Virus record (IMG/VR): IMGVR_UViG_3300031629_000030
Location: 1-34,735 of that record
DNA length: 34,735 nucleotides
Source: a virus
Reading direction: 5' to 3' (one strand)
The position numbers and the translations under genes were made by a program. The notes under the pieces are model-generated. The model had not been told where the DNA came from and made no database searches. It saw nothing but the letters and a program-made list of their open reading frames with translations. This document shows, one piece after another, positions 1-34,735 of this stretch; the first letter of the stretch is position 1; every line of letters begins with the position of its first letter.

Positions 1-252
1 GCTACTTAATATAAAGTAGCAATATTGTAGCAACTAACGATCAAAAAGGCACTAAAACAAGCTAAAACACACGTAAATAATTGCTACTTGTAAACAATAG
101 ATATGACAACAAACCCTTTAAAATCAAGCGATTACAGACAACATAGGTTCTGTGTTGCACCCATGATAGATAATAATCATCACAAATAAACAACAATAAA
201 TACAACGGCTTGCCCCTTTCATGTAGCAATAATGTAGCACTAATTGCTACTT
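1..252. repeat. Phased GTAGC/GCTAC repeat clusters in non-coding end region
   Basis: Non-coding DNA downstream of the giant late gene. The heptamer GTAGCA(A/C), or its complement GCTACTT, occurs seven times: inverted at 1-7, direct at 16-22 and 27-33, inverted at 83-89, direct at 223-229 and 234-240, inverted at 246-252. Both direct pairs start exactly 11 bp apart, about one helical turn. Copies 1-7 and 14-20 form the palindrome GCTACTT-N6-AAGTAGC. The stretches starting at 16 and 223 are near-identical over about 22 bp. Phased direct and inverted repeats at the end of a late operon suit arm-type sites of a tyrosine-integrase attP, or an origin or partition site. Which one is inference, because no integrase or replication gene is in the window. 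Confidence 0.6.
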
Positions 253-262
253 AGTTAATATG

Positions 263-278
263 TGGCCATCCTTGGCCA
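263..278. other. Hairpin just downstream of the giant gene
   Basis: TGGCCA-TCCT-TGGCCA forms a 6-bp stem with a 4-nt loop, 8 bases beyond the stop codon of the minus-strand giant gene. Read on the minus strand it is not followed by a T-run, so it is a weak candidate for 3'-end formation or an RNA-stabilising structure rather than a clear intrinsic terminator. Confidence 0.35.
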
Positions 279-285
279 TGTATTG

Positions 286-3200
286 TTAGTTAAACCTAGC
301 CTCTCTATCTAAAGCTGCGCGGTACATCGAAACAAACGTGGTCCGTCTTTTCCGAATCTCTCGATCAACACCTTCCATAAGCGTCTTCTTCCGCTTAGCA
401 TCTATATCAAGGTCGGCCTCGTAACTTGCCTTCTCCGCCCTCTTGCTGGTGATAAAGTTATTAGCAGCTTCGGCTTGGTCACTTAGGCTAAGCTTATAGC
501 CTTCCTCCGCGATAACCTTATCTACCGCAGCTTCGGCTTCTAGCCCGTCTTCGCTGGACACTTTCGCTGCGTCTAAAGCTCTCTGGGCATAGGTTATGTC
601 AGTAGTCGCCTTGTAGTAATTATCTACATCAGTTCGATTACCTACCTGCCCAACAAACTTACGCAGCCAAGGGTAGTCTCTAAGCTCAGTCTTTTGGTCA
701 GTCGCAATCATCGCTGGAGTAGTTACCATATCAGTAAAGAATCGCCCTGCGCCGCCTGTGAAGAAGCTGTAGTAGTGTTCTATAATCTCTGGAGAAATAT
801 CAACACTGCCAGGGCGTATATCAGTACCACCGGAGATTTCATTTAGCGTAGAAGCTATCGACTTAACATGCTCTGGTGTTCTGCTCCAAAATAACTGACT
901 CTCTGGTTTGGGGGGTCCAAACGGCATTTGATCTGGGCGAATAGGCGCCCCAGAGAAGTTCTCATTTGACTTAGCTTGGAGGAATGGATCACCCGCCGTA
1001 GGGGATAGCGCCTGTATTACAGACGCGTCGCTACCTACTGGGTTAAACCCGTGTATTAACGCGCCCATCATTCTGGTAAGTCCAATACCAGCGTCTAAGC
1101 CATCAACGTCCCTATTCCCTAGTAGTTGAGATGCGGCTGCACCTGTTACTTGGGCGCCAACGTTTATTACGTTGTATCCGTATGATAGCGGGATCTTAAT
1201 GTACAGTCTTCTTGCTGCGTCAGTATCGCCACCGAAGTCTGGCAACATAAACACCCAGTTGTTGTCCCTCACATACTGCGGGATTTTACTGTAGATAGAT
1301 TGTCCATCTTCATCTTCACCACCCATGAGGCGGTTCCACATTTCGACTGCAACTTGCATTCCGAACACGGCCAACATCGCCTTCCTAACAGCCTTGCTTT
1401 GTGCTGCTTGGATGATCGCTGCATTACCCTGCATACTTGCATTAAAGAAAACGTACAGTGACCCAGCTAATAACGTTTTATCGCCTCTTCGGTTAAAGTT
1501 AACCGTTAAGTTCTTAGCCACAAGTGATGCTTTATGTACGCTATACCCAGCTTTGCGAAGCTCGATATAGGTAGCAAGACGCACACCGTTTTCATAACTT
1601 GTGTTCAAGTCGGATATGTAATCAATCAGTCGATGCGCAACGTCTAAAGGCATGTACTTCTTCCGAGCCATTATCGTTTCAAGCTGTCTAGCGCGAGATG
1701 CCATTGTATCGTAGCTATCAAGCCAACCAGTTTGTGCGCCACCTTTATAGAACTCTTCGTACCAAATGGATTCCTCGCTATCCTTACGACCTTTTTGGTG
1801 GTCCCTGATACCTTTAATCGACTTCTTAACGTTCTTGGTTATTCTCATAACCATGTCGTGATCGACATCATCGTACTGGTACACGTTTATCAGTGCAGTC
1901 TGTATGTCTCGCGCCACGTTCGTAGGCATAAACTCCAGATTGTACTGAGTGTTAATCATGGAAATGTAGCGGTTAAGCTTGAGACCAGCCTGTACAACTG
2001 AGTTTACTTCTTTAGCGTTTAGATTATTCATCGACGTAGCGAGCATCATTGCATGGTCATTAGTCTGTTCAAATACAATCTGATGTTCTTCACCGGCAAC
2101 TCTCACAGCTACGACGTGCTTTCCTAGCCTAGTATTTGGAGTCTTCTTGAGTACGAACAGATCCGTAACAGGGTCTAAAACCTTCTCGTCTTCGGTCTTA
2201 TCAATGGTCCAGAAATCAGGATTCGGGTTCTTCTCGACTAGATTTAGCAACACCCGTTTTAGAACGTTGTTTTCTCCACGGATAATCGTTTGTTCATGCT
2301 GAACAATAAGGTTAATCAAGACGTTATCAGCCCTAGAGTTACGTCCGAATCGTTTATCTTCTTGAACTCTTTTGATCTTACCTTCTGGGTCCATTGGGTC
2401 GCCCAGTAGCGGAACATAGTAGTCGTATTGGTCACGATAACCTTGAACAGTTTCTTCGCTTAGCAATCCAGTTTCCACTAATATCTGACGTGTACGCTCG
2501 ATGACTTTATCAGTAGCGGCGGCAATACCATTCAGGGCATCCATCTTACCCGAAGCTTTAAAGTCAGCAATAATCTTGGCAGCATCTTCGTCGCTCATAC
2601 CAGATTTAGACTCGTTATCTTCAAAGGCAGCGTTTTTCTCTTTCATCGCTGCGTTAGCTTCTTCTGCATGGCGAGCGTACAAGTAGTTACTGACATCGTC
2701 TATAGATAGGTCATTCTTATACATAACATCAAATATAGGTTCAATGAATGTATCGTTGAAGTTAGTTATTTGAGCCGTAGTAATGCCGTGCTTTAACGTC
2801 TCGCTTCCATAGAAATCCATGTCTTCTTCTAGCTGCTCGGCAGTAAACTTCTCAATTTCTGCCTGAACTTTAGCTGCGCTAACGAAACGATCTTGGAAGT
2901 GAAAACGCGCCTTATCAAGCCAAGTAGCGTCCGTCACAGAGAAGGTCTCTGCACCGCTTAGAACGTCAGCTTGAGCTGGTGGGAACGTGTTAATGACTTC
3001 TTCCAGTTCAAGCCCTAGCATCTCAATGCGAGCCTCAACACCTTTACGGGTCTTAGCTGTGTACTCACGGGGTTTGCCATTGGTAAACATTTCGCCATCA
3101 ACTCGTCTATCAACCACTATATCCCAACCACCATCGCGGGGCTTGGCTACGAGTACGCGCTGGCCATCGGCATTGACGCCGTAAAGAGTAAGGTCTGGCT

Positions 3201-6200
3201 TCCCAGTACCCTTCTCTACCTTCGCCTTAACATCGGGACGATTAGAGCCTTCCAGTAGCGGTTCACCTGGGGTCATGCCGCCCTTCTTGCTAAACAATAC
3301 CCCAGAACCAGAAAGCCCATCAGAAGATGGGCTTTTTGTATTGGTCTTGGATTCGTACCCTTCACGGGTCTGCGCTCGCCGCCCTTCGGCAAAGGCTGCA
3401 CCCATATCATAAACACGTTTGCGTAGATCAGAGAAGCTGATCTCTTTAACAAAGCCTATCTTGCGTAGCATGTCGCGTATGTAAGTGACGATCTTGTTCC
3501 AGTATTTATCTGGCTTAGACATCTTCTTCTCGGCAACCCTGGCCAGTAGTTCTTCAGCTTGGACCTCAAGCGTTTCCTTCTTGTACTTATCTTGAACTTC
3601 TGCCCATGCGTCCTTTAGAGTTTTGCTGTTAGCAGCGTTCTCGTTGATTACGTCGATCAGTCCTTTGACATCTTTTGCTTCAAATAAACCCAAGCCCTTA
3701 TGTACCAAAAGCTCGTGCTGGATGGTGGAATCAATCTCTTGTACTGAGTCGATATTCTCGGCAATGAAGACAACGGCGTCTTGCTCTGGGTAGTATCCAC
3801 CTTTGATTCGGCCATCTTTAGCTGTTGAGCCAGGGCCAAAGGCATTGTCTTGTGTATCACGTACCCACACCCTAACATCATCTGCTCCTTTATATTTGGC
3901 CAAGAAGACGTCTACTCGCGCTTGGATCTGCGCTTTAGTCACACCTTTAGGCTTAGCGTTTGGAGCGAGTATAGCAGACTTGCTGAATAGCGGTTTCCCG
4001 TTAGTATTATCTTGGCCAGTGGCGTTAGTGTCCGCGTTGAACATATCGTCTTGGCCGTTAGCTGCTGCAACATCCGCAGCCGCATCGCTACCAGTTAGTA
4101 AGAATCCACCTACCTCGGCATCGGCTTTAGCACGGTCGGATAGCGTCTTGGTCTTAGCTGCCTGCTCAGTGCTGGCAGTAGCTGCCTGTTCTGTGTCGGC
4201 TGCTAAGGACTCTTCGGTCTGTGTTTCAAGGTCGAAGGACTCTTCGGTCTGTGTTTCAAGGTTAGCCTTATTGTTCGCTACTTCTTCAATAAAAGAGTCT
4301 GTAGGGTATAAGAAATCACCCCTGTACCTTAGCTTTTTATCAGCTAAAAGCTTTACCTGAACCCAAATCTGTTCGCTTTCAGTATACTCTTCAATGCCAA
4401 GCGCTTGGTAGCTAGGACTGGTAGCGCTGATTAATGCAAAATCTGGACCTTGCGATGAGGCGCCCATGTAGCCAGCTTTGGTGATAAGTTCATTCATACG
4501 CGCAGCGCTAGGCTCCGGAAAACTACCTCTCTTCAGGTAGAACTTCGCTTGTGGCGCCTTCATTTTATTCATTAGGCCCATGCGAACTGTTTGAAGGAAG
4601 TCTACTGACGTTTCTTCACTCTGTGTTTCAGTGTCTACGGAATCTGCTGCTTTGCTGTCTTTCTCGGCTTGGACAATTCGTTTATCTTCACCCGCTACCA
4701 TAGCTTCATAGTTTGTTTGAATCTGTTCTTGAGTCAAACTAGGATCTTCAAGGCGACTAAAATGCGAGTATGATTCAGTCGCTTTCTTACTGGCTTTTAT
4801 TCGCTCGTCTGTTGCCCTCGCACTGGCTTGCATCGAGCTTTCCCCTTCGTACTGAGACTTCTCAGAAGTTCGTGGGATATTTAAAGCGCCCGAAGCCGTT
4901 GCCCAGTCGTACAAGTTAGCAGCGTTTTCCAAAACACCCTCTCGGGAGTATAAATCGCCCTTCATCTTGGTCGCATTAGTCCATCGCAAAAGGTCACTTT
5001 TGGATATTGTGGTTTTTGAGAGAGCATCTTGCCATTTGGGGGTATCATTTACCGCTTCAATAAACGCTTCTAGGCTATCAAACTGAGCCATAGCTTGTGC
5101 GCCTTCTCTGGCGTCTACCATGCGCTTGATCTTGCTTTCTTTAGTTCCAGTCTTTAGTAAACCTGTATTCTTTAAAGTCGTTGCAAAGTCTTTCGTAGAC
5201 ATTGCGGATAGCTTAGTTTCAATCCGGCGTCTCTCAGTCGGAAGCATGGTCCCATCTAGTGATACTGTTTCTCTGGCATTGGTCCCAGACAATCCAGCAC
5301 TATCGCTTCCTCCCCCGCTTCCCGCTTCGCTGTCTGCAATGGGGTCTCCAGATGTAGCACTAGGGCTGAGTAATACTCCCACCTCATCTGTGCCATTCTG
5401 CGTTCCATTATCGCTCGGTCCAGTTCCGTCATTCGTATACTGTCCTGCCAGTCCTTGATCTCCTGCGCTCTTAGGAACATTTCGTTCTGGTCGTAGGTCT
5501 CCCACCCTGGCGGCTTGGTTTGTTGTGACACTGCTATCTCCTAACTCAATATCTCCCATAGACATCTGGAGCTGTAGAACAGCCTCGGATTCTTTGGGGT
5601 AGTTGGTTAGGATAGAATCAATCTCGCTCTCTGGCAAGCCAAGAGTTCGCGCTTCTTCTAATGCAGATGTAAGGTTTTGATCTTGGGGTTTAACTGGTGC
5701 TTGTGCTGCCTGTATCTCACCACCTTGGGCAATAAAGTCTTCATCCCTTGCTGCGTCTACGTTTGCCAAGTTGGCTTCGTTAGCTGTGGACACAACAGTC
5801 TCACCACGGACCGCTTTCTGTAGAAGGTCTGCGAAGTCGTTAACAGTCGAGTTGGCGTCTATATATCCATACTGGGATAACGCCTCACGCATTGCATCAA
5901 ACGACCTACCTTCTTCTGCTTTCGCCCTAAAGACAACCTGACCACCAAAGCCTTTACGCAGCTTAAAATCGGGTGTATCAAAGCCTTCGCTTGAAGCCTC
6001 AGTTCGTGTAACGCCACCCAACTTAGCTATAGCAACTAGAAGATCATCTTTAGTAGGATCGATTTCTTTACGTTGTGCTGCTTTTTGTGACTCAGACTGG
6101 TACTTCTTTTTAACTGGCTCAACGGGGATAACTGGAAATTCGGGTGCTAACTCAAAAGATTCGGGTAGTAACTCTGGAGATTCGGGTGCTAACTCTACCG

Positions 6201-8157
6201 TTTCAGGTGTTAACGCTGGAAGTGTGGGTGGTAACTCAGTATTTGTTGCAGCAATGCTTGCTTCATAAGCAGCCGTGTCTATGTCTATCTGAGCCATATC
6301 TTCAGCAGTAATCGCAAGAGGATCTACTTCAGGCTCATCTTTCGGTATGCTTACAATGGTAGGTGTTTGCGCTATTAAATCAGTTGTAGGGGGTACGCTT
6401 GATGTTAGTGGCGCATCCAGAGCAGCCATTATCTTAGCCAAGTCGTTATCAAGCTCTGCGCGTTGCGCATTGATTCCAACTTCCACTTCGGCAATGTCCG
6501 GTGCTGCACTGGTGGGCGCATCCGGTATGGCTGGTTCAGTTTTTTGTGGTGGGGTTTCTACAACCTTAGATTGATACGCTAACTCGGCTTCTTGTTCAGA
6601 GTCGAATGTACCTGCATTTTCTCCAGTGGCGGGATTTAGCACTGAGTATGACCCGCCCACATTTGGGAAAATACCCCATCCTTCAGTATTAGCATTAGGG
6701 GATATTAGTGCAGGGGTAGGTGTACCAAAAGAGCCATCGCTGTTAGCTTGGGGACCGCCATCGGTCTTCTTTGCGTCGGCTAGCGCGAGTTCGCCAGGTA
6801 TGGTCAGGGGTGCGAGAGTTGAAGCGGTAACAGCACCACTTAAAGCACCTTGCAGTGCTCGCTCAGCCGCAACCGCTGGCTCGAACGCTACGTTTGTACC
6901 GATAGTCTCGGCAGCGTATTCTAATGGCTCTTGGATTCCCTCTACGGCGCTGTCAGTAATAACACGTTTGGCGATTTCTTTTGGCACTTCAGCAATGCTT
7001 TGAACAGGTGTACTTATACCGAACACCTTTGATACACCAATACGCTCTATTATCGCTGAGAATACCGAAGCGGGTAGAACTTCGAGAAACTCTTGGAATG
7101 TAGCGTCTTTCTCACCCTTATTCTCTGCTCGATTCTGTCCCATCTCGCCAGTTCTAGCAGCGATATATGCTGGTAATGCAACGATTGCCGCAGCCATATC
7201 GGGGGCAGATACTAGCCCTGTTTCTAACGCCCACGGGAGTATGTTAGCTAATGGCTCATTCTTTACCTCTTCCCAAGTAGTGCCTTCTTTATACCCGAAG
7301 TCTGCACTTTCCATATCTCTGGCTAATGGAAGTAGGAACGATGGCTGTGCAATATCTTCCTTAGTTGATGGACGCCAAGATATACCATCAGCGCTAATGT
7401 CTACCACGCCTAGAGGTACACGCTCTTCCAACCAGTCGCCTAGCTCATCGGCTGACTGGCCAACAAAACGAACAAGGCCACCCCCAAGAGTAGACGCTCG
7501 TTCTGCTATGCCTCGGTTCACCCGACCTGCGAATGTGTTTTCATCTCGAAGTATAAAGTCAGTTACGGCTGAGTTAGGGCTATCGCTTTCTGTAGGTTTG
7601 TTACTAGAACGTGCTTCGGCAAACTTATCTGCTTCGGGAATGGTTTCAAACGACGGCCATGTCATACCATCATTCTGGCGTTGAATAGCTCGTTTAACCG
7701 CAATCTCTTCATGCTGGTCGGTAATATTGAAGCTAAGTAGCCCGTCGATATTCTCCTGTCCAGCGACCAAGGTTGGGATAACAGTAGGCATTCCTTGGTT
7801 TAACTCAGGATGCTTAACCGTAATCGTAAGCTCGGTGCTTACACTACCGTCTTCAAGGTTCTTCCAACCACCTAGCTCACCCCAGCCTTGTTTGTCTGGA
7901 CTAACGTCGATGAGATCGAACTGACCAATTTGGTTCTGTGGCGTCTCAGCTACTGGCGTTATTGCTTCTGGTTGTACTACAGGAGCTAACACTCCGTTAT
8001 TAACAGGTGTGCCAAATAGGGGGTCAAGATCTGCGAAGGGATTGTTTCTATCAAAGCTTGTCTTGGGGACATTCGTATCGCTACTAGAATTAAAGCTGTC
8101 TTTAGATCCGTACTCTTCGTTGAGGGGATCAAGATCGGCGAATGCGTTATAAGTCAT
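286..8157 (-). CDS. Large polyvalent protein (2623 aa), probable ejected internal virion protein
   Basis: Giant multi-domain protein of the phage large-polyvalent-protein type, last gene of the late block. The N-terminus carries FADLDPL twice (residues 6-12 and 41-47). A small conserved phage module follows (about 78-195), then a long Ala/Gly-rich hydrophobic region (about 205-455) that may act at membranes. Disordered Pro/Glu/Ser/Gly linkers join further modules. A zincin-like domain has HELLVH at 1481-1486, an HEXXXH arrangement, followed by KGLG. A helical region around 1950-2300 containing NVARDIQTAL resembles the LPD38 family. The C-terminus is charged and helical. Such proteins are thought to be packaged and ejected with the DNA. 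The start is ATG with AAAGG upstream. A terminator separates it from the preceding gene. Residues 876-967 overlap another plausible frame. Confidence 0.8.
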   Translation of the reverse strand: MTYNAFADLDPLNEEYGSKDSFNSSSDTNVPKTSFDRNNPFADLDPLFGTPVNNGVLAPVVQPEAITPVAETPQNQIGQFDLIDVSPDKQGWGELGGWKNLEDGSVSTELTITVKHPELNQGMPTVIPTLVAGQENIDGLLSFNITDQHEEIAVKRAIQRQNDGMTWPSFETIPEADKFAEARSSNKPTESDSPNSAVTDFILRDENTFAGRVNRGIAERASTLGGGLVRFVGQSADELGDWLEERVPLGVVDISADGISWRPSTKEDIAQPSFLLPLARDMESADFGYKEGTTWEEVKNEPLANILPWALETGLVSAPDMAAAIVALPAYIAARTGEMGQNRAENKGEKDATFQEFLEVLPASVFSAIIERIGVSKVFGISTPVQSIAEVPKEIAKRVITDSAVEGIQEPLEYAAETIGTNVAFEPAVAAERALQGALSGAVTASTLAPLTIPGELALADAKKTDGGPQANSDGSFGTPTPALISPNANTEGWGIFPNVGGSYSVLNPATGENAGTFDSEQEAELAYQSKVVETPPQKTEPAIPDAPTSAAPDIAEVEVGINAQRAELDNDLAKIMAALDAPLTSSVPPTTDLIAQTPTIVSIPKDEPEVDPLAITAEDMAQIDIDTAAYEASIAATNTELPPTLPALTPETVELAPESPELLPESFELAPEFPVIPVEPVKKKYQSESQKAAQRKEIDPTKDDLLVAIAKLGGVTRTEASSEGFDTPDFKLRKGFGGQVVFRAKAEEGRSFDAMREALSQYGYIDANSTVNDFADLLQKAVRGETVVSTANEANLANVDAARDEDFIAQGGEIQAAQAPVKPQDQNLTSALEEARTLGLPESEIDSILTNYPKESEAVLQLQMSMGDIELGDSSVTTNQAARVGDLRPERNVPKSAGDQGLAGQYTNDGTGPSDNGTQNGTDEVGVLLSPSATSGDPIADSEAGSGGGSDSAGLSGTNARETVSLDGTMLPTERRRIETKLSAMSTKDFATTLKNTGLLKTGTKESKIKRMVDAREGAQAMAQFDSLEAFIEAVNDTPKWQDALSKTTISKSDLLRWTNATKMKGDLYSREGVLENAANLYDWATASGALNIPRTSEKSQYEGESSMQASARATDERIKASKKATESYSHFSRLEDPSLTQEQIQTNYEAMVAGEDKRIVQAEKDSKAADSVDTETQSEETSVDFLQTVRMGLMNKMKAPQAKFYLKRGSFPEPSAARMNELITKAGYMGASSQGPDFALISATSPSYQALGIEEYTESEQIWVQVKLLADKKLRYRGDFLYPTDSFIEEVANNKANLETQTEESFDLETQTEESLAADTEQAATASTEQAAKTKTLSDRAKADAEVGGFLLTGSDAAADVAAANGQDDMFNADTNATGQDNTNGKPLFSKSAILAPNAKPKGVTKAQIQARVDVFLAKYKGADDVRVWVRDTQDNAFGPGSTAKDGRIKGGYYPEQDAVVFIAENIDSVQEIDSTIQHELLVHKGLGLFEAKDVKGLIDVINENAANSKTLKDAWAEVQDKYKKETLEVQAEELLARVAEKKMSKPDKYWNKIVTYIRDMLRKIGFVKEISFSDLRKRVYDMGAAFAEGRRAQTREGYESKTNTKSPSSDGLSGSGVLFSKKGGMTPGEPLLEGSNRPDVKAKVEKGTGKPDLTLYGVNADGQRVLVAKPRDGGWDIVVDRRVDGEMFTNGKPREYTAKTRKGVEARIEMLGLELEEVINTFPPAQADVLSGAETFSVTDATWLDKARFHFQDRFVSAAKVQAEIEKFTAEQLEEDMDFYGSETLKHGITTAQITNFNDTFIEPIFDVMYKNDLSIDDVSNYLYARHAEEANAAMKEKNAAFEDNESKSGMSDEDAAKIIADFKASGKMDALNGIAAATDKVIERTRQILVETGLLSEETVQGYRDQYDYYVPLLGDPMDPEGKIKRVQEDKRFGRNSRADNVLINLIVQHEQTIIRGENNVLKRVLLNLVEKNPNPDFWTIDKTEDEKVLDPVTDLFVLKKTPNTRLGKHVVAVRVAGEEHQIVFEQTNDHAMMLATSMNNLNAKEVNSVVQAGLKLNRYISMINTQYNLEFMPTNVARDIQTALINVYQYDDVDHDMVMRITKNVKKSIKGIRDHQKGRKDSEESIWYEEFYKGGAQTGWLDSYDTMASRARQLETIMARKKYMPLDVAHRLIDYISDLNTSYENGVRLATYIELRKAGYSVHKASLVAKNLTVNFNRRGDKTLLAGSLYVFFNASMQGNAAIIQAAQSKAVRKAMLAVFGMQVAVEMWNRLMGGEDEDGQSIYSKIPQYVRDNNWVFMLPDFGGDTDAARRLYIKIPLSYGYNVINVGAQVTGAAASQLLGNRDVDGLDAGIGLTRMMGALIHGFNPVGSDASVIQALSPTAGDPFLQAKSNENFSGAPIRPDQMPFGPPKPESQLFWSRTPEHVKSIASTLNEISGGTDIRPGSVDISPEIIEHYYSFFTGGAGRFFTDMVTTPAMIATDQKTELRDYPWLRKFVGQVGNRTDVDNYYKATTDITYAQRALDAAKVSSEDGLEAEAAVDKVIAEEGYKLSLSDQAEAANNFITSKRAEKASYEADLDIDAKRKKTLMEGVDREIRKRRTTFVSMYRAALDREARFN
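4205..4262 (-). repeat. 30-bp tandem duplication inside the giant gene
   Basis: A 28-bp string beginning AAGGACTCTTCGG occurs at 4205-4232 and again at 4235-4262, a period of 30 bp. It encodes a duplicated 10-residue acidic linker (LETQTEESFD then LETQTEESLA). The copies are identical over the 28 bp, so the duplication is recent. It lies in a linker between domains. Confidence 0.85.
5256..5531 (-). CDS. Candidate overprinted gene inside the giant gene (91 aa)
   Basis: A 91-codon frame on the same strand as the giant gene but shifted. It starts with GTG preceded by AGGAG at a 6-nt spacing. Its product is rich in Trp, Met, Glu, Arg and Tyr, with a likely amphipathic helix around residues 18-65 (for example MERRMAQMRWEYY), and looks like a folded protein. 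The main frame over the same bases (residues about 876-967) is low-complexity Gly/Ser/Asp/Thr linker, so constraint there is weak. I recognise no family. It could be a chance open frame: another shifted frame in this gene (start 3881) also has a Shine-Dalgarno by chance. Expression would be late, with the virion genes. Confidence 0.4.
   Translation of the reverse strand: MSQQTKPPGWETYDQNEMFLRAQEIKDWQDSIRMTELDRAIMERRMAQMRWEYYSALVLHLETPLQTAKREAGEEAIVLDCLGPMPEKQYH
6150..6238 (-). repeat. Degenerate 21-bp (7-aa) Pro/Glu repeats
   Basis: About four copies of a 21-bp unit encode heptads such as ELAPESP, ELLPESF and ELAPEFP in the giant protein. This is an acidic, proline-rich spacer, probably extended and unstructured. 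Confidence 0.75.
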
Positions 8158-8185
8158 ACTTATGCCTTTTATTAGGGGCCAGAAA

Positions 8186-8213
8186 CGAAAAAGCCCGACA
8201 CTTGGTCGGGCTT
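8186..8213 (-). terminator. Intrinsic terminator before the giant gene
   Basis: On the minus strand AAGCCCGA (8213-8206) pairs with TCGGGCTT (8198-8191) across a 7-nt loop, followed by further T residues (TTTTTCG). It lies between the stop of the 401-residue gene and the start of the giant gene. The giant gene is therefore reached by read-through, antitermination or its own promoter. Confidence 0.8.
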
Positions 8214-8232
8214 AGTTTGGTGGGTTTGTTAC

Positions 8233-9438
8233 TTATCGAAGAAGGTCAGGGCTATACCCCATCTTCTTCATTCTCTTAAAGAGCGCTGCCGTATCTCCAC
8301 CCGCTGCGATGATATTCGTATACGCAGTTTGAGCAGCTATAAAGTCAGGCTGGCGCCTTGTCGCTATCTGCCTTGAGATCACTTTGAGTTGAGACTTATC
8401 CAATTTATCGTTGGCGTCAACCACCTGCTCGGCAGCATCAATATCCGCTGTTGTTATCTCAGAGTCTTTTAACTTCCAAGGTTTAAACATTACGTTCTTA
8501 ACTATTGATGATAGGTTCTGCGGTGTTCCACTTGAGTTCCATGCCGTCATACCTTCATCTACCCATGCAGACACTAATGCAGCGTCTTCGTCACTTAGCT
8601 TAGTTGCTATAAACGAGTTTGAAGCGCCTGTTATAAGGAACTTAGCTTGGGCAGTTAAGTAGGTTAGGGCTTCTTTCTCAGTAGTTACCTTGACACCTTT
8701 TGCAGCGCCGACCTGTACGAAGGATGTGCCACTCATATAGCCTTTAATCTCTTCGCCTTTATCGTTGTAGCCGTTCTGAAGCGTAAAGCCTTTGGACGTT
8801 GATGCGTCTGGAGCCTTGGGTCCACCTCTTTTCTCCCAGTCTCCACTGGCCATCATCTCCCACTTCTGGTCCATCCCAGATGTTTCATCGAAGAATGTTT
8901 CAATCGAGCCAACTTTGGCTAGATTTATCTGTTCCAAACGTGCTGCATAGCCTAACTTTTGTTGTTCAGTTTTTATGATTCCACCGGCAGCTTGGAGTGC
9001 AAGAGCATCCGTCTGACCTTGAGCCGCCACTGCTGCGTTCACGTCAACCGCATCGGATACCACTACTTTGTCGGTTTTAACTCTCGTTGCCGCTACATCT
9101 TCAGCTACACCTGTTGCAACTGACGTTTTCTCTACATCCCTGCCATAACCCGTTGTGGCAGCATCTGCGGCTATATCACCTGCGTTGTCCTGTCTACCGA
9201 TAAGGGCGGCATTGTTTATCCTATCTCGTTGAAATTGGGCTATCCGCACCTTCTGCGCAGCCTCAACCGCCCTATCGTTTTCTGTCTCGGCAAGACCTTG
9301 CGCCTTTTTCTCAGCACGGTCCTGTAAAGCAAACTCACGCTTTTGCTTAGCCTCTTCACGAAGACGATCGCCTATACCTTTGGCAGCATTGCCTGCTCCA
9401 CCCAATAGTCCTGCACCTAATAATCCTGCAAAGCTCAT
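8233..9438 (-). CDS. Putative internal virion protein (401 aa)
   Basis: No family recognised with confidence. The N-terminus is Gly/Ala-rich and hydrophobic (FAGLLGAGLLGGAGNAAKG), followed by a charged helical stretch rich in Lys, Glu, Arg and Gln (about 22-75) and an Ala/Val/Asp/Thr-rich region. The C-terminal half looks globular with several Trp. It overlaps the upstream gene by 4 bp (ATGA-type coupling) and is the last gene before a terminator. Its position in a set of helical, low-complexity proteins between the lysis cassette and the giant protein suggests a virion core or ejection role. That role is inferred from context only. Confidence 0.6.
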   Translation of the reverse strand: MSFAGLLGAGLLGGAGNAAKGIGDRLREEAKQKREFALQDRAEKKAQGLAETENDRAVEAAQKVRIAQFQRDRINNAALIGRQDNAGDIAADAATTGYGRDVEKTSVATGVAEDVAATRVKTDKVVVSDAVDVNAAVAAQGQTDALALQAAGGIIKTEQQKLGYAARLEQINLAKVGSIETFFDETSGMDQKWEMMASGDWEKRGGPKAPDASTSKGFTLQNGYNDKGEEIKGYMSGTSFVQVGAAKGVKVTTEKEALTYLTAQAKFLITGASNSFIATKLSDEDAALVSAWVDEGMTAWNSSGTPQNLSSIVKNVMFKPWKLKDSEITTADIDAAEQVVDANDKLDKSQLKVISRQIATRRQPDFIAAQTAYTNIIAAGGDTAALFKRMKKMGYSPDLLR

Positions 9439-10010
9439 ACTATTGCCTCCTGCTGTGACTGTTCGGTAGGCTGTGGTTGGCCTTTAGTCTGTTGTTCTTT
9501 GGCTTGCTGTAGAGACCTAAGCTTCTTCATTAAAGCTGCGTAAGCTGTTCGGTCCTCATCGCTCAGTGCTTCTTTTTGAAGCTCATCATCTGCTTTGGCG
9601 ATTGCTGCAAAGAACGACTCTTCAACCATTCGTGGGTCTTTGTCCATTACGCCGGCATCAATGGCTAGTTCGCCAAGGGCTTTAGATAGCTCGACCATCG
9701 ACATAAGCATCATTCCAGGCTCTATCCGTTTACCCGCCATCTTCAGGCTGTTGATAGACATCACCATGATTCTTGCTAGTATCACTGCTGACTCTTGCTG
9801 TCCGCCTGTACGCATTGTGTCTAAGATTGAATCTTTAGAATCGTACAGAAGGTTCAGCATCTGCCCAGAGATGACTTTATAAATCTCATTCGTGTCAGCA
9901 CCAGCCTCTTCAGGCTGTTGAGCGTTTTGGATGAGACCTTGTTGCTCTGGCTGTTGAGTGTTTTGAGTTGGAGCCGACTGTTGTGGCTGCTGCGTATTAT
10001 CTATTGGCAT
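9435..10010 (-). CDS. Putative virion-associated protein with Gln-rich ends (191 aa)
   Basis: Hypothetical protein. The N-terminal 38 residues are Gln/Pro/Asn-rich with repeated TQNTQQPEQ-like units, and the C-terminal 25 residues are also Gln-rich. Between them lies a Met-rich, Leu-rich helical domain (about 40-165; for example ARIMVMSINSLKMAGKRIEPG) with no membrane segment. It overlaps the following 401-residue gene by 4 bp and starts 9 bp after the preceding 619-residue gene, so it is co-translated with probable internal proteins. Disordered Gln-rich tails around a helical core are common in phage virion-packaged proteins, but no specific function can be assigned. Confidence 0.6.
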   Translation of the reverse strand: MPIDNTQQPQQSAPTQNTQQPEQQGLIQNAQQPEEAGADTNEIYKVISGQMLNLLYDSKDSILDTMRTGGQQESAVILARIMVMSINSLKMAGKRIEPGMMLMSMVELSKALGELAIDAGVMDKDPRMVEESFFAAIAKADDELQKEALSDEDRTAYAALMKKLRSLQQAKEQQTKGQPQPTEQSQQEAIV

Positions 10011-10019
10011 GATCTGTTC

Positions 10020-11879
10020 CTAAAACTTGTGGTTATCGAATAGGGTTAAGTACGATTCTAAAGAGCTATATTCAACGCTATCACCGTCAGTTACTGTGGC
10101 GTCATCTGAGCCATCTGAGCCATCGGTTCCATCGTCGCCTCCAGTGTCCACCACCACCTCATTACCACCGCCACCTGCGGCAGTACCAGCGTCAGAGCCA
10201 GCTTTTAAGTTATTTGTAGCAACTGTGTTGGCCGTCTTGATCGAAAAGTCTAGCTTCTCTTGCAACGTCATATCGTCGTTATACATATACTTATTCAGCA
10301 ATCCGAACCCTGGAATGAATAAACCAAACACACCTTGGAGAATCTTATCGGCGTTGCTAGGGTTTTCTTTGCTGTTAAAGATTGCCTGAGCTTCAGGCGA
10401 CATCGAGGACCAAAAGGCTTCTGCTTCTGAGTTGCTTGCAAATCCAAGGTTATCTCTAAACTTAGATAGATCAAGAGCAGTTGATTCCGCAGAATCAATA
10501 TCTCCAGTATTAGTCACTGTGGTATCAGTAGCTGCGGTATCAATCTTTGCAAACTCATCGCTATCACCGAACCTTTCAGCCTCAGTGAAGCCATCAACTT
10601 GGTCTGACGTGCCACCATCTTGTGAGAACTTTAACAGTCCTCCACCACCCTCGTAGTTATGTCCATCAGCGCCGTCTATGGCCTGTCTCCATGCACCAGA
10701 GAGCGTTGTATCTAATCCAGCTTCGTCACTCACTTGGTTAGAAAGATCGCCTAGAGGGTCTGTACTGCCCCCTGCTGCCAGATCTTGCATAGCAGTGTTA
10801 TCTTGGCTGTTAGCAACACCTCCAATGGCATTGCCATTAGCATCTGTGAAGTTGGATCGAGCACCTGATATTTGACCAGAGTTGGTTAGATCCTCTATGT
10901 GTTGAGCACCAGCAACCTTGTTCGCGTTCACCCAGTTAGGGTCGTAGTTACCTTTCCCCTTTAAGGATTCAGAGATGACCTTGGGCATATACGAACTAAC
11001 TAAGCCCGACGTATCTGCAAGGTCAGTGGTTTTGGCTGTGTCAGCGGTTCTTTGGCTAAGTTTAGCGGCAGAGGCTGCGTTTCCTAGCTGAATGCGAAGC
11101 TTTTCAGCCGCAGCAGCCGCAGCTTCTGCAACTCTCTTAGCCTCAGCCCTGTCAGCCGCCGCCGCAGCAGCAGCAGCCTCAGCAGCAGCAGCCGCAGTCG
11201 CAGCAGCCGCTGCGTATTGTTCTTGAAGTGCAGCTAGTGCTGCCGCAGCCGCTATTTCAGCCGCAGTGGGGCCGGTATCAACAACAGTATCACCACCTGT
11301 ACCATCATCACCCGTACCATCATCACCTGTACCATCATCACCTGTACCATCATCACCTGTACCATTGTCGCCCGTGCCGCCATTAAATAAATCTTCATCA
11401 GCGACTAAGTCGGCTAGCGCATCCTCATTACCCAAATCACCTGTGCCGCCACCAGGAGGTCCAGTATTAGGATATGTAACACCACCTATAAGAGAAGTAG
11501 CAGTAGTAGTGCCAGCCGCAGCCTTCTTAGCAGCAGCGTCCGCTTGAGTGATGATCCGCTTAGCCGCAGCTTCATTATCCGAACGAAGTTTAGAAGCAGC
11601 TTTAGCCTTCTTAGCAGCAGCGTCCGCTTGAGTGATAAGCCGTTTGGCAGCAGCTTCATTATCCGAACGAAGTTTAGAAGCAGCCGCAGCCTTCTTAGCA
11701 GCATCTTCAGCTTGAGTGATGGTCCGCTTAGCAGCAGCCGCTCTGTTAGCAGCAGAGTTATCACCGCTTTTGCTGCTATCAACGCCGTTGTAACCACCAC
11801 TGTTATCTACCACAGACTTCATTTCTGCTTGAGTAGCGCCGGAGGCGTGCATCGCCCGCATTTGTGCTTGAGTAGCCAT
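10020..11879 (-). CDS. Repeat-rich Ala/Gly/Asp protein (619 aa), putative internal or structural virion protein
   Basis: A low-complexity protein with clear segments. Residues 48-122 hold 2.7 copies of a 28-residue helical repeat (AAAKR-ITQA-DAAKKA-KLRSDNE). Residues 168-196 hold a GTGDD/GTGDN pentapeptide array. Residues 204-275 are an Ala-rich probable coiled coil. Residues about 275-530 are non-repetitive and look globular, with a Gly/Phe/Leu stretch near 520-540 (GVFGLFIPGFGLLNKYMYND). The C-terminus is again Asp/Gly-rich. It begins with paired MRAMHASGATQAEMKSV-like units. The neighbours suggest a virion core or fibre-like protein. I do not recognise a family. The repeats may vary in copy number between relatives. 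Confidence 0.65.
   Translation of the reverse strand: MATQAQMRAMHASGATQAEMKSVVDNSGGYNGVDSSKSGDNSAANRAAAAKRTITQAEDAAKKAAAASKLRSDNEAAAKRLITQADAAAKKAKAASKLRSDNEAAAKRIITQADAAAKKAAAGTTTATSLIGGVTYPNTGPPGGGTGDLGNEDALADLVADEDLFNGGTGDNGTGDDGTGDDGTGDDGTGDDGTGGDTVVDTGPTAAEIAAAAALAALQEQYAAAAATAAAAAEAAAAAAAADRAEAKRVAEAAAAAAEKLRIQLGNAASAAKLSQRTADTAKTTDLADTSGLVSSYMPKVISESLKGKGNYDPNWVNANKVAGAQHIEDLTNSGQISGARSNFTDANGNAIGGVANSQDNTAMQDLAAGGSTDPLGDLSNQVSDEAGLDTTLSGAWRQAIDGADGHNYEGGGGLLKFSQDGGTSDQVDGFTEAERFGDSDEFAKIDTAATDTTVTNTGDIDSAESTALDLSKFRDNLGFASNSEAEAFWSSMSPEAQAIFNSKENPSNADKILQGVFGLFIPGFGLLNKYMYNDDMTLQEKLDFSIKTANTVATNNLKAGSDAGTAAGGGGNEVVVDTGGDDGTDGSDGSDDATVTDGDSVEYSSLESYLTLFDNHKF
11301..11375 (-). repeat. 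15-bp tandem array encoding GTGDD pentapeptides
   Basis: Five consecutive 15-bp units (plus-strand form ACCATCATCACCTGT, with small changes in the first and last) encode GTGDD or GTGDN on the minus strand. The near-identity of the central copies indicates recent slippage or unequal exchange. The result is a flexible acidic linker. Confidence 0.9.
11514..11738 (-). repeat. 84-bp tandem repeat encoding 28-aa helical units
   Basis: Two full and one partial copy of an 84-bp unit, strongly conserved in DNA (for example TTCATTATCCGAACGAAG at both full copies). They encode the AAAKR-ITQA-DAAKKA-KLRSDNE repeat, which should form a charged Ala-rich helix or coiled coil. Confidence 0.85.
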
Positions 11880-11888
11880 ATCGTTTTC

Positions 11889-12179
11889 CTAGTTAGCCGT
11901 TGAAAGCAATCCGTTAGTCAATAGACCGCCATCAGCCGTTAGCTTTCCGGTATAGTTTTCAATACCAGCGTAGTTAACTTTAGTGCGGTCATCTTCACGG
12001 CGCTGTTTCATTTCAGCTATTTTCATGTCCGACTCACGTTGGTCTGACGCCGCTTGGTTAGCAAGCATCTGCACCGCAGCACCGCTAATGAAGTCTGCGG
12101 CAGCTTCGTTCCCATCTAACCAGTCGAACGCATCGCCTATAAGGTCTACGCCAGCATCCCAAATGTCTTTCAAACTCAT
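11889..12179 (-). CDS. Small putative virion protein (96 aa)
   Basis: Hypothetical. The N-terminal part (about 1-45) is acidic and amphipathic with Trp residues (DIWDAGVDLIGDAFDWLDG), followed by an Ala-rich helix, a highly charged helix (ESDMKIAEMKQRREDDRTK, about 49-67) and a Gly/Leu-rich tail. It overlaps the 3' end of the preceding 383-residue gene by 4 bp and ends 9 bp before the 619-residue gene, so it belongs to the internal-virion-like cluster. No family recognised. Confidence 0.55.
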   Translation of the reverse strand: MSLKDIWDAGVDLIGDAFDWLDGNEAAADFISGAAVQMLANQAASDQRESDMKIAEMKQRREDDRTKVNYAGIENYTGKLTADGGLLTNGLLSTAN

Positions 12180-13327
12180 GATGTTGCCCCCGATATTCTA
12201 GCCGTTGGAAGAGTGGCCCAGCCCGAAGTCCACGTCGCTGTGCCTGTATACAATGACTTCTGCGCATTAAGATGTGAGGTCAAAAGTGACCCTTGGTCAG
12301 CTAGCATCTTCGCCTTATCCTCGGCGCTAATTCCTTCTTTCACTTGAATCTCTCCAATGGTTATCTGTGTCTGACGGACAAGCTCACTCACTGACTGCAA
12401 GTACGCGCCTCGCGTATTGGCATAGACTTGTGCGTCAAGCTTTCCAGCGTCGAGGTCTGCGTTCAACTTAGTCAGTTCAAGGCTGTTGGTTTGACCCAAT
12501 TTAGTCATCTCAGTCTGCAACTTATCCTGTAGCGTTATGTTCGCTGTTTGGTAATCGTTTAAGTTCTTCGCTGTTGCTACACTGTTCTGGTGCTGTTGCG
12601 CCAGAGTCTCAGTCTGTTGTGTTCGACCTAGTGCGGCCTCACCAGAAGCAAAGGCTTGCTGACCTGACTGAAGCGCAGTCTGTTGTGTACGACCAAGGGC
12701 CGACTCGCTAGTCTGTTGCGCTCTACCTAACGCAGCTTCACCAGAGGCAAAACCTTGTTGGCCTGTCTGAAGCGCAGTCTGCTGTGTGCGGTTTAGCGCT
12801 GACTCACCAGTGTTGAAGTCTTGAGCGCTCTTTTGCAGCTCTAACTGACTCTTCAGGTTAGTGCCGATCAGGCCGTTTCCAGCGTAATTACCTGTACCTG
12901 TTTGCTGTTCAAAGTTCTGATTAGACAGTTGGAATTGATTCCCGAACTGCTGCTGGTTCATCGCAGTATCAGTGCCGTACTTATTAGCAGCGGTTGCGAA
13001 TTGATTCTGCGCACCCTGGTTAGTCAAGCCTTGTTTGTTAAAGGTTGCTGCGTCCTGCTGAGCCATTGGCATGGCAGTTGTTAATACAGCCTCTTCACCC
13101 GCTTGTACGCCCATTGAACTGTTTAACAGTCCACGAGAGTTTGCCGCTTGGGCTGCTCTCGTCTTGGCGCGTTGCAATAAGGGTGAGTTGGAGGCGAGGA
13201 TCTTGTCCATTTGGCCGGATACAGTTTCATTCGCCGACACCTGTCGCGTAGTCGGACCTTGCAGTGCTGGCGCAGCGACCTGCGTCAACGGTGCATTATT
13301 AGTGGGATTTTGAAAACCAAGGGCCAT
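12176..13327 (-). CDS. Gln-rich repeat protein (383 aa), putative internal virion protein
   Basis: Helical, Gln/Ala/Ser/Thr-rich protein. Residues about 170-243 contain imperfect repeats of SGEAALGRTQQTALQSGQQ. The N-terminal third contains a segment with SRGLLNSSMG and a Gln/Asn-rich stretch (NQQQFGNQFQLSNQNFEQQ, about 124-142). The C-terminal third is a regular predicted helix with Leu/Lys/Thr periodicity. This layout is seen in many podovirus internal or tail-associated proteins encoded near lysis genes, but I cannot name a family. The start is ATG with AGGAG 7 nt upstream. It is the first gene of the second late cluster, after a 124-bp non-coding gap. Confidence 0.6.
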   Translation of the reverse strand: MALGFQNPTNNAPLTQVAAPALQGPTTRQVSANETVSGQMDKILASNSPLLQRAKTRAAQAANSRGLLNSSMGVQAGEEAVLTTAMPMAQQDAATFNKQGLTNQGAQNQFATAANKYGTDTAMNQQQFGNQFQLSNQNFEQQTGTGNYAGNGLIGTNLKSQLELQKSAQDFNTGESALNRTQQTALQTGQQGFASGEAALGRAQQTSESALGRTQQTALQSGQQAFASGEAALGRTQQTETLAQQHQNSVATAKNLNDYQTANITLQDKLQTEMTKLGQTNSLELTKLNADLDAGKLDAQVYANTRGAYLQSVSELVRQTQITIGEIQVKEGISAEDKAKMLADQGSLLTSHLNAQKSLYTGTATWTSGWATLPTARISGATS

Positions 13328-13451
13328 AATGGCTCTCCTATTTGTCGCTGATGTTCAGCATGTTTTAAATGGCCCACACTCAAATCGACCATAAGGCCAA
13401 GCATTTAGAGGTAGGGTGTTAATTTGGTGTTAAGTGGAACTACGTTATGTT

Positions 13452-13814
13452 CTATCTTAGCTTGATAGCATTAGCGGCATTTACTCCGAAGCTGGCTGAA
13501 ACAATAGCCGCCCAAGAAGTGGTGATTGGTAAGAACAAACCGGTCATCATTGTTGCAGCCTCGCTAGCGCCAACAACATTACCTATGCCAAAGGCAACCA
13601 TAAAGCTTAGTCCTACCATAGCTACAAGATAGAACCCGTAAGCCCAGCAAGCAAAGCGCGATAGATCACGGCGCATTAATCCATTAGGATCTAGCGTCTT
13701 AATCATTAATGCCTTAGCTTCTGCTGACTCAAGGTCAGTTTGAATGTATTCTGATGCCAGCTTTTCTACTGACTTAACTATACCGCTACCGAATAAACTT
13801 GAAAGTATTCCCAT
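13452..13814 (-). CDS. Holin (GTA-type 3TM-holin-like)
   Basis: A 120-residue membrane protein. An amphipathic N-terminal region (about 1-45) is followed by two strong hydrophobic segments, about 54-80 (CWAYGFYLVAMVGLSFMVAF) and 86-112 (containing FLPITTSWAAIVSASFGV), and a short basic tail (AIKLR). Length, topology and the PITTSW...SFGVNAA pattern match the holin family known from gene-transfer agents and related phages. It would make the inner-membrane hole that triggers lysis. It sits 1 bp downstream of the endolysin gene, as expected for a lysis cassette. Confidence 0.7.
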   Translation of the reverse strand: MGILSSLFGSGIVKSVEKLASEYIQTDLESAEAKALMIKTLDPNGLMRRDLSRFACWAYGFYLVAMVGLSFMVAFGIGNVVGASEAATMMTGLFLPITTSWAAIVSASFGVNAANAIKLR

Positions 13815-13815
13815 A

Positions 13816-14202
13816 CTAATCTCCTAACTGGAAATGAGGCATATCGGAGAAACTGGTCCACAATCCGCCCCAGGCTAATCGGTAGCCTAGTTCAGATGCT
13901 GACTGCAACATCGCAGCAGCGATCAAGGCCAAATGCTCTTTCTCCCAACTGGCTTTGCCGTCAACATAAGCGAACACATCCAAGGCTTTTGCTGATTGAT
14001 GGTAGGATAGGTTAACCCGTCCATCGCACTTAGATTTACCTGCTGTGAACAGCTTGGCTTGATCTCTAGCTGAGCGCAGCCCCCCAAACTGAGGGATACC
14101 AAAATCAACGATAGATAACTGTATCGCACGGTCCGAGATCTCGATGAGCCGTGGATCTACACCACTTCGGTTATTAAGAGAGTTCTGACCAAGTTTAAAC
14201 AT
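13816..14202 (-). CDS. Endolysin, M15-type L-alanyl-D-glutamate peptidase
   Basis: 128-residue peptidoglycan peptidase of the VanY/M15C type, as in the phage T5 and Ply500 endolysins. Visible zinc-site motifs are S66-Y-H68 with D75 (SYHQSAKALDVF) and H123 (MPHFQL). The WGGLW at 111-115 is also typical. It cleaves the L-Ala-D-Glu bond of the stem peptide after holin opening. There is no signal peptide, so export depends on the holin. Start ATG (MFKLGQNSL) is 1 bp after the stop of the coiled-coil membrane gene. Length is normal for a single-domain enzyme. Confidence 0.9.
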   Translation of the reverse strand: MFKLGQNSLNNRSGVDPRLIEISDRAIQLSIVDFGIPQFGGLRSARDQAKLFTAGKSKCDGRVNLSYHQSAKALDVFAYVDGKASWEKEHLALIAAAMLQSASELGYRLAWGGLWTSFSDMPHFQLGD

Positions 14203-14203
14203 T

Positions 14204-14476
14204 CTATGTCCTTAACATATACGCTGCGGCAGAAACTAACGCCGCAATTAAGATGCGAACAAACCATTCGTTTGAGCTGCTGGTTTTACCCTGCAAGGCG
14301 ATTGCAATTTTATTCTCATCGATCTCTTCACTGTGCTTATTTAAACGATTATCTTGGGTATTGTTATGGTTCAACAATCCATCGATCTTCGTGTCTATAG
14401 CGACCAACTTAACCATCGCGTCAGCTAACTTATCGATCTTAGCTTCTAGCCTGTCAAAACGTGCGTCAGATTCCAT
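14204..14476 (-). CDS. Coiled-coil, C-terminal membrane anchor protein (XhlA-like), lysis cassette
   Basis: 90 residues. A long charged coiled coil (about 5-62; heptads such as FDRLEAKIDKLADAMVKLV) leads to a single hydrophobic segment (about 70-88, WFVRILIAALVSAAAYML). This is the architecture of the haemolysin XhlA / holin-accessory family, often encoded next to endolysin. It may assist membrane disruption, or act as a second holin or spanin-like component. It is immediately upstream of the endolysin gene. No recognisable Rz/Rz1 pair is seen elsewhere in the window. Confidence 0.6.
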   Translation of the reverse strand: MESDARFDRLEAKIDKLADAMVKLVAIDTKIDGLLNHNNTQDNRLNKHSEEIDENKIAIALQGKTSSSNEWFVRILIAALVSAAAYMLRT

Positions 14477-14488
14477 TCTTTAGATTCC

Positions 14489-14977
14489 TTATGGTGCAGT
14501 GGGCCAAGTGATTGTATTAGGAAAGCCAGCTTGTGCAGGTACATCCCGAAGTGCTTGGCGGTAAGTGGTCATAGCCGATGCCATTGTTACGTCTGAGTTA
14601 CCTGACCAATCAGTGTCTGCTAGAAGTGCGTCACGTTCAGTACGGACACTTGCAGCCTCTTCAGTAAACATGAAAGCGACCACTTCCTGCTTTGCTTCAG
14701 GCGTGTCAAACACAATGTCTTCAAGCACAAACTTCTGAAGCCATTCACCATCAGAGTTTTGATCTGTGGCTGTGACTTCACTGTTTTGTTTTGTCAAGTC
14801 ACTGTTAGATGCAGGAGTGGTATGTGTGAAAACCCCATACCCTGTCCCTATCAGGTCAGACGGTTTTAAAAAGTCTTTATTAATCAGCCCGACAGTTACA
14901 TCAGTTTGCCTAACATTAGAGAGCAGTAAGGGATAGCCTGTGGCAGCACCATCCTCTAGTTTAATTAAGAATTGCAT
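14489..14977 (-). CDS. Tail-fibre assembly chaperone-like protein (162 aa), copy 2
   Basis: The C-terminal domain (about 112-162) has the phage tail assembly chaperone signature, RTERDALLADTDW then TTYRQALRDVPAQAGFP and ending in a WP motif. The N-terminal two-thirds is unrelated to the other copy and has VAFMFTEEAASVR just before the chaperone part. It follows the glycine-rich adhesin gene by 11 bp, the usual adhesin-then-chaperone order. It is paralogous over its last 50 residues to the gene at 16708-17199, with roughly two thirds identity by eye. It probably helps fold or attach the upstream fibre. Confidence 0.7.
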   Translation of the reverse strand: MQFLIKLEDGAATGYPLLLSNVRQTDVTVGLINKDFLKPSDLIGTGYGVFTHTTPASNSDLTKQNSEVTATDQNSDGEWLQKFVLEDIVFDTPEAKQEVVAFMFTEEAASVRTERDALLADTDWSGNSDVTMASAMTTYRQALRDVPAQAGFPNTITWPTAP

Positions 14978-14988
14978 TTATATTCTCC

Positions 14989-16704
14989 TTATGTAGCATT
15001 TGATGGGAATGAGCGACCTGTGCCCCAAATAATTCTAACGGCCCCTGACCTACCATTTCCTGCTGGTGTGTACTGAGCACCCCCTGTACCCCCTGCACCA
15101 ACAACAACAGTATAAGAAGTGCCAGCCGTAACTGCATAGTTGTTTTTGTAACCTAAACCACCACCGCCACCACCGTTTCTATAGTCATTACCACCGCCAC
15201 CACCACCGTAGTAGCCTCCGTGTTTACTGCCCCCATTACTACCACCGCTACCACCGCTACCACCAGAACCAGACGATGTGGCCCCTGCTCCGCTATTACC
15301 CTGACCTAATAGGCCAACGCCACCACCACCACCACCACTACCGCCACCGCCACCTGCGCCTGCGCCACCACCAGATCCAGATCCACTCGGGGCGTTATAA
15401 GTTGAGTTACCTCCATTTCCAGCGTATCCTCCCGCACCCCCGCCACCCATAGAAGACCCTGCTCCACCATTACCACCACCATCACCAGAATGGCTGCCAC
15501 CACCACCACCACCACCGTTAGTGCCGCCTGCTCCGCCAGCACCTAAACCACCAGCATTACTATTAAAGTGAGAAGCCCCTCCACTAGTTCCACTATTAAC
15601 ATAAGAACCACCACCACCACCTGCGCCAACATTTAATATAGAGACTGATGAAACTCCTGTAGGGCAGACCCAAGAGAATGTTCCAGCAGTTGTGTAGACG
15701 GTCTCTCCATTAAACAGGGAGGTCGTTGTAAAGGCCGTTGTGGATGTAATCCCTGAATATGTAGTTCCGTTGTGGACAACCTCAAGGGTGTACTGCGTTG
15801 ATGGGGCAATACTTGCATAGTTGATTGTTATTGACGTTTTATTTGTAGCATCATTTACAGAAGACCATACAGTAGTTCCTGCTAGTTTAAGATACCAAGA
15901 GGTTGAAGCGTGAGTATCCGACCCACCAAAAACAGCAAATGCAGCCGTTGTAACATCAAATGATGACATTACTGTAGAAGGGCTTCCTGCTACTGTTAGC
16001 GCAGGGGGTTTAGCAACGATGGTAGGCGTGGTGAAAGATACTGTGGACGACCAATCACTAACATTATCACCAGAGTGATGCCTAACCCTTGCGAACATTG
16101 AGGTTAAAGTTGCTGTTAAGAGAGGATACCAAGTTACCTGATTGTCTACTGTGGACTCAGTTACTAGAGTTGAGAAGTCCGACAGTAAAGACACTTGCCA
16201 GTGTGAGCTTGTATGTGTGCCTACAAAGGTAGTTGCTATTGCATACGCAGAAGTAGTTAATGGGCCAATAAAACCTGTGGCCCCACTGGTAGGTGATGTG
16301 ATTGTTGGGGTCGTTATAGCTGCTGAAACTACGCTTTCCCAGCTTGCGGCAGTGCCGTCACTCGTTAAGAACTTACCGCTTTGGCTTGTTTGGGTTGGTA
16401 GGCTATCTACGCCTGTTAGTCCCGAACCATCACCTGTAGGGGATAAGACTGTAGAGCCAATATCAGCATCAACTACATAGGTAGCATCGTAAGCCTGGAC
16501 ATCAACACCAATCTCAACGCCTAGATTATTACGAGCAGCAGAGGCACTAGACGCACCCGTGCCGCCTTTAGAGATGGTTAAATCAGCACCTGACCAGTTT
16601 GAATCACTTATGGTGGCACTGTTGGCTCTTTTAGAAGCTAACTGCGTTTGGATGTTGGAGGATACGCCACGCATATTCTCAACAAAGTCTCTTGCCTTAC
16701 TCAT
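14989..16704 (-). CDS. Tail fibre / receptor-binding adhesin with glycine-rich tip (571 aa)
   Basis: Modular fibre protein. Residues 37-72 hold the [20 protein letters not shown] module found in many phage fibres. Residues 88-123 hold a [16 protein letters not shown] module also present in the 655-residue fibre. The middle (about 130-340) is Ser/Thr-rich beta structure resembling Fn3-like repeats. The C-terminus (about 345-571) begins [15 protein letters not shown] and is dominated by polyglycine runs before closing with GAVRIIWG. That matches glycine-rich fibre-tip domains, such as the polyglycine sandwich of phage S16 gp38 and related adhesins, which bind surface receptors. It starts just after the first chaperone gene and is followed by the second. 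Confidence 0.8.
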
Positions 16705-16707
16705 GGG

Positions 16708-17199
16708 TTATACCTCTGTTGGCCACTCAATCGTATTAGGAAACCCAGCCTGTTCAGGTACGGCGCGCAATGCCTGACGGTATGTGGTCATTTCTGTGGT
16801 CATTACCACATCAGATAGCGCGAAGTAATCGGTGGCTTTGATTAGTGCATCACGTTCAGCACGAACACTAGCGGCTGCATTAGCATCTAATGACGCTGTA
16901 TAGGCTGCTTCGTTATCGGCCTTAGTAGTCACTACACCATCATCGTCTGTAGTGTCGCTAAAGGCATCTACAACAACCCATGCTTCCACCCAGTTACCTA
17001 GACTATCTTGCACTGCACCGTTAGCATTAACTGCCTGTAGTGAGGTAGAAGCTGGCTTAGGCGCTGCTAAGATTGGGTCAATGTCCAATAGTGTACATAC
17101 GTCTGCATCCCATACTCGTGGGAATGAACGGTGCTTATTAGCTTGGCGAATCTCGCCTTGAGTGCTAATGGAGCCTGTGGTTTTGTTTCTGTAATTCAT
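16708..17199 (-). CDS. Tail-fibre assembly chaperone-like protein (163 aa), copy 1
   Basis: The C-terminal region (about 113-163) carries RAERDALIKATDY and MTTYRQALRAVPEQAGFPN, ending WPTEV, the phage tail assembly chaperone signature. The N-terminal part (about 1-95) starts MNYRNKTTGSISTQGEIRQA, a module often seen in tail-fibre assembly proteins. It is a domain paralogue of the gene at 14489-14977. Encoded 12 bp after the 637-residue repeat adhesin, it may serve that protein. Confidence 0.7.
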   Translation of the reverse strand: MNYRNKTTGSISTQGEIRQANKHRSFPRVWDADVCTLLDIDPILAAPKPASTSLQAVNANGAVQDSLGNWVEAWVVVDAFSDTTDDDGVVTTKADNEAAYTASLDANAAASVRAERDALIKATDYFALSDVVMTTEMTTYRQALRAVPEQAGFPNTIEWPTEV

Positions 17200-17211
17200 A
17201 GTTGATTGTTC

Positions 17212-19125
17212 CTATGCGATTGCTAAGTAAATGTAACTAGCGGAGCTTACATTGATGTTGGTTGCACTAATCTGATTGACACTAAAACCTGAGTTATCTG
17301 GGTCTATTGAGTCGTCATTGGTTACTTGTGCTGCTGAAGAGTTGAGGCTTAGGTGTGGGTCGTTACCAGCAACGATTCCACGTACATTGTCCCAAATGTA
17401 CCAATCACCGCCCGCAGCGTCTTTACGCTTAATTAGTATGAACCTAGCGCCTGCTGCGAACCCACAGTTGATGGTTTGACTTGAGCCGTTGCCCGTGTAT
17501 GAGCCTACTTTGGATATGCCTGCTAGTGTGGCAAATAGGTAGGCTATGTATGTTTGCCCACTTCCATTTGTGGAGAAGGTAGAGTAAGGCTTAATGTACG
17601 CATCAGTTGACGATTGCATTGATAAGCCATAATCAGTATCAATACTAACACCAGACTGATTTATGCTCGGAAAAGTAGCTAACCCTGTAGCTTCTGTCCA
17701 CACGTTCCAATTAGTGCCAGCAAAACTGCGACATTTTGTTATAGCCATCTCAGGCACTACACCTAGACTATGATTAATAGTTTGACCAGCCACGCCCGTA
17801 CCCGTATAAGCTACAACATCAAAGAAGCCTTTTGCTCGTTTGAACATCCAAGCAAAATAGTTAGCTGAGACTGATGATGCGTCCCTACAGCCGTCATTAT
17901 AATCCCAAGTAAAGTTAGCAGAAGCTACTTCAGCAGCGGTGGTGTTTGCTTGGAGGTAGACTTTTCCAGTCATCCTAGAAACCACATCGTTATTGCCCCC
18001 TCCAACTGCGTCTGTATATAGCATCATATCTGTAACAAAGCCACTATTGAAAGACGGTGGCCCTACTTCTCTATTAGCTACATGAAACACCTCAGTACCA
18101 CTCTCAGGCTCTACCATCATAGGCGCACGAATGGCCATGTAGATGTAATCTAGCCCCCCCGTGTTTAATGAGCCAGATGTAGTTATGACATGGAACCCTG
18201 TGGGGGTTAGCTCTATTTTAGGGTCATACGCCTCAATACCAGAAGTGTCTGCGTAAAGATAGCTCGTATTACCTCCAGAAACTATTCCTCGCATACTGTC
18301 CATAATATGCCAGTTCTGACTAGCTCCTGTTGATTTAACCATCACATACTGAGGTTCCCACCCCAGATTAATCTCAGGCCCGTCAATGACTCCATTACCC
18401 GTATAACTACCACACTTAATCATCTGTTCATCAGCATCTTCGGCTGTGTTGTCAGCGAATAGGTAGGCTACATGAGCTGAACCTGATTGGTTGCATTGTG
18501 CGTTATACCCTAAAGTAATATTAGTGTTAGTAGGAAGTGTGCTGTCCCACATGTCTGGCTGACTAGATACTATGTCGCTTGATTCATTTAACCTTAAATA
18601 TTGTTCAGAGTTCATTGATTTACTCCAAACTATCCACCCAGACGCAATATCTACGTTCTTGATAATCATCATTCCTACAGGCCCATCTAACCCATGAGCT
18701 ATCTCACGCCCTGCAGCACCATTACCCGTCCACGTTACTACGTCAAAGAATTTAGGAGCCTTGCGGAATGTCCATGAGGCGAATGTTTCGTTGACAAAAT
18801 TTACGTCATTTGAGGAACCAGACCATGAATATCCATTACTATTCATGGTTATATTATAGCCTTTTGTACTAGCCGCACCGCTTGTGTTGGTTTTTATAAC
18901 AGAATTGTTCGCTCTTTCTGAATCAAACAAGGAATTATCTCTAACGGCATTTCGTTTCTTAGTCCAAACCATACCCCCTTCACCAGCGAGGTCTATGCCA
19001 TTAGTAATAGTCTGTGCTGCACCAGTACCCGTATACAAATAAGTACTAAACACATCAGCGACATCAACCGCACCACCTGTAGGCTGACCAGCTATACCCA
19101 TTCCTACTTTCTTTTCAGTAGTCAT
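17212..19125 (-). CDS. Tail/adhesin protein with five DUF7483-like beta repeats (637 aa)
   Basis: Beta-rich repeat protein common in environmental phages. The core motif, Y/W-TG[TN]G followed by a Gln/Glu-rich turn and a hydrophobic strand, recurs at residues 32, 133, 242, 441 and 544 (for example YTGTGVAGQTINHSLGVVP and YTGNGSSQTINCGFAAGA). Each unit continues with a strand like GARFILIKRKD and a W-x-[IV]-W/D segment. Such proteins are placed in tail fibres or baseplate-like adhesins and probably bind host-surface glycans. The assignment to that role is inferred from position among fibre genes. It starts 3 bp after the short fibre gene. Confidence 0.7.
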   Translation of the reverse strand: MTTEKKVGMGIAGQPTGGAVDVADVFSTYLYTGTGAAQTITNGIDLAGEGGMVWTKKRNAVRDNSLFDSERANNSVIKTNTSGAASTKGYNITMNSNGYSWSGSSNDVNFVNETFASWTFRKAPKFFDVVTWTGNGAAGREIAHGLDGPVGMMIIKNVDIASGWIVWSKSMNSEQYLRLNESSDIVSSQPDMWDSTLPTNTNITLGYNAQCNQSGSAHVAYLFADNTAEDADEQMIKCGSYTGNGVIDGPEINLGWEPQYVMVKSTGASQNWHIMDSMRGIVSGGNTSYLYADTSGIEAYDPKIELTPTGFHVITTSGSLNTGGLDYIYMAIRAPMMVEPESGTEVFHVANREVGPPSFNSGFVTDMMLYTDAVGGGNNDVVSRMTGKVYLQANTTAAEVASANFTWDYNDGCRDASSVSANYFAWMFKRAKGFFDVVAYTGTGVAGQTINHSLGVVPEMAITKCRSFAGTNWNVWTEATGLATFPSINQSGVSIDTDYGLSMQSSTDAYIKPYSTFSTNGSGQTYIAYLFATLAGISKVGSYTGNGSSQTINCGFAAGARFILIKRKDAAGGDWYIWDNVRGIVAGNDPHLSLNSSAAQVTNDDSIDPDNSGFSVNQISATNINVSSASYIYLAIA

Positions 19126-19128
19126 AGT

Positions 19129-19761
19129 TTAACCCATCCCTACAACAGCCATGCCATACCATATGGTTCCACCGTCAATCGTTGTGAATACTAATACATC
19201 AACACCTGCTGCTGTTAACGTAGGAGCAGTAGCTACGGGCCAATCAACTGAGGCTGGCCAAGTTACAACTGCACTACCACCGTTGGTTAGGATTAAGGTA
19301 AATGAACCTGCTGAACCACTTGCTGGAGGGTTAGAGAAGGTTAGTGTCTGTGCGCCTGAGATAGTCTTTGTCTGTACGTTACCTAATGAAAGGTCTACGT
19401 CATTGGCAGCCATAGCTACTTTAGTTTCTGAATAGTCTTTAAGCACTGGGCTTTGTATAATATTATCCGCCATATTGATTGCTGCTGAACGTGTCTCTGC
19501 AACATCTAGCTTTGAAGTGTCCGCATCATAGGCTTGTACATCAGTACCCACTACCAAACCTAAGTTAGTTCGTGCAGCACCTGCGCTTGAAGCACCTGTA
19601 CCACCCTTAGCTACTTCTAGGTCTGCACCTGTGAAGTTTGCGTTAGTTACTCCGTCTGCTGCTAAGAAGCCAGCGCGTGGAAGGACAGCATTGATATTGC
19701 CACTTCCGTCTTCTGCGGTTAGGGTGATCGATCCATTTGTCGTATTAAGCTGTAAAGGCAT
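19129..19761 (-). CDS. Short tail-fibre module protein (210 aa)
   Basis: Contains at residues about 45-78 the module [20 protein letters not shown]...VVGTDVQAYDAD, nearly the same as residues 39-74 of the 571-residue adhesin. The remainder is beta-rich with a jelly-roll-like C-terminus (QTLTFSNPPASGSAGSFTL then VVTWPASVDWP), typical of short phage fibre or tip proteins. Possibly a connector or secondary fibre subunit. It lies between the long coiled-coil fibre and the five-repeat adhesin. Confidence 0.65.
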   Translation of the reverse strand: MPLQLNTTNGSITLTAEDGSGNINAVLPRAGFLAADGVTNANFTGADLEVAKGGTGASSAGAARTNLGLVVGTDVQAYDADTSKLDVAETRSAAINMADNIIQSPVLKDYSETKVAMAANDVDLSLGNVQTKTISGAQTLTFSNPPASGSAGSFTLILTNGGSAVVTWPASVDWPVATAPTLTAAGVDVLVFTTIDGGTIWYGMAVVGMG

Positions 19762-19774
19762 GATTTATTCCTCG

Positions 19775-21742
19775 TTAAAGTTGTTTGTTACTGCCGTATA
19801 GCTTGACTTCAAGCAGGCTGTTTAAGGGTATTGTTAAAGTTGCGGCAGCAGCAATTATGAGGTCATTACCAGTTGTGTAACGAGTGTCCCCATCCAGTGT
19901 TCTGTCACTATCTACGGTTGTGCTAGAAAGAATGTTTGAGTTATCAACCCAACTAGCAGCACTTCCATTAGTTGTTAAATATCTACCTGCATGACTGGCT
20001 TGGGTAGGTAATGAATCAATACCCGTAAGACCTGAACCATCACCTGTTGGGGTTAGGTATCGTGCATCAGAAGCAACCTTGGTGTAATGATCCGCCAAGG
20101 CGAAGGAGCCGTAGGCAACGATGTCCACGATGTCGCCAACTGTTGCGCCTGTGGTTAGGACGATGCTTGTACCAGATGTACCTGCATAGTCCACTGCGAG
20201 TTGCAGCTTGATACCGTTGAGGTATACGTCTACATAACCTGCGTTGTATGTGGCTGCGAAGGTGGTTTGGGCTGCTGTGGCGGTGAATACAACCCGCTCA
20301 GACGTACCATTAACTGCGGAGCCAGCAGCAGCCCATGAAGCACCATCATATACACGCATCTGTCCCGCAGTAGTGTTGAAGTGCAATGCGCCTGTAATTA
20401 AAGCACCGCCGTCATTATCTAAAGTAGGGTTGGCTGAAAGAGCGCCAAGATAGCGATCGTCAAAGGAGTCATAAGACAAAGCTGCTGCTGCGGCACTTGC
20501 TGCTGAGTTTGTTTCAGCATTCGTAATTGATGATGCTGAGTTTGCACTTGCTGTTGCTGAGGCGGCGGCTTCACTTGCCTTGGTTGTTGCGATGCCGGCT
20601 TGAGTGGTCGCTGTCGTAGCATTTCCAGAGGCAGCTTGAATTGCTGCAATGTTGGTCGCGTTAGTCGAGATGGCCGAAGAAATCGAAGCGGCTGTGGTGA
20701 TGTCCGCTGAAATACCAGCAGCAATGTTTATGTTTGAAGTATTACCTGCAACGGTTGTGATGTTGGCTGAGATGCCTACGGCAGAAGTAACATCTGCTGA
20801 GATACCTGCAACGGTTGAGATGTTGGTATTATTGCCTGCAACAGTTGAGATGTCGGTGTCGTTGCCTGCAACGATAGTGACGTTGGCGTCATTGTTTGCA
20901 ACGGTTGTAACGTTGGTATCAATAACCCCTACTTTGTTAACGTTGGCGATATTGGTGGCAACAGTGTTTACATTAGCGATGTTGACCGCTGTGGTATCTA
21001 CGTTGGCTATGGATGCGCCAACTACTTCTATCTCACTACTAGCTTCTTGAAGGTCTGCTGCGACTGTTTCTATTTCAGAGATAGCTTCTAATAGATCGTC
21101 TGCAACTTTTACCACTTTGACAATGTTGGTTGCTACCGTGTTTACGGAGGCAATGTTATCTGCTGTGGTATTGATGTCAGCGATGTTTGTGCTAACAGTT
21201 TGAACTGTACCTGTAGTGGCCCAGTGCTTTGAGGAATAGCTTGTGCCTGTAACTGCGCCTGTGGTTTTCTCTGCCCAATCTTCGGATAAAGCTTGAGCTG
21301 TCTGCGCTGCGGTCTTTGCAGTCTCAACGTCTACAACATTAACTGCCATCGACATCTTAACAGCAGTAACGTCTGTAGCTAGTACACCAGAGGTGTGATC
21401 TACAACAACTGCGTAAAGGTTCTTAGTGCTACTGTCGCGTACTATATCGTTCTTGATATATGCTGTTGATGTTGCCCAATCACCTTTCCATTGGAAGGCT
21501 GAGCCGATAAGAACTAAGTTACCACTGGCATCAAAGCCGATTTCTTTATTAGCACGGTTAGGGCCAGACTCAGCAATAAGCTGGTCGCCTGCTGTACCCA
21601 CTGGAAGTTTAATCGTCCGGTTGGTGATCGCCTCAACGTTATCAAAACCAGTCTCTGCTGCCCCTGCTCTGTTGTTAATATCTTCTGCACGGGCAGTTGT
21701 ACCGGCGATGAGATTTGAGGGTTTGGTGTAAGTATTACTCAT
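19775..21742 (-). CDS. Long tail fibre, coiled-coil shaft (655 aa)
   Basis: The N-terminus (about 1-130) is the probable virion-attachment part (NLIAGTTARAEDINNRAGA; later AFQWKGDWATSTAYIKNDIV, a carbohydrate-binding-like strand motif common in fibres). Residues about 185-370 are a heptad-like array of Asn/Ile/Val/Ala/Thr units (VATNIANVN, TVAGNNTNIS), expected to form a trimeric shaft, followed by an Ala/Ser-rich stretch. The C-terminal third carries a receptor-facing beta domain and the [21 protein letters not shown] module shared with the 571-residue adhesin. It overlaps the tail-hub gene by 4 bp. Confidence 0.75.
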   Translation of the reverse strand: MSNTYTKPSNLIAGTTARAEDINNRAGAAETGFDNVEAITNRTIKLPVGTAGDQLIAESGPNRANKEIGFDASGNLVLIGSAFQWKGDWATSTAYIKNDIVRDSSTKNLYAVVVDHTSGVLATDVTAVKMSMAVNVVDVETAKTAAQTAQALSEDWAEKTTGAVTGTSYSSKHWATTGTVQTVSTNIADINTTADNIASVNTVATNIVKVVKVADDLLEAISEIETVAADLQEASSEIEVVGASIANVDTTAVNIANVNTVATNIANVNKVGVIDTNVTTVANNDANVTIVAGNDTDISTVAGNNTNISTVAGISADVTSAVGISANITTVAGNTSNINIAAGISADITTAASISSAISTNATNIAAIQAASGNATTATTQAGIATTKASEAAASATASANSASSITNAETNSAASAAAAALSYDSFDDRYLGALSANPTLDNDGGALITGALHFNTTAGQMRVYDGASWAAAGSAVNGTSERVVFTATAAQTTFAATYNAGYVDVYLNGIKLQLAVDYAGTSGTSIVLTTGATVGDIVDIVAYGSFALADHYTKVASDARYLTPTGDGSGLTGIDSLPTQASHAGRYLTTNGSAASWVDNSNILSSTTVDSDRTLDGDTRYTTGNDLIIAAAATLTIPLNSLLEVKLYGSNKQL

Positions 21743-23214
21743 CTATTTAAGCCTCGTAAGGAGTAGTTCAATTGGACACCCTGCAACGTGAATGAGGGGT
21801 CAGTAGCACTCGTATGAACGATCAATAAACTAATGTTCATACCACTGCCGTTTAGGTAGGCTTCTGCCGAGGCCACTACAGCACTCGACCAAACAAAGTT
21901 GTCCCAGTTCGCCACATCCCAGAACCCACCACCGCCGTAAACTGTAGCTTGTGCGCCTGAAGATGAACCGCCAGAGCCGTAGTCATAGTCTGCCAAGTAG
22001 TCTAGTGTTGCTTGGCTACCAGCCTCTAACTCCAGTGTGGCTTTACGAAAACGTTTCTTTCTATGGGGTGTGTTGAAGTTGGTAAATGGAAGTCGAAGGT
22101 ATGACTGGATAGCAACGCCATTAAACGACGTGCCAGTATCCATCAACATGATGCTGCCATCTGTACAGCCCATGTACTTTTCAGCGATAAAGCTAGGCGT
22201 ATGCTCTAGTCTCCACGTACTGAAACCAACTAATTGCCTGTTAATAATCGTGCCGACTAATACAGTGTTATCACTAAAGAACAAACGGTATTGGTTCTTA
22301 TCTCGGTTAACTGATGCGCCAACAATGTTGTTCTTTCTAGCGTCTATGAATGGCTTAATAACCGCAGACACACTAGCAGATTCAAAGTCACCAAAGGCTT
22401 GCGTAGCTGTTAGGCTGCTTAGGTCATCGCCATTAAAGAAGTAAAGGTCTGCGTCCATCTGTCCACTGGTCCGAGGCGCTGCCCCGATTGCAGGAGAGAA
22501 TAACTTCAGATCCCAATCTGACGAAGATGCGCCATATAGGATAGATATTTGATTGATACCAGTAATCGCTAAGGAGTTACCTTTCATACTGCTAAAGCCA
22601 GTCACTTCAGTACCAATACCAATTTCGCCTGCACCAGTCACTAGCGTCCAACTTGTTGGATCGCCTAGTGCGCTGTGCTGGATCGAACCGCCAGTGAACG
22701 ATAAGAACAAATGGTTCTTATGTACACCGATATGCGATGGGGTATCCGTGGTCATGCCGGTTGTGAGTAGCGTAAGCGTTGTGCCGTCGAACTTAAACGC
22801 CTTACCTAATCCATCACAGCCGAACATTGTTAATGTGCTTGAGTGACCAGCGAAGTTATGATTAACAAACTCGTAAGCGCCACCAGCAGCAAGCGCTGGC
22901 GTAGTGACAACAACCCATCCAGCGGATGTCGCTTTGTGCATAACGCAGGCTGTTCCACCGGCGTTATCTCTGAATGCGTACAGAACACTGTTGTATTCCC
23001 ATACACCTCGAATTGGTCCACTTCCAGTAACAGCTAAGTGCGTTCCACTCGTACGACCATCGTAGATCGTGTAGCCATCCATGCGACGGTATCCACCGTT
23101 CATAGCGCACTCATAGTTCTGAGCTAAGATCGCCTTGCCTGGGGCCATTTGTAACGCGGGGGTAATGAGGTCTAAACCACCACTTAACGCCCAAGCTTGA
23201 GACTGAACTGCCAT
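21739..23214 (-). CDS. Tail hub / stopper protein, P22 gp10-like (491 aa)
   Basis: Beta-rich protein beginning MAVQSQAWALSGGLDLITPA, a start typical of podovirus tail-hub or DNA-stabilisation proteins (GGLDL...P...PG.A). Repeated short beta blades with Trp/Tyr and Gly (for example SHIGVHKNHLFLSF, IGIGTEVTGFSSMKGNSLAI) suggest a propeller fold like P22 gp10. Near the C-terminus are a Ser/Gly linker and a WDVANWDNFVWS motif. It would extend the adaptor and hold DNA in the capsid. Directly downstream of the adaptor gene (2-bp gap), which supports the role. Confidence 0.65.
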   Translation of the reverse strand: MAVQSQAWALSGGLDLITPALQMAPGKAILAQNYECAMNGGYRRMDGYTIYDGRTSGTHLAVTGSGPIRGVWEYNSVLYAFRDNAGGTACVMHKATSAGWVVVTTPALAAGGAYEFVNHNFAGHSSTLTMFGCDGLGKAFKFDGTTLTLLTTGMTTDTPSHIGVHKNHLFLSFTGGSIQHSALGDPTSWTLVTGAGEIGIGTEVTGFSSMKGNSLAITGINQISILYGASSSDWDLKLFSPAIGAAPRTSGQMDADLYFFNGDDLSSLTATQAFGDFESASVSAVIKPFIDARKNNIVGASVNRDKNQYRLFFSDNTVLVGTIINRQLVGFSTWRLEHTPSFIAEKYMGCTDGSIMLMDTGTSFNGVAIQSYLRLPFTNFNTPHRKKRFRKATLELEAGSQATLDYLADYDYGSGGSSSGAQATVYGGGGFWDVANWDNFVWSSAVVASAEAYLNGSGMNISLLIVHTSATDPSFTLQGVQLNYSLRGLNR

Positions 23215-23216
23215 TG

Positions 23217-23870
23217 TTATGCCACCGGTCTTTCAGCTAACGTGATTGTAGGTAATTCAGTGACGCCCATAGCGGATAGCCTTATGTTAAGTTGGGCTTG
23301 TGCGTCCTGATATAACTCAGGCGCGTCTTGCTCAGCCGCCACATAGAGGATAGCTTTGTAGAGAACCGCGTCCTGAAACTGCTCCGGCAACAACAACTCA
23401 TCCGTGTTTGCGGATAACTGCTGTGGTGTCCGGTAATAGTCAAAGCTGATTGTGTACACTGCGTCGGGCAGAGTATTGAATGACAGCTTATTGTCTGGTC
23501 TAAGCGTGAAGCTAGTAGGCTTCCCGCTGGAAAATGTAGTACGCGACCAACTCACCCAAGGAACATAGGTTAAATAACCTGTTTGTCCGTTGTCCGTGAT
23601 GCGTACAGAACCTGTAACCCATTTGTTTAACGTTGGCGATAGCGCCAAGTTAATTACTGGATCGTAGTTTTGCTGGCCATCTACTGTGTCAAAAGATCCG
23701 GTCTGCCATAGGAAGCTCCAGTCATTAAGATTCTGGATTTCAGTCCATGCACGGTTGATCCAATCAACCGATTTCCTGTTGAGGCCAGTCTGACCAACAA
23801 CCGTAGTTACGCCCTGATCGCTCAATCCTGTTTCTTTTAACAGCTTGTCGCAAAGTGCCAAGTAATTCAA
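23217..23870 (-). CDS. Head-to-tail adaptor protein, SU10 / P22 gp4-like (217 aa)
   Basis: Matches the widespread phage adaptor family: MNYLALCDKLLKETGLSD, then VVGQTGLNRKSVDWINRAW and IQNLNDWSFLW, followed by a beta region and a C-terminal DYYRTPQQLSANTDELLLP and helical YKAILYVAAEQDAPELY. It binds below the portal and forms the first ring of the tail. Length is normal for the family. It lies between the 99-residue head protein (3-bp gap) and the gp10-like hub (2-bp gap), the usual order. Confidence 0.85.
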   Translation of the reverse strand: MNYLALCDKLLKETGLSDQGVTTVVGQTGLNRKSVDWINRAWTEIQNLNDWSFLWQTGSFDTVDGQQNYDPVINLALSPTLNKWVTGSVRITDNGQTGYLTYVPWVSWSRTTFSSGKPTSFTLRPDNKLSFNTLPDAVYTISFDYYRTPQQLSANTDELLLPEQFQDAVLYKAILYVAAEQDAPELYQDAQAQLNIRLSAMGVTELPTITLAERPVA

Positions 23871-23873
23871 AGC

Positions 23874-24173
23874 TTAACCCGCCAATGAGTAGGGAAAACG
23901 CTGTAAGTCACGGGATTCATCGACCCCATTAACTCGCTCAATATGTGTTACGACCGCGTTGTCGATCGCTTCAATCACTTCAGGCGGCAAGGCTACTGGC
24001 TCGTTACGTTTGATCTGGTATCCATAACCATTCACAACTACAACGATGTCAGTTTTACCAAGGTCGCCTTCCTGATTATGGAAGATCACTTTTACACGGC
24101 TGGGTTTGGTAGCGCTCCGCTTATTAGCGGCTGGCTTTTCTTTAGTAACCTCAACGGTATCTACATCAGTCAT
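23874..24173 (-). CDS. Small head-region protein (99 aa)
   Basis: The N-terminal 25 residues are basic and Lys/Ala/Glu-rich. The rest, about 25-95, fits a small beta-alpha domain (VKVIFHNQEGDLGKTDIVVVVNG, then GYQIKRNEPVALPPEVIEAI). Proteins of this kind are common just after the major capsid gene. The function is unknown; head decoration or completion is plausible. It starts beyond the terminator that follows the capsid gene, so its expression should be lower than that of the capsid. Confidence 0.65.
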   Translation of the reverse strand: MTDVDTVEVTKEKPAANKRSATKPSRVKVIFHNQEGDLGKTDIVVVVNGYGYQIKRNEPVALPPEVIEAIDNAVVTHIERVNGVDESRDLQRFPYSLAG

Positions 24174-24187
24174 TTCTTTACTCCAAT

Positions 24188-24216
24188 AAAAAAGGGCGCC
24201 GATTAGGGCGCCCTTT
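24188..24216 (-). terminator. Intrinsic terminator after the major capsid gene
   Basis: AAAGGGCGCC (24191-24200) pairs with GGCGCCCTTT (24207-24216) across a 6-nt loop. On the minus strand the 3' arm runs into TTTTTTATT. It lies 22 bp beyond the capsid stop, so it can cap an abundant capsid transcript while leaving partial read-through to the tail genes. The arms are symmetric enough to work in either direction, but there is no plus-strand gene here. Confidence 0.85.
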
Positions 24217-24237
24217 GGGGAAAAACTAACCTAGTGG

Positions 24238-25221
24238 TTAGTCAGTTACAGATGATTCAATACGCACCATAAAGGCGTCGTTTAGAATTACTGCGGTCTG
24301 CATAGACTTCCAGCTAACATGACCACGTTGGGCCAATGGATCGCTATCGGAAGGCTTAGGGTTAACAACTGCTGGACTTAGTGAAGCGCCACCTTTAAGT
24401 GGAACAATGCCGTAAGCGTCACGCGCAACGATCAACGTTGGGTAAACGTCAGCAGAAGTGCCGGCAGCAGAGATCATTGCACCCTTAGTACCACCAGCGT
24501 TGGCGAATGAAGCAAAGATCGTGGAGCATACATAACGTACGTCCTCTACCTTACCAATCTCACCTTCAAACGGAGTCATCGTGCCGTACTTCTCAACTGG
24601 AACGAATCCAGCGAAACCACGAACGGTAGCGTCCATATCAGGGTGGATTAAACCAACATACGAAGGTGCGACAGCTTCAGTGCCGTAAGATGGAGTGCTT
24701 TTCACTACGGAAGTGATTGCACGGCCATTCTGGCGCTTCAGTGTACGAGTTGCCTTACGCTGGGTAGCTAGTGTCATCTCAGTATTTACAGCGTTACGTG
24801 CAGCGCCGTTTGCGTACTGTACGTTAGTACCTGCTTTCAACACGTTGAAACGAATCGTCTCAATAGTTTGTGCAGCTTGCTCGCCCAATACTTCAGACGC
24901 TTCGCGCAATACTGGATCTTCGTGAGTATCGATAATCACGTCACTGATGGTTACTAAGTCACCGTACTGTTGTAGGGTGGCCGTTACATCAACAGCGGCT
25001 AGCTGCTTAGCTGTTGGCGTGACGCCTTCAGTCAATGCAGTAGTGGCTAATGCCAAGCTGGAATAGCGACGGAACTTCTGTACTTTTGAAGACTTGTTGG
25101 CCAAAGGACGTGCCTGACCGAACTTCTCTAATACTAAGTATGGAATGCCTCGTTTAAGCATTTCTTTAGCAGCAAACGCTGCGGTACGTGGTGAAATATC
25201 ACCATATTCTGTGTTAGCCAT
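24238..25221 (-). CDS. Major capsid protein, N4-gp56 family (327 aa)
   Basis: Coat protein with HK97-like fold of the N4-gp56 family. Recognised by the N-terminal GDISPRTAAFAAKEMLKRG and LEKFG..RPLANKSSKVQKFRRY, the central LTEGVTPTAKQLAAVDV and LQQYGDLVTISDV, and the later YVGLIHPDMDATVRG plus GEIGKVEDVRYV and YGIVPLKGG. Length is near the family norm. It lies between the scaffold gene (upstream) and the adaptor genes. A terminator follows immediately, and there is a strong Shine-Dalgarno (AGGAGG, 8 nt before the ATG), both consistent with high expression. Confidence 0.92.
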   Translation of the reverse strand: MANTEYGDISPRTAAFAAKEMLKRGIPYLVLEKFGQARPLANKSSKVQKFRRYSSLALATTALTEGVTPTAKQLAAVDVTATLQQYGDLVTISDVIIDTHEDPVLREASEVLGEQAAQTIETIRFNVLKAGTNVQYANGAARNAVNTEMTLATQRKATRTLKRQNGRAITSVVKSTPSYGTEAVAPSYVGLIHPDMDATVRGFAGFVPVEKYGTMTPFEGEIGKVEDVRYVCSTIFASFANAGGTKGAMISAAGTSADVYPTLIVARDAYGIVPLKGGASLSPAVVNPKPSDSDPLAQRGHVSWKSMQTAVILNDAFMVRIESSVTD

Positions 25222-25242
25222 GATGGCCTCCTAATAATTTAA

Positions 25243-26085
25243 CTAGCGATTATCAGCAGCAAACATTTCAAACGCAGCGTCAAAATCATCCGGTGGTATA
25301 ACGCCAGTGGCCCCTGGCCCTGACTTCGATTTAACTCCGGTTGAGTCTTCTAACTGCTTAGCTCGCTTTTGCTGAATACTTGTGACGGTTGAAGTTGTTG
25401 CAGCTTCTTCCCTCGGCTGACTCATCTTGTAATAGTCGATTAGCTTAGAGGCTTCAAAAGCGTCATTGCTGTTCGATAACTGTTGAATCGCGTTAGGTTG
25501 TTGTTGCAGCCAATCGACGAATGCTCCGCTCTTCACCACGTCTTTCCAGTCTGTATGTGCGGCCTCTAAGGCGGCGTACTGACCGTTAACATGGCGCTCT
25601 TCTTCCGCTGCTCTTAACGGTTGAAGCGCTCGGTTCATTGTTTCTTGGTTTTGGCTCCTTTCCACCTCAAGACGGGACTCGATCGCGTCGTGAATGTCAG
25701 GATACTCTTCATTAAAAGACGCCCAAGCTTCGGGGGTCTTCATAGCTTCAGCCACTTCGGTCGCGGATGGTTGGACACCACCGGCGGGTGAAGAGGCTTG
25801 AAATTCGTTTAACTTGCGCTGCATAGCGCCAATCCGTCCCGCGTTACTCTTCGCTTGATGGGACAGCTTGTCATTGTTATCTCGGAGCTTGTCGTACTCG
25901 CTCCTTAACCCTTCGTCGGCCTCTGCCCAGATGTCTTGTTCAACTGGCGCTTCTTCCGGCTCTGCTGCAACCTCTTCGGCTACAACCTCTGTATTCTCTG
26001 GCGCTAACTCTGCGCTACTAACTTCACCTTCAGCAAACTCATCAAATGCTGAATCAAAATCATCTACTATCTCGGTACTATCCAT
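25243..26085 (-). CDS. Scaffolding protein (280 aa)
   Basis: Acidic, helical, charged protein directly upstream of the capsid gene, the standard scaffold position. Residues 8-18 (DDFDSAFDEFA) and 266-276 (DDFDAAFEMFA) are near-identical motifs at the two ends. Between them lie an Ala/Glu/Val-rich linker (about 20-50), a coiled coil (about 55-95; SEYDKLRDNNDKLSHQA) and further helices. The C-terminal part has a basic/Gln cluster (SIQQKRAKQLED). Scaffolds use a C-terminal helix to bind coat protein, so the duplicated motif may be that contact. Confidence 0.8.
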   Translation of the reverse strand: MDSTEIVDDFDSAFDEFAEGEVSSAELAPENTEVVAEEVAAEPEEAPVEQDIWAEADEGLRSEYDKLRDNNDKLSHQAKSNAGRIGAMQRKLNEFQASSPAGGVQPSATEVAEAMKTPEAWASFNEEYPDIHDAIESRLEVERSQNQETMNRALQPLRAAEEERHVNGQYAALEAAHTDWKDVVKSGAFVDWLQQQPNAIQQLSNSNDAFEASKLIDYYKMSQPREEAATTSTVTSIQQKRAKQLEDSTGVKSKSGPGATGVIPPDDFDAAFEMFAADNR

Positions 26086-26124
26086 TGGTTACACCCTTGG
26101 CGGCTATGATTAGCGGCTCTGTGT

Positions 26125-26331
26125 TTACTCGTAGTTGCTACTAGCGATGTGCAACGGCGAAGCCGTTGGCATGGCTAGTAACGCTCTTAAACTGCTTAAC
26201 TCACCTCGGATGAACTGCGTGTCTTCATGACTCAACCGAGTCATCTCAAGCAGCTCATGCCGAGCTTTAATCTCATCCTCAGCCCACACGGCTATTTCTA
26301 ACCATGCGGCTGACTTCGTATCAATATCCAA
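26125..26331 (-). CDS. Small head protein between portal and scaffold (68 aa)
   Basis: Helical acidic protein (LEIAVWAEDEIKARHELLEM, LSHEDTQFIRGELSSLRALL). Start TTG abuts the portal stop (TAA-TTG); GGAAG about 12 nt upstream lies inside the portal gene, so translation is coupled to the portal. Similar short genes occur at this site in many podoviruses. The function is unknown; it may be a portal or head-assembly accessory. It precedes the scaffold by 39 bp. Confidence 0.65.
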   Translation of the reverse strand: MDIDTKSAAWLEIAVWAEDEIKARHELLEMTRLSHEDTQFIRGELSSLRALLAMPTASPLHIASSNYE

Positions 26332-28551
26332 TTAGATGCCACTTCCCATGCGCATCTTCAACGCTTGCTCTTTCTCGAACAGCGTATCCTTGCTCTGCAC
26401 CTTCATCTGCTCAATACCCAGCTTGGTGCGCATCTCACTGACCTTAATGCCCTTCTCTGCTGCCATCTTGGCCAGCTCAAGCTCTCGGTCAGACGCCATC
26501 TTCTGCTGTTCAACCTGTAGCTTCTGGGCTTGTGCTTGGATCTGTGCGCCCTTAATCTGGCCGTCCATCTGCATCTTCTGTGCGTCTAAAGCGAGCTTCT
26601 GCTCGGCCAGTGGGTCGCCGGTGGGCGTGGGCTGTGCTTGCTGCTGCGAGGCTTGCATCATCATTTCTTGTTGAGCTTGCATTTGCTGTTCTAGCTTCTG
26701 CGTTTCAAGCTCGATCTCTTCCGTCGTCTTCACGATCTCATCGGCTTCGATCTGCATGGATGACACCACTTTGCGGTATAACGCTGCGGTGTTTGTTAAA
26801 GGTTCAAGTAGTGGTGATGCGGCGATGTTCATTAGCGCCATTAAGTTCGCTGCTTGCTGCTCTTTTACCAAGAGACTGCTTGTGCCACGAGCGTCAACGC
26901 TAAAGTCACCCTTCACTTCTTCTTTCGGACTGAACTGCATGTTCCAGTCATACATCCGCTTGATGAATGGACGGGTAATGTCGTCGTCGTAGTTCTTCAC
27001 GACACGTCGAAGCATTGTGTTCGCACTGTTCATTAGCATTGTCATGCCACTGGCTGTGTCTGTTGCTGACCCCTGCTCTCCTTGGGAGATCTGGGGTAAT
27101 GCTGTCTCTTCGTCGGCAATCTGTCGCGCGTACTGGAATAGAGAGATTAGCTCAGTCATGTGACTGTTGATCTCAAACGATCCAAACACGTTGTTCACGT
27201 TGCCATTCTTGTCTGTAAGCTCCCATATCTTATGGGGCGTAAGACGCCAGTTGCCGTCTGCTGGACGTACAACGTGGCTGTTGATGACTGTCTGTGGGCC
27301 AACTGATAATCCCGCATTGTCCATGAGCATGCGCCATGTCGCGTTCAATACCTTCTGGCTAGAGCGCATCAGATGAGGGATGCCTACACCGAATAGCGTC
27401 GTGTCATCCTTCTCCCAATTGAACACGCTGTATGGCATTTCGCCCGTGTCTGCTGGGTTGATTACGGCTTTAAGCACATGGCCTTCACTGAACCAGACCA
27501 CTCCACTGAAATCACTAAACACATCGTCTTCATCAACGTCACAACCGCAAGCGATTAGGTCTTCTTTCTCTACAGGGCCGTGATATTCCCACACCTCAAA
27601 ACGACCATTGTCGAGTGAGGTTATACCTGCCATGGATTGCATCTCTTGCAAGTGCGTAGCGGTCTGGGTGTTGTCTGTGTCTTGTCTTAATACTTCTGCA
27701 ATCTGTTGGCGTAGGAATCCTGGCTTGTCTGCTAGCTCTCTAAGCGCCTTCTTGCTCATGTAGTGACGTTGGAATACAAACTCTGCATCGTCTATCTTTC
27801 GAGCTTGCATGTCTGGGAAGAAGTCCCATGGATCTACACGCTCAGCACCTGGCTTTAAGTCGTCGATCACTTCCATGACTTGGGCTACTCGCCCTTGCTC
27901 ATCTGCTACTTCTGACCACTTCTGTCGTGTCTTACCAAGGATGACTGGTCCTTTGATGATGCCAGTACCATATAGCACTGCATCGTGGACCATATCTCGG
28001 TTTACAGAGTTATAATTCGTTTCTGTTAACTGGTCGTCGATCTCATCCTGCATCGCTTCTGAGCGTTCTCTCGCCTCTTCCATGACGCCTTGTGCTACGT
28101 CTCTATTCTGTACCTGTACGCCCTTCTCAGTGACGAATGGGCTACCATTTTCGTTATTGACTGGCTCTTGGTCTTTGGCTAGCTTAGACAGGTAAGGTAC
28201 TGGTGTTGGCTGTACGCCCCAGTTCCTGTCGTCTGTTGGGAATAGGATGTCGATTAGTCGTGCTTCTGCTGCGTTCACCTTGTTACGGGTGATGTTCACG
28301 AACAGTTTACTGCCCCCACTAGCTGCCAGTGTGGCTGCTGTGGTCTTGTCGTACTGTCCGTTGAACTGGCGTAGATCATCCAACCAACGTTCTTCAATGC
28401 TGAATCGTCGCTTGACTTGGTCATCGGCTTTCGCCCTTAGACGCGTACCAAATACCTTTAAGCGCTCTCCCATATCACGTTCAGCTTGTGCCTCTTGTTC
28501 GGAGGCATCTTGCTCTTCGTAGTATTGGTCGAACTCGTTTGATTCTTGCAT
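26332..28551 (-). CDS. Portal protein (739 aa)
   Basis: Long portal of the P22/N4 type, forming the ring through which DNA enters. The N-terminus is acidic; then RRFSIEERWLDDLRQFNGQYD and SKLFVNITRNKVNAAEARL, typical of portals, appear around residues 48-100, with LFPTDDRNWGVQPTP after. The central domain includes a crown- or stem-like segment with PYSVFNWEKDDTTLFGVG and a long helix. The C-terminal 100 residues are Gln/Met/Lys-rich helix, probably the barrel. Length (739) is within the usual range. Follows the terminase gene with no gap and is followed by the TTG-started small head gene. Confidence 0.9.
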   Translation of the reverse strand: MQESNEFDQYYEEQDASEQEAQAERDMGERLKVFGTRLRAKADDQVKRRFSIEERWLDDLRQFNGQYDKTTAATLAASGGSKLFVNITRNKVNAAEARLIDILFPTDDRNWGVQPTPVPYLSKLAKDQEPVNNENGSPFVTEKGVQVQNRDVAQGVMEEARERSEAMQDEIDDQLTETNYNSVNRDMVHDAVLYGTGIIKGPVILGKTRQKWSEVADEQGRVAQVMEVIDDLKPGAERVDPWDFFPDMQARKIDDAEFVFQRHYMSKKALRELADKPGFLRQQIAEVLRQDTDNTQTATHLQEMQSMAGITSLDNGRFEVWEYHGPVEKEDLIACGCDVDEDDVFSDFSGVVWFSEGHVLKAVINPADTGEMPYSVFNWEKDDTTLFGVGIPHLMRSSQKVLNATWRMLMDNAGLSVGPQTVINSHVVRPADGNWRLTPHKIWELTDKNGNVNNVFGSFEINSHMTELISLFQYARQIADEETALPQISQGEQGSATDTASGMTMLMNSANTMLRRVVKNYDDDITRPFIKRMYDWNMQFSPKEEVKGDFSVDARGTSSLLVKEQQAANLMALMNIAASPLLEPLTNTAALYRKVVSSMQIEADEIVKTTEEIELETQKLEQQMQAQQEMMMQASQQQAQPTPTGDPLAEQKLALDAQKMQMDGQIKGAQIQAQAQKLQVEQQKMASDRELELAKMAAEKGIKVSEMRTKLGIEQMKVQSKDTLFEKEQALKMRMGSGI

Positions 28552-29856
28552 CTAATAACCTATTGATGAATCACCGGCAACGTATGCTGCCAGTCTCATT
28601 CGTGTTGTTTGTAATGCTGCTACAGGTTGTGATTCCCATGTATCAGCCGATACAGCGCAATACCTCATTGCATCTGCACAATGACTGGTCCAGTCGTGTA
28701 ATGGCTTAGTCTTGTAGGCTTGGCGCTTGTCGTCCCACTCTTTGCGGTAGTTGCGTAATGATCTAATACCGGCTTTGCAGTTCTCTTCATCGAACCATGC
28801 AGACCCCAGTAACCTTCGTACTGACTCAATGCCGTCGATAATCGGCAAGCTTGGTGCTATATCGAAGTTAATACCCAAGTTTGCAGCCATCTCCTGCCTG
28901 CTCTGACCTGTTGACCACTCTCTAACCCGTATATCGTGGGGTGCAATGTGATAGCCCCAATGGATACCATGCTCTTCCTTGTAAGCTGCTAGCTCATCAA
29001 GGTAATGCTGTATACCTTCACCGCTCGACTCGTAATAGCTTACAAACCGGACCGACGTCCCCTGAACTTGGAATAGCCATATCGCGGTCGCATCTGCTAC
29101 CCCAAGGTCCCAAGCCGTGTTAACTGGTAATGATCTGTCGACTGGTATGGTGCTGATCTGCTTATCAATGATGTGATCTGCATAATAGGCACCGTCTTTA
29201 TTCGCGTAGCAGTCACCTTCCCAGATGTGAGCATATAGTGCCTGGTTCTTTTCTTTGAGGTGTAAGCGTTCAGCCTCTAGCGTTTCAGGAAACCATGGGT
29301 TCTGATCGTAATTAACCTTAACAACGAATGCACCAGGCGGTGGCTCAACAACAAACCGCTGGTATGTGGCGTCCATCTCATCTAATGGGTTGAAGGAAAC
29401 CCATATTTCAGAGTTATCCTTTCTTATGGTCGGTATTAACGTGTCCCAACTGGAGTTGGTCACGCTCTCGGCCTCTTCTATCCAAACTCTATCGATGCCC
29501 TCCATCGATTTAACTTTAGATATGTTGGACCGTAAGCCCTCAAACAAGAACCTTGAACCGTTCTTGCCTAGTATTTGTGTCTTTTGTACTTCAAAGTGAC
29601 TCAACAAGCCCAGTCGGTCGATGGTATCAACCAAGAGCTGATGCACCGAGTCGGTGATACTCTTCTGTATCTCACGAGCGCAAAGGATGCGAAGTGGTTC
29701 TTTATAGGCAGCTAATACCAAAAGCATCGCTATGCTGTAACTCTTTCCCGAACCGCGGCCACCATAAACGATTTTATACCGGCAGGGGTTGAGCAAAGGC
29801 TCAAATGGTTTGGCTAATGTTAGATCTAAGCTGTTGATTTTGTTAGCTTTAACCAT
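28552..29856 (-). CDS. terL: Terminase large subunit, PBSX family (434 aa)
   Basis: ATP-driven packaging motor and nuclease. Walker A GGRGSGKS at 32-39, Walker B VWIEEAE at 124-130, and the nuclease part with TAWDLGVADATA (D250, D255) and DWTSHCADAMRY near residue 405. LLNPCRYKIVYGGRGSGKS and FEGLRSNISKVKSMEG are family features of the PBSX/Terminase_3 type. It binds to the portal and cuts concatemers. Its start overlaps the terS stop by 8 bp (AATGGTTAA), giving coupled translation. Length is normal. Confidence 0.95.
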   Translation of the reverse strand: MVKANKINSLDLTLAKPFEPLLNPCRYKIVYGGRGSGKSYSIAMLLVLAAYKEPLRILCAREIQKSITDSVHQLLVDTIDRLGLLSHFEVQKTQILGKNGSRFLFEGLRSNISKVKSMEGIDRVWIEEAESVTNSSWDTLIPTIRKDNSEIWVSFNPLDEMDATYQRFVVEPPPGAFVVKVNYDQNPWFPETLEAERLHLKEKNQALYAHIWEGDCYANKDGAYYADHIIDKQISTIPVDRSLPVNTAWDLGVADATAIWLFQVQGTSVRFVSYYESSGEGIQHYLDELAAYKEEHGIHWGYHIAPHDIRVREWSTGQSRQEMAANLGINFDIAPSLPIIDGIESVRRLLGSAWFDEENCKAGIRSLRNYRKEWDDKRQAYKTKPLHDWTSHCADAMRYCAVSADTWESQPVAALQTTRMRLAAYVAGDSSIGY

Positions 29857-30268
29857 TGAGACGCTTTGCCGTTGTGCTGTCTATGATTGCAATATTTATC
29901 AAGCTTGGTGGGTTAATCGGGTCCGCTGTTAATACTTGTTTATCTAGCCCATGCAGTCTAGCCATGCCCATGACTGCTGATACCGCAGCGCTTGGGTTCT
30001 TTACAGAGTAAGCCAGTGCCCTATCCTCTCTGAGGTCTGCGGTTAAGCTCTCAATGGTCACTGCGTGGCGTTCTGCGGCCAGTGCTTGTAGTTCGGCTAT
30101 CCGCCTCAATACTGGCTCTCTCTTAAATAGTCGCTGGACGTTGCCAGTGATGACCATTGCAGATGAATTTGTGCTGTATCCGGCCTGGCGAAAGGCTTCG
30201 GTTTTGTTCCCAGTCTCGACAAAGACTTGTGCGGCCTTCTCCCATTGCTGGTTATTTAGTTGTCCCAT
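29849..30268 (-). CDS. terS: Terminase small subunit (140 aa)
   Basis: DNA-recognition subunit of the Terminase_2 type: a helix-turn-helix-like N-terminus (QWEKAAQVFVETGNKTEAFR then AGYSTNSSAM), an ORF middle with LQALAAERHAVTIESLTADL and a long helical oligomerisation segment. I choose ATG 30268 (MGQLNNQQW). The upstream open frame back to 30430 would include the leader terminator and has no start signal. AGGAGG lies 27 nt ahead, with a hairpin between. First gene of the late block, overlapping terL. Confidence 0.85.
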   Translation of the reverse strand: MGQLNNQQWEKAAQVFVETGNKTEAFRQAGYSTNSSAMVITGNVQRLFKREPVLRRIAELQALAAERHAVTIESLTADLREDRALAYSVKNPSAAVSAVMGMARLHGLDKQVLTADPINPPSLINIAIIDSTTAKRLNG

Positions 30269-30277
30269 ATTGCTAGT

Positions 30278-30301
30278 GGCGGCTTTAAAAGCGGCCCTCC
30301 T
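30278..30301 (-). promoter_or_regulatory. terS Shine-Dalgarno with distance-shortening hairpin
   Basis: On the minus strand AGGAGG (30301-30296) lies 27 nt before the ATG, much too far for direct use. A stem, GGC-C-GCTT / AAGC-C-GCC with loop TTA (30296-30278), sits between. When folded it leaves AGGAG about 9 nt from ATG. The pattern is seen directly. The effect is inferred from known cases such as phage T4 genes 38 and 25. Confidence 0.55.
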
Positions 30302-30328
30302 AAAACGACAAAACCCGCCGAAGCGGGT
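30300..30328 (-). terminator. Leader terminator (tR'-like) in front of terS
   Basis: On the minus strand ACCCGC-TTCG-GCGGGT followed by TTTGTCGTTTT. A 6-bp GC-rich stem with the very stable C(UUCG)G loop and a T-rich tail. It lies between the probable late promoter region and the first late gene, so late transcription must pass it. With the Q-like gene at 34084-34485 this resembles the lambda pR'-tR' arrangement. Confidence 0.75.
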
Positions 30329-30383
30329 CAAGTGGTTAATTTGGTATTTAACCGGATTAGACCACGGATAATGGCCAATAGCC

Positions 30384-30398
30384 CTGCCACTATGGCAG
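30384..30398. promoter_or_regulatory. Palindrome (possible operator) in the divergent region
   Basis: CTGCCA-CTA-TGGCAG, perfect 6-bp arms, about 30 bp from the plus-strand promoter and just downstream of the weak minus-strand promoter. It could be an operator or an RNA hairpin in the late leader. No regulator is assigned. Confidence 0.45.
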
Positions 30399-30401
30399 TT
30401 T

Positions 30402-30431
30402 ATTAAATATCTAATGTTAATCGCTTGCATA
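30402..30431 (-). promoter_or_regulatory. Weak candidate late promoter
   Basis: On the minus strand TATGCA (30431-30426) and TTTAAT (30407-30402) with an 18-bp spacer. The -10 matches 5 of 6 bases, the -35 only 3 of 6. It overlaps the -35 of the plus-strand promoter back to back. Low certainty. Confidence 0.3.
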
Positions 30432-30454
30432 CCGTAGTGGCTCTACGGTAAAAT
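30425..30454 (+). promoter_or_regulatory. Sigma70-like promoter with palindrome in spacer
   Basis: TTGCAT (30425-30430) and TAAAAT (30449-30454), 18-bp spacer. The spacer and the first base of the -10 are occupied by a perfect inverted repeat ACCGTAG-TGGCT-CTACGGT (30431-30449). Position just upstream of the small-gene operon makes this its promoter. The palindrome is a candidate repressor operator that would block polymerase. Confidence 0.7.
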
Positions 30455-30505
30455 AGACATAAGCCGGCGATAGCTAGGCCCAACAATCACCAAGGAGTTT
30501 TAACC

Positions 30506-30742
30506 ATGTCATTTTCAAATAGCGTAACAATTAAGGGCATCACCTGTTTTGGCAAATGGGATTTAGAAGAAGGCGGATGTTTTGTGGCTGGCCACGAGAC
30601 CGCGACCGATGAACCGTTTGAGAACTTTTACGACGGCGACGACTGCACCACATGGACGCAGGTAGTTAAAGAACTAACCGCGTGGGGTGATCGGGTAGGA
30701 ATTACCATTGAAGAATTAGTCAGCGATAACCCAAACAATTAA
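30506..30742 (+). CDS. Hypothetical protein (78 aa), first gene of small-gene operon
   Basis: Start ATG with AAGGAG 8 nt upstream. Acidic product rich in Asp/Glu/Thr with two Cys (TCFGK, GDDCTTW) and several aromatic residues; probably a small cytosolic beta-alpha protein (VTIKGITCFGKWDLEEGGCFV). No family recognised. It is the promoter-proximal gene, so probably the most expressed early accessory product. The stop is followed by the first hairpin cassette. Confidence 0.65.
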   Translation: MSFSNSVTIKGITCFGKWDLEEGGCFVAGHETATDEPFENFYDGDDCTTWTQVVKELTAWGDRVGITIEELVSDNPNN

Positions 30743-30748
30743 AAGCTA

Positions 30749-30768
30749 ATAGGGGCGAAAGCCCCAAG
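30749..30768 (+). repeat. Intercistronic hairpin cassette, copy 1
   Basis: AATAGGGGCGAAAGCCCCAAGA. Stem GGGGC/GCCCC with a GAAA (GNRA) loop at 30752-30765, preceded by AATA and followed by AAGA. Unlike other copies it lacks CCCACC in front and is not directly followed by a start codon; the next start is 47 bp on. Confidence 0.85.
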
Positions 30769-30791
30769 AGGCCGGACAAGGGCCGAAAGAC

Positions 30792-30810
30792 TAACCCACC
30801 AATAAGGATA
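30792..30810 (+). repeat. Hairpin-less cassette remnant
   Basis: TAACCCACCAATAAGGATA is the flanking part of the cassette, with AGGAT as Shine-Dalgarno for the GP88-like gene, but with no GGGG...CCCC stem. The TAA here does not end any recognisable gene. It may mark a deleted gene or a precise loss of the hairpin. Confidence 0.7.
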
Positions 30811-30814
30811 GCCC

Positions 30815-31480
30815 ATGATACATATATCTTGGACCACTAAGCTACGCGCGGCCAGTTGGAGCCTTGAAGCTTTGACCACATGCCCAGCCGCGATAATATC
30901 CGGCGCGTTAAAGGCTGGTGTCTACGAACTAGCCGACGCCTGCAAGGGTTGTTATGCCCGTGGCGGTAATTATCGATTCCCTAATGTTAAAGCCCCACGC
31001 GCCGCCAACCGCGAAGACTGGAAGCGGCCCGGCTGGGTTGATGACATGGTTGAAGAGTTAGACTCACACCGCTATTTTCGCTGGTTTGATAGCGGCGATA
31101 TGTACGATCTGCGATTAGCTTTGAAGATTCTCGCAGTTATGGCAGCGACGCCACACTGCAACCACTGGCTACCCACGCGGCAGCATAAGTTTGCCAAGTT
31201 CACCGACGTTTTAAATAACATGCACTCGCTGCCTAACGTAGTTGTCAGGCTTTCTAGCGATTCAGTTACCGGTGGCATTTTAGAGACCCACTTACCCAGT
31301 AGCACAATTATTCCAACAGCAGACAGCGCAACGCCTTTAATGTCGGTTTGTTCCGCATACGCGAACGACGGCAAATGTGGCTCATGTCGGGATTGCTGGA
31401 ACAAAGACGTTAAGACCATCGCATACATCGCCCACGGGCGCAGCATGGCCAACGTTATCAAATTACTAGAGGTGGCATAA
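30815..31480 (+). CDS. GP88-family protein (221 aa), Cys-rich
   Basis: Resembles the phage gene-product-88 family: TTCPAAIISG (C23), DACKGCYARGGNYRFPNV (C43, C46), FRWFDSGDMYD (88-98), HWLPTRQHK (117-125) and VRLSSDS (144-150). A C-terminal Cys cluster C179-X8-C188-X2-C191-X2-C194 follows. Seven or eight cysteines and the GCYA motif suggest a metal or iron-sulfur site, and the motif order resembles a TIM-barrel or radical-SAM-like layout, but the CXXXCXXC signature is absent. The function is not established. Start ATG with AAGGAT upstream; followed by cassette copy 2. Confidence 0.75.
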   Translation: MIHISWTTKLRAASWSLEALTTCPAAIISGALKAGVYELADACKGCYARGGNYRFPNVKAPRAANREDWKRPGWVDDMVEELDSHRYFRWFDSGDMYDLRLALKILAVMAATPHCNHWLPTRQHKFAKFTDVLNNMHSLPNVVVRLSSDSVTGGILETHLPSSTIIPTADSATPLMSVCSAYANDGKCGSCRDCWNKDVKTIAYIAHGRSMANVIKLLEVA

Positions 31481-31520
31481 CCCACCAATAACCAATAGGG
31501 GCGAAAGCCCCAAGGAGTTT
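31478..31520 (+). repeat. Intercistronic hairpin cassette, copy 2
   Basis: TAA stop of the GP88-like gene, CCCACCAATA, a repeated ACCAATA, then GGGGCGAAAGCCCC (31498-31511), then AAGGAG as the Shine-Dalgarno of the next gene (ATG 31526). Fully formed cassette with a partial internal duplication. Confidence 0.9.
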
Positions 31521-31525
31521 TACCC

Positions 31526-31729
31526 ATGAATACCCAACTAATCAAAACGATTCCAGTATTCGCAACACGCGAAAGCATCGACGACGCCACCAGCTACGGC
31601 ATGAGCATTGCCCACAGTATGGGAGACGCTGATAAATGCGCGATGATAACCGGCTTAATGGTGCTGTATAACACTATGGCTAACGAGATTAACGCGCTTA
31701 GGGAAGAGCTAAACAATGCGACTGTTTAA
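31526..31729 (+). CDS. Hypothetical protein (67 aa)
   Basis: Small, Met- and Ala-rich, probably helical (SYGMSIAHSMGDADKCAMI, then MVLYNTMANEINALREELNN, a likely coiled coil). No family recognised. Start ATG with AAGGAG from the hairpin cassette. The 3' end overlaps the next start by 14 bp, so translation is coupled to the membrane microprotein. Confidence 0.6.
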   Translation: MNTQLIKTIPVFATRESIDDATSYGMSIAHSMGDADKCAMITGLMVLYNTMANEINALREELNNATV

Positions 31730-31817
31730 AGCGATCAAGACTGGCCACCTCGGCGTATGGATATTTATTATCTGGTTTGCTGCCGTGGTCATTAAAGCAA
31801 CAATCGACTCAATCTAA
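31716..31817 (+). CDS. Membrane microprotein (33 aa)
   Basis: ATG starts inside the end of the preceding gene, with GAAGAG 8 nt upstream. A basic N-terminus (RLFKAIKTGHLG) precedes one strong hydrophobic segment (about residues 13-27, GVWIFIIWFAAVVIK), ending ATIDSI. It looks like a single-pass inner-membrane peptide. Its TAA is the stop joined to hairpin cassette copy 3, which supports it as a real gene. Confidence 0.65.
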   Translation: MRLFKAIKTGHLGVWIFIIWFAAVVIKATIDSI

Positions 31818-31850
31818 CCCACCAATAGGGGCGAAAGCCCCAAGGATAAC
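31815..31850 (+). repeat. Intercistronic hairpin cassette, copy 3
   Basis: TAA stop, CCCACCAATA, GGGGCGAAAGCCCC (31828-31841), then AAGGATAAC leading to ATG 31854. The stem and GAAA loop are identical to copies 1 and 2. Confidence 0.9.
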
Positions 31851-31853
31851 AAC

Positions 31854-32066
31854 ATGCAATACTTTGCAACTGTAACTGGAAACAAAGATGTAAGTTTAAC
31901 CCGCTTAGTGCTTACTAATTTTCTATTGGATTACTGCGCCGAAAAATACGGCGAAGCAGAAGCCACCGTTCACACAATGGTTTTAATGCAGGAACTGCAA
32001 AACGGAACCATAAAGCTGTGGCGAAAGAATAGATCAAAATCTATAACAATAACCGGAAAAGAATAA
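31854..32066 (+). CDS. Hypothetical protein (70 aa)
   Basis: Begins MQYFATVTGNKDVSLTRLV; predicted helical core (YCAEKYGEAEATVHTMVLMQ) then a basic end (KLWRKNRSKSITITGKE). No family recognised. Shine-Dalgarno AAGGA from cassette copy 3, and stop TAA belongs to copy 4. Its basic C-terminus could bind nucleic acid, which is only an inference. Confidence 0.6.
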   Translation: MQYFATVTGNKDVSLTRLVLTNFLLDYCAEKYGEAEATVHTMVLMQELQNGTIKLWRKNRSKSITITGKE

Positions 32067-32099
32067 CCCACCAATAGGGGTTAACGCCCCAAGGATAAC
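32064..32099 (+). repeat. Intercistronic hairpin cassette, copy 4 (variant loop)
   Basis: TAA stop, CCCACCAATA, GGGGTTAACGCCCC (32077-32090), AAGGATAAC. The inner stem pair becomes T-G and the loop TAAC, a UMAC-type tetraloop, so the fold is kept with changed sequence. ATG 32102 follows. Confidence 0.85.
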
Positions 32100-32101
32100 T
32101 T

Positions 32102-32338
32102 ATGATTAATTTAAACGATGATAGCCGAAGCTGGGTTCTATGCTGGACCCTAAGATATACAGAAAAGCACGAAATAACCAAAGACTTTTGGAGGGCGTTC
32201 GATTCACACGCGGAAGCCAAGAAGAAATACGACCAGCTATACCATAATGAAAAAGTCTACAGCAGGTCACTTTGTGCAGTGATGGAAAGCAGCGACTACG
32301 AAACCCACGAAGCATTTAAAATGGAGGCGACCGCATGA
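32102..32338 (+). CDS. Hypothetical protein (78 aa)
   Basis: Acidic/basic mixed protein, Trp- and Tyr-rich (SWVLCWTLRYTEKHEITKDF), with a helical charged middle (HAEAKKKYDQLYHNEKVY). Similar small phage proteins are common but I cannot assign a function. Shine-Dalgarno AAGGA from cassette copy 4. Its end overlaps the next start by 4 bp (ATGA). Confidence 0.6.
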   Translation: MINLNDDSRSWVLCWTLRYTEKHEITKDFWRAFDSHAEAKKKYDQLYHNEKVYSRSLCAVMESSDYETHEAFKMEATA

Positions 32339-32535
32339 ATATCCAAGAGCTGGCCAACAGTAAAGGCGTGGAACTATTAGCGTTCTACAATGGTGTAGCG
32401 TTATGCGATAGGAAGCGAGGGTATCACCCTTTTGTATCGTGGCAGTTTGGCGAAGATAGTTTCTTCTGGGGCCATTACTCGGCTACCCGTGAAGAAGCAG
32501 ACGAAGAGTTTAAAGAGCGCATAGCGGCGCACTAA
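32335..32535 (+). CDS. Hypothetical protein (66 aa)
   Basis: ATG overlaps the preceding stop (ATGA), with GGAGG 9 nt upstream inside that gene. Product has YNGVALCDRKRGYHPFVSW, WGHYSATREEADEEFKER, a short beta-alpha fold pattern seen in small phage proteins. No function known. Stop TAA belongs to cassette copy 5. Confidence 0.6.
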   Translation: MNIQELANSKGVELLAFYNGVALCDRKRGYHPFVSWQFGEDSFFWGHYSATREEADEEFKERIAAH

Positions 32536-32570
32536 CCCACCAATAGGGGGCTAAAAGCCCCTAAAGGATA
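32533..32570 (+). repeat. Intercistronic hairpin cassette, copy 5 (variant stem)
   Basis: TAA stop, CCCACCAATA, then GGGGGCTAAAAGCCCCT (32546-32562), a six-pair stem with AAA loop, then AAAGGATA before ATG 32576. The stem is longer and the loop different, but outer GGGG/CCCC pairs are retained. Confidence 0.85.
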
Positions 32571-32575
32571 GCAAC

Positions 32576-32731
32576 ATGGAATTAATAACAGACCTTAGCC
32601 CCAGTGAATTAAACCGACACTACGAGTGGTACGTCGATGATGCAGAATACAATGACGAGATACCACTATCTTATGATGAATACGTCAGAGAATACAAAGA
32701 CGATATTATTCTAATTCTTAACGGAGCATGA
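32576..32731 (+). CDS. Hypothetical protein (51 aa)
   Basis: Starts ATG with AAAGGA from cassette copy 5. Very acidic (MELITDLSPSELNRHYEWYV, many Asp/Glu/Tyr), probably a small helical protein. It ends TGA one base before the next ATG. Acidic micro-proteins of this kind occur in phage early regions as host inhibitors or DNA mimics, but no such role is supported here. Confidence 0.6.
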   Translation: MELITDLSPSELNRHYEWYVDDAEYNDEIPLSYDEYVREYKDDIILILNGA

Positions 32732-32732
32732 C

Positions 32733-32888
32733 ATGGAATTAACATATAGCAACGACTGGCAGACCCAAGCAAGGGGAACCAATGATAGCGAGTACCAGAT
32801 TTATCTGGCTTGCGCTGGTGACAGTGAAGGAAACGATACCTTTACAGGTCAGCCCCTAAAAACCTATGATGACTGGCTGAACAGCTAA
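32733..32888 (+). CDS. Hypothetical protein (51 aa)
   Basis: ATG one base after the previous stop, with GGAG about 6 nt upstream. MELTYSNDWQTQARGTNDSEY then YLACAGDSEGND and a Trp-containing C-terminus. Small, acidic, no recognised family. No hairpin lies in front of this gene, in contrast to genes upstream. Confidence 0.55.
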   Translation: MELTYSNDWQTQARGTNDSEYQIYLACAGDSEGNDTFTGQPLKTYDDWLNS

Positions 32889-32902
32889 GGGAGTAGATGA
32901 TT

Positions 32903-33235
32903 ATGGAATCAGTAACAACAGTACGGGCTAAGGTATACCGCCCAACAGGTGGGGATAATACGATACTACAGTACGCAGGAGACGCGGACATTGTAGTAAG
33001 TTCGATAGCCGCTGTTATAACCGAAGACGCGGCAAATTCTAGCGGTTCGTTGTATATCTACTTGATAAGAGAGTATGAGTACAAAGACGGTACGGTTCAT
33101 AGGGAGCGTGACACCGCACACCGTGTCATTCTTAACAGTGGTGTGGAGCTGTTCATTGATGAGCGTGGACTGATTAACGTAGAGCGTTACATATCCTCGG
33201 GTAAAACACTTGAAGAACTGGAGGACTCAAAATGA
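32903..33235 (+). CDS. Hypothetical protein (110 aa), paralogue of the next gene
   Basis: I choose ATG 32903 (MESVTT), 9 nt after AGGGAG; ATG 32897 is only 3 nt away from it. Beta-rich small protein with YAGDADIVVSSIAAVI, then SSGSLYIYLIREYEYKDGTV and VILNSGVELFIDERG. Resembles the next protein over the YxGDA...S.IAA region, so the two probably arose by duplication. Overlaps it by 4 bp (ATGA). No function assigned. Confidence 0.65.
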   Translation: MESVTTVRAKVYRPTGGDNTILQYAGDADIVVSSIAAVITEDAANSSGSLYIYLIREYEYKDGTVHRERDTAHRVILNSGVELFIDERGLINVERYISSGKTLEELEDSK

Positions 33236-33576
33236 ACAATAAAACAGTAACAAAAGAGACACGGGAAGAGGGAATCGAGCGGAGAATGGCAAACTATGCA
33301 AAGGCAAGACTGCTAGAGATAGATATGCCCGTTTTCGCCCCGAAGAATAATGGTATTGAAAGGGATCTATACTACGTCGGGGATGCCACCGTTAAGATAA
33401 GCGCCATAATTGCTTCAACGTTGATGTACAATTTAAGAATCCGTGGAACGGACAAAGATGGGGATTTTGCCTGCGATGTTTTCCAACTCATGCTAGAAGG
33501 TGGGCATGTTCTATACACAAACCAAGTGGGAGACGATGAGATAAATGATGTTAAACGACGTGGGGAGGTTATATAA
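33232..33576 (+). CDS. Hypothetical protein (114 aa), paralogue of the previous gene
   Basis: ATG overlaps the previous stop (ATGA), with GGAGG upstream. The N-terminus (about 1-30) is charged and helical (TKETREEGIERRMANYAKAR), and the rest beta-rich with YVGDATVKISAIIASTL and FQLMLEGGHVLYTNQVGDD, aligned in order with the previous gene. No known family. Co-translated. Confidence 0.65.
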   Translation: MNNKTVTKETREEGIERRMANYAKARLLEIDMPVFAPKNNGIERDLYYVGDATVKISAIIASTLMYNLRIRGTDKDGDFACDVFQLMLEGGHVLYTNQVGDDEINDVKRRGEVI

Positions 33577-33578
33577 CC

Positions 33579-33884
33579 ATGACTAATCACTTATTTGCAT
33601 TCGAGTACAAGGACGGAAGGCGCACCACCACCGGTGAACCAAACAAACACTCTGGCAATCGAAGCATTGCAGGTCAAGCGTATATGTTCTGGGACGAGGT
33701 CGAGCGTGACGCTTGGGTAGTAGGTAACACACTTAATTATAACCAGCATACCGACAAACGAATTCGCACCAGTAGGCAGGTTCTACGCAGCTTGCACCAA
33801 GGAATGTCGGTTGCAGAATACGAAGAGTATATCGATGGCCTTGAGTTTCAGACCTGTGAACGTGGAAAATGGAGAGTGGCGTGA
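33579..33884 (+). CDS. Hypothetical protein (101 aa)
   Basis: ATG with GGGGAGG about 11 nt upstream, 2 bp after the previous stop. Contains EYKDGRRTTTGEPNKHSGN, then AYMFWDEVERDAWV, a pattern typical of small phage proteins in which a Gly-rich loop precedes a helix, and a helical end with VAEYEEYIDGLEF. No function assigned. Its stop overlaps the next GTG start (GTGA). Confidence 0.6.
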   Translation: MTNHLFAFEYKDGRRTTTGEPNKHSGNRSIAGQAYMFWDEVERDAWVVGNTLNYNQHTDKRIRTSRQVLRSLHQGMSVAEYEEYIDGLEFQTCERGKWRVA

Positions 33885-34051
33885 CCATTAAAAACAACAC
33901 TTACGACCCAGCAATGGCTCTTCGCCAATCTGCGTATATTGACCGGCTCAAGTCTAAAGGGCTAAAACAAACTCGGGTATGGGCGCATCCAGACGATGTG
34001 CCTAAGATACGAGACTACGCCGCAGAACTCGTTTCTAAACGAGAAAAGTGA
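33881..34051 (+). CDS. Small MazE-like / DUF3018-like protein (56 aa)
   Basis: I prefer the GTG at 33881, which overlaps the previous stop (GTGA) and has GGAGAG 5 nt upstream; an in-frame ATG at 33869 would give 60 residues. RQSAYIDRLKSKGLKQTRVW then DDVPKIRDYAAEL resembles the DUF3018/MazE-like antitoxin pattern (RERLRxxGLRxVxxWVP). No toxin partner is seen, so a stand-alone small DNA-binding or regulatory role is possible. Last gene of the operon, ten bases before the terminator. Confidence 0.5.
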   Translation: MTIKNNTYDPAMALRQSAYIDRLKSKGLKQTRVWAHPDDVPKIRDYAAELVSKREK

Positions 34052-34060
34052 AGCGAAACC

Positions 34061-34085
34061 AAAAAGGGGCTACGGCCCCTTTTTT
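34061..34085. terminator. Bidirectional intrinsic terminator between convergent units
   Basis: AAAAAGGGGC (34061-34070), loop TACG (a UNCG-type loop), GCCCCTTTTTT (34075-34085). It serves the plus-strand operon ending at 34051 and, in the other direction, the minus-strand Q-like gene, whose stop codon overlaps the T-run at 34084. Its GGGGC/GCCCC stem equals that of the intercistronic hairpins. Confidence 0.9.
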
Positions 34086-34485
34086 ATTGCCAATCTTCGC
34101 TACTCCATAGGACGCCCTGTAAGGCCATCTCAGAGCGCTCTACCAAAGGCCATACATCGGTACGGTTTGTACCCAACTCCTTCGCTATACGCCTTCCTGA
34201 GAACTCATAGACCCATCGATACTTCAAGCACTGGGCTAACTGCATATCCTGACGCCTAACCACTTGAACAGCAGCCTCAACACGTTCAGCATCCATTACA
34301 ACGACTGGTGTACTCATCGTGCTAACTGCACCCGCTTCCCAAACGTTATTATCAACAGATAACCTAGACTCTGGCGAAGCCGACGGATACCACAAGGAAG
34401 CGTAAGCATCCAAACCCCTAGCCCAACGCGACCACGAATCCATCATCATAATGGTGGACTCGCTCAATACTTTAGATTCAACCAT
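34084..34485 (-). CDS. Putative antiterminator Q-like regulator (133 aa)
   Basis: Resembles phage antitermination Q proteins (Phage_antitermQ type): N-terminal DSWSRWARGLDAYASLWYPS, then a middle VVVMDAERVEAAVQVVRRQD and C-terminal LKYRWVYEFSGRRIAKELG with a helix-turn-helix-like end (TNRTDVWPLVERSEMALQGVL). Q lets RNA polymerase pass terminators of the late leader. It is on the same strand as the late block and upstream of it. It starts at ATG sharing one base with the previous stop (TAATG). The Q assignment is by pattern, without alignment. Confidence 0.55.
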   Translation of the reverse strand: MVESKVLSESTIMMMDSWSRWARGLDAYASLWYPSASPESRLSVDNNVWEAGAVSTMSTPVVVMDAERVEAAVQVVRRQDMQLAQCLKYRWVYEFSGRRIAKELGTNRTDVWPLVERSEMALQGVLWSSEDWQ

Positions 34486-34735
34486 TAGCGAGCATCCCAG
34501 TATTCAACCGACGTTGAAGGCGAGCACCCAAGCTTAACCCTATCCTTCAAATCATTAGGACCAACGTTAAGCTCACCCGAACCAGCATCTAGTTCAGATG
34601 AACCAACTTCTGGTTCAATTGGCTCGACGGGTTCGATAGCCACACCCCAAATACTATCAAGCTTAATAACAAACCCATCTTTATGTATGATCGTAATTTG
34701 CAGTGTGCATAAACTCAGCACCCAAATACAATCCC
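34485..34735 (-). CDS. Partial gene cut by the window edge
   Basis: The frame is open to the end of the window, so the true start may lie outside; an internal GTG at 34721 has no clear ribosome site. The visible part reads LSLCTLQITIIHKDGFVIKL, then a Glu/Pro/Ser-rich linker with repeated EP.EP and SSELDAGSGELNVGPNDL units, ending GCSPSTSVEYWDAR. Its stop TAA overlaps the Q-like start by one base, so both are in one operon. No family recognised. Confidence 0.45.
   Translation of the reverse strand, partial: DCIWVLSLCTLQITIIHKDGFVIKLDSIWGVAIEPVEPIEPEVGSSELDAGSGELNVGPNDLKDRVKLGCSPSTSVEYWDAR

Follow-up and report, generated by a model that had tools for sequence, protein, structure and literature searches.

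A repeated leader-like hairpin element at early-gene junctions of a virus fragment and its association with gene exchange

The window analyzed in this work is a 34.7-kb virus fragment from IMG/VR, taken over its full length of 34,735 nucleotides. The late operon lies on the minus strand and encodes the terminase, the portal, the major head protein, tail proteins, and a 2623-aa LPD38-containing protein. The early operon runs on the plus strand (30506–34051) with approximately 13 small genes and 12 junctions, and a family match is absent for nearly all of these genes. Those that matter most for this study, all on the plus strand, are a gene of the GP88 family (PF17338; 30815–31480), a 33-aa gene (MRLFKAIKTGHLGVWIFIIW.., family 2; 31716–31817), for which the family search returned only a weak PHROG match of unknown function, and a 70-aa gene (family 21; 31854–32066). 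A weak match to a Q-like antiterminator adjoins the early operon. The terminase is approximately 40% identical to those of Pseudomonas phages such as H66 and 43–46% identical to those of Manatee Spring contigs, and a terminase search returned only relatives of at most 46% identity, in Pseudomonas, Halomonas, Acinetobacter, and others.

The first-pass annotation of this DNA had described a cassette of stop codon, box, small-loop hairpin, and Shine-Dalgarno (SD) sequence repeated between genes. This cassette is real. The box CCCACCAATA occurs exactly five times, at 30795, 31481, 31818, 32067, and 32536, always on the plus strand, and when up to one mismatch is allowed the window holds 8 matches against 1.75 ± 1.3 expected, a number reached in none of the shuffles. 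It is accompanied by five GGGG..CCCC hairpins (30752–30765, 31498–31511, 31828–31841, 32077–32090, and 32545–32562), all on the plus strand and all at early-gene junctions, and a repeat search of the window grouped the copies into a single 36-nt family with five members. SD-adjacent hairpins were found at 5 of the 12 early junctions versus 0 of the 23 late ones (Fisher p = 0.0024), and none lies on the minus strand, which carries the late operon.

Copies 2 to 5, all on the plus strand, share one layout and match the covariance model with the bit scores given here. Copy 3 (31815–31856, 65.8 bits) opens with the TAA of the 33-aa gene at 31815, followed by the box (31818–31827), the hairpin (31828–31841), the SD AAGGAT (31842–31847), and the ATG at 31854, the start of the 70-aa gene. 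Beyond that gene, copy 4 (32064–32104, 52.8 bits) repeats the arrangement with TAA at 32064, box at 32067–32076, hairpin GGGGU-UAAC-GCCCC at 32077–32090, SD at 32091–32096, and ATG at 32102. Copy 2 (31478–31528, 44 bits), downstream of the GP88-family gene, has an additional ACCAATA separating the box (31481–31490) from the hairpin (31498–31511), with TAA at 31478, SD AAGGAG at 31512–31517, and ATG at 31526. In copy 5 (32533–32578, 53.2 bits), TAA at 32533 is followed by the box (32536–32545), the hairpin AGGGGGCUAAAAGCCCCU (32545–32562), the SD AAGGAT (32564–32569), and the ATG at 32576. The loops are GAAA three times, UAAC, and AAA, and pairing is kept both in copy 4, where the inner pair is altered to U-G, and in copy 5, where an outer A-U pair lengthens the stem, all as originally described.

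Copy 1 (30740–30817, plus strand), which precedes the GP88-family gene, had been read as a hairpin alone. This was wrong, because the box is also present there. The junction comprises TAA (30740–30742), the hairpin GGGGCGAAAGCCCC (30752–30765), a second, leader-like hairpin GGCC-GGACAAG-GGCC (30770–30784, plus strand), the box TAACCCACCAATA (30792–30804), the SD AAGGAT (30804–30809), and the ATG at 30815. Within the intergenic stretch (30743–30814), the full TAACCCACCAATA-AGGAT spans 30792–30809, and CCCACCAATA begins 29 nt past the end of the first hairpin.

Relatives were collected by a DNA pattern together with a GP88-like gene and the terminase, which gave approximately 25 close viral contigs (terminase 90–98% identical), and these bear the same element. 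All sequences are metagenomic, genes in the relatives were called with a simple home-made caller, and L009 and L025–L054 were reverse-complemented relative to the stored loci, which puts the early operon on the plus strand; the positions quoted for them follow this orientation. A lack of the motif in related phages had been named beforehand as the finding that would count against the element; instead, at a cutoff of E ≤ 0.1, the covariance model, trained on 20 copies, matched 78 sites across the window and 32 related loci, the training copies included. Of the 245 early-operon junctions that we classified, 79 have a stable hairpin and 20 have just the box; a further 134 are short or coupled, and 12 are of other kinds. 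The gaps at hairpin junctions are 31–88 nt, the hairpin never occurs at gaps below 31 nt, and none of the coupled junctions (mode −4, ATGA) carries the element. A GC-rich hairpin of at least 5 bp was found in 67 of 75 gaps of 30–90 nt versus 3.0 ± 1.6 after shuffling.

Two ARRANGEMENTS of the element were distinguished. Type 1 has the order stop-TAACCCACCA-spacer-hairpin-SD, type 2 the order hairpin-(ACAATAAAT)CCCACCA-SD with approximately 20 nt from hairpin to SD, and hairpin-less siblings read TAACCCACCA-AAGGAG. The hairpin starts 8–10 nt past the stop codon at 44 of the 79 hairpin junctions and ends 0–1 nt ahead of the SD at 50 of them, so that an end beside the SD, as noted for the window, is the usual case. 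When hairpin and box junctions are taken together, the stop is TAA in 80 of 85 and forms the first codon of TAACCCACC in 42 of 85. The elements also fall into two lineage types, A (..ATA/ACA-GGGG..CCCC-AAGGAT) and T (..ACT-GGGG..CCCC-AAAGGAG); each genome with at least two copies has one type only, and mixed genomes were not found. Some orthologous genes start without the hairpin, as family 4 does in L025 and L026, indicating that the GC hairpin is dispensable at a given gene. A bacterial origin was rejected, as the pattern TAACCCACCAANNGGGGCGNAAGCCCC is absent from an 84,980-species genome collection and no plasmid match was obtained.

The variation among the copies tells on which strand the hairpin works. 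The stem is retained while the loop is GAAA (most often), GCAA, UUCG, UUUG, UAAC, AAA, or AGCGAU; its inner pair is C-G or U-G, and its outer pair is U-A, U-G, A-U, or missing. GNRA and UNCG tetraloops have special stability as sense-strand RNA only. Because changes of the loop from one of these classes to the other leave the stem intact, the hairpin acts as sense-strand RNA, and its mean formation probability is 0.92 in a 230-nt context; the proposal of a family of RNA elements thus holds. The arms of type 1 vary little, so classical covariation evidence is thin there, and covariation is provided by the leader of the early operon.

In the window, this leader (all on the plus strand) begins with a putative sigma70-like promoter (30425–30454; TTGCAT, 18-nt spacer, TAAAAT), whose aligned position is conserved in approximately 18 related leaders, with the palindrome ACCGTAG-TGGCT-CTACGGT between the hexamers (30431–30449). 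A hairpin predicted by folding, GCCGGC-GAUA-GCUAGGC (30463–30479), is located where the early transcript is predicted to begin, with a stem that varies while pairing is kept, and the SD AAGGAG of the first early gene (30493–30498) has CACC ahead of it. The 18 leaders before the first gene have a sigma70-like promoter, an ACCGT..ACGGT palindrome between the hexamers, and later the box and the SD, and in most of them a hairpin stands between promoter and box, only a few nt from where transcription is predicted to begin. Most of the stems covary (GGCCCCGC/GCUGGGGCC, GGUUUAGC/GCUAAGCC, AGCCUGC/GCUAGGCU, CAGUC/GACUG, and UCGGC/GCCGA), and the loops are GAUA or GG(R)CRAG. The sequence CCACAATAAATCCCACCAAAGGA is common to internal type-2 elements and the L045 leader, and the second hairpin of copy 1 carries the leader-type loop GGACAAG; because of these two features, the internal elements look, at the sequence level, like promoterless copies of the early 5′ leader.

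The best reading, and one that we consider reasonably probable, is that the elements are autonomous leader-like translation or mRNA modules that mark gene-exchange boundaries. Each would consist of a stable hairpin, an A/C-rich CCCACCA box, and an SD, copied from the early 5′ leader without its promoter and placed at early-operon junctions that lack translational coupling. In the mRNA, the hairpin would fold directly 5′ of the SD in type 1 or approximately 20 nt upstream in type 2. Every gene would thereby receive its own standard leader, which could make its translation independent of the upstream neighbor. The element would probably act by presenting the SD next to a helix, by blocking scanning after termination, and by shielding segment ends from nucleases. 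The hairpin seems to replace translational coupling, because it is found only where genes are uncoupled. The SD is unpaired with a probability of 0.56 at hairpin junctions versus 0.48 at coupled (p = 0.002) and 0.47 at other junctions (p = 0.004), and this higher accessibility lends modest support to the reading as a standard leader, although the small size of the gain counts against it. Translation insulation was not borne out insofar as it would mean less long-range pairing of the start region: at hairpin junctions, pairing with sequence more than 40 nt upstream showed no reduction (p = 0.52 and 0.92).

A role in mRNA stability is equally possible as the proximate function. That the hairpins mainly protect segment ends, with translation effects being secondary, is a proposal that we hold to be possible but tentative. 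The leader hairpin would then shield the 5′ end, and the internal hairpins would either stall 3′ exonucleases or, after cleavage in the single-stranded box, form new 5′ ends, so that each cistron would have a stability of its own. The 5′ terminus, where the leader hairpin is predicted to sit, is the classic position for an mRNA-stabilizing hairpin. The GC stem is stable with its GNRA or UNCG loop, and the independence from loop sequence suits a purely mechanical block. However, placement flush with the SD in 50 of 79 junctions is not required for decay control, and a stem of 5–6 bp is short for an exonuclease block. Stabilization by a terminal hairpin is also discussed for the synthetic RiboJ insulator (PMC6206723), which resembles the element in having a stable hairpin just upstream of the ribosome binding site (RBS). 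The RiboJ hairpin was proposed to expose the RBS and to stabilize the mRNA regardless of the upstream sequence (PMC6206723), but RiboJ involves ribozyme cleavage, none of which is known here, and the present element is natural and repeated at operon junctions.

The suggested association with gene-cassette exchange is supported by comparison of the genes next to the element. Among pairs whose 90 upstream nt are at least 90% identical, a different gene comes next at 24 of 35 junctions with the hairpin, compared with 11 of 45 that are coupled (p = 1e-4, to be taken as indicative since the pairs are non-independent). The window and L026 have the end of the 33-aa gene in common, the 39-nt element is identical in both, the sequences diverge from codon 2, and the downstream genes differ; across 16 non-redundant related phages, genes of eight different families come after this 33-aa gene. 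The mirror case is seen in L033 and L046, where the element is identical, the downstream gene is 98% identical, and the upstream genes are unrelated. Genes shared by the two lineages are 95–98% identical versus 82–88% for the terminase. Gene 21 is 98.1% identical between the window and L028 (terminase 87.5%) and gene 29 is 95% identical between L038 and L046 (terminase 82%), and both flanks of these genes carry the resident genome's own element type, opposite between the paired genomes. From these sequences, genes 21 and 29 appear to have moved between the A and T lineages, and the resident-type flanks imply that crossovers fell at the element edges or that the elements were homogenized afterwards. 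Chimeric assembly at repeats is a possible artifact in metagenomic contigs; each arrangement is, however, found again in a separate assembly (L026/L027 and L038/L048), which argues against chimeras.

As all such junctions carry the same edges, with TAACCCACCA at the stop and an A/C-rich spacer plus ATG at the start, they can be read as gene-replacement sites, at which homologous recombination may exchange one cassette for another, with the resident element type retained or restored at the junction. Recombination at the element would on this account be a cause and not a correlate of the switching. The hairpin itself is unnecessary for exchange, since box-only and short-SD junctions turn over their neighbors as much (neighbor conservation 20–23% versus 26% at hairpin junctions). 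Because box-only junctions swap neighbors equally fast, the role in exchange is best attributed to uncoupled junctions as a whole. An extended proposal, to which we give only tentative weight, is that the elements form a genome-wide, homogenized set of sockets, in which a phage lineage converts all of its junctions to its own element type, incoming genes are spliced between the edges, the leader makes inserts work at once, and modular RNA architecture and exchange are co-selected. It has long been asked how phages can swap single small genes and have them function in another operon. If the leader-like module reading is true, each gene open to exchange is preceded by a standard RNA leader at which the exchange borders fall, and the lineage type of the leader belongs to the genome and not to the gene. 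With the hairpin in nearly every gap and genes changing at these junctions, the repeat resembles a standard connector into which genes can be plugged, a natural counterpart of synthetic RBS insulators.

It is unlikely that the repeat is purely a DNA-level recombination sequence, supplying homology or a cruciform for shuffling with no RNA role for the hairpin. Gene switching at the element, the resident-type flanks, and the homogeneity of element type within a genome would all suit such a sequence, and d(GNNA) loops can be stable in DNA too. The UNCG replacements, the single orientation, the close register with the SD, and the presence of a leader hairpin directly behind a promoter nevertheless indicate mRNA, exchange is equally frequent at box-only junctions, and an integron-type integrase was not seen among the scanned proteins. 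An integron attC-like site was rejected for the same lack of an integrase and of any sign of single-strand recombination.

We consider improbable a protein-binding RNA operator or antitermination site, similar to lambda boxB or to the sites of T4 RegA and gp43, through which a phage protein would co-regulate the early genes. The 5-bp stem with a GNRA-type loop is boxB-like in size, the UAAC loop of copy 4 equals that of the T4 gp43 operator (PMC3014915), and the Q-like match lies beside the early operon. The loop is not read, however, as it is GAAA, UAAC, or AAA within one genome and also GCAA or UUCG across genomes, and this variation led us to reject a boxB/nut or T4 gp43-like operator as such. 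The lambda nut site combines boxA with a conserved-loop hairpin, whereas boxA is not enriched here, and the single copy per junction, flush with the SD, is unlike the nut arrangement. Least probable are promoters of a phage RNA polymerase (T3/T7-like TAACCC..CAC..TA..GGG) with transcripts starting at GGGG: TAACCCACCAATAGGGG superficially resembles the T3 promoter, but the box-to-GGGG distance is variable, the box also occurs before the SD without GGGG and downstream of the sigma70 leader promoter, and no RNA polymerase was seen among the scanned proteins of the window or in the L038 replication-side protein, which is a primase-helicase. Stop-codon readthrough was rejected (the gap modulo 3 has no dominant frame, 33/23/23, and the copy 4 hairpin has an in-frame stop), as were intrinsic terminators, for want of a U-tract.

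No Rfam match over the gathering score was obtained in 30300–34200, and the element is undescribed in the open-access literature searched, a set without the two original papers (Arbiol 2010; Comeau 2014) on the PeSLs of T4-type phages. It is a new variant akin to PeSLs and to the extended start-associated sequences (ESAS), yet belongs to neither. The parallel drawn earlier to the SAS and ESAS of cluster K mycobacteriophages (Pope et al. 2011, PMC3203893) stands for position and lineage-specific consensus and fails for sequence, stem size, and mRNA folding. Those repeats lie just upstream of the starts of non-structural genes of different families, include the SD, have one orientation, sometimes contain the upstream stop, and form inverted repeats in a subset; here, all copies are on the plus strand, in the early operon only, and mostly flush with the SD. 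The consensus differs between subclusters there, as the A and T types differ between genomes here. The 13-bp SAS sequence GGGATAGGAGCCC, in contrast, has no match at up to two mismatches in the window. ESAS, upstream of SAS, are 17-bp imperfect inverted repeats with spacers of mostly 4–13 bp (PMC3203893), whereas stems of 5–7 bp and loops of 3–6 nt are found here. Their authors saw little support for an mRNA hairpin (PMC3203893), whereas a stem of 5–6 bp whose tetraloops are exchanged speaks for one in the present element, at which gene switching was also measured.

As far as PMC4503421 describes them, PeSLs are likewise small intergenic stem-loop cassettes marking modular gene shuffling, a border character that the neighbor switches and resident-type flanks reproduce here. 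In that account they are composite promoter-terminator motifs, whereas neither promoter enrichment nor a U-tract was found here: promoter-like matches are at chance (8 versus 5.7), with none within the five copies, and none of the elements is among the plus-strand terminators listed. The structured RBSs of T4 genes 25 and 38 (reviewed in PMC3014915) also have a hairpin in the translation initiation region, where it aids initiation, but it lies between the SD and the AUG, whereas the hairpin here is 5′ of the SD and the SD-AUG spacing is already normal.

Outside the family, a second stem sequence occurs in 4 contigs versus 0 for its control, none of them at a clear gene start, and GGGGCNNNNGCCCC-AAAGGAG occurs in 7 contigs, 6 of them at plausible gene starts, versus 2 for the unpaired control; convergent use of such hairpins is only suggested by these counts.

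A second type of boundary in the early operon, stop-GGGAGTAG-ATGATTATG, lacks the hairpin and is found at 32886-32896 of the window, directly 3' of a 51-aa gene. This junction is retained at the corresponding position in most relatives, and the gene downstream of it varies between phages, which would make it another cassette edge. The 51-aa gene that precedes it (32733-32888) has a neighbour of the same length (32576-32731), both starting with MEL(I/T), and the two are possibly tandem duplicates. Relatives often have the second of these genes without the first.

Hairpins adjoining the Shine-Dalgarno (SD) sequence were also found in other contigs. Outside the close family of viral contigs, GGGGCNNNNGCCCC hairpins lie flush to the SD between genes, one per contig in L166, L167 (3068-3081), L168, L170, and L174 and two in L164 (6273-6289 and 6671-6684); their tetraloops differ, and these hairpins may be convergent. 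In the Vreelandella/Chromohalobacter contig pair L123/L124, the hairpins directly upstream of SDs (8256 and 13840 in L123; 7779 and 13612 in L124) seem to stand before one shared set of two genes in both genera, with GNRA loops (GAGA, GUGA) in one hairpin pair. The more distant, GP88-bearing contig L022 has a repeated junction of its own, of the form AACCACTAA..hairpin..TTAGTGGTATAAACAGGAG (3890-3940 and 4440-4500); the element differs, but its location is of a similar kind.

An ACCGT-N8/9-ACGGT palindrome is placed between the -35 and -10 elements of the early promoter (30431-30449). It occupies the same promoter position in nearly all leaders, from the window and about 18 relatives, with inner bases that differ among them, which points to a probable repressor operator. 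The window also encodes a 2623-aa late protein (286-8157) that contains large polyvalent protein associated domain 38 (LPD38).
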